Assembly: GCA_949298065.1 (NCBI GenBank)
Contig: CASFUZ010000002.1
Coordinates: 79,185-143,184, forward strand
Source: an uncultured Pseudomonadota bacterium
Lineage (GTDB): Bacteria; Pseudomonadota; Alphaproteobacteria; RF32; CAG-239
Direction of reading: 5' to 3'
Length of the DNA stretch: 64,000 nt
In this document: piece by piece, positions 1 to 64,000 of the stretch
Layout of the letters: the number at the start of each line of letters is the position of its first letter
Position numbering within the stretch: position 1 is the first letter of the stretch
Made by a program: the position numbers and the translations under genes
Notes under the pieces: generated by a model
Seen by the model: the letters and a program-made list of their open reading frames with translations, nothing else
Database searches by the model: none
What the model was told of the DNA's origin: nothing

Positions 1-146
1 AAGCAGTTGCCCGCCTCCGCTTTCCAAAACTCGTCTGGTGAGGGAAATGCGCCGGACGACACGGAGCGCAACACCGGAATGTACTTTGATGTACATGAGG
101 ATGTGAGCACCGGATTGCCCAAGCAGTTGCCCGCCAGACGAGTTTT
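1..146. repeat. Palindromic repeat element in frame with the 5' part of hemW
   Basis: A 15-base direct repeat (AAGCAGTTGCCCGCC) occurs at 1-15 and 121-135, exactly 120 bases (40 codons) apart. Inside, AAAACTCGTCTGG (26-38) and CCAGACGAGTTTT (134-146) form perfect 13-base inverted arms. The centre holds ATGTAC-N6-GTACAT (79-96) followed by GAGGATG. The whole element is open in the hemW frame, reminiscent of Rickettsia palindromic elements. Its head (AAAACTCG, then TGAGG, then AAAT) and core (GTAC-N6-GTACATGA) resemble the tandem repeats at 25.46-25.92 kb, so both are probably one family. Confidence 0.65.
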
Positions 147-1221
147 AAAACCTTTCGGAGTTTATATCCACTGGCCTTTTTGCCTCTCTCGTTGCCCCTA
201 TTGCGACTTTTACAAGGAAGTCAAAAAGGATGTAGCACAAGAAGAGATAATAGACGGCTATTTGCAGGACTTAGAATATTATCATCGGTTCACCCAAGAT
301 AAAACTGTCAGCAGTATTTTTTTCGGCGGCGGCACACCATCGCTGATTAAGCCGCAAAACATAGAAAAAATCATCAACTTCATTGCTAAGAAATGGCAGA
401 TTCGCAAAGATGTAGAGATTAGTCTGGAAGCCAACCCCAACTCCGACAGAGAAAACTTGTTTCAAGAGCTCAAAACTGCCGGAATTAATCGGTTATCTTT
501 GGGCGTTCAGGCTCTAAATGACAAAGACTTGCGATTCTTAGGCCGCACACATAATCTCAAACAGGCGCAAAAAGCCATTGATGAAGTTATAAATACTTTT
601 GACAATCATTCTATGGATTTGATTTATGCTCGCCCCAAACAGAGCTTAACCGAATGGGAACAAGAGCTAAAACAAGCCACAAATTTTGGCTTTAAGCACA
701 TTTCGCTATATCAGTTAACCATTGAGGAAGGCACGGTTTTTGCCGCCAAAGGCGTGCGTGCCTTAGAAGATGAGGCTGCTGTTCAGATGTATGCCTTCAC
801 CAACGATTATCTTAATGCCAACGGCTATCCGCAATATGAAGTTTCAAACTACGGTCTGCCTTGCAAACATAATCTGCTTTATTGGGAAGGAAATGATTAT
901 ATCGGCATTGGCAAATCCGCCCATGGAAGATTTATGTCTGACGGCAAAATTTATGCCACCACGCATCATTTGAATATGGAAGAGCTGACACCGCAGGAGC
1001 GCGCCGAAGAGTTAATCATAATGGGCTTGCGCCTTAATGCAGGCATAAACAAACAACGCTTTTTTGAAAATTGCGGCTTACCTTTTGCTGAAGCCATTAA
1101 CCTCCAAAATCTGCAAAATCTTATCTCTGAAGGCTTTTTAACGGAAACAAAAAACAACATCAAAGCCACCTCAAAAGGCTTTGCCGTCTTAAACAAAATC
1201 ATTGAAGAACTGTGTTGCTGA
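7..1221 (+). CDS. hemW: HemW-like radical SAM heme chaperone / coproporphyrinogen III oxidase-like protein
   Basis: HemW belongs to the radical SAM coproporphyrinogen-III-oxidase-like family and is now regarded mainly as a heme chaperone. The C-x3-C-x2-C cluster motif (CLSRCPYC, C59/C63/C66 from the TTG at 7) is intact, followed by FFGGGTP, EANPNS, RLSLGVQ and a family-typical C-terminal half with HNLLYW. The family sequence begins only near residue 45 (VLKPFGVYIHWPFC). The first 40 or so residues are encoded by a palindromic repeat. The frame is open to the window edge, so the true start may lie upstream, at TTG 7 or at ATG 79. In many alphaproteobacteria hemW follows rph-rdgB; here those genes are 7 kb away on the other strand. 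Confidence 0.9.
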   Translation: MPASAFQNSSGEGNAPDDTERNTGMYFDVHEDVSTGLPKQLPARRVLKPFGVYIHWPFCLSRCPYCDFYKEVKKDVAQEEIIDGYLQDLEYYHRFTQDKTVSSIFFGGGTPSLIKPQNIEKIINFIAKKWQIRKDVEISLEANPNSDRENLFQELKTAGINRLSLGVQALNDKDLRFLGRTHNLKQAQKAIDEVINTFDNHSMDLIYARPKQSLTEWEQELKQATNFGFKHISLYQLTIEEGTVFAAKGVRALEDEAAVQMYAFTNDYLNANGYPQYEVSNYGLPCKHNLLYWEGNDYIGIGKSAHGRFMSDGKIYATTHHLNMEELTPQERAEELIIMGLRLNAGINKQRFFENCGLPFAEAINLQNLQNLISEGFLTETKNNIKATSKGFAVLNKIIEELCC

Positions 1222-1227
1222 TCAAGA

Positions 1228-1462
1228 GGTGGAAAATCGTAGTATGTAAGAGTACTAAGCAGCGATAGTTCTGAAACGAAAGCAAACCTTCCGTTACAGA
1301 GATACCACGATTTTCCACATAACTTGCAGAACAACCGGTCTATACCAGTAACGGTATTGACACGAAAAATTCGTCATCAATACCGCCCGCTGCTTGTAAA
1401 AGCCTCTTACCGCTCCGATTCTCGCTTTTGAGAATACTGAAAGTTGCATTGAACTTCCATAC
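1228..1462 (-). ncRNA. Candidate structured RNA in the hemW/trxA convergent spacer
   Basis: Read on the minus strand this spacer folds into a chain of hairpins: arms 1441-1445/1452-1456, 1418-1423/1430-1435, 1352-1360/1377-1385 (extended by an inner ACGAA/TTCGT pair), 1334-1339/1344-1349, and a 16-bp helix 1229-1244/1303-1318 that contains a further hairpin 1275-1282/1288-1295. Three helices have a mismatch that is G.U on the minus strand but A.C on the plus strand, which favours a minus-strand transcript. A promoter-like pair lies just upstream. No protein frame with family similarity was seen and no known RNA family was recognised; no clear U-tract terminator ends it. Confidence 0.4.
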
Positions 1463-1468
1463 ACTCCT

Positions 1469-1498
1469 AATATAAACACACTTTAAGTTGCTTTGCAA
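1469..1498 (-). promoter_or_regulatory. Possible sigma70-type promoter for the candidate RNA
   Basis: On the minus strand TTGCAA (1498-1493) and TATATT (1474-1469) are separated by 18 bases, which would start transcription near 1462, just before the first hairpin. The -35 match is moderate. Confidence 0.35.
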
Positions 1499-1595
1499 CC
1501 ATTTGTTACAAAGAACTATAATATACAAATATATTTAAAGCAACTTATTTCATAAATATTTTAATAAATAAACTTTTTAATTGTACCAATACAAC

Positions 1596-1630
1596 CAAAA
1601 AAAGGCAGACTTTCATCTGCCATTTTTTTC
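1596..1630 (-). terminator. Bidirectional intrinsic terminator after trxA
   Basis: GGCAGA and TCTGCC form a perfect 6-bp stem at 1604-1621, flanked by an A-tract on one side and a T-tract on the other. It can stop trxA transcription (minus strand) and transcription coming from the hemW side. Confidence 0.75.
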
Positions 1631-1644
1631 TTTTCTCAAGAAAC

Positions 1645-1959
1645 CTATCTATGAGATTCAATCCAAGAAACCAAAGAAGCCTGAGAGTTCAAGCCAACCT
1701 TAACATCAACTTGCTTACCGTCCTTGAACAAGAACATTGTCGGAATACTACGGATTCCATACTGAGCAGCCGTGTTTGGAGATTCGTCAACATTCATCTT
1801 GCAAATGGTAACTTTGTCGCCCATTTCCTTAGAAACCTCTTCCAAAACCGGACCCAACTGACGACACGGACCGCACCATTCTGCCCAAAAGTCAACCAGA
1901 ACCAAACCCTTAGATTTAAGAACCTCTGATTCAAACTGACTGTCTGTAATTTGCTTCAT
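1645..1959 (-). CDS. trxA: Thioredoxin
   Basis: A 104-residue thioredoxin, the usual length for the family. It carries the WCGPC redox motif (W28-C32) after the FWAEW strand, the cis-proline context SIPTMFLFKDG, and the C-terminal helix. It reduces protein disulfides in the cytoplasm, using thioredoxin reductase. The ATG at 1959 is preferred over an upstream in-frame TTG because AAAGGGA lies 7 bases before it. The gene is monocistronic, with a terminator directly behind it and the addBA operon upstream. Confidence 0.95.
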   Translation of the reverse strand: MKQITDSQFESEVLKSKGLVLVDFWAEWCGPCRQLGPVLEEVSKEMGDKVTICKMNVDESPNTAAQYGIRSIPTMFLFKDGKQVDVKVGLNSQASLVSWIESHR

Positions 1960-2046
1960 ATTATTCCCTTTCAATTAGTAGTAACAAAAACTATATAGGT
2001 TTTGATTTAGATATATTAAAGTCTATTAAAATAAAAACAACCAAAA

Positions 2047-5000
2047 TTATGCAATTTCCATCAAATGAGCCGTATCCGTCCACAAAATATAAGTTTCAAC
2101 CCGCTTTGCCGGATAAACGGCTTCAAGCAGCTTGCGATAAGCGCCAAGCTGCCGCACATAAATTGAAGGAACATCTGCCAGAGTTTCGGCAGCCGGACGG
2201 TTAGTCTTAAAATCAACAACCACAACTTTGTCATCAAACACCGCCAATCTGTCCACTTGTGCAGACACAATTCTGCCGTCAACCACGCCCATAATCGGCA
2301 CTTCGGACTTAGAATTTGCGCCAAACATCTCCGCAAATTTCGGATTCTCCAACAAAGACAAAACTTCCGAGCAAATTCGCTCTACTTCGGCTTCATCCAA
2401 ACCATACGCTTCTTTGGTCAAAAACTCTTTGATTATTTTGCTCTTGTCTTTTGCTGCCACATCCGGCAAAAACTGCAACAACTTATGAATAAGTCGCCCG
2501 CGCCGATACCTGCTTTGCCCGCCCTCGCCAATCGGCGAAGACATAGCTTGTTCTTCGGCTTCTTCGGGCTTTGATGGTGTATAAGGCTTTGCCAAAGCTC
2601 CCTCTTCCGGCGGATTTTGATAAATCCAGTCAAAAGGCGGCCGCGTAAAACTCTTGGCTTTTGCTTCTTCCTCTTCCTTCACGGAAAGCTTTTGCGCCAC
2701 ATCATAAACCAAAGTTCCATCATCTTTTTCTTCGGCCAAGGAAGCAAAAGTTTTTTTCACCAACGAATACCAAGAATCTTCGGATTCTTTTGTCTTTTTG
2801 CGATACCCGCAAACACATAATCTATCTTCAGCACGGGTTAAAGCCACATAGAGCAAGCGACGATATTCGTTTAACGCCAACTCGGATTCTTTGGCTTTAA
2901 CTTTTTCGCAATTTGCCTCATAATCTTTGGCAGAAAGCGGATAATAAAAGACATCATCCCAGAGCAATCCGGCTTCTTTTTTGGTTGCGACCACACGCAC
3001 CGTGTCCGGCAAAATCACAATCGGCGCTTGCAAGCCTTTGGAGCCATGCACGGTCATAATCCTAACGGCATCAGCCTCGCTTTGTTCCAGCTCGCGCTTA
3101 ATTTCTATTTCATCTTGCTTAATCCGGCTTACAAAGCCTTGCAAAGTCGGAATATGTTCTTGCTCATAAGCCAAAGTCAGATTAACAAACTCGTCCAACC
3201 CGTCTTCAACCTCATAGCCCATACGTTCCACAAATTTTTTGCGTCCGTTGAGCTTGTTTAAGACATAAGCATAAAGCTCAAAGGGGCGAACAAAATCTGC
3301 CTTATCCAACAAATCCTGCAAAGTTTTATAGACTTCTGCATATTTATCATCTTGCCCGAGCCTTGTCCAAAGAGTGGTTTGCCCTCTCTCATAACACAAG
3401 CGGAACAAATCATCATCATCAAGTCCGAAAAGCGGCGATTTCAAGATTGTTGCCAAAGTCAAATCATCGGTAGGCAACAATAAAAACTCGCCCAAAGCCA
3501 CCAAATCCTGAATGGCTATTTGCTCCAACAAACGGATTTTATCAACACCGGCGACATTAACATTGGCATTTTTGCAAGCGCGCACCATCTCTTCCACAAA
3601 AGCGTTGCGGCGTTGAACCAATATCATAAAATCCTTATAGCGCACGGGCCTGTTTTGTGAAACCAAGATTTCGCGGCTTTCTACCATTTTCTTAATTTTT
3701 GAGGCAATTTTTTGCGCCAATCTGGCACTGGTGGATTCGCCGCGGCTTCTCTCAACCGGCGGCAACCAAACATCATTTTTGTCATCTTCTTCGGGCTCTA
3801 CTAAAGGCCAAAGTTCAACCCGCCCGCCATCGCCTGACCTGAACGGAATATGCGTAATATCTTCACCTTCGTTTGCCACGCCTTGCGAAGCCTTTTCATC
3901 TCTGAAAACCTCATTAACCACGTCCAACACCGCCGAAGCTGAACGGAAAGACACCGCCAGATTAACCTGATCAAAATCTTTGGCTTGCTTGGCAAAATAT
4001 TGCCGCATTTCATCAAAACCTCTGGGGTCCGCACCCTGAAAACTATAAATAGATTGTTTTCTGTCCCCCACGGCAAAAACCGTCCGCAAAGCATCTCCGG
4101 CACCTTCTCCGGCAAAAAAATCCGCCGTCAAAGCTTTTACAATAGCCCATTGGTCGGGTGATGTATCTTGCGCCTCATCAATCAACACATGCTCTATGCC
4201 TCCGTCCAACTTAAATAATACCCAATCCGCCACAGCCGGATTTTCCAACAACCGTCTTGTCAGCACAATCAGATCTTCATAGTCCATTTTGGAATGTATT
4301 TTTTTGAAATGATTATACCCCGAAATTAAATCTTCCGCCAAAAACAATACAGCACGCGTAGAAGCCAAAACCCGCACGGCCGTCAATTTGTTTTCAAGAG
4401 CCAAAATTCTTTCCGCTTCTAAAACGGCTTTTTCAGACAATTCGGCATAATATTTCAGCGATTCTTTATCGCCATATTTTGCATAAAGCTCGCCTTTCTG
4501 GGTTAAAAACACAGATTTATAAAGCTCATAATTTTGGCAGTCAAATCCGCTTTCCAAAACCGCATAAATTTTTTCGGCTTTAGCACTGTCTTTCGTTCCG
4601 CCATGCTGCCATGCCTCTGCCCAACGCCGAACTTCGGCTCTGTCCGCTTGCGCCATAAACTCAGCCACCAAAGACTCAACCGTATCTTCTTCTGCCACAC
4701 CCAAGCGCCGGCTTAGCTCCGCCAAAACGGCTTCCGCATCACCATAGGCCGCAAACAACCGAATAATCTTGTTTCTAGCCTCAGCAATCGCATTCATAAT
4801 TTTCGGAAACTGAAATTCGCTCACATTCTTGGTCAAAAAAGCCAAAGCTTTTCCGGCGCGGCTTTCCGGCTCAAGCTCAATTTTTTGCAACAAGGCTTGC
4901 TTAATATCTTCTAAAGCTTCCGCCGCCGTACGGTCATCCATCACCTCAAAATATGGCGAAACCTTTGCCTCCAGAGGAAATCTCTTCAAAACCTCTTGGC

Positions 5001-5421
5001 AAAAACTATGAATAGTCTGGATTTTCATTCCACCGGGTGTATCCAACAAAACCGCAAAAAGCTTGCGCGCTTGCGCTTCCAATTTGGCATAATCTTTATG
5101 GTTTTCCGGCAGACTTCCCAAAAGTTTCAAAAGTTCTTTATGCAAGTCATCATCGCTTGCCACCGCCCAACGGCTCAACCTTCCCGCAATACGCGAACTC
5201 ATCTCCACCGCTGCCGCTTTTGTATAAGTCAGACACAAAATTTTGGCTGGCTGAACCCCGCTTAACAACAAACGCAAAACTCTGTCTGATAGCACCTTGG
5301 TCTTGCCTGTTCCGGCAGAAGCTTCCACCCAAACCGAACGCAGCGGGTTCGCAGCCTTCCGTTGCTGAAGAGTAGCTTTTTCGCCCAATTTTTGGCGCTC
5401 TGTCTCAATCTCGCTCGTCAT
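2047..5421 (-). CDS. addA: Double-strand break repair helicase-nuclease AddA
   Basis: AddA is the UvrD-like helicase and nuclease subunit of AddAB, which resects double-strand breaks for RecA loading. Visible are Walker A (ASAGTGKT, about residues 34-41), Walker B (LIDEAQDTSPDQW), GDRKQSIYSFQGADP, the helicase motif around TVHGSKGLQAP, and a C-terminal PD-(D/E)XK nuclease (AQVDRLAVFDDKVVVVDFKT). At about 1,124 residues it matches the alphaproteobacterial family length. The ATG at 5421 follows GAGG that overlaps the end of addB, so the two are translated from one message; an adjacent TTG at 5424 is an alternative start. Confidence 0.96.
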   Translation of the reverse strand: MTSEIETERQKLGEKATLQQRKAANPLRSVWVEASAGTGKTKVLSDRVLRLLLSGVQPAKILCLTYTKAAAVEMSSRIAGRLSRWAVASDDDLHKELLKLLGSLPENHKDYAKLEAQARKLFAVLLDTPGGMKIQTIHSFCQEVLKRFPLEAKVSPYFEVMDDRTAAEALEDIKQALLQKIELEPESRAGKALAFLTKNVSEFQFPKIMNAIAEARNKIIRLFAAYGDAEAVLAELSRRLGVAEEDTVESLVAEFMAQADRAEVRRWAEAWQHGGTKDSAKAEKIYAVLESGFDCQNYELYKSVFLTQKGELYAKYGDKESLKYYAELSEKAVLEAERILALENKLTAVRVLASTRAVLFLAEDLISGYNHFKKIHSKMDYEDLIVLTRRLLENPAVADWVLFKLDGGIEHVLIDEAQDTSPDQWAIVKALTADFFAGEGAGDALRTVFAVGDRKQSIYSFQGADPRGFDEMRQYFAKQAKDFDQVNLAVSFRSASAVLDVVNEVFRDEKASQGVANEGEDITHIPFRSGDGGRVELWPLVEPEEDDKNDVWLPPVERSRGESTSARLAQKIASKIKKMVESREILVSQNRPVRYKDFMILVQRRNAFVEEMVRACKNANVNVAGVDKIRLLEQIAIQDLVALGEFLLLPTDDLTLATILKSPLFGLDDDDLFRLCYERGQTTLWTRLGQDDKYAEVYKTLQDLLDKADFVRPFELYAYVLNKLNGRKKFVERMGYEVEDGLDEFVNLTLAYEQEHIPTLQGFVSRIKQDEIEIKRELEQSEADAVRIMTVHGSKGLQAPIVILPDTVRVVATKKEAGLLWDDVFYYPLSAKDYEANCEKVKAKESELALNEYRRLLYVALTRAEDRLCVCGYRKKTKESEDSWYSLVKKTFASLAEEKDDGTLVYDVAQKLSVKEEEEAKAKSFTRPPFDWIYQNPPEEGALAKPYTPSKPEEAEEQAMSSPIGEGGQSRYRRGRLIHKLLQFLPDVAAKDKSKIIKEFLTKEAYGLDEAEVERICSEVLSLLENPKFAEMFGANSKSEVPIMGVVDGRIVSAQVDRLAVFDDKVVVVDFKTNRPAAETLADVPSIYVRQLGAYRKLLEAVYPAKRVETYILWTDTAHLMEIA

Positions 5422-5430
5422 CAAAAAACC

Positions 5431-8310
5431 TCACTCTTCATTATCCACAACCGACCATTCACGCACTCTGGCCAAATGCTCATAATCCGAATATTTCGGC
5501 GCATATTTCGGATTCGGCTTGCTGATATAAGCTGTTGTCTCAAAGTCAAAAACCGAAGCCAAATCTCTGATATGCTCATAATTTTTCTCAAGCAGCTCAT
5601 CCATATTATTTTCAACCACAATATCCTGCCGTCCGAGCTGCCAATAAATCAGCTTATCAACTTCCGCCGCCGGAATATTCTCAAATCCGCCGAACTTGGC
5701 AATCAACCCCTCTATCGGCAACTGCGGCGCATAACCGAAAGCCACTTCTTTGGCACTCCGCGCATATCCTGTTTTATAGTCAATGATGTTGATTTTTCCG
5801 TCTTTGGTCTCATCAACTCGGTCAGCTTTAGCGGTAATCGTAAACTTTCCGGCCGGAGCTTCAAAAGAAAAACTTCCCTCCACCTCATTATGCACTTGCT
5901 TAACCTCGGGCCGATATTTTAACTCTGCGCCAATCAGCCAATCCACCGTTTTTTCAAAAGCCGGCCACCAAAAGGCTCTGGTCTCCATAGCAATTTGGTT
6001 TTCGTTAAAATATTCGCGCCCCAAGGCCAAAAGCTCCTCTTTGGCATTAGGCGGAAAACTTGTCGCATATTTATTATTAAACTTTTCCAAAACCGCATGA
6101 ATAATCGTGCCATAATCTTTCATGCTCAAATCTTGCTCCAAATCATCAAGTTTTTTGAGCTTAAGAATATATTTGGCATAAATAATATACGGATCGCGCA
6201 TCCAGTTTTCCACCGCGCTCGCGGACATCACCCGCGGACGAGCCTCAACCGGCGGTCTGGGTTCCGGCGGCAACAAACGCTTAAAGACTTCCACTCTGTC
6301 CAAAAACTCGGCCCAAGCCCTAAAGGCATTGTCTTCCAAATCCTCAATATCAACTTTCAAGGCCTTCAAAACCGTTTCAAGCCGCATCCACCAACGAGAC
6401 TTCACCATCGGTGTGCCCTGCACGCGCTCGGCTCTGGTTAAATAAACCCTTTTTCCGGCAAGCAGATTACAAAAATCCTGCGCCAAAACCCCAATAGCTT
6501 TTTCCGGCAGCGGAAAACCAAAATCTTTCTTCATCGGCCTAGACATCCACGGGTCGGCACTTGTTGCTTTCGGAAAAGCCCCTTCATTAACCTCACCGAT
6601 AATAATTGTGTCAAAATGCGTCAGCCTGGCCTCAATCGGACCCAAAATCTTTAGGCGTGGATGCGTACCATATTTTGGCCGCACGGTAATACTGGCCATC
6701 ATCGCATCTAACAAACCGGCATATTCGGCCGTTTCTATCTCGCCCAAAACTTCGGCACTTTGGTACAAATCCGCCACAAAAGCAGCCATCGCTTCGCCGT
6801 CATCACCCCGCCATAATACATCCGCGCCTTTTTTATCCGGCAAGGCGGCAAAAGCTTCCGCAACCTTAATATGCTTTTCCAAAAGTTGCTTAAAATCTGC
6901 CTTGGGTTGTTGCATCAAATCATAAAACGGCCGCAAAATATCTTTGAGCTTGTTTATCTTGGCTTCCAAAACTTCATCGGCAAAACCGCTGCGCAAAACC
7001 TTTTTCTCATAATCTCTGACCAAACGTCTGATTTCGGCATAAGAACATCCACCCGCAGCCAAAGGCAGTTTTAACAAAGACAAAAACTCAACCGGGGTAA
7101 AACCGATTTTAACCGCCACGGCAATCTGTCGCAAAAAGATACCGACAGGCGTTTGCGCCAAAGGGCAACCGGCGGAATCATCCACCTTAATATTCCAGCG
7201 CCAAAGCTCTGAAGCCACTCGTCTGGCCAAACTTCTGTCTGTCGTAACCAAGGCTGTTGTTTTCTCAGGCGCTTCCAAGGATTCCCGCATAATCAGCGCA
7301 ATCGCCAAGGCTTCATGACGCACATCGGCACAATTAATCAGACTAATCCCGTCATAAGCCTCATGATAAAGCTTAGCTTGAGCAATGTCGCGCCATTTAT
7401 CTGTTGTCTTAGCCGGTCGCATAATCTCTGAAATAAACTTTTCACGCGCCTCATTTTGCGGCAACAGCAGATTCTCTACATTTCCACGTTCAATTTTCAG
7501 ATAAGCAAGCAAATCTTTGAGCTCAAATTGCGGATGCGTTTCATCAACAGCCTCCCAACTCTCATCGTCTAAGAATTTATCCAGACCAGATAAATAAACT
7601 TCGCCCTTAGGCAAAGATAAAACCACGGCAACCAAATCTTTCATTGCCGGAAAAGTTGCCGTTGTTCCGATAACGCAGATTCTTTTATTTGGCGGATTCT
7701 TTTTCCACATTTCAGCCTGCGCCGCAATCAACAAATTCCGCCGCTCGGCTGGGTCAATCAACCCGCGTTCGCGCAAAATCTCCGGCCAAAATTTGGTAAT
7801 AATCTCCAAGAACTTAAGCGTTTCCTGCCAATGGGTAGCATATTCTGCCGGAACCAAATCTTTCAGCTTATCAAAAGACAAATTTTCATTATGCGCCGTA
7901 TCAATCAGGCTGGCCAATTCCTGAGCCAAATAACAAGCCTGATTCGCACTCATTTTTTCAAGCCCGAACTCTGTCGGCTTACTCAAAATAATCTTGGTAA
8001 ACAGAAGCAATCGCTCATTGCGCTCAATCGCCGGAGCCAATGAGGTCAAACTCTCCGAAAAATCAAATCCCGTCAGAAAAAGCTCGTCTTCTTCCACATC
8101 GCCGATTGGCACCATTTTCGGCAACAAAGTCGGCACAAGTCCGCGTTGTCGCACAAAGGCATCAGACAAAGCCTTAGCCGCACGTCTGTTTGGCAACAAC
8201 ATCAACACATCGGACAAAGCCAATGGGTCTTGCTCATATTCCGCCAAAAACTTTTCGGCCAACACATCAACTGCCGACAAGCTTGCCGGAATATTAAAGA
8301 TTCTACCCAT
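5431..8310 (-). CDS. addB: Double-strand break repair protein AddB
   Basis: AddB is the partner of AddA: an inactivated helicase-like scaffold plus a second nuclease domain. The 959-residue protein begins IFNIPASLSAVDVLA and has the typical LMLLPNRRA segment, the GEVNEGAFP motif, and a C-terminal PD-(D/E)XK nuclease around KADRVDETKDGKINIIDYKTG. Its stop lies 9 bases before the addA start, giving a tight addB-addA operon as in other alphaproteobacteria. Confidence 0.95.
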   Translation of the reverse strand: MGRIFNIPASLSAVDVLAEKFLAEYEQDPLALSDVLMLLPNRRAAKALSDAFVRQRGLVPTLLPKMVPIGDVEEDELFLTGFDFSESLTSLAPAIERNERLLLFTKIILSKPTEFGLEKMSANQACYLAQELASLIDTAHNENLSFDKLKDLVPAEYATHWQETLKFLEIITKFWPEILRERGLIDPAERRNLLIAAQAEMWKKNPPNKRICVIGTTATFPAMKDLVAVVLSLPKGEVYLSGLDKFLDDESWEAVDETHPQFELKDLLAYLKIERGNVENLLLPQNEAREKFISEIMRPAKTTDKWRDIAQAKLYHEAYDGISLINCADVRHEALAIALIMRESLEAPEKTTALVTTDRSLARRVASELWRWNIKVDDSAGCPLAQTPVGIFLRQIAVAVKIGFTPVEFLSLLKLPLAAGGCSYAEIRRLVRDYEKKVLRSGFADEVLEAKINKLKDILRPFYDLMQQPKADFKQLLEKHIKVAEAFAALPDKKGADVLWRGDDGEAMAAFVADLYQSAEVLGEIETAEYAGLLDAMMASITVRPKYGTHPRLKILGPIEARLTHFDTIIIGEVNEGAFPKATSADPWMSRPMKKDFGFPLPEKAIGVLAQDFCNLLAGKRVYLTRAERVQGTPMVKSRWWMRLETVLKALKVDIEDLEDNAFRAWAEFLDRVEVFKRLLPPEPRPPVEARPRVMSASAVENWMRDPYIIYAKYILKLKKLDDLEQDLSMKDYGTIIHAVLEKFNNKYATSFPPNAKEELLALGREYFNENQIAMETRAFWWPAFEKTVDWLIGAELKYRPEVKQVHNEVEGSFSFEAPAGKFTITAKADRVDETKDGKINIIDYKTGYARSAKEVAFGYAPQLPIEGLIAKFGGFENIPAAEVDKLIYWQLGRQDIVVENNMDELLEKNYEHIRDLASVFDFETTAYISKPNPKYAPKYSDYEHLARVREWSVVDNEE

Positions 8311-8331
8311 GCTTAACCCTCTGTAATTGGC

Positions 8332-8922
8332 TTATTTCTGCAAATATTCCAAAAATTTTCTTAAAGCTCTGCCTCTGTGCGAGATTTTATTTTTTTCCGC
8401 CCCGTCAAACTCGGCAAAACTCCGCCCATCTCCCTCATCCGGCACAAAAATCGGATCATAACCGAAACCACCACTGCCTTTTTTGGCCTGAGCGATTCTG
8501 CCGTCAACTCTGCCTTCAAAAACTTGTGTTTTTTCATCTGGTCTTGCAAAAGCCATCACACAGGAGAAATGAGCTTTGCGTTCGGTATCTTTGGTCGCAG
8601 AGAGCTCATCAAGCAACATCTGCATACCTTTGTCAAAATCTCTGTTTGGCGCATAGCGTGCAGAATAAACACCGGGGCGGCCATCAAGCGCGTCTACACA
8701 CAAACCGGAATCATCTGCCAAACAAGGCAAACCGGACAAAGCGGATAACTGCTCGGCTTTGAGCTTGGCGTTTTCTTCAAAGGTTGTACCCGTTTCTTCC
8801 ACATCGGGCAGATTTAACTCTGCCGCCGAACTTACCGCAATTCCGAGAGGTTTCAACATCTCCCTCATCTCGGCAATTTTACCCTGATTATGCGTTGCTA
8901 AAATAATCTTATCAAAACTCAT
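8332..8922 (-). CDS. rdgB: dITP/XTP pyrophosphatase (RdgB/HAM1 family)
   Basis: RdgB hydrolyses non-canonical purine nucleoside triphosphates (dITP, ITP, XTP) to keep them out of DNA and RNA. The 196-residue product has the signature pieces ATHNQGKIAEM, LADDSGLCVDALDG, SARYA, SGGFGYDPIF and SHRGRAL. The ATG at 8922 is chosen because the family sequence starts there (MSFDKIILATHN). It sits one base after the rph stop codon, so rph and rdgB are translationally coupled, with GGGA inside the rph end acting as a ribosome site. Confidence 0.95.
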   Translation of the reverse strand: MSFDKIILATHNQGKIAEMREMLKPLGIAVSSAAELNLPDVEETGTTFEENAKLKAEQLSALSGLPCLADDSGLCVDALDGRPGVYSARYAPNRDFDKGMQMLLDELSATKDTERKAHFSCVMAFARPDEKTQVFEGRVDGRIAQAKKGSGGFGYDPIFVPDEGDGRSFAEFDGAEKNKISHRGRALRKFLEYLQK

Positions 8923-8923
8923 C

Positions 8924-9634
8924 TTACATTCCCAATGCTTCTCTTTGTTTCTCAATCAATTTGGCAATTCCACTCCTTGCCAAACCCAAAAGCTCCTTAA
9001 AATCATCTTCCTCAAACGGATTCCCTTCAGCCGTTCCCTGAATTTCAACAATCTTTCCGCTTTCGGTTAAAACAAAATTCATATCCGCCTGCGCATGAGA
9101 GTCTTCCTCATAATCCACGTCCAGAATTTTCTCCCCTTCATGAATAGCGCAAGACACGGCCGCCACATATTCACGAATAGGATTGGTTTTAAGTTTTTTC
9201 TCAAGCAAAAGCTTACGCATACATAAATAAAGCGCCACAAAACCACCGGTAATAGAGGCTGTACGCGTTCCCCCATCTGCCTGAATAACATCACAGTCAA
9301 TGCAGATTGAAATATCTTTCATTTTTTCCAAGTCTACGACAGCTCTGAGCGAACGCCCGATAAGCCGCTGAATTTCCTGTGTTCTGCCGGATGGCTTTTT
9401 GGCCTCCCGCGGCACTCTGATTTGCGTTGCCCGCGGCAGCATAGCATATTCAGCCGTAATCCAGCCTTTGTTTTGTCCTTTAAGCCAAGTTGGAACCTTA
9501 TCTTCCACGCTTGCAGTACACACCACATGCGTTCCCCCGCACTTAATCAGGCAGGAACCTTCGGCATAAGGATTAAAATTCGGTATAATTTCAATATTTC
9601 TGATTTCATCTTTTAAACGATTGGAATGACGCAT
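8924..9634 (-). CDS. rph: Ribonuclease PH
   Basis: RNase PH is a phosphorolytic 3'-5' exoribonuclease that trims tRNA 3' ends. The 236-residue protein has the family length and motifs: the start MRHSNRLKDEIR, the GRTQEIQRLIGRSLRA phosphate/tRNA-binding segment, the CDVIQADGGTRTASITGG active-site stretch, and LDVDYEEDSHAQADMNFV. It leads the rph-rdgB pair. Confidence 0.96.
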   Translation of the reverse strand: MRHSNRLKDEIRNIEIIPNFNPYAEGSCLIKCGGTHVVCTASVEDKVPTWLKGQNKGWITAEYAMLPRATQIRVPREAKKPSGRTQEIQRLIGRSLRAVVDLEKMKDISICIDCDVIQADGGTRTASITGGFVALYLCMRKLLLEKKLKTNPIREYVAAVSCAIHEGEKILDVDYEEDSHAQADMNFVLTESGKIVEIQGTAEGNPFEEDDFKELLGLARSGIAKLIEKQREALGM

Positions 9635-9739
9635 ATCAATCTCTCTTCAACTAAAAAAACAACCTGACTTAATTTACGGCAAAACGATTTTGACAGCAAG
9701 CACAATATTAAAAAAAATACCTACCGGTTTATACACAAA

Positions 9740-9767
9740 AAGCCGGAGAAAACCTCCGGCCTTTTAG
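9740..9767 (-). terminator. Intrinsic terminator after grpE
   Basis: GCCGGAG (9742-9748) and CTCCGGC (9754-9760) form a 7-bp GC-rich stem. Read on the minus strand it is followed by a run of T. The mirrored tract on the other side may also make it work in the plus direction. Confidence 0.75.
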
Positions 9768-9781
9768 CAACAAATCAAAGA

Positions 9782-10384
9782 CTATTTTCCACCTTTGGTA
9801 ACCACAACCATTGCCTCTCGCAAAATTCGGTCATTAAGCATATATCCGGTTTGCAACTCGGCAATAATCGTACCGTTTGGCTTGCTTGCATCCTCAACTT
9901 CTTGGACAACCTGATGAAAATTCGGGTCAAAAACCTGTCCGATAATATCCATTTTTTTGATGCCGTTCTTTTCAAAAGCCTTCATCAAATCAGCTTCCGT
10001 AAGTTCCACACCTTTGAGCAGATTAGTCAATCCCTCACATTCATCTCTCTTATCTTCGGGAACGGCATCTAAAGCTCTGTGCAAATTATCCGCCACGCTC
10101 AACAAATTTTTGGCAAAAGAAGACACGGCATATTTGTTGTTCTTTTCAATCTCCTGAGCACAACGTTTTTTCGTATTTTCCAACTCGGCATAAGCTCTGA
10201 GATAATCTTCCTTAAGTTTTTGATTTTCCTCTTTCAAAGCCCCGAGAATATCATCATCACCGGCAGCAGAAATTTCATCATCGCTGGGTGTTTCTTCCAC
10301 ATCGGATTCTTTTTCCAAAATTTCTTCAACTTCCTCACCCAAATTTTGCTGATTTTCGGGATGATGATTTTTAAACTTTTTCAT
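9782..10384 (-). CDS. grpE: Nucleotide exchange factor GrpE
   Basis: GrpE releases ADP from DnaK in the Hsp70 chaperone cycle. The 200-residue protein has an acidic, low-complexity N-terminus, a long coiled coil (about residues 50-95, LKEENQKLKEDYLRAYAELEN), the conserved FAKNLLSVADNLHRAL helix, and the C-terminal beta domain with DPNFHQVVQEV and GYMLNDRILREAMVVV. hrcA, dnaK and dnaJ are not adjacent, and no CIRCE operator was seen upstream. Confidence 0.95.
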   Translation of the reverse strand: MKKFKNHHPENQQNLGEEVEEILEKESDVEETPSDDEISAAGDDDILGALKEENQKLKEDYLRAYAELENTKKRCAQEIEKNNKYAVSSFAKNLLSVADNLHRALDAVPEDKRDECEGLTNLLKGVELTEADLMKAFEKNGIKKMDIIGQVFDPNFHQVVQEVEDASKPNGTIIAELQTGYMLNDRILREAMVVVTKGGK

Positions 10385-10551
10385 ATTTTTCCTCTTTAAA
10401 TTTTTTACTACTGCGTGTATATATTTAACTATACTAAGAACTTAGTTACTAAAGATTAACAAGTCAAGTACAGATGCTTTTTTGGCTGTACTTTTCCAAA
10501 AAAATGTTTATACTTTCGTATAATTATTTTTGGATATTGAGAGACCTGAAG

Positions 10552-12597
10552 ATGAATGCCGTAATTCCGCTAACCACCGACACAAAAAATAATACAACTT
10601 TTCTCCAAACAGATTTTAATAAAAAGAAATTCACTCTCACTTACAATACCGTTGTTTCCAACCCAAACTTACAAGAAATTCAAAATCTCGGTAAAAAACA
10701 ATGCCTTGGCAGAACACCCTGGCCTGAAATTGATAATATCAATGCTTGGATGATAACCTCCGAAACAGCTTCTTTCATGAAATGGGGCGGATTAGGCATG
10801 GTTGCCTCAGAGCTGCCGGAAGCCTTCAATGCCTGCTTTGGCAAAGACGGACATTCCCTAACCATCGTTACCCCGATGTATTTAGGAAACACCGGTAAGA
10901 AAAAAGCAACTCTGGTAAATGATATTTATGAAGGAGCGGAACATCAAAAGACAGAAGTAACAAAAATCAAAACCATCATTGTTCCTTTTTTTGGTGATAA
11001 AAATGCTCTGGTTGAGCACGAAGTAACAGTTTATAAAGGACGTTTTGCCAACACGGATTACATCTTTCTTGAAAATGAGCGCTTTTTCTCAATCAATCCG
11101 CACCCCTTAAACCCTTCTGCACAAGACGGATGCTATGTTCTAAATGAATCCGGCATAAATGAGGTTGAACGCTTTGCTTTCTTCTCCAAAGCTGTTTATA
11201 TACTGATTGAGAACCTTTGTGATAACAGGATTAAAGACATTGAAAAACCCAATGTCCTCATCGCTAACGATTGGCACAGCGGCGCATTGTCCGGTTTAAC
11301 CAAATATTTCACAACGGCAAAAGTTGAGAACCAAACTATGAGCGCCGAACTTGCCGAACAAATAAAATCAATTCCGATTATCCATATTGCACACCATTTG
11401 GGTTATCAGGGCTGGGATTATGAAAACACTTCAAAGATACTCAATTCTTTGTATGAAGAAACGGTTTCAACTGTTTTCCGCAATGCCAAAGCCATCAAAA
11501 ACGCCAACCCACGTGCTACCAATACCCTAATTGTACACGATTGTTATAATCAAGCTTCTTGCAATTTTCATCTGGCAGACCGTGTGGTTACGGTTTCCAA
11601 AAACTATATGGAAGAAGTTTCTAAAGAATTAGGCTTTGGTCTTGATTTCCGCGATATCTTAAAAATCCGCAAAGACCATCGCACATTTTTTGGCATCGTC
11701 AACGGCTATGACAAAAAGCTCATCTCACCCAACAAAGCCAAAATAGACCACATCAACGAATACTTCAAAGATTTTGACTTTCAGGTCTATGATGAGCATA
11801 ATCTGGATGCCAAACTGCACAATAAAAAAGAATTTATAAAGCTGATTTCCAAAATCGCTACGGATGAAGAATATAAAAAACAAACCATTCCGTTGATTGA
11901 TATTTACAAATTTGATGACCTGACAGGCCTTGTTCAAGACATTGCCAAAACGCCGGTCTTTTGTGCCACCAGCCGTCTGGTTGAACAAAAGGGTTATGAT
12001 ATTGCGGCCCAAGCCCTCATCAACCTTTGCACAAAGTTCAACAATTTCAAAAAAGAATTTCCGATTTTCATCTTAGGCGGTGCCGGAGATGCCAAAAACT
12101 TTGAGCTCTTAACCAAGCTGAAAGACAAAATAACGGAAATCAACCCCAAAGCGGCCAAACGCCTGTTTGTCTTCCGTGGCTACAGAGATGAGTTCGCTTA
12201 TGCTATTCAGCTAGCTTCCGATTTTTACCTAATGCCTTGTCGTTTTGAACCCTGCGGTTTGACCCAAATGGAAGCTATGGCCAAAGGTGCTCTGCCGATT
12301 GCGATGTCCACCGGTGGTCTGGTTGACACAATAGAAGATGGCGTTGACGGTTTCCGCACAGAAGTCTTTTTCACCGAAAAAAGACGTGTTTACGGTTCAA
12401 ACTTAACCGCTCAAAGGCTAAAAAACAATATCAATGCTTATGCAGAAACTCTGCAAAAAGCACTTGAAGCTTTTTATCGTCATCCCGACAAAATCAAACA
12501 AATGACCAAAAAAGCCATGGAAAAAGATTTTAGCTGGAATGTCGCTGAAGGTTCCGTTTATAAATATTTCAATCTACTTAAAACCGGACATTTATAA
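10552..12597 (+). CDS. GT5-family starch/glycogen synthase-like glycosyltransferase
   Basis: GT5 enzymes extend alpha-1,4-glucans from ADP- or UDP-glucose. The substrate-binding K-x-G-G-L motif is present as KWGGLGMVASELPEAF. The C-terminal Rossmann domain has RLVEQKGYD, FRGYRDEFAYAIQLASDFYLMP, the nucleotide-sugar E-x7-E motif (FEPCGLTQMEAMAKG) and STGGLVDT. At about 681 residues it is roughly 200 longer than the usual bacterial GlgA; the extra length sits in the N-terminal domain and around residues 350-450. The ATG at 10552 is chosen as the first credible start. No other glycogen gene lies nearby, so the polymer made is unknown. Confidence 0.85.
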   Translation: MNAVIPLTTDTKNNTTFLQTDFNKKKFTLTYNTVVSNPNLQEIQNLGKKQCLGRTPWPEIDNINAWMITSETASFMKWGGLGMVASELPEAFNACFGKDGHSLTIVTPMYLGNTGKKKATLVNDIYEGAEHQKTEVTKIKTIIVPFFGDKNALVEHEVTVYKGRFANTDYIFLENERFFSINPHPLNPSAQDGCYVLNESGINEVERFAFFSKAVYILIENLCDNRIKDIEKPNVLIANDWHSGALSGLTKYFTTAKVENQTMSAELAEQIKSIPIIHIAHHLGYQGWDYENTSKILNSLYEETVSTVFRNAKAIKNANPRATNTLIVHDCYNQASCNFHLADRVVTVSKNYMEEVSKELGFGLDFRDILKIRKDHRTFFGIVNGYDKKLISPNKAKIDHINEYFKDFDFQVYDEHNLDAKLHNKKEFIKLISKIATDEEYKKQTIPLIDIYKFDDLTGLVQDIAKTPVFCATSRLVEQKGYDIAAQALINLCTKFNNFKKEFPIFILGGAGDAKNFELLTKLKDKITEINPKAAKRLFVFRGYRDEFAYAIQLASDFYLMPCRFEPCGLTQMEAMAKGALPIAMSTGGLVDTIEDGVDGFRTEVFFTEKRRVYGSNLTAQRLKNNINAYAETLQKALEAFYRHPDKIKQMTKKAMEKDFSWNVAEGSVYKYFNLLKTGHL

Positions 12598-12611
12598 AAA
12601 CAATTTCCAAA

Positions 12612-12645
12612 ATAAAATCCGCCGATTGGGCGGATTTTATTTTGC
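12612..12645. terminator. Bidirectional terminator between the GT5 gene and the hydrogenase operon
   Basis: AAAATCCGCC (12614-12623) and GGCGGATTTT (12629-12638) make a 10-bp stem with T-rich tails on both strands, serving two convergent transcription units. Confidence 0.85.
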
Positions 12646-12657
12646 TTAATCCAAAGC

Positions 12658-14427
12658 CTATTTTTTATACAGTCCTCTCGGCACATAATGTGTATGCAAC
12701 AATTCATGCGCCTTTTCTGAACCTGCTTTTCCTAAATACTCGGCATATAAGGTTTTAATAGATTCGTTATGATGAGAAAGTCTGTTTTTAGCATTCAAAT
12801 CTTCATCAAACAAACCTTTAGCACGTTTTTTCCGAATATCATCAGTAATTCCGCGAGGTTTGGGCTGGTCAGGCATCATCACGCGGGGTTGTCCGCCACC
12901 GGCCACACATCCGCCGCGACAAGCCATAACCTCAATGAAGTGATAAGGCATTTCCTCGCCATTTTCTTTAGCCTGCCGAACCTTATCCAAAACCTGCTCA
13001 ACATTTCCGATTCCGTGAGCAACAGCAATTTTAACCTTCGTTCCTTTAATATCAACCTCGGCTTCCTTGATTCCCTCAAGTCCGTCAATTTCCTTAAAGT
13101 CCAAATCACCGAGTTCTTCACCGGTAATATAGAAATAAGCCGTACGCAAAGCCGCTGTCATCACACCGCCGGTTGTTCCGAAAATCGTTGCCGCTCCGGA
13201 ATATTCTCCCAACGGACTATCTGCTTCTTCATCATGCAATTTACGGAAATCAATACCTGCTTGCTTAATCATACGGGTTAATTCGCGCGTTGTGATAGAA
13301 ACATCAACATCCTGATAACCGGAGCTGCGCATATCTTCACTACGAACGATTTCCCATTTTTTAGCCGTACAAGGCATAACCGAAACAACTCTGATTTTTG
13401 CCGGATCAAGCCCCATCTTTTCGGCATAATAAGTTTTGGCCATCGCACCGACCATAGATTGCGGAGATTTACAGGTAGAAAAATGAGGAATCATATCTTG
13501 ATGATATTTTTCCAGCAAATCCACCCAAGCCGGACAACAAGACGTAAACATCGGCAAGCTCTCAGGCCTGTTTTTAAAGCGTTCCACAAACTCCGAAGCT
13601 TCTTCAATAATAGTTAAGTCAGCACCAAAGTTTGTATCAAACACCTTCTTAAAGCCCATACGACGCAAAGCCGCATAAGTTTTGCCGGTCAGGTTTTCAC
13701 CAAACTCATAACCAAATTCTTCACCGATAGCCACGCGTACGGCAGGAGCAATCTGCACGATTGTATAAAGATTTTGGTCGTTCAGCATATTCCAAACTTT
13801 TTCGGTCTCATCATACTCAACAATCGCACCTGTCGGACAATGCGCCGAACATTGACCGCACTTAATACACGGGCTGTCTGCTAATTTAATACCGCCGGCA
13901 GCCGTAATTCTGGTTGCCAAGCCGCGGTTCAAATAGCTCAAAGCCCAAACATTTTGTTGGTTTTGACAAACCTCAACGCATCTGCCGCAAACAATACATT
14001 TAGAAGCATCCAAAACAATGGCTTTGGTTGAATCATCAATATCGTATTTTTTATTTAAGCTCGGCAGCTTGCTGTCGCGGATACCAAAAGTATTGGCCAT
14101 ATCCTGCAACTCACAATGACCGGAACGAATACAAGTCAAACATTCGTTTGGATGGTTACTCAAAATCAACTTCAACACCGTGCGACGCACATCAACAAGC
14201 TCAGGGTCAGAAGTAATAACTTCCATTCCCTCGCTCACTGGCGTACAACAAGAGCGCATAATTCGCCCGTTGACACGAACAATACACATACCGCAACCGG
14301 CACTCGGGTCAACATCAGGATGTTTACACAAAGTCGGAATTTCAATCTGCACCGTGCGAGCCGCATCCAAAATAGAGGTACCGGCCGGAACTTCAACATC
14401 GTAGTTATCAATCTTCAATTTTACCAT
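12658..14427 (-). CDS. hndD: [FeFe] hydrogenase catalytic subunit (HndD/HydA-like)
   Basis: The catalytic subunit reduces protons or oxidises H2 at the H-cluster. Domain order: N-terminal [2Fe-2S] ferredoxin (C34, C45, C48, C60), His-ligated cluster (HPNECLTCIRSGHC), two [4Fe-4S] motifs (CIVCGRCVEVC, CIKCGQCSAHC), then the H-domain with all three signatures: TSCCPAWV, MPCTAKKWE and ACRGGCVAGGGQP. A small-subunit-like tail follows. The 589-residue length fits HndD-type enzymes. AGGAG precedes the ATG at 14427. It is the last gene of an operon with HndA- and HndC-like genes; the HydEFG maturases needed for the H-cluster are not in this window. Confidence 0.95.
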   Translation of the reverse strand: MVKLKIDNYDVEVPAGTSILDAARTVQIEIPTLCKHPDVDPSAGCGMCIVRVNGRIMRSCCTPVSEGMEVITSDPELVDVRRTVLKLILSNHPNECLTCIRSGHCELQDMANTFGIRDSKLPSLNKKYDIDDSTKAIVLDASKCIVCGRCVEVCQNQQNVWALSYLNRGLATRITAAGGIKLADSPCIKCGQCSAHCPTGAIVEYDETEKVWNMLNDQNLYTIVQIAPAVRVAIGEEFGYEFGENLTGKTYAALRRMGFKKVFDTNFGADLTIIEEASEFVERFKNRPESLPMFTSCCPAWVDLLEKYHQDMIPHFSTCKSPQSMVGAMAKTYYAEKMGLDPAKIRVVSVMPCTAKKWEIVRSEDMRSSGYQDVDVSITTRELTRMIKQAGIDFRKLHDEEADSPLGEYSGAATIFGTTGGVMTAALRTAYFYITGEELGDLDFKEIDGLEGIKEAEVDIKGTKVKIAVAHGIGNVEQVLDKVRQAKENGEEMPYHFIEVMACRGGCVAGGGQPRVMMPDQPKPRGITDDIRKKRAKGLFDEDLNAKNRLSHHNESIKTLYAEYLGKAGSEKAHELLHTHYVPRGLYKK

Positions 14428-14440
14428 TCTAAGCTCTCCT

Positions 14441-16120
14441 CTATTTTTTCTCGTTTTTCTCAACTTTGGCCAAATACTCGTTCTCATAGAACTTCAAAGT
14501 TGACAATACCGGATTCGGCGCTGTCTGACCCAAACCGCAAAGAGAAGCTTTTTGCATGGCATGAGCGATTTTGCGCAGCTCTTCAATATCCTCTTTGGTG
14601 CCTTTTCCTTTGTTGATTTTTTCCAACAACAAAAGCATTTGCTTTCCGCCGATACGGCAAGGAGCGCATTTTCCGCAAGATTCATCAACCGTAAAGTCCA
14701 GATAAAAGTTTGCCAAGGAAACCATATCCTGTGTATCATCAATAACAATCATACCGCCCGAGCCCATAATTGAGCCAACCTTTTTTAGTTCCTCATAACA
14801 AACCGGCAAATCCATATATTCTAAAGGAATAACACCGCCGGAAGGACCACCGGTCTGAACAGCTTTAAGTTTTTTGCCGTTTGGCACGCCGCCGCCGATT
14901 TCATTCACGATTTCATTAATCGTCGTTCCCATCGGCACCTCAATCAAGCCGGAATGTTCAACTTGTCCGGTCAGGGCAAAAACTTTTGTTCCCTTTGATG
15001 TTTCCGTACCAAATGACGCAAACCAATCCGCCCCTTTGAGGATAATTGAAGCCACATTACCAAGTGTTTCCACATTGTTTACGCAACTCGGTTTACCCCA
15101 AAGTCCTTTATCTGTCGGGTAAGGCGGACGCGGACGAGGTGTGCCGCGCTTGCCTTCAATAGAATGAATCAAGGCAGTTTCTTCACCGCAAACAAAAGCT
15201 CCGGCACCAAGACGAATATCAATATTAAAGCAAAAATCCGTTCCCATAATATTATTGCCGAGCAGACGATTCTTTTTGCAGGCTTTAATGGCTTTCTCAA
15301 GGCGTTCAACCGCCAGCGGATATTCGGCACGAATATAAAACCATCCTTCTGTTGCCCCGATGGCATAGGCAGCAATCATCATACCTTCAATTACGGCATG
15401 CGGATTCGCCTCCAAAATACTTCTGTCCATATAAGCACCGGGATCGCCTTCATCACCGTTGCAGATGATGAACTTTTCATCAATTGTAGGCACTTTTGCG
15501 GCCAATTCCCACTTCATACCTGTTGAGAAACCGCCACCGCCGCGGCCACGCAAGCCGGAGCGTTTAATCTCATCAACAACCTGAGCCGGGGTCATGGTTT
15601 TAAGCACTTTTTCCAAGGCAAGATAACCGCCATGCGCCATATATTCCTGAATATCTTCGGGATCCATATGTCCGGCCAGCTTCAAAACCACTTTTTCTTG
15701 CTTGGTAAAGAAAGGCAAATCCAAAGACAAAACATGTTGCTGTAAGAACTCAGGCAACTCAAAAGTTTCGCCTTCTTCAAGTTTCAAAGCCGGAACCACA
15801 TGTTCAGCAACAATCAAACGCGCAATCAACGGTTCTAAGCGCTTATAAAGAACATCTTTCTGACCCTTGATTTCCACACGCATCAAAGGACCTTGTGCGC
15901 ACAAGCCCATACAACCGGCCGCCACAATACGCACCTTGTCTTTGAGGTCATATTCTTCCACCGCATCTTGCAGCAAAGAGATAATATCATCACTTCCGGA
16001 AGACTTACATCCTGTAGAATGGCAGCAATAAATCGTGCATTGAAATCTATCCAAATCAGCTTTTTTATTTTTGGCAATTTCGTGAATATCAAATCTTTTA
16101 TCAATATCAATCTCGGCCAT
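14441..16120 (-). CDS. hndC: NAD(P)H-binding NuoF-like hydrogenase subunit (HndC/HydB-like)
   Basis: This subunit carries FMN, the NAD(P) site and an iron-sulfur cluster, and passes electrons between NAD(P)H and the HndD-like subunit. A thioredoxin-fold [2Fe-2S] domain comes first (CTIYCCHSTGC, then AAGCMGLC). The NuoF core follows with GLRGRGGGGFSTGMKW, CNGDEGDPGAYMDR and GAGAFVCGEETAL. The SLBB region and the [4Fe-4S] motif SCGKCAPCRIGG come last. Many HndC/HydB proteins end in an extra ferredoxin domain with two [4Fe-4S] clusters; here the protein stops soon after CGLGQTAPNPV, so that domain is absent. Start at 16120, after AGGAG. Confidence 0.93.
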   Translation of the reverse strand: MAEIDIDKRFDIHEIAKNKKADLDRFQCTIYCCHSTGCKSSGSDDIISLLQDAVEEYDLKDKVRIVAAGCMGLCAQGPLMRVEIKGQKDVLYKRLEPLIARLIVAEHVVPALKLEEGETFELPEFLQQHVLSLDLPFFTKQEKVVLKLAGHMDPEDIQEYMAHGGYLALEKVLKTMTPAQVVDEIKRSGLRGRGGGGFSTGMKWELAAKVPTIDEKFIICNGDEGDPGAYMDRSILEANPHAVIEGMMIAAYAIGATEGWFYIRAEYPLAVERLEKAIKACKKNRLLGNNIMGTDFCFNIDIRLGAGAFVCGEETALIHSIEGKRGTPRPRPPYPTDKGLWGKPSCVNNVETLGNVASIILKGADWFASFGTETSKGTKVFALTGQVEHSGLIEVPMGTTINEIVNEIGGGVPNGKKLKAVQTGGPSGGVIPLEYMDLPVCYEELKKVGSIMGSGGMIVIDDTQDMVSLANFYLDFTVDESCGKCAPCRIGGKQMLLLLEKINKGKGTKEDIEELRKIAHAMQKASLCGLGQTAPNPVLSTLKFYENEYLAKVEKNEKK

Positions 16121-16124
16121 ATTT

Positions 16125-16604
16125 TTACTCCTTATCATCAGCTAATTTGGTACGCCATTCATCCAAAATATTTCTGACATCATTCGGAGAGACACGACCA
16201 TAAGTTTTTCCATTAACCACACAAACCGGAGCCAAGCCGCAGCACCCCACACAACGAACCACCTGTAAATGGAACATTCTGTCCGGCGTGCTCTCGCCCT
16301 CACCGATTCCCAATTCTTTTTTGAACTCTTCCAACACTTTGTCATTGCCTTTTAAATAACAAGCGGTTCCAGTACAAACTGAGATAACCGCTTTGCCGGG
16401 GGCATCTAACTTAAAGAAATTATAGAAGGTCAGAACTTCATAAATACGCGCCAAAGGGATTCCCATTCCATTCGCAATATCAACGGCATCTTCCCACGGC
16501 ACATAACCCTTCACGCTTTGAATTTCGTGCAGAGCCATAATTAAGGACCCTCTTTTTTTCCGCCACTTGGCGGCAACCTGCGAGGCAACTGAAGCGTCGG
16601 TCAT
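16125..16604 (-). CDS. hndA: NuoE-like [2Fe-2S] hydrogenase subunit (HndA/HydC-like)
   Basis: A 24-kDa-type subunit that relays electrons through one [2Fe-2S] cluster. Both ligand pairs are visible: C-x4-C in CTGTAC and C-x3-C in CVGCC, the latter inside VRCVGCCGLAPVCVVNG. The family helix GMGIPLARIYEVLTFYNFF is also present. The length is about 159 residues. The ATG at 16604 follows AAAGGTGA. It is first in the three-gene hydrogenase operon, 4 bases before the HndC-like start. A separate HndB gene is missing; the thioredoxin-like N-terminus of the next protein may fill that role. Confidence 0.93.
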   Translation of the reverse strand: MTDASVASQVAAKWRKKRGSLIMALHEIQSVKGYVPWEDAVDIANGMGIPLARIYEVLTFYNFFKLDAPGKAVISVCTGTACYLKGNDKVLEEFKKELGIGEGESTPDRMFHLQVVRCVGCCGLAPVCVVNGKTYGRVSPNDVRNILDEWRTKLADDKE

Positions 16605-16733
16605 ATTTTCACCTTTCATTCGTTAACAAAAGTCCGTCAAACTAATACGGACAATAAAAATATGCTAACAGAGTATTCGTAAATAAAAGCTTATGCAAGC
16701 ACAAAAAAACAAAAGAAGGAAAAAACCAGAATG

Positions 16734-16762
16734 TAAAAAGGGAGCTAAAAAGCTCCCTTTCA
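16734..16762 (-). terminator. Intrinsic terminator of the coiled-coil protein gene
   Basis: GGGAGCT (16740-16746) and AGCTCCC (16751-16757) form a perfect stem; on the minus strand it is followed by TTTTT. Confidence 0.75.
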
Positions 16763-16783
16763 TCAAACGCTCTAAAAGTAAGT

Positions 16784-18178
16784 CTAACCGGTCATACGAC
16801 CGCCTCTCAAACGTTTCATTTCTTGGTATTGCTGCATATTAATCTCTTTGCCGCTCTTTTCAGCGCTCATTTGACGGCTCTTTTCCGGATCAATTCTAAA
16901 TTCTTGTCTTTCATCCGTTCTATCATTTTCTCTAGAGTTTTCTTCATTTTCGCTACTCTTATCAGAAATTGTCCTACCGCTCAAAGCCAACAGTTTTTGC
17001 CTATCTGCGGCTTTTTCTTTCTTAGTCTTTTTTTGCTCAATTCCTTGTTCTTCAGCTTTTTTCTTAAATTCCGGCGTAGCATAATCCGGCACTAATGTTG
17101 CTGTTTTCAACTTTTCTTCAGCCTGATGTGTTGCCTTCTCCATCTTATCCAAGCTCGATTCGCTGACTGCGCCGCCCTTTTCTGCTTTCGGCAATTCTTT
17201 GGCCTCAAAAGCTTTTTTCATAGCTTCGCTTGCTTTCACACTCGGCAGCGCTTTTGCTTCCTCCGCACTAAACTTAATTTTATCCATATTCGGACTTTTA
17301 AGCGCAATTTTTTGGGCTTGTTCAATACGTTTAGCTTGAAGTTTCTCAAGTTTTTCACGCAGATTCTCAATCTTTTTTTCCAACTCTGCATGATGTAACT
17401 CATCACTTATCTTTTTATTATCTCCTGCCGTCTTTTGAGCTTTAGTCTTATCTTCTTTTTTGCCGTCCTTATTCACGGACAAACTTTCCGTCTTTGAGGC
17501 CGTAATTCCCTTCTCATTCTCCTTCTGAAGTTTTTTGAACAAGCGCTCTTGCTGTCGCTCAATTTTCATCTGCGCTCTTTGCGAAGCATAGCTTTTTTCC
17601 ACTTTTGCCAAACCGCCCTTTTCTTGAAAATTTAGCTGTCTGTTTTGCTGTTCCAAAGCAACGGAAGAAACACCCCTCGCCACTTCCTTTAATTTTGCGT
17701 TTTCTTCGCGCTTACTTACCTGTTGAGGTTTTTGAGCCGCCATACTTTTTCGCACCCTAGCAGGACCATAAATATCCTCCTCCGTCAAAGAAGGTCTCAA
17801 AGTCTGCCGTTCATCATTTTTGGGCTGTTCATCTTCACCTTTAGCTTTAGCTTCTTTTTGATAATACATCCATGGTTTAGGATTAAAATCTATCAATTCC
17901 GGCAACTCTTGTTTTGTTTCAGAACGGATAATTTCTTCCAAACGGCCTTTTTTGCGCTTAGCAACTTCGGATAACTCTTTGTATTCGGCAATTTCTTGCT
18001 CGGCCCATTGAGAATCAATAACCTTTCCTTCTTTGGTTTTTTGGGCTTCTTTTATTGCTTTTTTCAAAGCCTTAATTTCTTCTTTTATGCGTTTTTCATC
18101 GGCTTTGGCTTTTTCCAGACATCGTCTGGCCTCTTCTTTGAAAGCAATATCTTCTTCTGCAGCAGCATTATCAGCCAT
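16784..18178 (-). CDS. Charged, Lys/Glu-rich coiled-coil protein of unknown function
   Basis: No family was recognised. The 464-residue protein has no signal peptide or membrane segment. It is dominated by Lys, Glu, Gln and Ala in long predicted coiled coils (about residues 10-90, 180-240 and 265-300), with a middle segment (about 95-130) richer in Pro and aromatics (PKPWMYYQKE). The end is rich in Arg and Met (MQQYQEMKRLRGGRMTG). It is monocistronic with its own terminator, and divergent from lptF. A smaller protein of similar character lies at 39418-40272. A scaffold or structural role is possible but unsupported. Confidence 0.7.
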   Translation of the reverse strand: MADNAAAEEDIAFKEEARRCLEKAKADEKRIKEEIKALKKAIKEAQKTKEGKVIDSQWAEQEIAEYKELSEVAKRKKGRLEEIIRSETKQELPELIDFNPKPWMYYQKEAKAKGEDEQPKNDERQTLRPSLTEEDIYGPARVRKSMAAQKPQQVSKREENAKLKEVARGVSSVALEQQNRQLNFQEKGGLAKVEKSYASQRAQMKIERQQERLFKKLQKENEKGITASKTESLSVNKDGKKEDKTKAQKTAGDNKKISDELHHAELEKKIENLREKLEKLQAKRIEQAQKIALKSPNMDKIKFSAEEAKALPSVKASEAMKKAFEAKELPKAEKGGAVSESSLDKMEKATHQAEEKLKTATLVPDYATPEFKKKAEEQGIEQKKTKKEKAADRQKLLALSGRTISDKSSENEENSRENDRTDERQEFRIDPEKSRQMSAEKSGKEINMQQYQEMKRLRGGRMTG

Positions 18179-18267
18179 CAGGGGTCTCCTGTTTTGATTA
18201 TTTTTGTCTATTATAGCATTAAAAATCCAGAAAATAAAATAATTTATGAAAAATTTTAAAAATATTA

Positions 18268-18296
18268 GTTTTTTTATAAGATATTTTGTTTATAAT
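18268..18296 (+). promoter_or_regulatory. Possible promoter of the lptF-lptD-surA-rsmA operon
   Basis: TATAAT occurs at about 18291-18296 in an AT-rich stretch, roughly 34 bases before the chosen lptF ATG. The -35 region (GTTTTT/TTAGTT) is weak, so this rests mainly on the perfect -10 element. Confidence 0.4.
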
Positions 18297-18329
18297 CCAA
18301 AGCAATTTGTACAAATAAACTTTAACGAT

Positions 18330-19457
18330 ATGAAAAAATTAAACGTCTATATTGCCAAACAAATATTTGTCGGCTTTTTGCTGGTAACCTTTTCTCTGTT
18401 GTCCATTTTATGGCTCACACAATCATTGCGTTTTGTAGAGCTCATAACCAACAAGGGATTACCCATAAGCTTATTTATTGAAATGACATCACTTTTAATG
18501 CCAAGACTATACATTATCCTCTCGCCGATAGCCTTATTTGTAGGGGTATTATTTGTATATAACCGTATGTTATCGGATCGGGAGCTTGTTGTTATGAAAT
18601 CAGCCGGCATAAGTCCTTGGCAAAATGCCAAACCGGCTATATTTATGGGAATAATGCTTTCAATCTTTGGGCTTTATGTCAATAACATTGGCATACCGCA
18701 AGCCGAAAAAGCCTTCAACGAATTGGAGTGGAAAGTAAAAAACGATGTTTCGCATCTTATGTTTAGGGAAGGAGAATTTACAACCTTACAATTTAACCTC
18801 ACAGTTTTTGTAACCACCCACGAAAAAGACGGCGTTATAACTGGCATTCTGGTTAATGATGAGAGGAATCCAGACACCAAGACAACGCTTTCCGCGGAAA
18901 AAGGACGCATTGTTTACACGGATAAAGGCCCAAGAATAATTTTGGTTAACGGAGTGAGACAAGAAATCAATAAAGACAATTCTCAATTTTCATCTTTAAC
19001 TTTTGACCGCTATTCCATAGACTTCGGAACAACCGGTCCCAAAAAAGAAAAAGAAGAAGGAATGAGAGAAAAAAGCTTAATGGAATTATTTAACGCCCGA
19101 GAAGACAAAACCCTAACGGAAGCAGAAGTCAACCGCTACATTACCGAAGGCAACAAACGATTATTAACCCCACTATACAATTTACTTTTTGCAATACTTG
19201 CATGTACGGGGCTTTTGGTAGGTAACTTTAATCGCCGAGGACAAACTAAAATAATCTCAAGTTCCATTTTCGCCATGGTTATCATTCAAGCTTGTGACTT
19301 GGCCTTTACCAATTTATCCGGCAAAAATCTTTATTTTCTACCCTTATTATATGCAAATTTTTTAATTCCGTTGTTTGCTTGCATTTATCTTTTGTTGTTT
19401 TATAATCCGGCATTCTTCATACGAAAAAAAAGGCTGAAGGAAAACATGGATGAGTAA
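18330..19457 (+). CDS. lptF: LPS export ABC transporter permease LptF
   Basis: LptF pairs with LptG and the ATPase LptB to extract lipopolysaccharide from the inner membrane. The 375-residue protein shows the YjgP/YjgQ layout: N-terminal amphipathic segment and membrane helices, LSDRELVVMKSAGISPWQ after helix 2, a periplasmic beta-jellyroll domain in the middle, and three C-terminal membrane helices. The ATG at 18330 (MKKLNVYIAKQ) matches the family start. The lptD start overlaps the end of this gene by 8 bases. Unlike many genomes, lptG is not next to it but 24 kb away at 43394. Confidence 0.93.
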   Translation: MKKLNVYIAKQIFVGFLLVTFSLLSILWLTQSLRFVELITNKGLPISLFIEMTSLLMPRLYIILSPIALFVGVLFVYNRMLSDRELVVMKSAGISPWQNAKPAIFMGIMLSIFGLYVNNIGIPQAEKAFNELEWKVKNDVSHLMFREGEFTTLQFNLTVFVTTHEKDGVITGILVNDERNPDTKTTLSAEKGRIVYTDKGPRIILVNGVRQEINKDNSQFSSLTFDRYSIDFGTTGPKKEKEEGMREKSLMELFNAREDKTLTEAEVNRYITEGNKRLLTPLYNLLFAILACTGLLVGNFNRRGQTKIISSSIFAMVIIQACDLAFTNLSGKNLYFLPLLYANFLIPLFACIYLLLFYNPAFFIRKKRLKENMDE

Positions 19458-21735
19458 AAGATTCGTGCATAAACTACTTTTGATGATAACGGCATTTTTT
19501 GCCGGATATACTGATTCATCATTAGCCTTTGAACCAGATCCTTTTAGCCGCGGCCCCTCCAAAGCAAGCCCCTATGCCGAACTAAGCCCAAGCTACAATA
19601 TAACCTCTTTTATGGATAAGAAAGCACCATCAAATTCGGGCATAGAAAAAGAAACAGAAGACATTTATTTTAGTGCCGATGAAATGATTGATAACAAAGA
19701 ACTCCAAACAATTACGGCTGTTGGAGATGTTAATATCATCCGTCAGGACCAAACCTTAAAAGCAGACAAAGTCATCTATAATCAAAAAGATGATATTGTT
19801 ACAGCTGTTGGTAATGTCAGCATTGTTCAAGCAGACGGAACGGTTGTTTTTTCAGACTATGTAGAACTAGATGACCAAATGACCAAAGGACATATGACGG
19901 ATGTTCGCATAATAATGAAGGATGAAACTCGTATTGCCGCAAAAAAATTCCGCAAATTGGCCAATGATAATAAAGTGATGGAAAACGTTGTTTACTCACC
20001 TTGCAACGTATGCCAAAACAAAGATCCTTTATGGCAAATAAAAGCGCGTAAAGTAAAGCATGATGCCAAGAATCAAGACATTTATTACAACGATGCCTTT
20101 TTAGAAGTAAAAGGGGTTCCTGTTTTTTACACACCCTTTTTATCCCATCCGGATCCAAGCGTAAAACGCCGTTCAGGCTTTATAGCGCCCACAATAGGAA
20201 GTTCATCCTACTTAGGAGGTTATTTACAACCACGTTATTTTTGGAATATTTCCGATAACGAAGATTTATTGTTTTCACCAATATTAAGTTATGACAAAGG
20301 TATTGTTTGGGACGGTCAATATAGAAAATATTTTTACAACGGAGACATAGATGCCCAAGGATCCTTTTTATATGATGAAGACAAAGATAAAAACCGCGGT
20401 AGTTTATTTATGAAAGCCCGCTATGAGCTCAATGATTTCTGGCTTGCGGATGCAGATATAAACTATGCTTCCGACAGCTTATATTTAAAAGATCTATCCT
20501 TACCGGAAAAAGACAACACTTGGCTGACCTCTCGCCTTCGTTTACAAGGCTTTGACAACCGAAATTATGCTTCCGTTGAGGCATATTATTACAAATTAAT
20601 CAGTTATAATTTGAGGGAAGCGGACAAGACCGAGTTTAATCGCAGGAGTTTAAACAAACCCTTCGTTGCGCCCTTAATTTCCTATGAAAATATTAGTGAT
20701 GTAGGACCTTACGGCGCTTATACCAAAACAAATATGGATTTTGCATCTATCTACCGTGAAGACGATGTCAGCACACAACGAGCATCTATGATAAATTCTT
20801 GGGTACTTCCCTACACCAGCCCATATGGCGAAAAATACAGATTAGTTGCCAGTGTTAAATCTGACTTATATTATATTGATGACTACATAAATAATGAAAA
20901 TGAAGACTTCACCGGCAGTGTTGGCCGAGTTTTTCCTCAGGTTGGCTTAGAATGGCGCTTGCCTTTTGTCAGAGCAACTGAAAATTCAAGACAAATATTA
21001 GAACCAGTTGTTGTTGCCGTTGCCGCTCCCAATGGAGGAAACAAAGCCGACAAAATCCCCAATGAAGATAGTCAAGACATAGAACTTTCTGATGCCAACA
21101 TCTTAAATCTTGACCGCTATCCGGGCTATGACCGTAATGATACAGGCAGTCGTATCAGCTATGGAATCAACTGGAGTACATACGGCAACATTTTAGGCCG
21201 AACATCTGCTTTTATCGCCCAAAGCTATAAATTCAACAAAGACGAAAGTTTTACGGAAAGTATAGACGAAGATAGCAATTTTACGGATTATGTCGGACGC
21301 ATTTATGCAGCACCGTCAGAATATCTTGATTTAACATATAGATTTCGCTTAGATAAAGATGACTTTGATTTTAACTATAGCGAGTTAGGAACCTCTTTCG
21401 GTCCGCAAATGTTAAGAGGATATGTCTCTTATATTTATCTTCAAAAAAATAATTCTGCGGATACTTTTTACGATGCCCGAGAAAGAAAAGAATTATACAC
21501 TTCTCTAACAGCAAGACTAACCAGAGATTGGAGCTTAACCATTTATAACCGCCAAGATTTAGCTTACAAAGGGGGCTCAATTGAACACGGCGGGGAACTT
21601 GTCTATGAAGATGAATGCTTAAAACTCATTACTGATATTCATCGTTACCATTCTAATGATCCGGAATATGAAGGAAATTATGAATTTACAGTCTCCTTCT
21701 TCCTCAAGACTTTGGGTGGATTTGGATCAAAATAA
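19450..21735 (+). CDS. lptD: LPS-assembly outer membrane protein LptD
   Basis: LptD forms the outer-membrane barrel that inserts LPS. A signal peptide (hydrophobic to about residue 26, ending SSLA) leads into an LptA-like OstA domain (about residues 70-210: VGDVNIIRQDQTLKADKVIYN) and then the beta-barrel, which ends in FFLKTLGGFGSK. The CNVCQNKDPLWQIKARKV segment is family-typical. At 761 residues it has the usual length. It overlaps lptF by ATGAGTAA and precedes surA, the chaperone needed to fold it. Confidence 0.94.
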   Translation: MSKRFVHKLLLMITAFFAGYTDSSLAFEPDPFSRGPSKASPYAELSPSYNITSFMDKKAPSNSGIEKETEDIYFSADEMIDNKELQTITAVGDVNIIRQDQTLKADKVIYNQKDDIVTAVGNVSIVQADGTVVFSDYVELDDQMTKGHMTDVRIIMKDETRIAAKKFRKLANDNKVMENVVYSPCNVCQNKDPLWQIKARKVKHDAKNQDIYYNDAFLEVKGVPVFYTPFLSHPDPSVKRRSGFIAPTIGSSSYLGGYLQPRYFWNISDNEDLLFSPILSYDKGIVWDGQYRKYFYNGDIDAQGSFLYDEDKDKNRGSLFMKARYELNDFWLADADINYASDSLYLKDLSLPEKDNTWLTSRLRLQGFDNRNYASVEAYYYKLISYNLREADKTEFNRRSLNKPFVAPLISYENISDVGPYGAYTKTNMDFASIYREDDVSTQRASMINSWVLPYTSPYGEKYRLVASVKSDLYYIDDYINNENEDFTGSVGRVFPQVGLEWRLPFVRATENSRQILEPVVVAVAAPNGGNKADKIPNEDSQDIELSDANILNLDRYPGYDRNDTGSRISYGINWSTYGNILGRTSAFIAQSYKFNKDESFTESIDEDSNFTDYVGRIYAAPSEYLDLTYRFRLDKDDFDFNYSELGTSFGPQMLRGYVSYIYLQKNNSADTFYDARERKELYTSLTARLTRDWSLTIYNRQDLAYKGGSIEHGGELVYEDECLKLITDIHRYHSNDPEYEGNYEFTVSFFLKTLGGFGSK

Positions 21736-21758
21736 ACATTAATTTAAGGAGAAAGTAA

Positions 21759-22844
21759 ATGAAAAAAATTTTTGCGACAGCTTTTTTGCTTGGCACACTT
21801 TCCGCGCTTCCGGCCGTAGCGTTAGACCTTTCTTCTATTGGGCAAAACAACAAGCCGGCAGGAAACTCTGTTATGTTTCAAGAAACATCTGAGGCACCAA
21901 ATCAATCATCTATTATGAAACAAGAAGAACCGGAAATAGCCCCTAAAAACGAAGCTCCCGCACGCCCCGAACCAAAAAAAATATTTTCCGGCGCTGTCAG
22001 AATTGTTGCTGTTGTCAATGGTGAAATCATAACCACGGAAGACCTGCAAAACCGCATCAATGCCTTCATTATGAACACACGTATTCCGGTTAATGAACAA
22101 ACCCAAAATATGATTGTTCAAAGGACCTTGCAAGCCGCTATTGATGAAAAACTCAAACTACAAGATGCTGAAAAGAATGGCATTGTTATCAGCGATAAAG
22201 ATATAGACCAATCAGTCAAGTTTTTTGAAACCAGCAACAAGATACCCGAAGGCAAGCTCAAACAAATCCTAAAAGAAAGCGGTGTAAGCTATGATGTCTT
22301 TTTGGCTCAGATGAAATCTGATTTGGCATGGATTCGTGTCATCCGCAAGCTTTCAGCAGCACAAGGGGAACTGACACAAAAAGAAATAGAAACAGCCCAA
22401 AAAGAAGCTGACAAAGATTTAAGCACACCGAAATATATGGTCTCGGAAATTCTGATAAAAAATAAGAACGCTAAGAATTTAGATGTTTTAGTGTCCAACC
22501 TCAGACAAGACCCGCGCTTTGAGCTTTATGCCATGCAGTTTTCTGAAGCGCCAAGCTCTTCCAAAGGAGGAAATTTGGGCTGGATTAATAAAGAGCGCCT
22601 GATAACACCGCTTAAAAACGCTTTAGGAAAACTAAAAGCCGGAGAAGTTTCTGACCCCATCAAAGTTGGTCAGGATTACTATATCTTAAAGCTTGAAAAA
22701 ATCTTTGACCCCAAAAAAGACAAAGCCGAAACTCCGACAGCAGAGAACATTAAAAAATTTTTGGAAGAAAACCGTATGGAAGAAATAGCGGCCAAACATC
22801 TGCAAGAACTCCGCCAAGAGGCTGTTATTGAAGTCAGGATGTAA
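21759..22844 (+). CDS. surA: Periplasmic chaperone / peptidyl-prolyl isomerase SurA
   Basis: SurA escorts outer-membrane proteins, LptD among them, across the periplasm. It has an N-terminal signal peptide (cleavage near ALPAVA), a SurA N-domain starting RIVAVVNGEIITTEDLQNR, and one parvulin PPIase domain (about residues 220-320) with ILIKNKN, QFSEAPSSSKGGNLGWI and ILKLEKI. AAGGAG lies before the ATG. In most alphaproteobacteria pdxA follows surA; here rsmA starts directly after the stop codon. Confidence 0.93.
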   Translation: MKKIFATAFLLGTLSALPAVALDLSSIGQNNKPAGNSVMFQETSEAPNQSSIMKQEEPEIAPKNEAPARPEPKKIFSGAVRIVAVVNGEIITTEDLQNRINAFIMNTRIPVNEQTQNMIVQRTLQAAIDEKLKLQDAEKNGIVISDKDIDQSVKFFETSNKIPEGKLKQILKESGVSYDVFLAQMKSDLAWIRVIRKLSAAQGELTQKEIETAQKEADKDLSTPKYMVSEILIKNKNAKNLDVLVSNLRQDPRFELYAMQFSEAPSSSKGGNLGWINKERLITPLKNALGKLKAGEVSDPIKVGQDYYILKLEKIFDPKKDKAETPTAENIKKFLEENRMEEIAAKHLQELRQEAVIEVRM

Positions 22845-22845
22845 T

Positions 22846-23697
22846 ATGGTTGGCTTAGCCGATAAAATAAAAATGTTGCCTGCGCTTCGCACCACGGTTG
22901 AGGCTCACGGACTTATGGCAAAAAAGGCTTTAGGGCAAAACTTTTTGCTGGACCAAAATATTACCGACAAAATCATTCGGCTATCACTTGCCGCGCAAAA
23001 TCTAGCCAACTACAATGGCGCTAATGTTTTTGAAATCGGCCCCGGCCCGGGAGGTTTAACCCGAGCCATTTTAAGTGCCGAACCGGAAAAATTAACGGTT
23101 ATAGAAATGGACGAGCGTTGCATTGCCATTATGCAAGACATCAAAAACAAAGTCGGAGATAGATTAGATATTATTAACGGAGATGCTCTCAAGCAAAATC
23201 TGGCAAATATGGCTGGCGCGCCAAGGCATATTGTCAGCAATTTGCCTTATAATATTTCCGTTCCGCTTCTTGTAAGCTGGCTTAAAGATATTGAAAATTT
23301 TGCCAGCTTAACCTTGATGTTTCAAAAAGAAGTCGCCGAACGTATCATGGCCAAAACCAAGACCAAGGACTACGGACGCATTTCAGTGTTATCTCAGCTG
23401 CTTTGCAAAGTAGAAAAGCTGTTTGACCTAAATCCGGAATGTTTTGTTCCCGCGCCCAAAATTTGGTCATCTGTGTTATTATTTACACCTTTGCATTCCG
23501 GACTTTCAGAAAAAGACATCACCAATATTGAACATTTAACAACCTTAGCTTTCGGTCAGCGGCGCAAAATGATTCGCCAAAGTTTGAAATCAATTCCCAA
23601 TATTGAACAAATCTGCCAAGAGCTAGGCATTTCTCTCACAATGCGCGCGGAAGAACTAACACCGGAGCAATATTTAGCGCTTGCTCGCCACCTCTAA
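22846..23697 (+). CDS. rsmA: 16S rRNA (adenine1518/1519-N6)-dimethyltransferase RsmA (KsgA)
   Basis: RsmA dimethylates two adjacent adenines in 16S rRNA helix 45 using S-adenosylmethionine. Visible motifs are KKALGQNFLLDQ, the SAM-binding EIGPGPGGLTRA, the acidic VIEMDERC, and the catalytic NLPYNIS. At about 283 residues it has family length. It begins one base after the surA stop, so it is coupled to the LPS-assembly operon. A GTG-free start at 22846 is preferred to upstream in-frame codons inside surA. Confidence 0.95.
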   Translation: MVGLADKIKMLPALRTTVEAHGLMAKKALGQNFLLDQNITDKIIRLSLAAQNLANYNGANVFEIGPGPGGLTRAILSAEPEKLTVIEMDERCIAIMQDIKNKVGDRLDIINGDALKQNLANMAGAPRHIVSNLPYNISVPLLVSWLKDIENFASLTLMFQKEVAERIMAKTKTKDYGRISVLSQLLCKVEKLFDLNPECFVPAPKIWSSVLLFTPLHSGLSEKDITNIEHLTTLAFGQRRKMIRQSLKSIPNIEQICQELGISLTMRAEELTPEQYLALARHL

Positions 23698-23766
23698 AGT
23701 ATTTTTGTCGATTTTTGTTGATTTTAAAAGAAAGCTGATATATAAGAAAAATCCAAAAATCAAATT

Positions 23767-24342
23767 ATGATGTCTAATTTAAAACTTAATATTATGGCAA
23801 CAACGACATTAAGACGGAGAGATGCAATTAACATTATCCGTCATAAGACCGCCTTCACCAAACAGCAAGTAGAAGGCTTGATGATTTCCTTGAACGGAGG
23901 AAACGTATCTTTCCCTTATTTTAAGGAAATAGTTGACCTCATGCGCTCTCGCGCAAGATGCCGCTCATTTGCCCTCAACAACAAGGCCGAATGGGATTAT
24001 GTAGAGCGCCGTTTACAAGAAAAGGATTTACCGGCCATAAAATTTGCCGAATTTTTTTGCGCTGACCCCAAAACCTCAGCATTAATTCGGGCAGAATTGA
24101 TGAAACCAAAGACAACCGCTACTCAAGTAAAACAATTTTTAGCCGATTGTCTAAACAAAGAAGTTAAGGATTTGGACGAAAGCACCAAAATTAACATGAT
24201 GCTTCCGGCAGACTTCCAAGACTATAACTTCTACCGAACTGTACTACGCTGGTGCGAAGAACGATTCGGAAAAGCACCGAATGAAGACTTCATCCTCAAA
24301 AAAACTATCAAAGATTTGATAGAATTTTACTCGGATGAATAG
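23767..24342 (+). CDS. Unknown protein with possible acyl-carrier-like C-terminus
   Basis: No family was recognised. The 191-residue protein is mostly helical and basic in its first third (TTTLRRRDAINIIRHKTAF). Its last 70 residues resemble the helical pattern of acyl carrier proteins: a helix with CEERFG, then a final helix TIKDLIEFY, like TVGDLVDYI in ACPs. The phosphopantetheine serine of a DSL motif is absent. ATG 23767, ATG 23770 or ATG 23794 could be the start; none has a clear ribosome site. It has its own terminator and lies before another unknown gene with a similar end. Confidence 0.65.
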   Translation: MMSNLKLNIMATTTLRRRDAINIIRHKTAFTKQQVEGLMISLNGGNVSFPYFKEIVDLMRSRARCRSFALNNKAEWDYVERRLQEKDLPAIKFAEFFCADPKTSALIRAELMKPKTTATQVKQFLADCLNKEVKDLDESTKINMMLPADFQDYNFYRTVLRWCEERFGKAPNEDFILKKTIKDLIEFYSDE

Positions 24343-24359
24343 TCTTTGAACAAAAAAAT

Positions 24360-24392
24360 TCAAAGAGAGCCCTTACCGGCTCTCTTTTTTGT
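24360..24392 (+). terminator. Intrinsic terminator
   Basis: GAGAGCC (24365-24371) and GGCTCTC (24378-24384) form a 7-bp stem followed by a run of six T, directly after the preceding gene. Confidence 0.85.
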
Positions 24393-24412
24393 CAATTTTG
24401 CCAAATAAACAC

Positions 24413-24441
24413 TTGATTTTAAAATTTCAAAGTGCTATTTT
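24413..24441 (+). promoter_or_regulatory. Promoter of the 24474 gene
   Basis: TTGATT (24413-24418) and TATTTT (24436-24441) are spaced 17 bases apart in the short gap between the terminator and the next gene, giving a leader of about 25 bases. Confidence 0.5.
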
Positions 24442-24473
24442 CCTTTCGTAACATTTAAAAATATATATATATT

Positions 24474-25343
24474 ATGAACAAATTTGAAATCTCTGCTTTA
24501 CTGGCTCAGGAGTTAGTAAGCAGATCACCGAAATTGAAACCGATGTACGCAAGCGAAGGCATCGTTGTGTTTAACGCTCAAGACCCTTCACAGGCTGGTG
24601 AAGTTCTGATGAAAGCCCCGGCTTTTTTCAGAGCTGTAAACTTTTGCAATGCCGTCAAGGTTGTTGCCTTAAAAACCAATCAGAAATTCAACCGATTGGC
24701 TTTGACTTATTTTCAGAAGAATTTAACCTTTGAAAGCATAGTTAAATTCTATGCCGGCGAAGAGAATAGTATCCTTGCATTTAAGAATGCCTACGAAGTC
24801 AAGAAATTCTTCATAGATAAGTCCGGTTGCTCCATGCGTGATTTAGCACGCAAGGTTGACAGTCCGGCAATACCAAGAACTTTACTGATTGATTTGGTTG
24901 AAGCTCTGGAATACTTAACTGGCCGTCCGTTAAGCTCCGCAGACACCCAGCCGCTGGCTTACTTGGACCAAGAAGCAACCTTTAATGACATTGCTGAGTA
25001 CTTCAGTGCCGGCAACGAAAAAATCTCGGATATCCGAGCTCGGGTTTTAAAAGCTCTTCCGCCAACCAAAGAACAACTGGTAGAACGCTTCAAGACCAAA
25101 GCTGCAGTCATTTATGCGCAGACTGTAGGTAAAGACTTCAACGAAGCTTTCTTAGCTCACAAAGTTAAGGAGCTGCACCCAGTTGGGTTCGGTGCTCAGG
25201 AATGGGATTTGGCAGTTGCCTGGACAGAGGATGAACTTAATGTCCAAGTTTTCCAAACGCTTTCGGAAGAAATCACCGACGAAAGCACCGTTCGGGACTT
25301 GCTGGAGCTTTTCTGCAAAAAATATGCAGAGAGCTTGAAATGA
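24474..25343 (+). CDS. Unknown protein with internal repeats and possible carrier-like C-terminus
   Basis: No family was recognised. The 289-residue protein is soluble and helical. Two segments resemble each other, NLTFESIVKFYAGEE and EATFNDIAEYFSAGNE, about 85 residues apart, suggesting an internal duplication. The C-terminus (WTEDELNVQVFQTLSEE, then STVRDLLELFCKKY) looks like the last helices of an acyl carrier protein, without the modified serine, and recalls the end of the preceding protein. It has its own promoter and terminator. No ribosome site is obvious before the ATG. Confidence 0.65.
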   Translation: MNKFEISALLAQELVSRSPKLKPMYASEGIVVFNAQDPSQAGEVLMKAPAFFRAVNFCNAVKVVALKTNQKFNRLALTYFQKNLTFESIVKFYAGEENSILAFKNAYEVKKFFIDKSGCSMRDLARKVDSPAIPRTLLIDLVEALEYLTGRPLSSADTQPLAYLDQEATFNDIAEYFSAGNEKISDIRARVLKALPPTKEQLVERFKTKAAVIYAQTVGKDFNEAFLAHKVKELHPVGFGAQEWDLAVAWTEDELNVQVFQTLSEEITDESTVRDLLELFCKKYAESLK

Positions 25344-25358
25344 ATTATGATGTCAAAC

Positions 25359-25402
25359 CTCGGGAGGAGTTGCTTAACCGCACCCTCCCGTAATTTTTTT
25401 TA
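25359..25402 (+). terminator. Intrinsic terminator
   Basis: CGGGAGG (25361-25367) pairs with CCTCCCG (25384-25390) across a 16-base loop, followed by TAATTTTTTTT. Confidence 0.75.
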
Positions 25403-25456
25403 AATTTTCTTACACAACACCAGACAACCCTTCATAACTACCAGATAATCCCTATA

Positions 25457-25920
25457 CGAGTTTTGTAAAAACCCAGAGAATGAGGTAAATAATAAGAAAC
25501 AAGGGGAAAATTTTTTGAGTGTACAAAAAAGTACATGACTAAAAATTTTACCCCGCAGTTTCTGTATTAGTTACCCATTATACAAGTTTTGAAAAAGTTT
25601 GGAGAGTGAGGCATATAGTAAGAAATAAAGGCAAAAATACCGCAGCGTACATAATAGTACGTGAGGACACTTTTGACCTGAAATTTCTGTACTAGATGAC
25701 CACTTTTTGTAAAAACTCGGAGAATGAGGTAAATAATAAGAAACAAGAGAAAAATTTTTTGAGTATACACAGAAGTACATGACTAAAAATTTTACCCCGC
25801 AGTTTCTGTATTAGTTACCCATTATACGGGTTTTTGAAAAAGTTTGGAGAGTGAGGCATATAGTAAGAAATAAAGGCAAAAGTACCGCAGCGTTCTGTAC
25901 TAAATGACCACTATACAAAC
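25457..25920. repeat. Tandem array of palindrome-containing repeats
   Basis: This gene-free stretch (25344-25910) holds two alternating units, A-B-A'-B', with a period of 244-245 bases (for example GTAAAAAC at 25465 and 25709; GAAAAAGTTT at 25591 and 25836). A and B are themselves diverged copies about 125 bases long. Each full unit has a head with TGAGG about 25 bases in, then a GTAC-N6-GTAC core, then TTTCTGTA-TAG. The last unit has lost about 37 bases that contain the core. The short open frames across it look fortuitous. Confidence 0.8.
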
Positions 25921-26816
25921 TTTTTAGCCAGAGGGTGTTTACTCTGCACCTTCCTAATCAACGCTTCGGAGATGATATGGGTGTATATTTCGGTTGTGCC
26001 GATATCTTCATGCCCGAGCATTTTTTGCACGGAGCGCAAATCCACATCATGATTGAGCAGATGGGTGGCAAAAGAGTGGCGCAAAACGTGCGGCGTAACT
26101 CTTTCGCGAGGCAAACCGGCTTCTATCGCTGCATCTTTAATGTTTTTAAAAAAAGCATCCCGTGTAATATGTCCGGAAGAAGATATTTTGGAAGGAAACA
26201 ACCAAACAGACTTTCGCCCCGCTTTCAAAAAATAATCCCGATAAGTCATATACTCGGAAACAGCATTCAACGCAGCCACAGCCACGGGAACGATTCGCTC
26301 TTTGCTGCCTTTACCTTTGAGCATAATCTGTTTTTTATCATAATTTATGCAATTCTCAGGCAGGCTGACAAGTTCGGACACGCGCAAACCGCAGGCATAC
26401 ATCAGCTCCAACATAACCGCGGTTCTTTTGTGCCGAAAGTCCGGATGCGCTTTTGCCGCCTCAATCAGCTGCCTGATTTCTTCTTCGGTCAAAAACTTTG
26501 GCAAAGACTTTTCTTTTTTAGGAGATAAAACATTCGCCGCCGGATTATCTTTAATCTCTTTCTCCGAATACAAAAACTTAAAATATTCACGCATGGCCGA
26601 GAGCTTTCTTGCTACGGTTTTAGGCGAAAACTTACGTTCGCCCAAGTCTTGCACAAAAGCTGAAACATCCGTCCGCGTAAAATCAGAAACATCCTTTGCG
26701 GCAACAAAATCTATAAACTGCTGAACATCTCGGCGATAAGCCTCAAGCGTATTTTGAGCAGCCCCTTTTTCGGCCGCCATCATCTCCAAGAACTCATCTA
26801 TTCCGAAATTCTGCAT
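25911..26816 (-). CDS. xerD: Site-specific tyrosine recombinase XerD
   Basis: Xer recombinases resolve chromosome dimers at dif. The 301-residue protein has an N-terminal SAM-like core-binding domain and all catalytic residues: R in CGLRVSEL, K in GKGSKERIVP, HxxR in HVLRHSFATHLL, H in LGHEDIGTTEIYTH, with Tyr in the last motif. XerD rather than XerC is inferred from its position facing aroK, a common alphaproteobacterial arrangement. It follows a 47-residue membrane protein gene, whose stop overlaps the region of the xerD ribosome site. No dif-like sequence was seen nearby. Confidence 0.92.
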   Translation of the reverse strand: MQNFGIDEFLEMMAAEKGAAQNTLEAYRRDVQQFIDFVAAKDVSDFTRTDVSAFVQDLGERKFSPKTVARKLSAMREYFKFLYSEKEIKDNPAANVLSPKKEKSLPKFLTEEEIRQLIEAAKAHPDFRHKRTAVMLELMYACGLRVSELVSLPENCINYDKKQIMLKGKGSKERIVPVAVAALNAVSEYMTYRDYFLKAGRKSVWLFPSKISSSGHITRDAFFKNIKDAAIEAGLPRERVTPHVLRHSFATHLLNHDVDLRSVQKMLGHEDIGTTEIYTHIISEALIRKVQSKHPLAKKFV

Positions 26817-26821
26817 TGAGC

Positions 26822-26965
26822 CTACTTATTCAAAAACGTATTTTCCAAAGGCTGTTCAACAACTTCGGTCTTAACACTCACATCACGAGAAAGCACAAAG
26901 AACAATCCCGCCAAAATAACAACACCCAAAATATAAAATATTGCGTTTGATTTTTTCTGTCTCAT
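26822..26965 (-). CDS. Small single-pass membrane protein (47 residues)
   Basis: The frame starts MRQKKSNAIFYILGVV and has a basic N-terminus, one hydrophobic segment (about residues 8-26), and an acidic/polar tail ending ENTFLNK. It ends 5 bases before xerD, on the same strand, so the two are probably cotranscribed from a promoter in the xerD-aroK gap. The function is unknown. The topology and operon position argue that it is a real gene. Confidence 0.6.
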   Translation of the reverse strand: MRQKKSNAIFYILGVVILAGLFFVLSRDVSVKTEVVEQPLENTFLNK

Positions 26966-27050
26966 ATCTTATAACCTTATAAAAATTATTGATAAATATG
27001 CGATTCACTATATTATTTATCAAAAGAGATTGAAAGAAAAATTAAAAAAA

Positions 27051-27590
27051 ATGCAACAATTTGATAAAATAATCCTGCTGGTCGGCTTAATGGGAAGCGG
27101 CAAAACCAGCGTGGGTAAAAGACTGGCAAAAAAATTAGACCTTCCCTTTGTTGACGGCGACCAAGAGATTGAGAAAGCCGCCGGTCTTTCTTTGATTGAT
27201 GTTTTGAAGTGTTTTGGTGCGGAAGAATATCGCGCCGGCGAACAACGCGTTATGAAACGTCTGTTGCAAGGCGCGCCTTGCGTTCTGGCGTCAGGCGGCG
27301 GTTCTTTTGTGGCTGAACAAACCAGAGCTCTGGCCAAAGAACACGCCATTACCATCTGGCTTAAGGCAGATATTGATGTTCTTTATCACCGCACGGCAGG
27401 TCGCAAACATCGTCCTTTTCTCAAAGGCAATGACGAACATTTAAAAAACAAGCTGGAAAAATACATTAAAGAAGAATATCCCTACTATTCCGAAGCAGAC
27501 ATCATTGTTGAGACTAAAGAAGAGCAAGTAGACAATACCGTTCAAAGGGTTATTGATGCAATTAACACTTTTCTGAAAGATAAAAACTAA
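27051..27590 (+). CDS. aroK: Shikimate kinase
   Basis: AroK phosphorylates shikimate in aromatic amino-acid synthesis. The 179-residue protein has Walker A GLMGSGKTSVGK, the shikimate-binding FVDGDQEIEKAAG, FGAEEYRAGE, ASGGGSF, and the lid Arg region TAGRKHRPFL. The start is uncertain: ATG 27051 fits the family length but lacks a good ribosome site, and an in-frame TTG lies at 27030. aroB, the usual downstream partner, is absent; the next gene converges from the other strand 3 bases away. Confidence 0.93.
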   Translation: MQQFDKIILLVGLMGSGKTSVGKRLAKKLDLPFVDGDQEIEKAAGLSLIDVLKCFGAEEYRAGEQRVMKRLLQGAPCVLASGGGSFVAEQTRALAKEHAITIWLKADIDVLYHRTAGRKHRPFLKGNDEHLKNKLEKYIKEEYPYYSEADIIVETKEEQVDNTVQRVIDAINTFLKDKN

Positions 27591-27593
27591 GCC

Positions 27594-28226
27594 TCAAAGC
27601 TGCTTTTCCAGATTCAAAACCAACTCTTGCAAAAAAGGGACTGTTTTTTCTATAACCTTTTTCGGAAACTCCTGAAAGTCTCTGTATTCTCGTCCGATTT
27701 CCAACTGCAAAGCCAATGGTTTTCCCGTAAACATCTGCATACGCGCGGTCAAGGCCTTCATTCCGGCAATTCCGGAATAATGGGGATGATTAAGAACCTT
27801 ACGCAGTCCATATTTCTCCCCAATAATGCCAACGGCATTAACGGCTTTTTGATATGCATCAGCTTCCAATAATCCCGTGCCAACAGCTAACTCAAAATCC
27901 TCATGGTCCACCATTCCGTGAATATCTAAAAAGAACTTTTCTCCGATATTCTGCACCTTAATAAATTCATCGGCTAAATATTCTTTATCCTGATATGATG
28001 TGCGAATAAGGGTTGAGATTTTGCATTTTTCGCCGACAAAATCCACCAACGCTCCGGTAAATAAATCTGCGGATTTCACTTTGCCGTTAAGATGTGTTTT
28101 AACTGCATGCGGTGCCGACAAAACAAGCTTTGAGCTTCTATCCGTAAAAACAAAAGCCTCATCTCCACACCCAAAACCATTGTTTTGGATATATCTATCA
28201 TTTAGTTCCGAAAGTCTGCTTAACAT
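27594..28226 (-). CDS. N-formylglutamate amidohydrolase-like protein
   Basis: The 210-residue protein resembles the N-formylglutamate amidohydrolase superfamily, zinc-dependent hydrolases of formyl-amides. Supporting motifs are LVLSAPHAV near residue 35 (SAPH in the family), FLDIHGMVDHE (DLHG), and LALQLEIGREYRD (the LQIEI.R end motif). It is shorter than characterised HutG-type enzymes and the substrate cannot be read from sequence. Its ATG is 8 bases after the stop of the ADP-dependent sugar kinase gene, so they form an operon. Confidence 0.6.
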   Translation of the reverse strand: MLSRLSELNDRYIQNNGFGCGDEAFVFTDRSSKLVLSAPHAVKTHLNGKVKSADLFTGALVDFVGEKCKISTLIRTSYQDKEYLADEFIKVQNIGEKFFLDIHGMVDHEDFELAVGTGLLEADAYQKAVNAVGIIGEKYGLRKVLNHPHYSGIAGMKALTARMQMFTGKPLALQLEIGREYRDFQEFPKKVIEKTVPFLQELVLNLEKQL

Positions 28227-28234
28227 AACACCGA

Positions 28235-29632
28235 CTATCTGGCAGCCAATAACGAAAGCGACGAGATTGTGTCGCCCATACCAACCAAGGTCAGAGGCTT
28301 CTCAACAATAATTGTCGGCAAAGCAATCAGCTCAAAACCTTCATAAGCAGCCAAACCTGTTTCAAGTAAATCAGAGCTTTTAACATAATCAGCCAACTTT
28401 GCCAGTTCGTTTAACCCGATATCCGAAACCTCCTGCCCTTGCGCCCATAACAAGTTCTCAGCTTTATTGATGTTTCCCGTACCGGCTTTTCCGGCTGCAA
28501 CTGTAGCCGCCAACATCATCCCGCGCAAATTTGCTTCCGGCGAAATCTTAAAACCCTCATCTTGCAAAGTCATATATAACCCAAACATATGCAGCTGGAT
28601 TCTGGGGGCTTTCAGATGTTTCTTAATCTTAAACAACGCCTTAAACATATTCACTGAGTTCGGCTTGGCATTGCATTCTTTGGCCAAATCTTCTTCACCG
28701 ATAACTTCCAGAATATCCATCGCCTCACGCTCATTGATGCCTATAGAATCAACAATCGGTGCAATTTTTTGTAACAAAGCCTTGCGTACGGCAATATCTT
28801 GCGTAGATGCAATTTCCAAATGGATTAAGCTTCCCTGCTCCTTCCAGCTTTTAATAACCGGCAAAATATCATCCTGCAGCTTAACACCGTTATTTTGCTC
28901 GGTTAAGGCATGGAAACCGGAAAGCACAATATATTCAGCCTTGTCTTTTGCCAAAGCCTTAACAAAATTCTCATCCACCACCAGTTTAAGGTTCAATGGG
29001 TCATAAGTTGCAATAAAGCGGTTAGACTTCGGGCAAACAAATTTCTGCCCATCCAAAACAACCTCATCACCCTTATCAAATTCAATAATCCAGTGGATGA
29101 GTGGAATATCTTTGGCTCTGTCAATTTCTGAAGCCGGTTTTTCTGCACCTTTTTCATCAAAAGAAACCAAATTTTTTAATGGCAAAAACTGCTCTGCCTG
29201 AAGCTTAGGCAAAGAGTTTGTATGCGCCACCACCTTCTGCACACCGACCACAGCCAAAACATTGGCAACAATACCGCCTTGCCCGCCCATTTGCAAACGA
29301 TCATAGCCCAGATTTTCCACCATCCAGTCATAAATTGCTTTATCTTCGGTCAACCACTCTTCGGCAATACCGTTCTTAAAGCACTTAAAGATTCCCTTAA
29401 CCACATCAGAAGGGGCTAATAACTTGGTATGTTCAATACGCTCCAAGTCCTGCAAAGAGAGCTTTTGCTTAGCAGCTAGTTTTTCCAAGTCCTTACCCTT
29501 AATCTTCAACACGGCATCAATATTTGTATTAAAAGCCGTCGCCGCAGACCTAACTTCACGGATTCGCTGTAATGTTTCGGGAACTTGTTTAAACTTCTCT
29601 GACCAAACTTTTTTAAGCATATTGTTTTCCAT
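28235..29632 (-). CDS. ADP-dependent phosphofructokinase/glucokinase family protein
   Basis: This family (ADP_PFK_GK), best known from Thermococcales glycolysis and as ADP-glucokinase in animals, phosphorylates glucose or fructose-6-phosphate with ADP. Family features are AFNTNIDAVLKI near the N-terminus, QMGGQGGIVANVLAVVGV, IIEFDKGDEV, LSGFHALTE, the NEREAM metal-binding type motif, and the C-terminal catalytic GMGDTISS. The 465-residue length fits. GGAGAGGG precedes the ATG at 29632. Glucokinase and phosphofructokinase activity cannot be told apart by eye. It leads a two-gene operon with the amidohydrolase-like gene. Confidence 0.85.
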   Translation of the reverse strand: MENNMLKKVWSEKFKQVPETLQRIREVRSAATAFNTNIDAVLKIKGKDLEKLAAKQKLSLQDLERIEHTKLLAPSDVVKGIFKCFKNGIAEEWLTEDKAIYDWMVENLGYDRLQMGGQGGIVANVLAVVGVQKVVAHTNSLPKLQAEQFLPLKNLVSFDEKGAEKPASEIDRAKDIPLIHWIIEFDKGDEVVLDGQKFVCPKSNRFIATYDPLNLKLVVDENFVKALAKDKAEYIVLSGFHALTEQNNGVKLQDDILPVIKSWKEQGSLIHLEIASTQDIAVRKALLQKIAPIVDSIGINEREAMDILEVIGEEDLAKECNAKPNSVNMFKALFKIKKHLKAPRIQLHMFGLYMTLQDEGFKISPEANLRGMMLAATVAAGKAGTGNINKAENLLWAQGQEVSDIGLNELAKLADYVKSSDLLETGLAAYEGFELIALPTIIVEKPLTLVGMGDTISSLSLLAAR

Positions 29633-29654
29633 AACCCTCTCCGCTAATTTTATT

Positions 29655-29690
29655 TAAAATAACGGCCGACAGAAAACTGTCAGCCGCCAA
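29655..29690 (-). terminator. Intrinsic terminator after hemY
   Basis: GGCCGACAG (29664-29672) pairs with CTGTCAGCC (29677-29685), with one G.U pair on the minus strand and a T-rich tail. It separates hemY from the sugar-kinase operon. Confidence 0.6.
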
Positions 29691-29698
29691 ATTTTTAA

Positions 29699-31129
29699 TT
29701 ATTCGTCGTTATCATCATCTGATGCCTGAACCTCAACGATTGCCTCGTTTTCAGGTTTCTCAACATACAAGCGCCAATGGCTCAAACCAAAGGAACCGCA
29801 TTTCGGACAAATCGGCTGCCATTCTTCTGTAGCATGACCACACTCATCACAAACCCACATTGCATCATCTGCACAGGTTGCTTCTTTCTTTTTCCATTTA
29901 GCCGCTTCTTTTTTATCATTATTGCTAAGCTTTTCATATTGAGCAATCATCTTAGCCAGCTTTTTGGTCGCCGGATTATTGATCAAGAACATCTCAATCT
30001 CAGCTTTAGCCTTACCCCAAAGTCCGGCCTCCGTAGCCAGCTCAGCCAACAACAGATTATTCAAAGACGGGCGCAAAGCATTTGTCTGGGCCAAAGTCTC
30101 AACACGCTGAATTTTTGCGGTAATATCATCTTTCGGATAAAGTTTTAAATATTCATAAGCAACATCAGCTGTCGGATTCTTATTCCAAGCATTCAACAAA
30201 ATTTTGGCAGCTTTACGATACTGATTGTCATTAGCGTTATAATATTTAGCCATTGCAATCGCGGCAGGAACCAAAGTTTCATCGCACTCAATTGCCTGAG
30301 AACACAAACGGAAGAAGTTAACATCATCACCTTTTTTCTGTGCCTCCAAAGCCATCTCATATAATACAATGGCTCTCAGGCGCTTAAATTTTGTGTTTGG
30401 AATAATTTTTTTCTTATTTCCCGATTCCAAAACCTGCAAAGCGCCATCCCAATCCCCGGCCTTGGCACGGAGTTCAAAAGCACTTTCAATAACCCAATAC
30501 AAGTCCTGACGAAGTTCAAAAGCTTTGTTAGCCGTAGCCAATGCCTCGGCAAATTCTTTTTTCTGCATCTGAGCTTCAACGGCAGCTTTCATACCAACCA
30601 GACGAATATCATCATTCTTCATAATCTTGGCAGACAGCTTTTCCATCTTGTCAAAGTCTTTTTCACCCTTATAAATCTTCATCTTCAAGAGGTCAATAAT
30701 CGGGTCATTGCCAATCAGTTTTTTCAAAGCGCGCAAGTTAATCCGAGCTTCCTTCATATCACCGGCGGTAATACTTGTCATTGTGCGCAAAACCAACAAA
30801 AGTGAGTTATCAAAGTCGTGGCGGTCAATAACGATTTTTTCGCTGATTTTGTCAGCCAAAACATTAATTGCCTCACCCTCGTTTACCATATTTCCGAGAT
30901 TATAACGGTACGTTTCTTTCACCTGAGCCATAACCAGCTTGCGCAAGATTCTGTTCAAGAAATCAACCACCGCCACAAAGACCAACACCAACAGCATGGC
31001 CTCGGGAATAGAAAACCGATTAACATACCCGCGCCAATCAACGGTAATCACGCTGTTTTTGTCTGACATCCACACCGCCAGCGTAAAAATCAGACCGATA
31101 AAGATAAAAGATGATATTTTTCTAGTCAT
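29699..31129 (-). CDS. hemY: HemY-like TPR membrane protein
   Basis: HemY-like proteins are inner-membrane TPR proteins linked to heme synthesis by genetics, with no known enzyme activity. The 476-residue protein has two N-terminal membrane helices (about residues 7-24 and 42-62), helical repeats across the middle, and a C-terminal zinc ribbon (CDECGHATEEWQPICPKCG) before an acidic tail. It overlaps mic60 by 8 bases. The mic60-hemY pair is an established alphaproteobacterial arrangement, normally behind hemC/hemD, which are not present here. Confidence 0.85.
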   Translation of the reverse strand: MTRKISSFIFIGLIFTLAVWMSDKNSVITVDWRGYVNRFSIPEAMLLVLVFVAVVDFLNRILRKLVMAQVKETYRYNLGNMVNEGEAINVLADKISEKIVIDRHDFDNSLLLVLRTMTSITAGDMKEARINLRALKKLIGNDPIIDLLKMKIYKGEKDFDKMEKLSAKIMKNDDIRLVGMKAAVEAQMQKKEFAEALATANKAFELRQDLYWVIESAFELRAKAGDWDGALQVLESGNKKKIIPNTKFKRLRAIVLYEMALEAQKKGDDVNFFRLCSQAIECDETLVPAAIAMAKYYNANDNQYRKAAKILLNAWNKNPTADVAYEYLKLYPKDDITAKIQRVETLAQTNALRPSLNNLLLAELATEAGLWGKAKAEIEMFLINNPATKKLAKMIAQYEKLSNNDKKEAAKWKKKEATCADDAMWVCDECGHATEEWQPICPKCGSFGLSHWRLYVEKPENEAIVEVQASDDDNDE

Positions 31130-32153
31130 AATCGGTTTCTCCTTTAATATAGTTCACTTTCATCAGCGCCAAAGAGTGAGCCGAAATTTGGCTCACTGCC
31201 TTATCAAACTCCAATCTTGCCTGAGCTTCAGCCAACCAACCATTCAACAATGCGGCTGTTTTGGCATCTTTTTGCTCAACTTCTGTTAACAAAGCCATAG
31301 CTTTTTCAAATTTTCCTTCATCAACCAAGCCCTTGGCTTTTTCAAGCAACTTATCTTCTTCAAACTCGGGTGCGTCTTTTTTGGTTTTCTTAACCTTAAT
31401 AATTTCGTTGAGCTTGCTGTTTAGTCTGTCTTTCCATGTTTTTGTAAATTCTGCTTTTTGCTGAGCAACCGCCTCTTCATAAAGAGCATCAAATTCAGCA
31501 ATCAAAGCCGTCTTAGACTTAATCCCCTGCGGCGCATATTTCACAATCTCTGCCACGGAAGCGCTGATTTGCGCATCCCCTTTGGCCAAGATATCCAAAA
31601 CTTCGGCTTCATAAGCAAAAGGCTCGCCTTTTTCGGCAGTATCCTTGACCATCATGGTCGCACTCAAAATCAAAGCACCGTCATCCGAGATTTTGGTAAG
31701 CTTGCCGATTTGTGCTTCCGCCTTATCCAGTCTGGTCAAAAGACCCAAAACCAAAGCCACGTCTGCCTTAGAGTTAATCACGTTCAGATTCTGTTTTTCA
31801 ATAACTGCCAAGCGGTCTTTCATCATCGCCAAATCCGCATCATCAATCATCACCGTTGCGGTTGCAGGCCCCTGATTCTCCAAACGATATTGCATTTGCG
31901 CCAGTTGCTGTTGCAAAGCATTAACTTCCTGCTGCAAAATCTCCAACTGAGTCGGCCCTTGCGGTTCATTTTTGCCCAAACGCTCAATGGCATAATCATA
32001 AACCCGAACCAGCGTTTGCGGATAAAGCGAAGCCCCAACCACAGCCAAAACCACAATCATCCAAAAAAACAACTTAAATTTAGAAATTTTTGCTTTCGGA
32101 AGTTCTTTTTCCTCCGGCTGTTTTTTCTCTGCAAGCTCTTCGGTTTTGACCAT
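31122..32153 (-). CDS. Alphaproteobacterial Mic60/mitofilin-like protein
   Basis: Mic60 homologues shape intracytoplasmic membranes and are related to the mitochondrial cristae-junction protein. The 343-residue protein has a Lys/Glu-rich cytoplasmic start, one membrane helix (about residues 28-45), a Gln-rich coiled coil (about 68-92), more helical segments, and a C-terminal mitofilin-like region (about 260-335: AKGLVDEGKFEKAMALLTEVE). Identification rests on this layout together with the coupled hemY. It is divergent from tsaD. Confidence 0.7.
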   Translation of the reverse strand: MVKTEELAEKKQPEEKELPKAKISKFKLFFWMIVVLAVVGASLYPQTLVRVYDYAIERLGKNEPQGPTQLEILQQEVNALQQQLAQMQYRLENQGPATATVMIDDADLAMMKDRLAVIEKQNLNVINSKADVALVLGLLTRLDKAEAQIGKLTKISDDGALILSATMMVKDTAEKGEPFAYEAEVLDILAKGDAQISASVAEIVKYAPQGIKSKTALIAEFDALYEEAVAQQKAEFTKTWKDRLNSKLNEIIKVKKTKKDAPEFEEDKLLEKAKGLVDEGKFEKAMALLTEVEQKDAKTAALLNGWLAEAQARLEFDKAVSQISAHSLALMKVNYIKGETDYD

Positions 32154-32264
32154 TTCTCAATCCCTTTGCTGATAATTCTTGGCAATTTTTCAATTATAGT
32201 TTATTACTATGCTTATAATGTATTAAGATTTTACAAAAACTGCAACAAATTTTGGGATTTTCAG

Positions 32265-33341
32265 ATGATAGTTTTAGGAATAGAAAGCAGTTGTGATGAA
32301 ACGGCAGCGGCTATTGTTAATGACAAGCGTGAGATTCTGGGCGAAAGCTTGCTTTCGCAAGAAGAACACAAAACTTTTGGCGGTGTTGTCCCGGAGATTG
32401 CCGCAAGAGCGCATTTGGAACATATTGACGAGATTATAGAGCTCTGCGTCAAACGTGCCGGCATTAAGCTGGAAGATATTGATGCGATAGCCGCTTCTTC
32501 CGGCCCCGGCTTAATCGGGGGCGTTGTCGTTGGCGTAATGGCTGGAAAAGCCTTGGCTCTGGCCTTAAATAAACCTTTTGTTGCCGTCAATCATCTGGAA
32601 GGACACGCCCTCGCCGCCCGCCTAACCAGCGATGTAAAATATCCCTATTTATTGCTTTTGGTTTCCGGCGGACACTGCCAGATTCTGGTTGTTAAGGATG
32701 TCGGCGAATATGAGCGCTTAGGCACCACCATTGATGACGCTGCCGGCGAGGCTTTTGACAAGGTTGCCAAAATGTTGGGCTTAGGCTACCCCGGCGGCCC
32801 AATGATAGAAAAGATGGCGGCAGTCGGCAATCCGGACAGATTCGTTTTGCCACGTCCGCTGATTGGCTCCGGCGATTGCAACTTGTCTTTCTCCGGCTTA
32901 AAAACCGCCGTGCGCAAGATTATTGAATCTTATTCGGAAGATGGCAACATTGAGCACGCCATTATGCGTAAGCGCGAAGCGGCTGATATCTGCGCCGCTT
33001 TTCAGGTTGCCGCCACGGATTGTTTAACACGCAAGCTTGCCAAAGCCATCACCTATTTCAAGCAAAACTACCCTGAAGGCAAAGATTTGGTTGTCTCCGG
33101 CGGTGTTGCCGCCAACACTTTTCTGCGTGGCAAACTCAAAGAACTGGCTGATAAAAACGGTCTTGAGTTTTCTGCCCCGCCGGTTCGTTTTTGCACCGAC
33201 AACGGTGTGATGATAGCTTGGGCCGGCTTGGAGCGCTTTGCCAAAGGCTACACCAATGACCTGGACTTCAAACCCCGCCCGCGTTGGCCCCTAGACAGCA
33301 ATGCCCCCAAAGCGGCTGGTGCCGGAGGAGTAAAAGCCTGA
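32265..33341 (+). CDS. tsaD: tRNA N6-adenosine threonylcarbamoyltransferase TsaD
   Basis: TsaD transfers threonylcarbamate to A37 of ANN-decoding tRNAs, working with TsaB, TsaC and TsaE. The 358-residue protein shows the ASKHA fold: GIESSCDETAAAIV, the metal-binding NHLEGHALAARL, LVSGGHCQIL, DDAAGEAFDKVAKMLGLGYPGG, SGGVAANTFLR, and FCTDNGVMIAW. The ATG at 32265 matches the family start; the frame is open further upstream only as a shadow of mic60. tsaB is at 42140. The stop codon overlaps the nth start (TGATG). Confidence 0.96.
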   Translation: MIVLGIESSCDETAAAIVNDKREILGESLLSQEEHKTFGGVVPEIAARAHLEHIDEIIELCVKRAGIKLEDIDAIAASSGPGLIGGVVVGVMAGKALALALNKPFVAVNHLEGHALAARLTSDVKYPYLLLLVSGGHCQILVVKDVGEYERLGTTIDDAAGEAFDKVAKMLGLGYPGGPMIEKMAAVGNPDRFVLPRPLIGSGDCNLSFSGLKTAVRKIIESYSEDGNIEHAIMRKREAADICAAFQVAATDCLTRKLAKAITYFKQNYPEGKDLVVSGGVAANTFLRGKLKELADKNGLEFSAPPVRFCTDNGVMIAWAGLERFAKGYTNDLDFKPRPRWPLDSNAPKAAGAGGVKA

Positions 33342-33976
33342 TGCGTAATGCCAAAGAGATTCTTGAGATTATGGAAATCTTTAACCAGCGCGACCCCAAC
33401 CCGCGTTGCGAACTGGATTATAAAAATGCCTATACTTTGCTGGTTGCGGTTGTCTTGTCTGCTCAGTCTACGGACAAAGGTGTCAACAAAGCTACTAAGG
33501 CGCTGTTTGAAGTTGCCGACACACCGCAAAAAATGCTTAACCTCGGCATAGACAAACTCAAGGAATATATCAAAACCATCGGCTTGTTTAACAACAAAGC
33601 CAAAAGCATTATGGCTTTAAGTCAGGACTTGGTAGAAAAATACAACGGCGAAGTTCCGCACAACCGCGAAACCTTGGAAAGTTTGGCCGGTGTCGGACGC
33701 AAAACCGCCAATGTTGTCTTAAATGTTTGGTTTAATGAACCGGCTCTGGCTGTAGATACGCATGTTATGCGCATATCTCATCGTCTGGACTTCTCTCACG
33801 GCAAAACTCCGTTAGAGGTAGAAAAGGACTTACTGAAAGTTCTGCCCACAAATTATGTCAAAAAAGCCAATCACTGGCTGGTTTTGTTTGGCAGATACAT
33901 CTGCAAAGCCCAAAAACCAAATTGTGCCGAATGCCCGATTGCCGCTTATTGCCACTCTGCGGATAAAAAAATATAG
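33341..33976 (+). CDS. nth: Endonuclease III (base excision repair glycosylase/lyase)
   Basis: Nth removes oxidised pyrimidines and nicks the abasic site. The 211-residue protein has the helix-hairpin-helix LAGVGRKTANVVLN with the catalytic lysine, the catalytic aspartate in AVDTHVMRISHR, and the C-terminal [4Fe-4S] ligands C-x6-C-x2-C-x5-C (CKAQKPNCAECPIAAYC). The ATG at 33341 shares a base with the tsaD stop, so translation is coupled. Confidence 0.95.
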   Translation: MRNAKEILEIMEIFNQRDPNPRCELDYKNAYTLLVAVVLSAQSTDKGVNKATKALFEVADTPQKMLNLGIDKLKEYIKTIGLFNNKAKSIMALSQDLVEKYNGEVPHNRETLESLAGVGRKTANVVLNVWFNEPALAVDTHVMRISHRLDFSHGKTPLEVEKDLLKVLPTNYVKKANHWLVLFGRYICKAQKPNCAECPIAAYCHSADKKI

Positions 33977-34006
33977 TGCAAAGCCGCCTTTGAGGGCGGC
34001 TTGTTT

Positions 34007-34252
34007 TTAATCCACAAATTCTATTTTCAAACGTTTCTTCAAACAAAAACAAACATAATTCAACTCTCCGAAAAACCGAAATCCACCTCTTAAATGCGTA
34101 AACACAATTTTCGGCGGCAGCTTGCTTTTGCGGCAAAAATCTTCCACACTTAAACCTTGCTCAGTCAAAACCTGCCGAAAACCTTCCGCATAGCTCTGCC
34201 GCAACAATGCCAAATTTTGCTTTCTGATTTGTTTTAAGTCTCTCTGTGTCAT
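34007..34252 (-). CDS. Small XRE/Cro-type helix-turn-helix protein
   Basis: An 81-residue protein. AEGFRQVLTEQGLSVEDFCRKSKLPPKIVFTHLRGG fits a Cro/CI-type helix-turn-helix (LSVEDFCRKSKLPPKIVFTHL), followed by a C-terminal helix. It is probably a DNA-binding regulator; the target is unknown. GGAGGAAG, an excellent ribosome site, precedes the ATG at 34252. An HTH gene after tim44-mltA-smr is common in alphaproteobacteria. Here a structured RNA with a terminator lies immediately upstream, so expression may depend on readthrough. Confidence 0.7.
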   Translation of the reverse strand: MTQRDLKQIRKQNLALLRQSYAEGFRQVLTEQGLSVEDFCRKSKLPPKIVFTHLRGGFRFFGELNYVCFCLKKRLKIEFVD

Positions 34253-34272
34253 TTTCTTCCTCCGTAGTTTTG

Positions 34273-34313
34273 CAAAAAAACAAAACCGCCCTCTTACAAC
34301 AACAAGAGAGCGG
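34273..34313 (-). terminator. Intrinsic terminator upstream of the HTH gene
   Basis: CCGCCCTCTT (34286-34295) and AAGAGAGCGG (34304-34313) form a 10-bp stem, with a G.U pair on the minus strand, followed on that strand by TTTTG and seven T. It lies between the smr gene and the HTH gene, both on the minus strand. Confidence 0.8.
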
Positions 34314-34458
34314 AGGAGCTTCAAACTGTATACAGACAGCACGCTTATTCGTCCGCAAAAGCGGCTTATCTCGCGTCATCCTCCACAATGGGAGGTTATT
34401 ATAGGTTCTGTATAAGGAGCTTGAAGGCTCCGCCACAAGACTAACCACTCTTATGGCA
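34275..34458 (-). ncRNA. Structured RNA or riboswitch-like leader before the HTH gene
   Basis: About 180 bases run from a strong promoter to an intrinsic terminator. On the minus strand a closing helix pairs 34433-34428 with 34315-34310 and 34426-34421 with 34324-34319. An inner helix pairs 34414-34408 with 34335-34329. Two hairpins branch from it: 34395-34380 (CCTCC/GGAGG), and 34376-34341 with ACGC/GCGT and a CCGC-TTTT-GCGG tip. The closing helix and the terminator share 34310-34313, so they are mutually exclusive, as in an attenuator or riboswitch. No known family was recognised; the branched shape does not look like 6S RNA. Confidence 0.5.
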
Positions 34459-34464
34459 AGAGAG

Positions 34465-34492
34465 ATTATAAAGACCAATTCCTAATTTTCAA
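34465..34492 (-). promoter_or_regulatory. Sigma70-type promoter of the structured RNA
   Basis: On the minus strand TTGAAA (34492-34487) and a perfect TATAAT (34470-34465) are 16 bases apart, placing the transcript start near 34458, just before the first arm of the RNA fold. Confidence 0.6.
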
Positions 34493-34500
34493 TAAAGATT

Positions 34501-35055
34501 TTATCTCTTGCGGCGCAACAAAATATACAAAGCACCGCTACCGCCGAGCTTAACATCCGGATGCCTAAAAGCCAAAATCAGCGGCCGTAATTCGCGACCA
34601 TTCAGCCATTGTGGCACTTTTTCTTTTAACAAACCTTTGAAAGCCAAAATATCTCTTTCTTCATCATGCGCCAAGCCCTTGCCGGTAATAATCAGCACAC
34701 AACGCTTTTGCGCCAAATAGGCTTTTTTAATAAAATCAGACACGGCATTATAAGCACGCTCTTCCGTATAACCATGCAAATCAAGCGTTGCTTTTATGGC
34801 AAAATCACCGCGCTTAAATCTTCTGGCGGTAGCTCCGTCAATATCCGCCAAACTTCCCTCACGCAGCTCGCCTAAATCATTACCGTGATAAACCTCGTTC
34901 ATCCGAATTGTCGGCTCAACTTCTTTAATAACCACGCTTTTAAGCGGCGGCTCCGGCGGTTGGTCAAGACGTTCCACTTCTCCGGCGATTTCTGCCCAAA
35001 AATCCTTATCTTCTGGGGTTGGTTCTTGACCTTGTTTTAGCTTTTGCATTTTCAT
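34501..35055 (-). CDS. Smr-domain protein
   Basis: Smr domains are small nuclease-like folds related to the MutS2 C-terminus. The first 80 residues are charged and disordered-looking; the Smr domain covers about residues 90-182 with ATLDLHGYTEERAY, VLIITGKG, VPQWLNG, and GGSGALYILLRRKR at the end. TLDLHG and TGKG are the hallmark motifs. The gene overlaps the end of the upstream membrane-protein gene by about 50 bases and belongs to the tim44-mltA-smr operon. Confidence 0.85.
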   Translation of the reverse strand: MKMQKLKQGQEPTPEDKDFWAEIAGEVERLDQPPEPPLKSVVIKEVEPTIRMNEVYHGNDLGELREGSLADIDGATARRFKRGDFAIKATLDLHGYTEERAYNAVSDFIKKAYLAQKRCVLIITGKGLAHDEERDILAFKGLLKEKVPQWLNGRELRPLILAFRHPDVKLGGSGALYILLRRKR

Positions 35056-35563
35056 CAGGAGCTTCTTCTTTCTTCTCTTCTTTTTCTTCTTTGGGTTCTT
35101 CTTTATGTTCGGTCATAAACTCCGAAAAATTCAAAACCACAAAATCTTTCCAATCTCCTTCCGGCGAAACACAACCAAGCTTTTTGTTCTCGGCATTAAC
35201 AAAAACCAAACCGCCAAAATTCCACAAAGCATCACAATGCTCATATCCGGTTGTGATATAACGCTTGGTGCGTTCAATCAGCCGCCGATAAATCTTTTTC
35301 TTAAAATAAACGCTATAAACCGAAATCATTGCCACAATAAACAGCAAACCGAACAATACGCCGACAGAAAAAATCAGCAACAACCCAAGCAAAACCGGAA
35401 TCAAAATCGGCAACAAACTTTCCCAAGGGTCATAAACCGGCGACCCCGGACGATTTATCTTGCCATAATCCAAATAAATCCGCAGCTTATCATTCTCAAT
35501 AGCTTTGTTCAAAGCCTTATAAATCAGCATATCTGCTTTGCTTATCCGTTTATGCTCAGTCAT
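35006..35563 (-). CDS. Membrane protein of unknown function between mltA and smr
   Basis: No family was recognised. The 185-residue protein has a helical cytoplasmic start (KADMLIYKALNKAIEN), two closely spaced membrane segments (about residues 47-90), a soluble domain with NFGGLVFVNAENKKLGCV, and a Lys/Glu-rich tail. The ATG at 35563 overlaps the mltA stop by 8 bases and the end overlaps smr, so it is embedded in the operon and translationally coupled on both sides. Confidence 0.7.
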   Translation of the reverse strand: MTEHKRISKADMLIYKALNKAIENDKLRIYLDYGKINRPGSPVYDPWESLLPILIPVLLGLLLIFSVGVLFGLLFIVAMISVYSVYFKKKIYRRLIERTKRYITTGYEHCDALWNFGGLVFVNAENKKLGCVSPEGDWKDFVVLNFSEFMTEHKEEPKEEKEEKKEEAPDENAKAKTRSRTNPRR

Positions 35564-36755
35564 CAGCCACAACTCCCGTTTGTTTGGGCAACAAAATAAA
35601 ATAACGACCTTCAGAGTTCATCCGACCGGCATAATCCAAAACATCATCTTTGCCGGAACCCCAAAAATAATCTCCTCTAACAGCACCTTTTATTGCACCG
35701 CCGATATCTTGCGCCACCACCAGTTTTTCAATTTTTTCCTTATCCGGTCCTGTTGTTTCCAACCACAAAAGCGCCCCGAGCGGAATATATTTTCTGTCAA
35801 CCGCCAAAGACCTTCCGGCGCGCAATGGCACGCCCTGTGCTCCAATCGGACCTTCGGCGTCCACCAGGCGATGAAAAACATAGCGTTTGTTCTCAGCCAT
35901 ATTATCCAAAGCCAACTGACCGTTTTTTTTCAGCCATTTTTTGATTTTACCCATAGAGGCTTCACCAGGCTTAATCAAGCCTTTACTCAACAATATGCTG
36001 CCGATTCCCTTAAAAGCATGCCCATTGTTGTCCGCATAACCCACACGCACCTTGCGACCATCATCCAAATCAGCCACCGCCGAGCCCTGAATCTGCATCA
36101 CATAAATATCAACGGGATCATCCCCCCAAAGCAACACCGGCGCATCTCCGGCTCCGGCCTCAATTTCGGCACGGGTATAATAAGGCACCAACTTTTGTTC
36201 TTTAACCCGCCCGACATATCTTTTGGAAGGCTGTGTTTCGTCAAAATCTTTTACGTTAAACTCTATCAAATCATTCGGGCGACCATAAATCGGATATTTG
36301 TACTTATCGCTTTTGTGATAAGACGCATTGAGAGAAGATTCATAATACGATGTGAATTTTCCGATCTCTGAGCCACTTCCTACCACTAAACTTGGAATAA
36401 AATTCTTTTCCAAAAATGCTCTAAAATCATCGGCAGATAAAATCCCCCGCGCCGCAAAATCCCGACAAATTGCTTGATAATCCGCGGTTTTAATTTTCAC
36501 CATCGCATTAGAAAGATACTCACTCTTCTCACCGCTTATTTTAGCGCAAGAATCTGCAAAAGCGCGAATAGCTTGGCTCATATCATCATTTTTCCAGTTT
36601 GCCAAAGCACCAAAAATTGTCGGCAGCACCTTAACTTCAGGCACAACGACAACTTCTTCGGTTTTTTCTTCAACCGATTCTTTGGTTTTTTCTTCTTCCT
36701 TGCCGCAAGCAAAAAGCAACAAGGAAAGAGCAAGAGTAAAAACAACGCGTTTCAT
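35556..36755 (-). CDS. mltA: Membrane-bound lytic murein transglycosylase A
   Basis: MltA cleaves peptidoglycan glycan strands, forming 1,6-anhydro-MurNAc. The N-terminus is a lipoprotein signal with lipobox LLFACG (Cys17). The MltA domain follows with GKFTSYYESSLNAS, YPIYGRP, MQIQGSAVADLDDGRKVRVGYADNNGHAF, and the C-terminal 3D region AVDRKYIPLGALLWLET and VAQDIGGAIKG. The 399-residue length is normal. It overlaps the tim44-like gene by one base (TAATG). AmpG, encoded at 38128, would import the products made by this enzyme. Confidence 0.94.
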   Translation of the reverse strand: MKRVVFTLALSLLLFACGKEEEKTKESVEEKTEEVVVVPEVKVLPTIFGALANWKNDDMSQAIRAFADSCAKISGEKSEYLSNAMVKIKTADYQAICRDFAARGILSADDFRAFLEKNFIPSLVVGSGSEIGKFTSYYESSLNASYHKSDKYKYPIYGRPNDLIEFNVKDFDETQPSKRYVGRVKEQKLVPYYTRAEIEAGAGDAPVLLWGDDPVDIYVMQIQGSAVADLDDGRKVRVGYADNNGHAFKGIGSILLSKGLIKPGEASMGKIKKWLKKNGQLALDNMAENKRYVFHRLVDAEGPIGAQGVPLRAGRSLAVDRKYIPLGALLWLETTGPDKEKIEKLVVAQDIGGAIKGAVRGDYFWGSGKDDVLDYAGRMNSEGRYFILLPKQTGVVADD

Positions 36756-37423
36756 TATTTTTTCGTAGAAACTAACATCCAGTTGGGGTTGGTAGAGCTG
36801 AGAGCTCTTTCAAAGGTCCAGTTATCGGTAATATTTTGAATAAAGTTCTCATCACCTTCAATAACTTCGCCGTTTTTATCTTTCAAAATATTAACCTGTT
36901 CACTGACAAACTTAACGGTAATTTTGGCAACACCGTTTTTGGTGATTTTTGCATCAACAATTTCAACATCATCAAAGCCGATAAAATCCGTCTCGGAAGT
37001 AATACCGTCAGCTTTGCGCTTTTCAATAATTTCCTGAAATTTTTTAAGCAAAGTTTTGTTAACCAGCATTTCAAGCGTTTCAACATCGCCTTTGCTGAAA
37101 GCAACAACAATAATCTCAAAGGCTTTCTCAGCACCGCTCAAAAACTTCTCGCGATTAAAGCCGGGCATCTGAAGCAAAACTTTATCAACTTCGCTAAGCT
37201 CTTCATCAGGAATCTTAACTTCTTCCGTTCTAGCCTGATTCGCTTCTTCGGCAGCCTTTTTTTCAGCCTCTTTGACAATGATATCAAAAATCTTGGCCGC
37301 GCTTTCGTCAGACATTTTGTGTTGTTCAAAATTATCAGGCCTTGTTCCAAGCAAACTTTTAAGCTTACTGAAAATCAACACCACCACAACCAACAAAATG
37401 ATAATATCCAAATACGCAGCCAT
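36755..37423 (-). CDS. Tim44-like membrane-anchored protein
   Basis: Tim44-domain proteins resemble the matrix protein Tim44 of the mitochondrial import motor; their bacterial role is poorly known. The 222-residue protein has one N-terminal membrane helix (about residues 4-20, LDIIILLVVVVLIF) and a C-terminal Tim44/NTF2-like domain (about residues 90-220) ending WTFERALSSTNPNWMLVSTKK, the characteristic end motif. It leads the tim44-mltA-smr operon and faces secB, as in many alphaproteobacteria. Confidence 0.88.
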   Translation of the reverse strand: MAAYLDIIILLVVVVLIFSKLKSLLGTRPDNFEQHKMSDESAAKIFDIIVKEAEKKAAEEANQARTEEVKIPDEELSEVDKVLLQMPGFNREKFLSGAEKAFEIIVVAFSKGDVETLEMLVNKTLLKKFQEIIEKRKADGITSETDFIGFDDVEIVDAKITKNGVAKITVKFVSEQVNILKDKNGEVIEGDENFIQNITDNWTFERALSSTNPNWMLVSTKK

Positions 37424-37501
37424 TTTTTCCTCATCAAAAATCTAAATCTATCTTCTTATTAATATATAGCTAAATTGGCGTTTATTATCAACTATAAATA
37501 T

Positions 37502-37530
37502 TTGACGACTGATATTATTTATTGTATTGC
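37502..37530 (+). promoter_or_regulatory. Possible promoter of secB
   Basis: TTGACG (37502-37507) and TATTGC (37525-37530) are 17 bases apart, about 40 bases before the secB ATG. The -35 is good, the -10 weak. Confidence 0.35.
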
Positions 37531-37570
37531 TAAGATAAATAATATTAGCTTGTTTAAGGAGATTTTTTTA

Positions 37571-38041
37571 ATGAGTGAAGAGAACAAGACCAGTAATGAC
37601 AACGAACAACCGACAAATCAAAACCCTCAACCGGCCATAATGATTAACACGCAATATATCAAAGACTTATCTTTAGAAATTCCTCATGCACCGGAAATTT
37701 TTAAGGAAATTACATCTGCACCCGAGGTTCAAATTAATGTTGAAGTCGGCTATCAAACTCTGGAAAATAACTTTTACAATGTTGAACTCAAAATCAATAT
37801 GAACGGCGATGTCAATCACCAAAAACTTTTCATTTTGGAATTAACTTATGCAGCTGTTGTCGCCTTAAATGTTCCCTCCGAACATACTGAACCCGTATTG
37901 ATGATTGAAATTCCACGGCTTATCTTCCCCTTTGCGCGCAATGTTGTAACCAATTGCTTGGTTGAGGGAGGGCTTCCGCCGTTTATGATAAACCCGATTG
38001 ACTTTGTAACGATGTACAACAATCGCAAAAACCAACATTAG
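37571..38041 (+). CDS. secB: Protein-export chaperone SecB
   Basis: SecB keeps precursor proteins unfolded and delivers them to SecA. After a polar 25-residue start the family sequence is clear: INTQYIKDLSLEIPHAPEIF, FILELTYAAVVAL, IEIPRLIFPFARNVV, and the hallmark GGLPPFMINPIDFVTMY. At 156 residues it has normal length. AAGGAG precedes the ATG at 37571. It is monocistronic, divergent from the tim44-mltA operon, and ends at a strong terminator. Confidence 0.95.
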   Translation: MSEENKTSNDNEQPTNQNPQPAIMINTQYIKDLSLEIPHAPEIFKEITSAPEVQINVEVGYQTLENNFYNVELKINMNGDVNHQKLFILELTYAAVVALNVPSEHTEPVLMIEIPRLIFPFARNVVTNCLVEGGLPPFMINPIDFVTMYNNRKNQH

Positions 38042-38071
38042 AAAAAACCCCGCATTCAGCGGGGTTTTTTA
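38042..38071. terminator. Intrinsic terminator after secB
   Basis: AAAAAACCCCGC and GCGGGGTTTTTT form a perfect stem around ATTCA, with T-tract on both strands. Confidence 0.9.
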
Positions 38072-38127
38072 TTAAAAATTTAACTTATTTCTCTTATTCT
38101 TACGCACAAAGAAAGAGAGAAAAAACT

Positions 38128-39414
38128 ATGCTAAAAAGATGGCTGTCAGCGGCAAGAATTTATATGGATAAGCGAATGCTTACCATGATTGCGCTCGGAT
38201 TCTCCAGCGGCTTTCCTCTGCTTTTGGTTTTCGGCACGCTAAATTTATGGCTTAAAGACGCAGGCATTTCTTATGCTGCCATCGGACTTTTTTCTTTGGT
38301 CAAAACCCCATATAGCTTCAAATGGGCTTGGTCGCCGCTGATTGACCGCATCCGTTTGCCTTTATTTTGTCGCCTTGGTCGCCGCCGTGGTTGGGCTTTG
38401 TTCACACAGATTATTCTGATGTCATCCATTTTATGTATGTCAACAGTTAACCCTTCAGCAACGCCTCTGACTATGGCTTTCTTTGCTGTTTTGGTAACCA
38501 TCGCGTCCGCCTCACAAGACATTGTGCTTGACGCTTATCGTATTGAAAGTTTTTCAAGCAAAGAGCAAGGTGCAGGTGTAGCTATTTTTGTTTTGGGTTA
38601 TCGTTTTGGTCTCATCTTCTCGGGTGCTGGCGCTATCTGGATGGCTTCCGTTATGAGCTGGAACAATGTTTATGTCATTATGTCATTCGGTGCTCTTGTA
38701 GGTATAATTGCGATTCTCTGCTCCAAAGAACCGGCGCAAGATTCAAAAAAAGCCCAAATTTCATACTCCGGTTCACTTCGCAAACGCATCAAAAAATTTC
38801 TGCTGACTGCGGTTTATGACCCCTTCAAAGACTTTATGCGCAAACCGGATTGGGCAATCATTTTGCTCTTTATCTTTTTCTACCGTATGAGTGATGCTTA
38901 CATGGGCCCCATGGCCTACCCTTTTTATGATGATATGGGGTTTAGTAAGGTAGAGATTGCTTATGTCAGCAAACTTTACGGGATGATAGCCACGATTCTC
39001 GGCGGCATTGCCGGAGGACTGATAATCAATCGCTTCGGCATAATGAAATCTCTGTTCTGGTTTGGTCTTTTGCAAGGCATAACCAACTTGATGTTTGTAG
39101 CCCAATCTTACGCCGGACATAATATATATCTGCTCACCATAACCATTTCTTTAGACAATATTTCGGCCGGAATGGGCACAACGGCTCTAGTGGCATATTT
39201 GTCTTCTTTATGCAATGTTGCCTACACCGCCACACAATATGCATTGCTTTCTTCTTTGATGAGTTTTGCCCGAGATGTTTTTGCTGCCACCAGCGGATTT
39301 TTGGCAGACCGAGTCAGTTGGGATATATTTTTCTTCACAACTGCTTTAATGGTCATCCCCGGACTAATTCTGCTGGCTTATTTAACAAAAAAATACCCCA
39401 CAAAACATAAATAA
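38128..39414 (+). CDS. ampG: AmpG-like muropeptide permease (MFS)
   Basis: AmpG imports GlcNAc-anhydroMurNAc peptides for cell-wall recycling. The 428-residue protein has about twelve membrane helices and the AmpG-type N-terminus: LGFSSGFPLLLVFGTLNLWL, AAIGLFSLVKTPYSFKWAWSPLIDR, then SASQDIVLDAYRIE. These distinguish it from general MFS exporters. A cytoplasmic loop near residues 200-235 splits the two halves. It complements mltA at 35556. It converges with the next gene with a 3-base gap and no terminator. Confidence 0.88.
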   Translation: MLKRWLSAARIYMDKRMLTMIALGFSSGFPLLLVFGTLNLWLKDAGISYAAIGLFSLVKTPYSFKWAWSPLIDRIRLPLFCRLGRRRGWALFTQIILMSSILCMSTVNPSATPLTMAFFAVLVTIASASQDIVLDAYRIESFSSKEQGAGVAIFVLGYRFGLIFSGAGAIWMASVMSWNNVYVIMSFGALVGIIAILCSKEPAQDSKKAQISYSGSLRKRIKKFLLTAVYDPFKDFMRKPDWAIILLFIFFYRMSDAYMGPMAYPFYDDMGFSKVEIAYVSKLYGMIATILGGIAGGLIINRFGIMKSLFWFGLLQGITNLMFVAQSYAGHNIYLLTITISLDNISAGMGTTALVAYLSSLCNVAYTATQYALLSSLMSFARDVFAATSGFLADRVSWDIFFFTTALMVIPGLILLAYLTKKYPTKHK

Positions 39415-39417
39415 ACA

Positions 39418-40272
39418 TTACCGGTCGTGCAAATTGTTCAAAGACAAATTACGTCTGACCAAACCTTTTTTGTTAGATTTTATTTTATCCGGCATCTCTT
39501 TTTTGCGCTTTTTCTTAACATCTTGACCGGATTTTTTAAGAATCTTTTTAGCAAGTTCATTATTTTCTTTAGCTGCAATTTTGGCTAATTCTTCATCGGA
39601 AAGGTTCTTTTCACCGGCTTTTAACAAAGCATCCAAAGACATTCCTTCCAAACCTTTTGTTCCTGCAATATCTTTAACCCTTTTAACCCCGCGTAAGGTC
39701 TGAATAACTTTACCTTCCGGAATTTTTTTAGTCGCCGTTTTTTCTTTTTGGCTCAACATATCTCCGACAGCTTGCTTGGCAATATTTTCCAAAGGCTCAT
39801 TTGATTGCTGATTTTTCACAATCGCTCTTTGCTCAAAACCGTTTAATCCGGCTTGCTTAGCCATATGGGCAGCTGTTGCCAAAGCCTCCATTTTTCCGGC
39901 CATCCGCTGCATATTCATATTTTGCAGTTCTTCCTGATGGTGCAGAAGCTTTTTTTCCTCTTCGTTCAGTGCATTCATCAAAGAGTTAGCCTGATTAAGC
40001 TGCTCCAGACTGTCCGGAACATACTGAAACTCCTCTTCCTCATCGTCATCATACTCAGAAGAAACATCAATAGTTCTAACCTTTTTACGAATTCTTTTTA
40101 GCCCTTTAGGTAAATTTTCAGCAACCGGAGCAATTGGAGCTTTAAGGACATTTTTCTTTGCCGCCGAATATACCGCCGCTTTTTTCTGATTAATTCTAAG
40201 AGTCAATCTTTCGCTTGGTTCGGAATTATTTTTTTTCCACTCAATATTCGGATTTGAAACATCTTCTTTCAT
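39418..40272 (-). CDS. Charged coiled-coil protein of unknown function
   Basis: No family was recognised. The 284-residue soluble protein has a basic first 70 residues, an acidic patch (YDDDEEEEFQYV), a coiled coil around residues 90-125 (LNQANSLMNALNEEEKKLLHHQ), and a Lys-rich end. Composition resembles the larger protein at 16784-18178, which suggests a lineage-specific class. It is monocistronic on the minus strand. Confidence 0.65.
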   Translation of the reverse strand: MKEDVSNPNIEWKKNNSEPSERLTLRINQKKAAVYSAAKKNVLKAPIAPVAENLPKGLKRIRKKVRTIDVSSEYDDDEEEEFQYVPDSLEQLNQANSLMNALNEEEKKLLHHQEELQNMNMQRMAGKMEALATAAHMAKQAGLNGFEQRAIVKNQQSNEPLENIAKQAVGDMLSQKEKTATKKIPEGKVIQTLRGVKRVKDIAGTKGLEGMSLDALLKAGEKNLSDEELAKIAAKENNELAKKILKKSGQDVKKKRKKEMPDKIKSNKKGLVRRNLSLNNLHDR

Positions 40273-40359
40273 TCAAAGCTCCACAAATATATCCCTACTG
40301 GTCACCAAACATATATTAAAATGCCATATTCAGCCCATTTTGTCAAATATTAACAGATT

Positions 40360-42042
40360 TTACAAAATTTGCTTATATGTAATCATAATAGAACCATCAG
40401 AAAGAGCCGCTGTTAAAACTTCAATTGACGTTCCATCACTACGTTTCAGATTAAAACTCTTGGTTGTCAAACTGGTCAAATGTTTAATAATATCTTTTTT
40501 AAGCCCCGTCCAATCATCTACATTAGCAAAAAACTTAGCCTGAGCCTCAATAATCTCATCAATTCCGGGCTCGCTTTGCAAAAGTACCTCATCAACCATC
40601 CACAAACTCAAATAAGCCTTATTATAAAAGACCAAACGCCCGTTGGCTCCAAAAATCAAAACCGGATCAAACAAATTATCCAAAATCTCTTTTTGTACCG
40701 AAAGCAAGGAATTATAAGCTCGCCTTGTCGCCAAACGGTCGGTAACATCTTCAAAAGCAAACACCAAACCACCCATGGGATGTGGCGCGCGCACACGCCG
40801 AAAAGTTCGTCCATCCGGCAAATGAAGCATATCTTCCTTAGGCTCAATGATTGAAGAAAATTCCTTTTGCTCATCATTTTTATACAAGCGAAAATCCGGA
40901 ACCTCCGGCAACATTCTTTTTTCTCTGATAACATCCAAAAACATCGCATAGGTCGGAGAGCTTTCCAGCCAAACATCTTCTAACTTCCAAAAATTAGCAA
41001 ATGCTTTGTTATAAAAAGAGAGCTTAAACTTATCATCAAACACGGCAAAAGCTGTACCCAAAGCACCCAAAATTTCCAAATGTGCATTTTGATGCAGTTT
41101 AAGATTTCGCTTCAGGTCATCAAGTTCCGTAACCTCAATCAAAGCACCTGCCGTACAAATCTTGTCCAAACTTTGCTCCATATGAAACGGTGTTTCTATC
41201 GCCTCAAACGAGTGCCTTTTACCGTCTTTAACAACAGATACTGTTTCTTTCTTTACTTTATTAGCGCTATGAGCTTTTAAGGCCAAATTTCTTAAAATAC
41301 TATCACCACCTGCCGACTGAATTTCTATTCCCTCATTCAAAATTTCTTCTTGTGAGGAATCCGGCACAAAATCAACATATTTCTTATTAACCAAAACAGG
41401 TTTCAAATCCTCGTTTCTAAGCCAAACCGGATAAGGAATATTATCAATCAAATCACGTAGCAGCAAAACCTTTTCCTGAGCTGCGTCTTTTTCTTTTTCC
41501 AACAACTCAATCCGACCGGATTCAAAACTGACATCTCTGAACCAAATCATATCGCAATAGATATTGCCGTCCAAACCATTAATTCTGGAGCCTGCCAGTT
41601 TAATATGTTTTCCGCTGGATTTCAGAACAAACTCTTCCTCAAAAGAAACCCCGTCATCCATCAATAAGCTGACATATTTAACCAATTTCTTAGCATCATC
41701 TTTATAAAAAGTCCTTAAAACATCTTCAAAAGAGGAGTTTGTACCTTTTTCCAGATTTAATATAACCGCCAACCGCCGCGAACAACGTTCTCTGATGGTT
41801 TTTCTTGGGTCATTAACCTTTTCATCAGGATAAATAAAAGCAAAATAACCGTCTTTGGAAGCATAAAGAGTTTCGGCATAGCGTTCTCTGTCTCTGTTCA
41901 AAAAATAATTTCTTTGCTTCAATTTCAAAACCTTAACGGCATCAACAAACCACAATCCAAGCAACAAAACAAACACCGCCGCCAAAGCATACCAAAGCTC
42001 CGGCGCAGCATAAAACATATCTTGTAACAGCTCAAAACTCAT
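40360..42042 (-). CDS. Membrane-anchored multi-PAS protein without a kinase domain
   Basis: The 560-residue protein has one N-terminal membrane helix (about residues 13-33) and three or four PAS-like modules. The clearest are residues 195-300 (LLRDLIDNIPYPVWLRNEDLKPVLVNKKY), 345-440 (ILGALGTAFAVFDDKFKLSFYNKAF), and 455-555 (EILDNLFDPVLIFGANGRLVFYNKAY). Related alphaproteobacterial proteins near tsaE/tsaB usually continue into a histidine kinase; here the protein stops after the last PAS domain and no kinase remnant is visible downstream. It may be a sensor lacking its output, or act through a partner. Confidence 0.8.
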   Translation of the reverse strand: MSFELLQDMFYAAPELWYALAAVFVLLLGLWFVDAVKVLKLKQRNYFLNRDRERYAETLYASKDGYFAFIYPDEKVNDPRKTIRERCSRRLAVILNLEKGTNSSFEDVLRTFYKDDAKKLVKYVSLLMDDGVSFEEEFVLKSSGKHIKLAGSRINGLDGNIYCDMIWFRDVSFESGRIELLEKEKDAAQEKVLLLRDLIDNIPYPVWLRNEDLKPVLVNKKYVDFVPDSSQEEILNEGIEIQSAGGDSILRNLALKAHSANKVKKETVSVVKDGKRHSFEAIETPFHMEQSLDKICTAGALIEVTELDDLKRNLKLHQNAHLEILGALGTAFAVFDDKFKLSFYNKAFANFWKLEDVWLESSPTYAMFLDVIREKRMLPEVPDFRLYKNDEQKEFSSIIEPKEDMLHLPDGRTFRRVRAPHPMGGLVFAFEDVTDRLATRRAYNSLLSVQKEILDNLFDPVLIFGANGRLVFYNKAYLSLWMVDEVLLQSEPGIDEIIEAQAKFFANVDDWTGLKKDIIKHLTSLTTKSFNLKRSDGTSIEVLTAALSDGSIMITYKQIL

Positions 42043-42139
42043 AAATTTTCTGATTTTTTATTAAAATTATTGTCTGTTTCTATAATCTATAATATAAAAA
42101 CAATTAGTAAAACTCAAAAATGTAAGGCAAGTGAATAAA

Positions 42140-42796
42140 ATGTATACTTTGGCTTTTGATACCACCGCCAACGGCGTTTCCATCCTGTTAAGCAAAGACG
42201 GCCACACGGTTGACGCCTTTCAAGAGGAAATGGACTTCGGACAAGCAGAAGTTCTCATCCCCGAAATCCGCAATACGCTGGAAGCCGAAAATATCCAATT
42301 CAAAGATTTAGACTTAGCTGTTGTTTGCACCGGTCCGGGTTCTTTTACCGGCGTTCGTTCATCCATCTCGGCAGCCAGAGCTTTCGGCTTGGCTTGCCCC
42401 AACACAAAAATCATCGGCGTTTCAGCCTTTGAGGCTTATGTTCACGGTCTCCAGCCAGATGAAGTTGCCACGATTAACGCCGTTATCATTGAAACAAAGC
42501 GAGAAGATTTTTATTACCAGCTTTTTGATGATAAAAAGAAAAAAATCACAGAACCTTCTGCCGGCACTTATGAAGAAATAATCAACCAATTGCGTGGCCC
42601 AAAAATTACTTTGGTTGGTGATGGCGTGGAGAGATTTTTAAATAAACCGAGCGGTTTGAGCCTCCATGTTATCAAAATGCTCAATTGCCCGCCGATAGAA
42701 GACTTGGCCGCTTGCGGAATATACAAATATCAAAACAAGATTTTTGACTTTCCCAAACCGCTATATCTTCGTGCGCCGGATGTTTGCATCAAATAA
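42140..42796 (+). CDS. tsaB: tRNA threonylcarbamoyladenosine biosynthesis protein TsaB
   Basis: TsaB is the partner of TsaD in t6A37 tRNA modification. The 218-residue protein has the N-terminal ASKHA strand TLAFDTTANGVSILL, the hallmark VVCTGPGSFTGVRSSISAARAFGLA, and GVSAFEAYV. ATG 42140 matches the family start, but a GTG at 42131 has the better-placed AAGG. rimI, which normally follows tsaB, is missing. The last 36 bases overlap the converging PAP2 gene. Confidence 0.93.
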   Translation: MYTLAFDTTANGVSILLSKDGHTVDAFQEEMDFGQAEVLIPEIRNTLEAENIQFKDLDLAVVCTGPGSFTGVRSSISAARAFGLACPNTKIIGVSAFEAYVHGLQPDEVATINAVIIETKREDFYYQLFDDKKKKITEPSAGTYEEIINQLRGPKITLVGDGVERFLNKPSGLSLHVIKMLNCPPIEDLAACGIYKYQNKIFDFPKPLYLRAPDVCIK

Positions 42797-43393
42797 GAAC
42801 AAACGCTTATAGACAAACCATATCAAAACAAGCATCAATACGGCCGAAGACAAAACATCGGTCAGGAAATGTGCACCTTGCCCGATTCTAAACACCGCGG
42901 TAAGACAGCCGAAGACAAACGCTGCACCGACAGTCAATGGCTTGTACTTTTTCAGAGCCAACAAAGCCGGAGCAACAAGCCAAAAAGCCACGGCCGTATG
43001 ACCGGACATAAAAGAACAATCCCAAGAACATTGGTTGGATATTTCAAAAGGCAGGCTAAAAAGCTTATCACCGCCAAACTGTAAGATATCTTGCGGTCTT
43101 GCTCGCCCCCAAAAAGACTTAAATAAACCGTTTACAATCAAAATCGGCCCCAAAAACATTGTGCCCGAAGTCAAAAGCATAACCTTATCATCAATCCCGA
43201 CCAAGACCTTATGCTTCCTCTTACCCCAAAGCCATGCAAAAAAAATCAATACCGCAGAAAAAACAATTAGTTCAGGAATACCTTTTCTGATAAGGTTACC
43301 CAAAACACTCTCATTAAACACAAAATGCCCGTTGTCATAAAACAACGAGCTTACATAAATATCTATATCTGCGATTTTTTCGCGCCAAGACAT
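42761..43393 (-). CDS. PAP2-family membrane phosphatase
   Basis: PAP2 enzymes dephosphorylate lipids such as undecaprenyl diphosphate, phosphatidylglycerol phosphate or lipid A. The 210-residue protein has about five membrane helices and the three phosphatase motifs: KSFWGRARP, FMSGHTA, and FRIGQGAHFLTDV. It starts directly after the lptG stop, with no gap, so the two are cotranscribed. The link to LPS export makes a lipid A or carrier-lipid phosphatase plausible, but the substrate is not shown. Confidence 0.87.
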   Translation of the reverse strand: MSWREKIADIDIYVSSLFYDNGHFVFNESVLGNLIRKGIPELIVFSAVLIFFAWLWGKRKHKVLVGIDDKVMLLTSGTMFLGPILIVNGLFKSFWGRARPQDILQFGGDKLFSLPFEISNQCSWDCSFMSGHTAVAFWLVAPALLALKKYKPLTVGAAFVFGCLTAVFRIGQGAHFLTDVLSSAVLMLVLIWFVYKRLFLFDANIRRTKI

Positions 43394-44500
43394 CTAGCCG
43401 TCTTCCAAATGCAGCAAAATAGACACACTAATAAGCGTGGCAATCAAGGCCGGTGTCCAAGCTGCAAAAAACTCGGGTATATAACCGTTTATACCAAAAG
43501 CATAAATAACCTGAGATAAGAAATAAACAATAAAACCTGTCGCAATACCGCCAACAATCAAAAACATCACACCGCCGCGTCTGTTGTTGGGTCGCAAAGC
43601 AAACACAGCCGCCACCAACACCATAGCACAAAGCATCAAAGGCGAAGCCAATAATGTCAAAAACCGCATATGATGGCGCAAAGCCGAGAATCCGGACATT
43701 TCATAAAACTTAATTGTTGCCGGCAAATCCCAAAAAGATATGGCTTCAGGGTCAATAAAGTTTTCCTTAATTCTATCCACGGTCAAAGTTGTTTTATAAG
43801 ATACATTGTTTAGATTAAGAGTTGGTTTTCCGGCTTCAAAGACCTTCACATCTTTGAGCTCAAATTCATTATTTTCCAAAACGGCGGCAAAAGCCTGAAC
43901 ACGGCGCAAAATCTGTGAATCTCTGTCCATTTCCAAAATATCAATCTCACGCAACAAAAGATTATTTCCTTCTTGGCGCAAAGACTTTGCCTGCAAAACC
44001 AAAAACTTTTCGTCATCAATAGCTTCTCTAATCCACAAGCCTTTATCAGAAAACAACACGGCTTTCGGATTTTTGGTCTTAAAACGATAATCCAAAGTCT
44101 CATAGGCTTCATACATTTTGGCTGAAATTGGGTTAACAACGGTAATGTTCAAGACCCCAACCACAAAAACGGCAAACAAAACCGGAGCCAAAAATCCCCA
44201 AATAGAAACACCGGCCGCCCGAATAATAACAAATTCGTTGCTTTTGCTCAGCCGCCAAAACGTAATCATCGCCGCAATCATCATCACAAAAGGAAATACC
44301 ATTTCAAGCGTTCTGGGGAGCTTTGTAATTGCCATCTGCATAATAAACCAGGCATCAACATCAGGTCTGTCGGAAGTACGGCGCAACAGCTCAATAATCT
44401 CAAACATCAGCACAATACCCATAACCATAAGCAACACGGCCAGAAAATTAACAATAATCTGTTTTATTAAATATTTGCCAAGAATAAAATTAGGTTTCAT
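43394..44500 (-). CDS. lptG: LPS export ABC transporter permease LptG
   Basis: LptG is the second permease of the Lpt transporter. The 368-residue protein has the family layout: membrane helices at the start (LIKQIIVNFLAVLLMV), LSKSNEFVIIRAAGVSIWGFLAP after helix 2, the periplasmic jellyroll (about residues 130-260), and C-terminal helices with FALRPNNRRGGVMFLIVGG. The length and the RPNNRRGG loop distinguish it from LptF. It is followed without gap by a PAP2 phosphatase gene. Confidence 0.92.
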   Translation of the reverse strand: MKPNFILGKYLIKQIIVNFLAVLLMVMGIVLMFEIIELLRRTSDRPDVDAWFIMQMAITKLPRTLEMVFPFVMMIAAMITFWRLSKSNEFVIIRAAGVSIWGFLAPVLFAVFVVGVLNITVVNPISAKMYEAYETLDYRFKTKNPKAVLFSDKGLWIREAIDDEKFLVLQAKSLRQEGNNLLLREIDILEMDRDSQILRRVQAFAAVLENNEFELKDVKVFEAGKPTLNLNNVSYKTTLTVDRIKENFIDPEAISFWDLPATIKFYEMSGFSALRHHMRFLTLLASPLMLCAMVLVAAVFALRPNNRRGGVMFLIVGGIATGFIVYFLSQVIYAFGINGYIPEFFAAWTPALIATLISVSILLHLEDG

Positions 44501-44549
44501 CTGCTATACTTCTGTAGTCAATTTTGCCTTCAGGATATAAAAAATATTC

Positions 44550-45482
44550 CTATTTTTCAAGCCTGTTAATTTCTGCCAACAAGCGTTTTTCATGCTCGGG
44601 CTGTTCTTGTTTTGCCTCAATAACTTCTTTACGGATTTTTTGTGTTCTGGAAAACAGATCAAACAGCTTGTCTCCCTCACCCCAACGAATATTGCGCTCC
44701 AAAGCAATCAGATCTTCAACAAAACGCTGAATAAGCTCAAGAATGGTATCTTTATTATTTAAAAACACATCGCGCCACATTGTCGGGTCAGAGCCTGCAA
44801 TTCGTGTAAAATCACGAAAACCGGAAGCTGAATATTTAATAATTTCCTGTTTTTCATAACCTTCCAAATCAGAAACCGTCCCCACAATAGAAAAGGCAAT
44901 CAAGTGAGGCAAATGAGAAACCGCCGCCATAACCTTATCATGATGTTCCGGCGACATGGAATCAACCTTCATCTTAGCCGCAGCCCACAGAGCCGAAACC
45001 TTATCTACAGCCTCTTGAGTTGAATATTTGCATGGCGTAACAATATACCAACGTCCTTCAAACAAAGTATCAAAACCGTTTGCCGGACCGGATTTTTCCG
45101 TACCTGCAACCGGATGCCCCGGAACCACGATAATATCAGCACCTTCCGGCAAATTTTTCTCAATCTCGTCAATAGCATATTTTTTGATAGAACCAACATC
45201 CGTAATAATCGCGCCTTTTTTCAAATAAGGCGCAATTTGCCGCGTAATCTCGCCATAAGCGCCGACCGGTGTGGCATAAACCACCAAATCAGCCTCTTTA
45301 ACAGCAGTTGCAAGGTTAGAGGAAACCTCATCCACAATACCGAGCTCTTTGGCTCCTGCCAAATAATTTGGGTTATTATCATAAGCCCAAAGCTTTCCGG
45401 CAAGCTTGTTTTTCATAATCACACGCGCCAAAGAAGAACCGATAAGACCAATTCCGACAATCACAATTTTATTAAAAATCAT
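44550..45482 (-). CDS. Prephenate/arogenate dehydrogenase (TyrA/TyrC family)
   Basis: The enzyme makes hydroxyphenylpyruvate or tyrosine from prephenate or arogenate using NAD(P). The 310-residue protein has the Rossmann motif IVGIGLIGSSLARV, DVGSIK, the family hallmark VPGHPVAGTEKSGP, AAVSHLPHLIAFS, and SASGFRDFTRIAGSDPTMWRDVFLNN. ATG 45482 is chosen after GAGG. It follows cysK on the same strand with a 19-base gap, so the two probably share a transcript. Confidence 0.92.
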   Translation of the reverse strand: MIFNKIVIVGIGLIGSSLARVIMKNKLAGKLWAYDNNPNYLAGAKELGIVDEVSSNLATAVKEADLVVYATPVGAYGEITRQIAPYLKKGAIITDVGSIKKYAIDEIEKNLPEGADIIVVPGHPVAGTEKSGPANGFDTLFEGRWYIVTPCKYSTQEAVDKVSALWAAAKMKVDSMSPEHHDKVMAAVSHLPHLIAFSIVGTVSDLEGYEKQEIIKYSASGFRDFTRIAGSDPTMWRDVFLNNKDTILELIQRFVEDLIALERNIRWGEGDKLFDLFSRTQKIRKEVIEAKQEQPEHEKRLLAEINRLEK

Positions 45483-45501
45483 CAAAAACAATCCTCAAAC
45501 T

Positions 45502-46431
45502 TTAATCAAACAGCCCCGTAGACAAATATCTTTCGGTTGCATCCGGCAAAATAACCACAATATTTTTGCCTTTCATTTCCTCACGCTCCGCAATTTTAAC
45601 CGCCGCCGCCAAAGCCGCTCCGGCCGAAATTCCGACTGCCAAACCATCCGTTTTAGCAACCATTTTCGCCATATCAACAGCTTCTTCGTCTTTAATATCC
45701 AGCACTTCATTAACCAGTTTTTCATCATAAAACTTTGGCACAAAACCGGCTCCGATACCATAAATTTTGTGCGGACCGGGCTTTCCGCCGTTCAAAACCG
45801 GACTAGCAGCGGGTTCAACCCCGACCACATATAAATCAGGATTATTTGTTCGCAAAGCGGAAGCAATCCCGTTAATTGTTCCGGCAGTTCCGATTGCACT
45901 GACCAAACAATCAACTTCGCCACCCGTATCTTCCAGAATCTCAAGACTTGTGCCAAACTTATGCGCATCTGGGTTTGCCTCGTTATCAAATTGTCGCAAT
46001 AAAATAACATTTTTATTTTTCTCGGTCAAAATATCAGCTTTGTTGATAGAGCCTGTCATTCCATCTTCTGCCGGTGTCAAAATAACTTCCGCTCCAAAAA
46101 GTTTAATCAGAGAGATTCTTTCTTTAGACATATTTTCCGGCATAATAATCACCAGTTTATATCCCTTTGCGGCACAAATCGCAGCCAAACCGATACCCGT
46201 ATTTCCGGACGTTGCTTCCACAAAGACCGTATCTTCACTAATCTTTTGCGTCTCTTCAGCTTTTTCTATCATTTTTAAGGCAACCCTGTCTTTAATGGAA
46301 AATACCGGATTATAAAACTCACATTTAGCTAAAAGATGAGCCTTAATTTTAAAATATTTTTCCAAACGATGCAGTCTGAGTAAGGGTGTTTTTCCGACCA
46401 TTTCGGTAACTGAATTATAAATCTTTTGCAT
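45502..46431 (-). CDS. cysK: Cysteine synthase A
   Basis: CysK makes cysteine from O-acetylserine and sulfide with pyridoxal phosphate. The 309-residue protein has VGKTPLLRL, the PLP lysine in NPVFSIKDRVA (usually NPxxSVKDR), the substrate loop EATSGNTGIGLA, GTAGTINGIA, GIGAGFVP, and the end LPDATERYLSTGLF (usually LPDxGERYLST). No cysE lies nearby. It is first in a probable operon with the prephenate dehydrogenase gene. Confidence 0.92.
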   Translation of the reverse strand: MQKIYNSVTEMVGKTPLLRLHRLEKYFKIKAHLLAKCEFYNPVFSIKDRVALKMIEKAEETQKISEDTVFVEATSGNTGIGLAAICAAKGYKLVIIMPENMSKERISLIKLFGAEVILTPAEDGMTGSINKADILTEKNKNVILLRQFDNEANPDAHKFGTSLEILEDTGGEVDCLVSAIGTAGTINGIASALRTNNPDLYVVGVEPAASPVLNGGKPGPHKIYGIGAGFVPKFYDEKLVNEVLDIKDEEAVDMAKMVAKTDGLAVGISAGAALAAAVKIAEREEMKGKNIVVILPDATERYLSTGLFD

Positions 46432-46530
46432 TTTGCGCCTCTAATTTGTTCATAAACCCCAAAATATCCTTTTCATAAGAGCGGGTCTTAAGTAGTATAA
46501 GCATAATGATAATTTATTAAAAATAAAGAA

Positions 46531-47100
46531 ATGAAAACAAAAAAAACACTGTTCTTTGTTATTTTTGCATCGCTGCTTTATGTCTTGCCTGCGCAAGCCA
46601 CCAGCTTAGATGAGATTTACCGTGATTTAGTTCGTTCGGACAATAGCGGATATCTACCTATGTTTGTCAAAAACCGCAATGCACCTGATTTTGTTTTAGA
46701 TGAAGAAAGTTCAAAAAAAATCACACCGCCGGAAGAAACCAAGCCCTTAGACATCAAAGCCGTAAGTTTGGAGAGCCAAAGAGCCAAAAGAGAAGCAGAG
46801 CTCAAAGCCGCTCAGGAAAAATGGCAAAATACGTTAAAAGCCATCAAAAACAATCAAATAACGCCTGTTGACTTGGAAGAACTGCAAAAACATGTCAATA
46901 ACAATGAAGCCGATGCTGTAGAAATTTATGCTTGGATGAACGCGCGCGGAATAGGAATCAAACAAGACCTCATAAAAGCTTTTTATTTATACCAAAAAGC
47001 CTCATCACTAAATATTCCCGGAGCAAACAATAATGCGGCTCAAGTTTACAAAGCCATGACAAGAGAACAAAGAAATAGCCTTAATCCAACAACAAAATAA
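46531..47100 (+). CDS. Secreted protein with a Sel1-like repeat
   Basis: A 189-residue protein with a clear signal peptide (KKTLFFVIFASLLYVLPAQA, cleavage near residue 23). The middle is charged and helical. The C-terminal part contains one Sel1-type repeat (ADAVEIYAWMNARGIGIKQDLIKAFYLYQKAS, residues about 127-158), a helical repeat used in protein binding. The partner is unknown. It is monocistronic and converges with the Nudix gene, one base apart. Confidence 0.75.
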   Translation: MKTKKTLFFVIFASLLYVLPAQATSLDEIYRDLVRSDNSGYLPMFVKNRNAPDFVLDEESSKKITPPEETKPLDIKAVSLESQRAKREAELKAAQEKWQNTLKAIKNNQITPVDLEELQKHVNNNEADAVEIYAWMNARGIGIKQDLIKAFYLYQKASSLNIPGANNNAAQVYKAMTREQRNSLNPTTK

Positions 47101-47101
47101 A

Positions 47102-47599
47102 TTACAAATTTTCTGCAAAAAGTTGCTGAAAAGCCAGCCAATGCGCATAATTTATCTTAATTTTTCCTTTGAAAATATCTTTAATATCAATCCAAGCAGC
47201 TTTTCCGTTTTCAGGAGTTTTCCACTCTTTCTTTTTGGTGTCAAAACCGAAAGAGGAAGCGTCATAAACAATAAAAGTCATATTATAATGACAAAACTCC
47301 CCGAAAGGTCTGGCATCTTCTGCAAAATAATTAATATCTTGCTCATATTGCTTGATACCGCTATCAAGCATAAATTCTATGCCTGTTTCCTCAAAAAGTT
47401 TCCTAAATAAACAACTCCTAAAATCCTCTTTTCGGCTAACGGCTCCCCCGGGAAATTCAGGCACATTGACTTGTGGCGGGTAAGTAACCAAAACCTTATC
47501 ATCCTTGAGCAAAACAGCAAAAAAGCCTTTTTGCTCAACAGGAATAACATCATCGGCAAATTTTTCTTTTCCTCTGCGATCAAAAAAGACCTCAACCAT
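47102..47599 (-). CDS. Nudix hydrolase with an altered Nudix box
   Basis: Nudix enzymes hydrolyse nucleoside diphosphate derivatives. The 165-residue protein has a Nudix box, GAVSRKEDFRSCLFRKLFEETG, that matches G-x5-E-x7-R-E-U-x-E-E-x-G except that the Glu after Arg is Lys. That position is important for catalysis in MutT-type enzymes, so activity may be changed. The two later metal-binding glutamates remain. The start overlaps the gmk stop by 8 bases; it belongs to a yicC-gmk-nudix operon. Confidence 0.82.
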   Translation of the reverse strand: MVEVFFDRRGKEKFADDVIPVEQKGFFAVLLKDDKVLVTYPPQVNVPEFPGGAVSRKEDFRSCLFRKLFEETGIEFMLDSGIKQYEQDINYFAEDARPFGEFCHYNMTFIVYDASSFGFDTKKKEWKTPENGKAAWIDIKDIFKGKIKINYAHWLAFQQLFAENL

Positions 47600-48254
47600 T
47601 TTCAGCTTCCTTAATCAGCTCATGAACAAAATCTGTCAAACCAACCTGACGAACACGTTTCATTCTTTCGCCTGAAATAATCTTTTGTACTTTTGTAATT
47701 GTTTCTTCCAAGTTAACATTAACAATCACATAATCAAACTCATCCCAATGACTGATTTTATCCATAATAATATTCATTCTTTTATTGATAACCTCAGGAG
47801 TATCTGTTCCTCGGCTTTCCAAACGACGACGCAATTCCTTAATAGACGGGGGTAATAAATAAATGGAAACAACATCAGAACCGGCTTTTTTACGCATTTG
47901 TCTTGCTCCGGCCCAATCCATATCAAAAATAACATCTTGGCCGATATTAATAAAGCTGTCCACTTCTGAACGAAGCGTTCCATAACGGTCGCCATATTGC
48001 GATTCCACATGCTCATAAAAAGCATCTTGTGCCAAAAATTCATCATATTGTTCATTGGTAACAAAGTAATAATCCACACCGTCAACCTCATTTTCGCGCG
48101 GCTTACGTGTTGTAACCGAAACCGAAAATTTGATATTGCTGTCTCTTTTCAAAATCTCTTTAACAACGGCGCTTTTACCTGTTCCTGAAGGAGCTTCAAT
48201 AATAAACATTGCACCGCGGCGAACTTTTTTCAGTCTGTTAATAATCTCATCCAT
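47592..48254 (-). CDS. gmk: Guanylate kinase
   Basis: Gmk phosphorylates GMP to GDP. The 220-residue protein has the P-loop IIEAPSGTGKSAVV, SVSVTTRKPRENEVDGVDYYFV (GMP-binding), EHVESQYGDRYGT, and DMDWAGARQM. The family normally has DIDWQGA there. It starts 6 bases after yicC, the classic alphaproteobacterial pair, and is coupled to the Nudix gene at its end. Confidence 0.95.
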   Translation of the reverse strand: MDEIINRLKKVRRGAMFIIEAPSGTGKSAVVKEILKRDSNIKFSVSVTTRKPRENEVDGVDYYFVTNEQYDEFLAQDAFYEHVESQYGDRYGTLRSEVDSFINIGQDVIFDMDWAGARQMRKKAGSDVVSIYLLPPSIKELRRRLESRGTDTPEVINKRMNIIMDKISHWDEFDYVIVNVNLEETITKVQKIISGERMKRVRQVGLTDFVHELIKEAENG

Positions 48255-48260
48255 TGGTTT

Positions 48261-49172
48261 TTACTCCATATTTTGTACTTGCTCGCGAAACTGCTCAATT
48301 AGTGTTTTCAGTTCCATACCCAAATTAGTTATCTCAATATCGCAAGACTTTGAACAAGTTGTGTTTGCTTCTCTGTTCAGTTCCTGACACAAAAAATCTA
48401 ATCTTCTGCCGACAGCCTCTCCGGAATCCAACAAGTTGAAAGCTGTTTGAATATGTGCTTTCAGGCGGTCAATCTCTTCTCTGATATCAGCCCTGGCCAC
48501 ATACAAACAAACTTCTTGCGCCAATCTGTCTTCCGAAACCTGAACTTCCGAGCCCAACAACTCCTTAATCTGTGCCGTTAAACGTTCTTTCAACATCTGA
48601 GGCAAAGTTTCGGCCTTTTGTTCAATTTTGCTCACATTCACGGAAATTTTATTCAAAATATCTTTTAAAGCCAAACATATTTTTTCACCTTCGGCTTGGC
48701 GCGCCAACAATAAGGCATCACAAGCTTTCTGAAAACCCTTTTGCAAATCATTGATTAACAAAGCTGTTTCATCTTCGTTTAATACATTATCGGCAACTTC
48801 GGCAACACCTTTAAGTGCAAGCATCTCGCTAACCGAAGGTTTAGAGAGTTTATCGCTGTTTTCTTCATAGATTTTGATAGCTTTTTCAACAAGTTGTTTT
48901 AACAATTCTTCATTAAACACAATCTCGTTATTTTTATCAAAATCAACTTCCAAATAAACACTCAAACTTCCTCTGGCAAAATAGTTTGCCGCTTCATTTT
49001 TAACGAACATAGACAAGCTATCCACATAAGAAGGCAACTTAGTCTTAACATCCAAAGATTTTCCGTTCACGCTTTTGAGCTCAAAAAACCAAGAACATTG
49101 CTTTTTATCATTAAAAACGGTAACACCGTTTTCTCTGGCAAAACCGGTCATACTTGAAACAGACAAAACCAT
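48261..49172 (-). CDS. yicC: YicC-family endoribonuclease
   Basis: YicC proteins are endoribonucleases linked to stress RNA turnover. The 303-residue protein has the conserved N-terminal SSMTGFAR, the ELKSVNGKSLDVKTKLP segment, RGSLSVYLEVD, and the C-terminal DUF1732 hallmark VGRRLDFLCQELNREANTTCSKSCD. It heads the yicC-gmk operon. Confidence 0.93.
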   Translation of the reverse strand: MVLSVSSMTGFARENGVTVFNDKKQCSWFFELKSVNGKSLDVKTKLPSYVDSLSMFVKNEAANYFARGSLSVYLEVDFDKNNEIVFNEELLKQLVEKAIKIYEENSDKLSKPSVSEMLALKGVAEVADNVLNEDETALLINDLQKGFQKACDALLLARQAEGEKICLALKDILNKISVNVSKIEQKAETLPQMLKERLTAQIKELLGSEVQVSEDRLAQEVCLYVARADIREEIDRLKAHIQTAFNLLDSGEAVGRRLDFLCQELNREANTTCSKSCDIEITNLGMELKTLIEQFREQVQNME

Positions 49173-49244
49173 TCTCCTTTTTACCTAAATTTAACTTTAG
49201 TATATATATAAATACTTAATAATAATTTACCATTCGGGGACAAA

Positions 49245-50012
49245 ATGACGACCAAAAAGAAACAAAATATTCTCATCACCGGCGCATCTTCAGGCATAGG
49301 GGAAGCCCTCGCCAGACATTATGCCATAACAGAAAAGGCAGCAAACTTATTCATCTCCGGTCGCGACCCCAAACGCCTAGAAGCCGTACAAAAAGCTTGC
49401 GAAAGATATAATGTGAAGGTTTATGCCAAAATTTTAGATGTAACGGATAAAGAAGCAACTAAAAACTGGATACTAGAATGCGAAGACATTGCGCCTTTAA
49501 ACCTTGTTTATGCCAATGCCGGCGTAGCCACCTTGCAAGAAATCCCCGAAAATATTTACAATACTTTCAACACCAATGTTTTTGGCGTATTAAACACAAT
49601 CATACCCGCTATGGAGATATATAAAAACCGCAAAGACAAAAACAAAACTCTGGTCATAATGTCTTCCATTGCCGGTTATCACGGCTTGCCTTCTTGCCCG
49701 TCATACAGCGCCAGCAAAGCTTGCGTCAAAGCTTATGGTGAGGCTTTGCGTTCAGACCTCAAACCATACAACATTCAGGTTAATGTCGTCTGCCCGGGTT
49801 TTGTAAAATCACGCATAACCGACAAAAACACTTGCCCGATGCCTTTCTTTATGTCAGCAGAAAATGCGGCAAAAATCATTGCGGACAGAGTGGAAAATAA
49901 TGTCGGCTTAATAGCTTTCCCATGGCCGATGCGCTTGGCAACTTGGTTAATGTCCATTTTGCCCAACTGCCTGAGTGATTTTATTTATGCCAAACTCCCG
50001 CATAAGGTATAG
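49245..50012 (+). CDS. Short-chain dehydrogenase/reductase (SDR)
   Basis: A 255-residue classical SDR with NAD(P)-binding TGASSGIG near residue 15, NAG in VYANAGVAT, the catalytic Ser in VIMSSIAGYHG, and YSASK (Tyr and Lys). The C-terminal PWPMRLATWLMSILPN segment, hydrophobic, may contact membrane or lipid substrate. The substrate cannot be inferred. Its stop is 2 bases before a possible 27-residue membrane peptide. Confidence 0.88.
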   Translation: MTTKKKQNILITGASSGIGEALARHYAITEKAANLFISGRDPKRLEAVQKACERYNVKVYAKILDVTDKEATKNWILECEDIAPLNLVYANAGVATLQEIPENIYNTFNTNVFGVLNTIIPAMEIYKNRKDKNKTLVIMSSIAGYHGLPSCPSYSASKACVKAYGEALRSDLKPYNIQVNVVCPGFVKSRITDKNTCPMPFFMSAENAAKIIADRVENNVGLIAFPWPMRLATWLMSILPNCLSDFIYAKLPHKV

Positions 50013-50014
50013 TT

Positions 50015-50098
50015 ATGGAATTAAATGCAAGCACCATATGCTTCATCATATTGGAAATTCTTATAGTTTCCTTAGCTTTTTATTTTAGAAGCAAATAA
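50015..50098 (+). CDS. Possible 27-residue membrane miniprotein
   Basis: A short frame starts 2 bases after the SDR stop, with AAGG 7 bases upstream of the ATG. It encodes MELNASTICF followed by a hydrophobic helix and a basic end (FRSK). Position, ribosome site and single-pass topology make translation plausible; no family is known. Confidence 0.4.
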   Translation: MELNASTICFIILEILIVSLAFYFRSK

Positions 50099-50101
50099 GT
50101 A

Positions 50102-50791
50102 TTAAGACAACCAAACGGCGTCTTTAAGCTTTTTTTCCAAAAAAGTTTTGTGTGCTTCCAGCTCCTCTTCTGTCGGCGGAAAAGAGCGCGGCTCGCGATA
50201 AGTTTTGTTCTCATGACTTTCAAAACTTGCGGTTTTCTTGGTTTCCTGCTTGCTTTCCAAGCCCATTGTCGGTTCTTCACCGCCCAAAAGCTCCAAATAA
50301 ACCTTAGCCAACAACTCGGCATCAAGCAAAGCGCCATGGTTTGTACGACTGCTGTTATCAACCCCGAAACGCTTACACAAAGCATCCAAATTATTTCTGG
50401 CACCCGGAAACATATTACGCGCAATTTCCAAGGTATCAACCACTCTATCCCATGGAAGTGTGGGCTTTCCGAGCTGCTTGAGTTCATAGTTCACAAAGTT
50501 AATATCAAATTGAGCGTTATGCGCAACCAAAATACTGTCATCTCCGACAAACTCCAGCCACTCATCGGCCACTTTATCAAAAGTCGGAAAATCCTTCAAA
50601 AATTCATAAGACAAACCGTGAACTTTATAAGCATCTTCCGGCACTTCTTTTTCAGGGTTAATATATTGATGATACGTTTTGCCTGTCGGCATATGGTTAA
50701 TAAGTTCAACTGCGCCGATTTCAACCAAACGCTCGCCTTCTTCGGCATTAAAACCCGTAGTTTCCGTATCAAAAACAATCTCTCTAACCAT
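50102..50791 (-). CDS. dnaQ: DNA polymerase III epsilon subunit (3'-5' proofreading exonuclease)
   Basis: DnaQ proofreads replication errors within Pol III. The 229-residue protein has ExoI VFDTETTGF (catalytic Asp, Glu), the family motif HGLSYEFL, ExoII VAHNAQFDINFV, and ExoIII with NHGALLDAELLA. A C-terminal tail (about residues 180-225) is rich in Glu and Lys, for alpha-subunit contact. ATG 50791 is taken, 2 bases after the coaE stop; ATG 50800 inside coaE is an alternative. The pair coaE-dnaQ is typical of origin-proximal alphaproteobacterial DNA. Confidence 0.94.
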   Translation of the reverse strand: MVREIVFDTETTGFNAEEGERLVEIGAVELINHMPTGKTYHQYINPEKEVPEDAYKVHGLSYEFLKDFPTFDKVADEWLEFVGDDSILVAHNAQFDINFVNYELKQLGKPTLPWDRVVDTLEIARNMFPGARNNLDALCKRFGVDNSSRTNHGALLDAELLAKVYLELLGGEEPTMGLESKQETKKTASFESHENKTYREPRSFPPTEEELEAHKTFLEKKLKDAVWLS

Positions 50792-50793
50792 TT

Positions 50794-51375
50794 TTAGCAT
50801 TCCAATCCATCAACAATACTAACCATATCGGCAAAAACCAAATTTTGCGGCCTTCCCGTATCCACCACCACATCAGCCAACAAAACTTTGGCCTTGTTGC
50901 TTAACTGTACGTTGTTAATCTTTTCAAAATCTTCAGCCGAAATCTTATCACGCTCCATTACGCGTTTTTTCTGCGTTTCATAATCCACATCGGCAACAAT
51001 AATGCAATCGCAATAAATATCCCATCTCATTTCAAACAACAAAGCAACATCTAAGAAAAACAAATCATTGCTTTGTGCGTGTTTATGAATAACTCTTTTA
51101 AGATAGCGCCGCAAAAAAGGATGAATAAGCCCCTCTAGCTCCTTAAGACGAGCATTATCATTAAAGACAATATTACGCAAAGCTCTTTTATTAACTTTTC
51201 CGTTTTCTACCACTTGCGGAAAATGCTGTTCAATAACTTTAATAAAATCTTTTTTAAAATAGAGACGGCGAACCCACCCGTCCACATCATAAACACAATA
51301 TCCCAAACGTCTGACCATAGAAGCCAAAGTCGTTTTTCCGCAACCTATAGAACCTGTGATAGCTGCTAATTTCAT
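50794..51375 (-). CDS. coaE: Dephospho-CoA kinase
   Basis: CoaE carries out the last step of coenzyme A synthesis. The 193-residue protein has the P-loop ITGSIGCGKTT, the DVDGWVRRLY substrate region (usually DAD), HPFLRR, DVALLFEMRW (family DIPLLFE), and the Arg-containing lid RVMERDKISAEDF. ATG 51375 follows AAGGA and matches the family start. aroE, often upstream, is replaced by the putative replication origin. Confidence 0.94.
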   Translation of the reverse strand: MKLAAITGSIGCGKTTLASMVRRLGYCVYDVDGWVRRLYFKKDFIKVIEQHFPQVVENGKVNKRALRNIVFNDNARLKELEGLIHPFLRRYLKRVIHKHAQSNDLFFLDVALLFEMRWDIYCDCIIVADVDYETQKKRVMERDKISAEDFEKINNVQLSNKAKVLLADVVVDTGRPQNLVFADMVSIVDGLEC

Positions 51376-51596
51376 AAAAAATTCCTTAAAATCAAACTCC
51401 TTACTCACTTATACACAAACAAGCCAAAATCTGTGCATAACTAAGCTCTCTTGCATATTTATACAAACTAATCACCACAATGTAAAATCCAATATACAAC
51501 TTTACGCACAGGAGCATATTTTTTCGCACAGAGGTTGATAAAAAAACTTATCAACAAAATACTCAATTTAAAGTTTACAGAATCAAGAAAAACAAA

Positions 51597-51675
51597 GTTA
51601 ACGATTCGTTAATAATTCTTAAATTCCGTTAACAATCTTATTAACATTCTTTTAACTTTTGGATATCTCTGTTAA
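51597..51675. promoter_or_regulatory. Helically phased TTAA array, CtrA-like sites with GANTC
   Basis: TTAA occurs at 51597, 51608, 51618, 51628, 51640, 51651 and 51672, spacings 11, 10, 10, 12, 11 and 21, so all lie on one face of the helix. Two pairs are exact TTAA-N7-TTAA CtrA boxes (51597-51611 and 51640-51654). The first is TTAACGATTCGTTAA, with a GANTC methylation site (GATTC) inside; a second GANTC lies just upstream near 51580. Confidence 0.6.
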
Positions 51676-51782
51676 TAAAAACTTATACACATAAACAGCA
51701 GGGATATACAAATAACAACTAAAATTTTAAAAATATTTATATGGGGCTTTTTGACTGTGTATAAAAATCAAACAACATTTAA

Positions 51783-51811
51783 TTGACTTTCATTCATTTA
51801 AATAATATAAA
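51783..51811 (+). promoter_or_regulatory. Promoter of rho
   Basis: TTGACT (51783-51788) and TATAAA (51806-51811) are 17 bases apart, a near-consensus sigma70-type promoter. It gives a leader of about 85 bases before the rho ATG and lies next to the last DnaA box. Confidence 0.65.
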
Positions 51812-51901
51812 ACAGACATACAGTAATTCTAATAATACTATACAGAGGGTTATTTCCCTTTTCTTAATTACTTTCACACCCAATAATATATCAAGGTTAC
51901 A

Positions 51902-53155
51902 ATGCATTTAAAAGATTTAAAGCAAAAATCTCCCAAGGAGTTATTAACTCAAGCGGAGGAATTAGGAATAGAAGACGCATCATCTATGCGTGTTCAGGAT
52001 TTAATTTTTGCCATTATGAAAAAAGTGGCATCTGATGATCAAACCATTTATGGCGAAGGAACGATAGAAGTTTTGCAAGATGGCTTTGGTTTTTTGCGTT
52101 CTGCTGAATCCAATTATTTGGCCAGCCCTGATGATATTTATGTATCACCGGCTCAAGTTAAAAAATTTGGTCTGCGCACCGGAGATACGGTTGAAGGCGA
52201 AATTCGCGGCCCGAAAGATAATGAACGTTATTTTGCTCTAACCAAGATTAACACCATTAACTTTGAAGATCCCGAAAAATCAAAACTTCGTGTAAATTTT
52301 GATAACCTAACCCCGCTTTATCCGACCAAAAAACTAGACTTTGATATCATCTGCGGCGAAAAAGACTATACCACGCGCATTATTGACCTGATTGCCCCGC
52401 AAGGCAAAGGTCAACGCGGCTTAATTGTTGCGCCGCCGAGAACAGGTAAAACCGTAATGTTGCAAAATATTGCGCACGCCATAGCAACAAATCACCCTGA
52501 AGTTTATTTAATGGTTTTATTGATTGATGAACGTCCGGAAGAAGTAACGGATATGAGCCGTTCAGTTAAAGGTGAGGTTATTTCTTCCACCTTTGATGAG
52601 CCGGCTGCGCGCCATGTTCAGGTTGCCGAAATGGTTATTGAAAAAGCCAAGCGTTTGGTAGAAACCAAAAAAGATGTTGTCATCTTGCTTGACTCCATCA
52701 CACGTTTGGGCCGTGCATATAATACGGTTATTCCTTCATCTGGTAAGGTTTTAACCGGAGGTGTTGACGCCAATGCTCTGCAAAGACCAAAACGCCTGCT
52801 TGGTGCAGCTCGTAATGTAGAGGAAGGAGGTTCTTTAACAATCATTGCCACAGCTTTGATTGATACGGGTTCTCGTATGGATGAGGTTATTTTTGAGGAG
52901 TTCAAAGGAACAGGTAACTCCGAAATCATATTGGATAGAAAGTTAACCGATAAGCGTCTCTTCCCGACCATAGATATTACGCGTTCAGGCACTCGTAAGG
53001 AAGAGTTGTTGGTAGACAAAGCCACATTAGCCAAAATGTGGGTATTGCGCCGTGTTTTGATGCAAATGGGTATGACTGACGGTATGGAATTTTTATTGGA
53101 TAAACTTAAACAATCCAAGGATAATGAGGACTTTTTCAATACAATGAATTCTTAA
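51902..53155 (+). CDS. rho: Transcription termination factor Rho
   Basis: Rho is the hexameric RNA helicase that ends transcription. The 417-residue protein has the N-terminal [18 protein letters not shown] helix domain, the RNA-binding cold-shock-like domain ([31 protein letters not shown]), Walker [13 protein letters not shown], the [10 protein letters not shown] motif, Walker [17 protein letters not shown], and the arginine-finger region. AAGG precedes the ATG. It ends at a strong terminator. Confidence 0.97.
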
Positions 53156-53163
53156 AGAAAAAA

Positions 53164-53204
53164 GCCAAGCGCCGAATTATAAAAAATCCGGCGCTTGTTT
53201 TTTA
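53164..53204. terminator. Bidirectional terminator after rho
   Basis: CAAGCGCCG (53166-53174) and CGGCGCTTG (53189-53197) form a 9-bp stem with a T-tract after it on the plus strand and a second T-tract on the minus strand, serving rho and the converging membrane-protein gene. Confidence 0.85.
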
Positions 53205-53211
53205 GTTAATT

Positions 53212-53979
53212 TTATTTTACGACGACAATATTTTGATTGTCAAAATCCTCGCAATAACCACCTTCATCAACTTTTACCCACACAATATGTCCGGGTTCGG
53301 TTAAGACGGCTTCTTCAAGGTTTCTGTTGATTGTGAATAACATATTATCTTCACTGATCAAAACGACTTTGGTATAGCCGCTCATAACAACAGGGACAAC
53401 TTTTTTAACAATAAAAGTTGTTTCTCCGTCTTTAAAAACAGTATAAACCCCATTAGGCTCAGCTTTTTCAATGTCTGCATTCTGTTTTTCTTCCCGTGCC
53501 AACTCTTTTTTGTCAGCCATATTATCCAGAAATCTGAAAAAAATGCACACGAAGAAAATCACAATAAAAACGACATTGGTCGCCATAATATTACTAATAT
53601 CTATGGTTATTTCTTCTGTATTTTTAAGAAACAAAACAGAACCGATTAATACCCAATAGATATTTACTAAAGCACCAAAAAATACGGCTATACTAACTTT
53701 GACCCAAAAATAGATCGGTATCAAAGTCATAATAGCCATAATGCCGACAGCCAACAGAAAGGCATTTCCCAAATGGCATCTTGTTTTCAAATCTGAACGA
53801 TCTGTAAAGAAGTTCACAATGAAAGATGAGGCAAATATCGCCATCCCAAACCAAAGAAATTCTTTACTGACATTCAAGGTGTAAACCAATGTGCCGATTA
53901 AAATGCCAAGCACCAAAACAATTTTCACAGCGTAGCCAAAATCTGATTTTGACTGGTCGCTAAAAACTTTTTTACTCAT
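53212..53979 (-). CDS. Integral membrane protein of unknown function
   Basis: No family was recognised. The 255-residue protein has about five membrane helices in the first 155 residues, then a charged linker (KKELAREEKQNADIEKAEP) and a soluble C-terminal domain rich in beta strands (NGVYTVFKDGETTFIVKK, VVLISEDNMLFTINRN). It lies alone on the minus strand in the rho-mnmE interval, where most alphaproteobacteria have no such gene. Confidence 0.75.
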   Translation of the reverse strand: MSKKVFSDQSKSDFGYAVKIVLVLGILIGTLVYTLNVSKEFLWFGMAIFASSFIVNFFTDRSDLKTRCHLGNAFLLAVGIMAIMTLIPIYFWVKVSIAVFFGALVNIYWVLIGSVLFLKNTEEITIDISNIMATNVVFIVIFFVCIFFRFLDNMADKKELAREEKQNADIEKAEPNGVYTVFKDGETTFIVKKVVPVVMSGYTKVVLISEDNMLFTINRNLEEAVLTEPGHIVWVKVDEGGYCEDFDNQNIVVVK

Positions 53980-54028
53980 AATATAATAAATTAATATAAT
54001 TCTTATGAGAGATTATGAGTATTTTTGG

Positions 54029-54709
54029 CTATTTGTCAATATTTTTTAAAAAATCAGAAAGTTCTTTCATTGTCAAAAAGATATGCTCAACACCAAGCTC
54101 ACGTACTTTTTGCTGATATTCGGGCGTGCAGTTCATTTCGCTTCCGACAAAAGCCACCGGTAACATACCAGCAGCTTGAGCTGCTTGCAAACCGGGCAAA
54201 GAGTCTTCAATAACAATGGTGTTTTGCGGCAAAGCATTCATTTGCTTGGCAGAAAAGAGAAAGAGGTCAGGCTCTGGTTTACCATGTTCTACCTGCTCTG
54301 CTGTAAAAATATGGTCATCCGGAAAGTATTTTTTGAAGTTCATTGCCTTGAGTTTAGCCTCTGTTTTGGCTAAGAATCCGCCGGTTGCCAGACAATAAGG
54401 AATTTTTGTTTGTTGCAAAATCTCTTCCACACCGGGGGTAGCTTTCAGGTTATGCTCAATATCATAGGTTTCGCGTCTTTTAAGTTCGCGCAAAAAATCA
54501 TCATCAATAGTTATGCCGAGTTTTTGCAAATTTTTAATTTTTGTTTTAACGGCCAATCCGCCCAAAAATTTATCGGCAGTTTCAAAATCCCATCCGAGGT
54601 CAAAATTTTCATTAAGCATATTTTGCCAAATCTTAATCCATAATTTTTCGCTATCGGCCAAAACGCCGTCATAATCCCATATAATAAGCTCTGGTTTAAA
54701 TTTAGTCAT
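54029..54709 (-). CDS. HAD-superfamily phosphatase (beta-phosphoglucomutase-like)
   Basis: A 226-residue HAD subfamily IA hydrolase. Motif I is WDYDGVLADSE (nucleophile Asp and acid Asp), motif II ATGGFL (Thr in place of the usual Ser/Thr), motif III the Lys in HGKPEPDLFL, motif IV VIEDSLPGLQAA. A helical cap follows motif I. Likely substrates are sugar phosphates; sequence does not decide between mutase and phosphatase. Monocistronic, divergent from mnmE. Confidence 0.87.
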   Translation of the reverse strand: MTKFKPELIIWDYDGVLADSEKLWIKIWQNMLNENFDLGWDFETADKFLGGLAVKTKIKNLQKLGITIDDDFLRELKRRETYDIEHNLKATPGVEEILQQTKIPYCLATGGFLAKTEAKLKAMNFKKYFPDDHIFTAEQVEHGKPEPDLFLFSAKQMNALPQNTIVIEDSLPGLQAAQAAGMLPVAFVGSEMNCTPEYQQKVRELGVEHIFLTMKELSDFLKNIDK

Positions 54710-54860
54710 TTTACACCTTTTGGTTTAAAATTAATGAGTCTATTTAAGCCTCGTACAGAAGATTTTAAGGTATACTACAATACATTTATTAAGACGGAGT
54801 AAAAAACCGCTCCTGAGTCAAAAAAACGGCCTTATTTTAAATCTTGCCAAAAACGAGCTT

Positions 54861-54869
54861 TGGTATAAT
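54861..54869 (+). promoter_or_regulatory. Extended -10 promoter of mnmE
   Basis: TGGTATAAT is a perfect extended -10 element, about 30 bases before the start codon. The nearest -35-like TTGCCA is only 14 bases away, so recognition would rely on the extended -10. Confidence 0.5.
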
Positions 54870-54898
54870 ATTAAGCGCAGATTTTTAAAGGAGTTATG

Positions 54899-56242
54899 AT
54901 GGATAATCAAACAATTTATGCCCTGTCAACGGTTTATGGCAAATCTGGTGTGGCAGTCATTCGTGTTTCTGGAGCAAAAGCAAAAGAAGCCGTTGCCAAG
55001 CTGACAAACTTGAAAGAAAAGAGCTTAAAACCGCGTTATGCATATTTTACGGATATCAAAGACATTGTTTCCCGTGAAACATTGGATAAATGTTTGCTGC
55101 TTTATTTTAAGGCCCCTCATTCTTTTACGGGAGAAGATATTGTAGAATTTCAGACTCACGGCTCTAAGGCGGTAATTGCTTCAGTTCTAGAGAACCTAAG
55201 CAAAATTCCGGACTTTCGTATGGCTAAGCCCGGCGAATTTTCCAGACGTGCTTTTCACAACGGCAAAATGGATTTAACAGAGGCCGAAGGTTTAGCAGAC
55301 CTGATTGATTCTGAAACATCTGAACAACAAAAATATGCCATGCGCCAAATGGAAGGCGGTTTAAAAAATCTGTATGATGGCTGGCGAGAAGAGCTGATTA
55401 AGATAATGGCCTACCTTGAGGCTTATATAGATTTTCCGGATGAGGACATTCCTCAAGACTTGGTTGATAAACTTTTGAACGATGTATTTAAACTTAAAAG
55501 CGCCATTTCTGAGCACTTGAACACTGATTCAATCGGCGAAAGATTACGTGAGGGTTTTCGTGTTGTTATCGTTGGACCGCCGAATGCCGGCAAATCAAGT
55601 TTGTTGAACACTGTTGTCAATCGTGAAGCAGCAATCGTATCATCCATTGCCGGAACCACACGAGACGCTGTAGATGTTCATTTGGATATTAAAGGTTATC
55701 CCGTAATGTTTACGGATACGGCAGGCATTCGTGAAGTAGAAGAAGAAATTGAGAAACAAGGTATAGAAATTGCTTTCCGCAAAATCGCTGATGCTGATTT
55801 GGTTCTTTGTTTGTTTGATGCTTCAAAAGACTCTGTTCAAATCTTTGATAATATTAAAAATTCTTTTAAAAACAAAGCGATATATGTTGCGAACAAATCT
55901 GATAATTTAACTTTTGAACAATGTTCAAATCTCAAAAAACAAGGTTGTGTTGTTATCTCAGCAAAACATAAACAAGGTATTGCCGACTTAATGGAAGTTA
56001 TATATCAGCAAATCAAAGAAAGATTTACGGCTAATTCTAATTTGCTTATCACACGTCAGCGTTATCGCGAGGCTTTAGCCGAAACTTTGGATAATCTGGA
56101 GCGTTTTTCTTTTGATAAAGAGATAGAGCTTTCTGCAGAGGATATCCGGCTTGCTGCAAGAGGCTTGGGTAAGATTACCGGCCGCATAGAAGTTGATGAT
56201 ATATTAAATAAGATTTTCGGAAGTTTCTGCATCGGAAAATAA
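54899..56242 (+). CDS. mnmE: tRNA modification GTPase MnmE
   Basis: MnmE works with MnmG to make cmnm5U34 in tRNA. The 447-residue protein has the N-terminal folate-binding domain (IYALSTVYGKSGVAVIRVSG), a helical domain, the G domain with GPPNAGKSSLLN (G1), GTTRD (G2), DTAGI (G3) and NKSD (G4), and the C-terminal FCIGK with the catalytic Cys. The ATG pair at 54896/54899: the second is better spaced from AAGGAG. A parS-like site lies inside at 55066-55081. Confidence 0.96.
   Translation: MDNQTIYALSTVYGKSGVAVIRVSGAKAKEAVAKLTNLKEKSLKPRYAYFTDIKDIVSRETLDKCLLLYFKAPHSFTGEDIVEFQTHGSKAVIASVLENLSKIPDFRMAKPGEFSRRAFHNGKMDLTEAEGLADLIDSETSEQQKYAMRQMEGGLKNLYDGWREELIKIMAYLEAYIDFPDEDIPQDLVDKLLNDVFKLKSAISEHLNTDSIGERLREGFRVVIVGPPNAGKSSLLNTVVNREAAIVSSIAGTTRDAVDVHLDIKGYPVMFTDTAGIREVEEEIEKQGIEIAFRKIADADLVLCLFDASKDSVQIFDNIKNSFKNKAIYVANKSDNLTFEQCSNLKKQGCVVISAKHKQGIADLMEVIYQQIKERFTANSNLLITRQRYREALAETLDNLERFSFDKEIELSAEDIRLAARGLGKITGRIEVDDILNKIFGSFCIGK
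55066..55081. other. parS-like site inside mnmE (one mismatch)
   Basis: TGTTTCCCGTGAAACA differs from the parS consensus by one base. It is read in frame as VSRET, as are the two perfect sites in mnmG and rsmG. Confidence 0.6.
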
Positions 56243-56252
56243 TCAAAACAAA

Positions 56253-56286
56253 ATAAAGACCTGAACATTTTGTTCAGGTCTTTATT
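56253..56286 (+). terminator. Intrinsic terminator after mnmE
   Basis: AAAGACCTGAACA (56255-56267) and TGTTCAGGTCTTT (56271-56283) form a long perfect stem around a short loop. mnmG must therefore have its own promoter or rely on readthrough. Confidence 0.8.
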
Positions 56287-56363
56287 TGCGGCTTAATATG
56301 ACAAATTAACCGCTTAATAAGATTTATATGCTAAAATACAGCAAAATAAAAAAGGCAAAATAA

Positions 56364-58220
56364 ATGAGCGATAAAGATAATAAATTTGATGTCATTGTTG
56401 TCGGCGGCGGACATGCCGGTTGTGAGGCTTGCGCGGCAGCAGCCAGAATGGGTGCAAAAACCGCGTTAATCACACATCGCATTGACCGCATTGGCGAGAT
56501 GTCTTGCAATCCGGCAATCGGTGGTTTAGGCAAAGGACATTTAGTCAGAGAAATTGACGCGCTTGATGGCTTAATGGGTAAAGTCATTGATAAGGCGGGC
56601 ATACAATTTCGTATGTTAAACGCCTCCAAAGGACCGGCAGTAAGAGGCCCTCGCGCGCAAGCAGATAGAGAACTTTATCGTAAATATATGTTAGAGGCTT
56701 TGCAAGAGCAGGAAAATTTAACTCTGATTGAAGCGGCGGTTGAGGGGTTATTGATAAAAGATAATAACGTTGTCGGCGTAACCTTGGCAGACGGAACAGC
56801 CTACGAAGCCGGAGCTGTTGTTTTAACCACCGGCACTTTTTTGAACGGCATTATGTTCACGGGTCATGTTGCCACGCCGGGAGGTCGTGTTGGAGATGCT
56901 GCTTGTGTCGGTATAACACCGTATTTAAAGTCTTTGGGGCTCAAAGTTGGTCGTCTGAAAACGGGAACCCCTGCCCGCCTGAACGGTAAAACCATAAATT
57001 GGGATATTTTGGAAACCCAAAGCGGCGATGAAAATCCCGAGCCTTTTTCTTATTTGACGGAAAAGATTACCAATCCGCAAATAGAATGCCATATCACACA
57101 AACCAATGAGGAAACGCATAAAATAATCAGAGATAACTTTTCCAAATGCGCATTGTTTTCCGGTTTGATTACCGGAGTTGGTCCGAGATATTGCCCGAGC
57201 ATAGAAGACAAACTTGTTAAGTTTGCCGACCGCACCAGCCACCAGATTTTTCTGGAGCCGGAAGGTTTGAATACGGATGTTGTTTATCCGAACGGTATTT
57301 CAACCTCTCTGCCTGCAGATGTTCAGGATGCCTTTATTCATACGATGAAGGGGTTGGAGAATGTTGAAATTTTGCGTTTTGCTTATGCTATTGAATATGA
57401 CTATGTTGATCCTCAAGAGCTCAGCCATACGCTTGAGGTTAAGAAGGCTCCTAACCTATTTTTAGCAGGACAAATTAATGGTACAACCGGTTATGAAGAA
57501 GCCGCGGCACAAGGTTTACTGGCAGGCGTAAATGCAGCCTTAAAAGCTGAAGGCAAAGGGCGTGAATTTTTCATTGACCGTAGCAATGCCTATATTGGTG
57601 TAATGGTAGATGATTTAATCACCAAAGGCGTGGATGAGCCTTATCGTATGTTTACTTCGCGTTCTGAATATAGATTATTTTTGCGAGCAGACAATGCGGA
57701 TGCGCGTTTAACGGAGCAAGGCTATGAAATCGGCTGTGTCGGCGAACATAGATACACTGTATTTAAAGCCAAAAGAGATAAAATTCGCCACTATCGCAAA
57801 TTGAGCGAAAGTCTGACAATCACACCGAACGAGCTTGAAAAATTCGGCATTCATACCAAAAAGGATGGCACACGCAGAACAGCCTTTAATGTAATGTCTT
57901 ATGACGGTGTTTCACGTGAAACAATCAACCAAATTTTTCCCGAGCTGTCAGATATTCCGGCAGATGTCTACGAACAAATTGAAATTGATGCGCGCTATGC
58001 CGGATACATCAAAAGACAAATGGCTGATATTGAAGTCTTCAAAAAAGATGAAAAGTTAAAGCTGAGAGAAGATATAGATTATTCAAAAATAGGAGGTTTA
58101 TCCCGAGAGATGGTAGCCAAGTTGAGCAAGGTTCGTCCTGCAACAATTGGCGAAGCATCGCGAATCCCCGGGGTAACACCGGCCGCCATAACAGCAGTTT
58201 TGGGCTATGTAAAGAGGTGA
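56364..58220 (+). CDS. mnmG: tRNA uridine-5-carboxymethylaminomethyl modification enzyme MnmG
   Basis: MnmG is the FAD subunit of the MnmEG complex. The 618-residue protein starts with the FAD-binding [11 protein letters not shown] and continues [80 protein letters not shown] and [16 protein letters not shown], then a helical C-terminal domain that binds MnmE and tRNA. A perfect parS site lies within it. It follows mnmE and precedes an unusual HD-HD-PHP cassette. Confidence 0.97.
57908..57923. other. Perfect parS site inside mnmG
   Basis: TGTTTCACGTGAAACA equals the parS consensus bound by ParB. It is encoded in frame as VSRET and lies about 4 kb from parB and 6 kb from the putative origin. 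Confidence 0.92.
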
Positions 58221-58223
58221 TGT

Positions 58224-58841
58224 ATGACTTGTCCAAGCATAAAGCAAGCACTGGATTTATTTGATGAAGGTTTGGTCAAAATGCGAACGGAGCAGCCGCG
58301 CTTTGCTTTTTATTTTGAAAAATCTTACCGAAGCCATTGTTGTTTGGTTGCTTGTTGTGCGGAGATGATAGCCTCAAGATTACAATATCTGGATGTTCAG
58401 AAGGCTTATATATTTGGTTTACTGCATGATTATGGTAAGATGATATGCGATGCTGACAGCAAACAATATTTTCATGGTCTGACCGGTTATAATGAGATGA
58501 ATAAACTTGGTTTTGATGAGGTAGCAAAAATATGCTTAACGCATACCTTTCCAGACAAAGAGTTCAAATATACGGAATATTCATATCCAGAAATGAGAAA
58601 AACAAAAAAAATATTATCATCAATAGAATATGATGATTATGACCGTTTAATACAATTATGTGATTTACTTGTAACCGGTATGAGCTTTGGTACGATTAAA
58701 GAACGTATGGCTTATGTAAAGGACAAATATAGACTCCCGACAATACTCATCAAAAAACGCTATCGCCAGGCTTTAAGATTAAAAAACTATTTTGATAGGC
58801 GTTGCGGTTGCGATATTTATCGCTTATTGGGGGTAAACTAG
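58224..58841 (+). CDS. HD-domain hydrolase, first of a tandem pair
   Basis: A 205-residue protein with the HD phosphohydrolase signature: SHCCLVACCAEMIASRL (His), AYIFGLLHDYGKM (HD), and a distal Asp in DRLIQLCDLL. HD enzymes cleave phosphoesters of nucleotides or nucleotide signals; the substrate is unknown. It lies 3 bases after mnmG and is a diverged copy of the next gene, sharing GLLHDYGK, GLTGYNEM/GLVGYQEL, CLTHTFPDK/CLSHTFPGK and the IYRLLGVN/VYEILGLK end. Confidence 0.82.
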   Translation: MTCPSIKQALDLFDEGLVKMRTEQPRFAFYFEKSYRSHCCLVACCAEMIASRLQYLDVQKAYIFGLLHDYGKMICDADSKQYFHGLTGYNEMNKLGFDEVAKICLTHTFPDKEFKYTEYSYPEMRKTKKILSSIEYDDYDRLIQLCDLLVTGMSFGTIKERMAYVKDKYRLPTILIKKRYRQALRLKNYFDRRCGCDIYRLLGVN

Positions 58842-58844
58842 CCT

Positions 58845-59474
58845 ATGCTAATACTTTCTCTAAAATGTCCTGATATGCGTGAGGCGATGCGCCTGTGGTG
58901 GGATGGATTAAGGTATCGGCGCGAAAATGATAATTTCGGCTATACAGACGAATATATTTTTCACACACAAGGCGTTGCTTTTGCTTCCCGCGCCATTGCT
59001 GCAAACATAAAAGAGGTAAATCCTGAGACGGCATATATTTGCGGTCTTTTGCATGATTATGGGAAAAAATATAATGAGAAGAAGATAGGTCGTTTTCATG
59101 GGCTTGTTGGTTATCAGGAGCTCATATCAATGGGCTGGGAGCGCCCTGCCCGCACTTGTTTAAGTCATACTTTTCCTGGAAAAAATATTGATGTTGAAGA
59201 TTATCCTTCTTATCCCAAGGCCGATATTCTTGAGGCTCGGGAAATATTGAAAAATTGGGAATACGATGTTTACGATCGTATTGTTCAGTTCACAGATAGG
59301 CTATTTGAAGGTCTGTCAATGATACCCTTTGAAAAAAGAGCTCAAGCCATAGGCCAAAGATATAATTTACCCCAAGATCTTGTTCAAAAACTAATCAATA
59401 CGGGAATGGGGTTGAAAGCAGAATTAGATGATTTGTGCCATAAAGATGTATATGAAATTTTGGGGTTAAAATAA
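58845..59474 (+). CDS. HD-domain hydrolase, second of a tandem pair
   Basis: A 209-residue HD-domain protein with His in FHTQGVAFASRAI, the HD pair in YICGLLHDYGKK, further His in FHGLVGYQEL and LSHTFPGK, and Asp in DRIVQFTDRL. It starts 3 bases after the preceding HD gene and ends overlapping the PHP gene by one base (TAATG), so all three are coupled. The metal ligands look intact in both copies. Confidence 0.82.
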   Translation: MLILSLKCPDMREAMRLWWDGLRYRRENDNFGYTDEYIFHTQGVAFASRAIAANIKEVNPETAYICGLLHDYGKKYNEKKIGRFHGLVGYQELISMGWERPARTCLSHTFPGKNIDVEDYPSYPKADILEAREILKNWEYDVYDRIVQFTDRLFEGLSMIPFEKRAQAIGQRYNLPQDLVQKLINTGMGLKAELDDLCHKDVYEILGLK

Positions 59475-60292
59475 TGCAAACTTTTACTTATCACACGCAT
59501 ACAAATAATTTTGGCATCTACGATGGGCATAATTCTCCTGATGAAATGATGGATAAAGCCGAATCAATCGGATTTACGGAATTAGGTATATCCAACCATC
59601 TAATCTGCAAACCCGGGTCATATTGCTGGTCATCTCAAAATTTTGACGACTTTGCCAAGGCCGAAACGGTGTATTTAAAGACCGCCGATGAGATAAGAGA
59701 AGCCGCAGCAAGGCACAAAATAAAAGTTTATGTCGGTTTTGAGGTTGATTATTACAAATCAGCTGGTTGGTGCCGCGATTTTGAAAAACTAAAGAATCGC
59801 CTCAATGTAGATTATCTTATTGGCTCAACGCATAACTTAATGAATCATGATGCCAGCTGGGTTCAGAATATTTACCACATGAAATGGTCAAATATCCAAG
59901 TAGATGATGAAACCTTGAAGGACGGCATAAAGAACTATTGGCTGAATGTCATAGAATCTATAAAAAGCGGTTATTTTGATTTCATCGCGCATTTAGATGT
60001 TATCAAAATTTTCGGGTTAGGTTTGGAGCCGGAATGGGATGAATATAAATGGATGGTCATAGAAGCATTAGATAAGACCAAACACCCCTTTGAGTTAAAT
60101 ACGAGTGGCTGGACCAAAGCCGGAGAGCAACATCCGCATACATGGATGCTGAAAGAGCTGGCCAAAAGAGATGTTCCGATTGTCATTAACGATGATGCCC
60201 ACTCTGTTGATTTGCTCGGAAGATACTTTGCTGAAGCTGAGAATCTTCTGACCGAATTAAACTACACGAATCGCTGGAAGCTTCAGAAGTAA
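59474..60292 (+). CDS. PHP-domain phosphatase (histidinol-phosphatase HisK-like)
   Basis: PHP-type histidinol phosphatases dephosphorylate histidinol phosphate. The 272-residue protein has the metal ligands in order: YHTHT near the N-terminus, DGHNSPDEM, NHL (family DH), VGFEVDYY, IGSTHNL, FIAHLDVIKIF, LNTSG, and INDDAHSVD. The usual Asp of TDH is Asn here. Without other his genes nearby the substrate could be another phosphomonoester, perhaps linked to the two HD proteins with which it is cotranscribed. Confidence 0.82.
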   Translation: MQTFTYHTHTNNFGIYDGHNSPDEMMDKAESIGFTELGISNHLICKPGSYCWSSQNFDDFAKAETVYLKTADEIREAAARHKIKVYVGFEVDYYKSAGWCRDFEKLKNRLNVDYLIGSTHNLMNHDASWVQNIYHMKWSNIQVDDETLKDGIKNYWLNVIESIKSGYFDFIAHLDVIKIFGLGLEPEWDEYKWMVIEALDKTKHPFELNTSGWTKAGEQHPHTWMLKELAKRDVPIVINDDAHSVDLLGRYFAEAENLLTELNYTNRWKLQK

Positions 60293-60439
60293 TTTTGTGT
60301 AAAATAATCTTCAGATTTTGAGTCAAATAACGCTGTCTAAGTCTTTGTTTTAAGATTCTTTTTAAAATAAAGACTTTTTTGTGTTCATAACTTCATAAAT
60401 GCTGTTTTAAATTAAATTGAAAAAATATATAAATATTTT

Positions 60440-61069
60440 ATGAAAAATTTTATGGACACATACAATGTTTCACGTGAAACATTTGAGCGCTTAAAAACTT
60501 ACGAGGCCTCTCTTCGCGAGTGGCAAAAAAAGTTTAATCTGGTCAGCAACGCATCTTTGGATGATGCTTGGAACAGACATTTTTTAGACTCTGCTCAGCT
60601 GTTTAAATATATTCCAAATTCTGCCAAGAATGTCGTTGATTTTGGCTCTGGGGCTGGTTTTCCGGGAATGGTGCTGGCAATAATGGCGGCAGAAAAAACA
60701 CCGTATTTAAATTTCTTTTTGATTGAAAGTATTACTAAAAAAACACTGTATTTAAATGAGGTGAAGAATCTTACCGGAATAAATAATGTAAAAATCATCA
60801 ATGACCGCATTGAAAACATCAAAATCCCGTCTGTTGATGTCATAACCTCAAGAGCAATGTGCTCACTTAAAGATTTGCTTTTTTATGCATCAAAGTTTTC
60901 ATCAAAAAAAACGCTTTGTATTTTCCCCAAAGGAAAAAAATACAAAGAAGAAATTGCAGAGGCTCAAAAGAGCTGGACTTTTACTTATGAAACTGTGCCG
61001 AGCGAACAAAGCGATGAAGGCGCAATTTTATTGATAACCGAAATCAAAAAACTTAAAGGAGTTAAATAA
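60440..61069 (+). CDS. rsmG: 16S rRNA (guanine527-N7)-methyltransferase RsmG
   Basis: RsmG (GidB) methylates G527 of 16S rRNA. The 209-residue protein has LREWQKKFNLVS, DDAWNRHFLDSAQL, the SAM-binding VVDFGSGAGFPGMVLAI, LNEVKNLTGI, and TSRAMCSLKDLLFYA. The start may be ATG 60440 or 60452. A perfect parS lies just after it (codons for NVSRETF). The stop overlaps parA by one base. Confidence 0.95.
   Translation: MKNFMDTYNVSRETFERLKTYEASLREWQKKFNLVSNASLDDAWNRHFLDSAQLFKYIPNSAKNVVDFGSGAGFPGMVLAIMAAEKTPYLNFFLIESITKKTLYLNEVKNLTGINNVKIINDRIENIKIPSVDVITSRAMCSLKDLLFYASKFSSKKTLCIFPKGKKYKEEIAEAQKSWTFTYETVPSEQSDEGAILLITEIKKLKGVK
60466..60481. other. Perfect parS site at the start of rsmG
   Basis: TGTTTCACGTGAAACA, identical to the site in mnmG, is in frame as VSRET near codon 10 of rsmG and about 600 bases before parA. 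Confidence 0.93.
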
Positions 61070-61848
61070 TGCCAAGAATTATTGCTATAGCGAATCGTAA
61101 AGGCGGTGTTGGCAAAACCACCACCACGGTTAATGTGGCAACCGCAATGGCTGCTGCCGGAAAAAAAGTTTTGGTAATTGATCTTGACCCTCAGGGCAAT
61201 GCCACAACTTCAATGGGTATCAACAAAACCGGCAGAATGGCATCATCTTATGAGGTTCTTCTTGGCGAAAAAAGAATTAACGAAGCCGTTGTTTGGACAG
61301 AGATTCCAAACTTCTCTCTGGTGCCCTCTTCCGCGGACCTTGCCGGTGCCGAGGTTGAATTGGTTGATGTAGAACACAGAGAATTTGCTTTGCGCAATGC
61401 TTTAGGCAAAGATGTCATAAACTATGACTATGTTTTGATAGATTGTCCGCCGTCTTTAAGCTTGGTAACCATCAATGCTCTGGTTGCCGCAGATGCTGTC
61501 ATTGTACCATTGCAATGCGAATTTTTGGCTCTTGAGGGTATTACGGATTTGATTCGCAACATCAATCAAATTAAACGTGCTTTCAATCCAAAGTTAGAGC
61601 TTCAAGGTGTAGTCTTGACCATGTATGACAAGCGTAACAATTTGTCTCAAATGGTTGAAGACGATGTCAGAAATTTCTTTGGCAAAAAAGTATACCAAAC
61701 CGTCATTCCGAGAAATGTGCGTGTTTCTGAGGCTCCCTCTCACGGCAAACCTGTTTTGATTTATGATTTCAGATGTCCGGGCTCACAAGCCTATATTAGC
61801 CTAACCGGCGAAGTTTTGAAAAGAGAGAAGGAATTATTGGCATGTTAG
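61069..61848 (+). CDS. parA: Chromosome partitioning ATPase ParA
   Basis: ParA forms DNA-bound dimers that move ParB-parS complexes. The 259-residue Walker-type protein has the deviant Walker A ANRKGGVGKTTTTVN, DLDPQGNATTSMGI, Walker B DYVLIDCPPSLSL, and PSHGKPVLIYD at the end. It overlaps rsmG by one base and parB by seven (ATGTTAG), so the three are translated together. Confidence 0.96.
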   Translation: MPRIIAIANRKGGVGKTTTTVNVATAMAAAGKKVLVIDLDPQGNATTSMGINKTGRMASSYEVLLGEKRINEAVVWTEIPNFSLVPSSADLAGAEVELVDVEHREFALRNALGKDVINYDYVLIDCPPSLSLVTINALVAADAVIVPLQCEFLALEGITDLIRNINQIKRAFNPKLELQGVVLTMYDKRNNLSQMVEDDVRNFFGKKVYQTVIPRNVRVSEAPSHGKPVLIYDFRCPGSQAYISLTGEVLKREKELLAC

Positions 61849-62867
61849 AAAATTCAAATTTGGATGATTTAGATATTTTGAGCGATACTCCCAAACACGA
61901 AGAAACATCACACAACGGCAAAAGAAAGAGTTTGGGCCGTGGCTTGGGAGCTTTGTTAGGTGATAGCGAATTTAATCTGGATGAGGCCTTAAATGATACA
62001 CCGACCCAAACCGTTCAACCAGCTGATGATACTGTTGCCATAGATTCTCTTTATCCGAGCCCTTTTCAACCGCGCAAGGATTTTGATGAAGAAGCGCTTA
62101 ATGCTTTGGTTGAATCAATCAAGGAAAAAGGCGTTTTGCAGCCTTTGCTGGTTCGTCGCAAAGGTGATAAATATGAGATTATTGCCGGAGAGCGTCGTTG
62201 GCGTGCCTCCAAACTTGCCGGACTAAAGTCTGTTCCCGTGATTGTCAAAGAGATGGACGACAAAGAGGTCTTGGAAGTCGCTTTGGTTGAAAACCTCTTG
62301 CGCGAGAATTTATCTGCCATAGAAGAAGCCGAGGGCTTTCAGCGCTTAATAGATGAGTTTTCGCACACGCAGGAAGCTTTGGCACAAATTGTCGGAAAAT
62401 CACGCAGTCATGTTGCCAATACTTTGCGCTTATTATCCCTGCCCGATTCGGTAAAAGTAATGGTGCGTGAGGGTAAATTATCTGCCGGACATGCCAGAGC
62501 CTTGGTTGGTCTGGAAAATGCAGAAGCCTTAGCAAAACAGATAATTGCAAAAGATTTAAATGTCCGTCAGGTTGAGGAGCTCGTTGCCAAGCAAAAAAAT
62601 CCCGAGCCCAAAGAACCCAAAAAGGCAAAAGATGAAGATATTGTGGAGATAGAAAAAGATTTGAATAAAAATCTTGGCCTCCGTATCAAAATTTCGCCAA
62701 GCAAACAAGGCGGGGGTAAAGTTGTTTTGCAATATGCCTCTGCGGCAGAACTTGATATGATTATTGATATCTTGGAGCAAAAACGCAAAACCGGTATGAT
62801 ACCGACCCCGCAAAGCGAAGCTCCTGCACCGACAAATGAAAAATTTACGATGAAGATAATTGATTAA
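61842..62867 (+). CDS. parB: Chromosome partitioning CTPase ParB
   Basis: ParB binds parS and spreads as a CTP-dependent clamp. The 341-residue protein has KRKSLGRGLGALLGD (ParA-contact N-terminus), SPFQPRKDFDEEALNALVESI, the CTP/Arg patch GERRWRASKLAGL, VENLLRENLSAIEEAEGF, the HTH region QIVGKSRSHVANTLRLLSLP, SAGHARAL, and a C-terminal dimerisation domain. With three parS-type sites nearby it forms a complete ParABS segregation locus. Confidence 0.96.
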   Translation: MLENSNLDDLDILSDTPKHEETSHNGKRKSLGRGLGALLGDSEFNLDEALNDTPTQTVQPADDTVAIDSLYPSPFQPRKDFDEEALNALVESIKEKGVLQPLLVRRKGDKYEIIAGERRWRASKLAGLKSVPVIVKEMDDKEVLEVALVENLLRENLSAIEEAEGFQRLIDEFSHTQEALAQIVGKSRSHVANTLRLLSLPDSVKVMVREGKLSAGHARALVGLENAEALAKQIIAKDLNVRQVEELVAKQKNPEPKEPKKAKDEDIVEIEKDLNKNLGLRIKISPSKQGGGKVVLQYASAAELDMIIDILEQKRKTGMIPTPQSEAPAPTNEKFTMKIID

Positions 62868-62873
62868 GTCAAA

Positions 62874-62905
62874 AAGAAGCTCCCCAAAGGGAGTTTCTTT
62901 TTTTA
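62874..62905 (+). terminator. Intrinsic terminator after parB
   Basis: GAAGCTCCC (62876-62884) pairs with GGGAGTTTC (62889-62897), one G.U pair, followed by a run of seven T. Confidence 0.85.
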
Positions 62906-62967
62906 TCTTTACTCCTTGTTAAGGGCTTATGGATAAAATCTCTGAAAAAGAGCACGACAAAAAAATC

Positions 62968-62996
62968 TTGGAAATTTTAAAATCCTGTGTTCTAAT
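62968..62996 (+). promoter_or_regulatory. Possible promoter of the nuclease-like gene
   Basis: TTGGAA (62968-62973) and TCTAAT (62991-62996) are 17 bases apart, about 30 bases before the next start codon. Confidence 0.4.
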
Positions 62997-63026
62997 AAAA
63001 CAAAACAACAAGAGGAAAGATACGTC

Positions 63027-64000
63027 ATGGTTTTTCTGAAAAAAGCGCTTTTGGGTCTCGGAGCCTTAATTTTGATATTTATTGGCGGTAGCGGAACACA
63101 AAGCAGTAGCTTGTTACTGCAAGGCAGCGGCTTTATCGGACTGATAATCGGCTTGGTCGTGCTTTATATTTTCGGAAAAATGGCTTGGCGCGCAATGGGA
63201 TGTTTGCCGTCTTTTCTGGTTGTGGGCTCCATATTAGCTTTTATTGTTTATGCTATTGGCGGTTTTAATAACGGCATCGGCGGTGTTGGACAATCTCTGC
63301 GCAGCTTTTTAGGTATGCAAGGCAACGCCCAGCAAGCGCCGCAAAATGGTAGTGTAATAATGATGGAAGAAACTTACACACCTTCTTTAGACGAGAACTT
63401 TTCATCGGAGATTGGTTCTCAGGCAAGGCCGGAGCCACAAGCGCAAGCACCGCAAAAACAAAATGCTTTCCAACAGTTTATGAGTTCTTTTGGCGGCGGA
63501 CAGCAACAACAAGCAGCCCCCGCTTTTAACCCCAACAATTTTCCTGCAATTTATAGCTCGGCGCGCGTAATCAATGCCGATACTTTGGAGCTTCAGGGAA
63601 GATATTTTAAGCTCTATGGTATAGACGCGCCGGAAGCCAATCAAACCTGCGCCGACAACCAAGGACGCTCGTATAATTGTGGCAGAGAAGCTGCAATGTG
63701 GCTCAAAAATTGGATTACGTCCAATGAGCTTGAGTGTCGTGTTATGCAACAAGATTCCAAAGGCAATATGGTTGGAACATGTGCTTTGGGACAGTATGAC
63801 TTAGGCGCCGCTTTGGTAAACGCAGGTTGGGCAGTTGCTTACCGTAAATATTCGGATATTTATGTTCCTTATGAGCGTCAGGCGCAAGCCAACAAAAGGG
63901 GCTTGTGGCAAGGTCGCTTTTATATGCCTTGGGATTGGCGTGAGATGCAGGGTAAAAAACCCAAAATCAAGGTCATAAAGCCCAAAACAAAGCGGAAAGG
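63027..64000 (+). CDS. Membrane-anchored thermonuclease-like protein (3' end outside window)
   Basis: The frame has no stop before the window end, so at least 324 residues are encoded. The N-terminus has two or three membrane segments, then a Gln-rich linker (about residues 90-170), then a staphylococcal-nuclease-like domain: YFKLYGIDAPEANQTC, NCGREAAMWLKNW, VNAGWAVAYRKYSDIY, and ANKRGLWQGRFYMPWDWR. Two catalytic arginine positions seem lost: Lys in FKLYGIDAPE where most have Arg, and KGNMVGTC where the family has YGR. GAGGAAAG lies before the ATG. Whether it is an active nuclease is unclear. Confidence 0.8.
   Translation, partial: MVFLKKALLGLGALILIFIGGSGTQSSSLLLQGSGFIGLIIGLVVLYIFGKMAWRAMGCLPSFLVVGSILAFIVYAIGGFNNGIGGVGQSLRSFLGMQGNAQQAPQNGSVIMMEETYTPSLDENFSSEIGSQARPEPQAQAPQKQNAFQQFMSSFGGGQQQQAAPAFNPNNFPAIYSSARVINADTLELQGRYFKLYGIDAPEANQTCADNQGRSYNCGREAAMWLKNWITSNELECRVMQQDSKGNMVGTCALGQYDLGAALVNAGWAVAYRKYSDIYVPYERQAQANKRGLWQGRFYMPWDWREMQGKKPKIKVIKPKTKRK

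Follow-up and report, generated by a model that had tools for sequence, protein, structure and literature searches.

Genes and features at the locus

The window, by which we mean the whole 64,000-nucleotide stretch of DNA analysed here, contains an intergenic region between coaE and rho in which TTAA motifs recur at regular spacing among DnaA boxes (Table 1). The coaE open reading frame is listed from a GTG and has an in-frame ATG near 51375. On the other side of the intergenic region the gene order is rho-mnmE-mnmG-rsmG-parA-parB, in which mnmE, mnmG, rsmG, parA and parB were named from sequence only. Between mnmG and rsmG (58224-59474), two successive open reading frames of about 205 aa carry similar HD-type motifs (LLHDYGK).

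Cumulative GC skew of the contig (C2) was lowest between 130 and 135 kb, in the 5 kb bin that also holds the TTAA series (at 130,782). The intergenic DNA is AT-rich, and the 520 bases upstream of rho contain five DnaA boxes, against 0.1 expected. On the strength of the skew turn, the flanking DnaA boxes, the neighbouring genes and three parS-like sites, the region is very likely the chromosomal oriC of a small-genome alphaproteobacterium, which supports the parallel with the Caulobacter origin drawn in an earlier note on this DNA.

Table 1 Features in and around the putative origin, with positions counted from the first base of the window.
Feature	Position	Strand	Basis or remark
dnaQ, DNA polymerase III epsilon subunit	50102-50800	-	TIGR01406, 287.5 bits
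coaE, dephospho-CoA kinase	50794-51408	-	TIGR00152, 127.5 bits
Intergenic region, putative oriC	51376-51901		GC-skew minimum, DnaA-box cluster
DnaA box TTATACACA	51409-51417	+	sequence
DnaA box TTATGCACA	51432-51440	-	sequence
DnaA-like box TTATCAACA	51548-51556	+	sequence
Second GANTC (GAATC)	51580-51584		23 bases upstream of the box 1 GANTC
CtrA-type box 1, TTAACGATTCGTTAA, half-sites 1 and 2	51598-51612		exact TTAA-N7-TTAA
GATTC (GANTC, CcrM-type site) in box 1	51603-51607		sequence
CtrA-type box 2, TTAA-N6-TTAA, half-sites 3 and 4	51619-51632		sequence
DnaA-box-like TTATTAACA, overlapping half-site 5	51638-51646	+	one mismatch to TTATNCACA
CtrA-type box 3, TTAACATTCTTTTAA, half-sites 5 and 6	51641-51655		exact TTAA-N7-TTAA
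Seventh TTAA, outside the array	51672-51675		TGTGTATAA there in G004 and G005
DnaA box TTATACACA	51683-51691	+	sequence
DnaA box TTATACACA	51756-51764	-	sequence
rho, transcription termination factor	51902-53155	+	TIGR00767, 684.7 bits
parS-like site, one mismatch	55066-55081	+	motif match
parS-like site TGTTTCACGTGAAACA	57908-57923	+	motif match
parS-like site TGTTTCACGTGAAACA	60466-60481	+	motif match
parA and parB	61069-62867	+	ORFs 61069-61848 and 61842-62867, named from sequence

Six TTAA half-sites at helical spacing

TTAA was found at positions 51598, 51609, 51619, 51629, 51641, 51652 and 51672, at steps of 11, 10, 10, 12, 11 and then 20 bases. The earlier note had described seven phased copies; the first six stand and form the array proper (51598-51655), whereas the seventh is weak and lies at 20 bases, not 21. 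We left this last copy out of the array because it is kept in only two of six genus genomes and because two of the relatives, G004 and G005, have a DnaA box, TGTGTATAA, at this place; it is probably an eroded DnaA box rather than an array member.

Both exact TTAA-N7-TTAA boxes that had been pointed out, boxes 1 and 3, were recovered, with no others in the 64 kb window, and the GANTC reported within a CtrA-type box lies wholly inside box 1. The box pair alone is not rare, since shuffles of the whole window gave a mean of 5.5 exact boxes against the two observed; both of these fall inside 58 bases. Dinucleotide shuffling of the 520-base stretch upstream of rho never produced a run of six TTAA copies at steps of 10-12 bases in 4,000 trials. 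Against a background of about 300 kb of one contig, the array was the sole phased TTAA run of four or more.

Conservation within the genus and family

For the genus, we compared six genomes with a readable region upstream of rho, leaving out the seventh, G002, in which a full-length rho match was absent. Over 620 aligned bases, identity to the window ranged from 66 to 98%, and the longest stretch invariant in all six was exactly the 15 bases TTAACGATTCGTTAA. Column permutation gave P = 0.023 for any invariant run of at least 15; the exact coincidence of this run with the predicted box 1 comes in addition to that value. The full strip was present in G001, G003 and G004. All but one of its six half-sites are retained in G005, whereas G006 has boxes 1 and 3 without the middle half-sites. 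Box 2 was at the same positions in G001, G003, G004 and G005 and missing in G006, and the second GANTC showed the same distribution, retained in those four genomes and gone in G006. The DnaA-box-like TTATTAACA was invariant in the genus. Conservation in close relatives, which the earlier note had proposed to look at, was therefore found for the phased array as well as for the composite TTAACGATTCGTTAA.

The family comparison covered 94 regions upstream of rho from 15 genera. These contained 146 exact CtrA boxes (23.6 expected) and 330 DnaA boxes (8.8 expected); TTATTAACA occurred in 55 of the 94 and in 13 of the 15 genera, and the box 3 type, TTaTTAAC-N6-TTAA, in 31. Phased runs of at least four TTAA were found at this locus in eight genera, several of which share near-identical step series (11, 10, 11, 12, 11 in g22 and 11, 11, 10, 12, 11 in g23), and the mean longest run peaked at a step of 10-12 when step windows three bases wide, 5-7 through 21-23, were compared. 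A GANTC lay inside the phased run in four of these genera (g1, g6, g22 and g23), at an offset that varies among them, compared with 0.26 genera expected when spacer letters are permuted, a test that ignores shared ancestry; the runs of the other four (g2, g16, g18 and g21) have no internal GANTC. Among the 94 origins examined, many have no phased run (g4, g24 and most of g3 and g16), so the strip is recurrent, not universal, and, as G006 has also lost its middle half-sites, a continuous strip is not essential.

AT-rich DNA upstream of rho was considered as the cause of such runs and rejected: in 79 rho loci from a named set, mostly outside the family, runs of four were absent and boxes numbered three, of which a near relative contributed two, although this control is weak because many of those genomes are GC-richer.

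Three g16 genomes (G055-G057; loci L142, L143 and L144) have an exact copy of TTAACGATTCGTTAA at a distance from rho, beside DnaA boxes at about locus position 1501 and, in at least one of these genomes, upstream of a plsY-like gene. A moved origin was rejected here: in G057 the GC skew falls through this site without turning and turns at rho, so the copy shows the element in a second role rather than marking an origin. Downstream of position 1501 in L143, TGTCATTCTCGGGC recurs in units that resemble dispersed repeats, and GACCCGAGAATC follows some of them. In a named metagenome bin (L062, CALXRR010000001.1), CGATTCGTTAA upstream of rho abuts a run of three TTAA at 11-base steps.

Regulators encoded in the genome

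A search for ctrA, ccrM and gcrA, as the earlier note had suggested, found CtrA, a CcrM homologue and GcrA encoded in the genome. Neither of the two results that this note had named as refuting its reading, lack of ctrA or ccrM and an array not kept in close relatives, was obtained. CtrA scored 400.9 bits against NF045991 (equivalog cut-off 350). The CcrM homologue has a methylase domain (PF01555) and a RAMA domain (PF18755), each above its Pfam cut-off, and scored 600 bits against NF050803, under the equivalog cut-off of 830. GcrA matched PF07750 at 133 bits, above the Pfam cut-off, and NF050816 at 126 bits, under the equivalog cut-off of 280. For the CckA-ChpT phosphorelay, the ChpT family gave a weak match of 26.1 bits, just above the cut-off of 22.9. 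RAMA matches were found in 120 of 136 family genomes; in G011, GAGTC lies within a box and a RAMA match is absent.

The promoter of ctrA itself has TTAA at steps of 10 and then 11-12 bases, within about 110 bases upstream of the gene, in every genus genome (L041-L048), and in most of them GAGTC lies near this series. The arrangement suggests CtrA autoregulation with a candidate CcrM site near by. At locus L037 (145-1909), ctrA adjoins a divergent open reading frame resembling a flagellar FliI-type ATPase.

A C follows TTAA in 26 of 40 half-sites, and the CtrA consensus from chromatin immunoprecipitation sequencing (ChIP-seq) in Hyphomonas neptunium is TTAA-N7-TTAAC (PMC7200025). We take CtrA to be the likely ligand of the array because TTAAC at 11-base pairing matches that consensus.

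A candidate CtrA array with an embedded methylation site

We interpret the TTAA strip, with a probability of roughly 0.7, as a tandem three-box CtrA array at oriC, which would repress the origin. Spaced about one helical turn apart, the six half-sites would form three CtrA dimer boxes (internal steps of 11, 10 and 11) joined by steps of 10 and 12 bases, and phosphorylated CtrA would coat one face of the DNA between the DnaA boxes. There it would overlap the DnaA-like TTATTAACA and may block DnaA assembly or unwinding. After initiation, the GATTC of box 1 would be hemimethylated, and box 1 would be held by whichever arrives first, CtrA or CcrM, or else GcrA, which binds methylated GANTC; with CtrA on box 1, remethylation of the origin would be delayed.

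The CGATTCG of box 1 matches the GcrA motif YGAKTCK (PMC7987155). We prefer mutual exclusion between CtrA and CcrM/GcrA at box 1 to a tuning of CtrA affinity by methylation, and we hold this preference tentatively, at somewhat less than even odds. On a synthetic promoter, CtrA shields an embedded GANTC from CcrM (PMC5172544), so that the published direction is the reverse of methylation tuning CtrA. A further step, in which one 15-base element would be both CtrA operator and CcrM/GcrA site and competition between repressor and methylase would time the next firing of the origin, is a possibility that we consider rather unlikely.

Alternative readings

A chance accumulation of TTAA, favoured by AT-rich sequence, would agree with the lack of excess of TTAA-N7-TTAA in the window, two per 64 kb, but it is refuted by the shuffles, by the uniqueness of the run in 300 kb of contig and by spacing conserved across genera, and its probability is negligible. 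The strip might instead be a DNA-unwinding element or a set of DnaA-binding repeats, in which not CtrA but DnaA or a nucleoid protein would recognise TTAA. Its place among DnaA boxes in AT-rich DNA and the overlap of half-site 5 with TTATTAACA speak for this; TTAAC with 11-base pairing, which is the CtrA consensus, the similar TTAA spacing seen outside an origin, at the promoter of ctrA, and the absence of a DnaA-box match from box 1 all speak against it, and we regard it as distinctly improbable.

The remaining alternatives accept CtrA as the ligand and differ over the GATTC. Its methylation state could, as the earlier note had inferred, set how tightly CtrA binds box 1 and so tune repression directly, as its position inside the box allows, and origin-near GANTC is hemimethylated for much of the cycle, in about 80% of Caulobacter cells (PMC3973325). 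Against this, the two adenines lie beside the centre of the spacer, where, judged by geometry, the major groove would be turned to the side opposite a head-to-tail dimer, and in the published experiment it is CtrA that excludes CcrM (PMC5172544); direct tuning therefore seems improbable. A CtrA array at oriC might also hold a GANTC that has no part in coupling, being AT-rich spacer filler or serving a separate GcrA function. The runs of four genera that do without an internal GANTC agree with this, as does Caulobacter, where replication control stays normal after ccrM is deleted (PMC3973325). We nevertheless think it less than likely, if clearly possible, as, within the genus, the 15-mer exceeds all other invariant runs in length while other spacers drift, and GANTC recurs at changing offsets in the arrays of four genera against 0.26 expected. 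Weakening all five CtrA sites of the Caulobacter origin disturbed the replication programme only mildly, in culture (PMC4468827), and both this result and the ccrM deletion speak against a large role.

Comparison with known origins and implications

In Escherichia coli, the adenine methylation state of oriC (Dam/SeqA) is tied to the timing of initiation. There SeqA reads hemimethylated GATC, whereas here the methylation site lies within a repressor box.

The origin of Caulobacter crescentus, Cori, has five CtrA sites (PMC1914354, PMC4468827, PMC3973325). As in the origin described here, TTAA-N7-TTAA lies amid DnaA boxes, one of the CtrA sites overlaps a DnaA box, and GANTC is present; the five sites, however, are described as spread over the whole of Cori, in contrast to the single phased strip found here, and it adjoins hemE, whereas our origin lies between coaE and rho. 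We found no description of a conserved GANTC inside a CtrA box for Cori. The origins of Rickettsia and Wolbachia, which likewise belong to small alphaproteobacterial genomes, have zero to seven predicted CtrA sites (PMC1914354), but lie between hemE and a COG1806 gene in Rickettsia and between hemE and a CBS-domain gene in Wolbachia rather than between coaE and rho, and the paper describing them does not mention GANTC or CcrM (PMC1914354), whereas box 1 here holds GATTC. In H. neptunium, a CtrA ChIP-seq peak near ori marks a single site beside the origin (PMC7200025), unlike the three-box strip, and the Sinorhizobium origin is without CtrA sites (PMC4433202).

A likeness to box 1 is seen in an engineered plasmid promoter with a GANTC in each of two CtrA boxes and one between them, which CtrA keeps hypomethylated (Ardissone 2016; PMC5172544); here, GANTC also lies inside a CtrA-type box, but at a putative natural origin. 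The DNA-binding protein MucR, too, occludes GANTC from CcrM (PMC5172544); it is a zinc-finger repressor acting at promoters, and shielding of GANTC is what it has in common with our proposal.

CtrA binding at the origin is already known in Caulobacter, has been proposed in Rickettsia and Wolbachia, and is seen beside the origin in Hyphomonas (PMC1914354, PMC4468827, PMC7200025). The literature searched, which covered few subscription papers, described neither a contiguous array in which a CcrM site is embedded and conserved nor a natural origin with GANTC inside a CtrA box. Two elements are new against that literature: the unbroken strip of phased half-sites, and a CcrM site that is conserved within a CtrA box.

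CtrA-type boxes lie next to rho throughout a family of alphaproteobacteria with small genomes, and often form a phased strip there, which bears on whether replication control by CtrA is ancestral or has arisen repeatedly. With the conserved GANTC in a CtrA box, the competition between CtrA and CcrM that a synthetic promoter has revealed could be examined at a natural origin.
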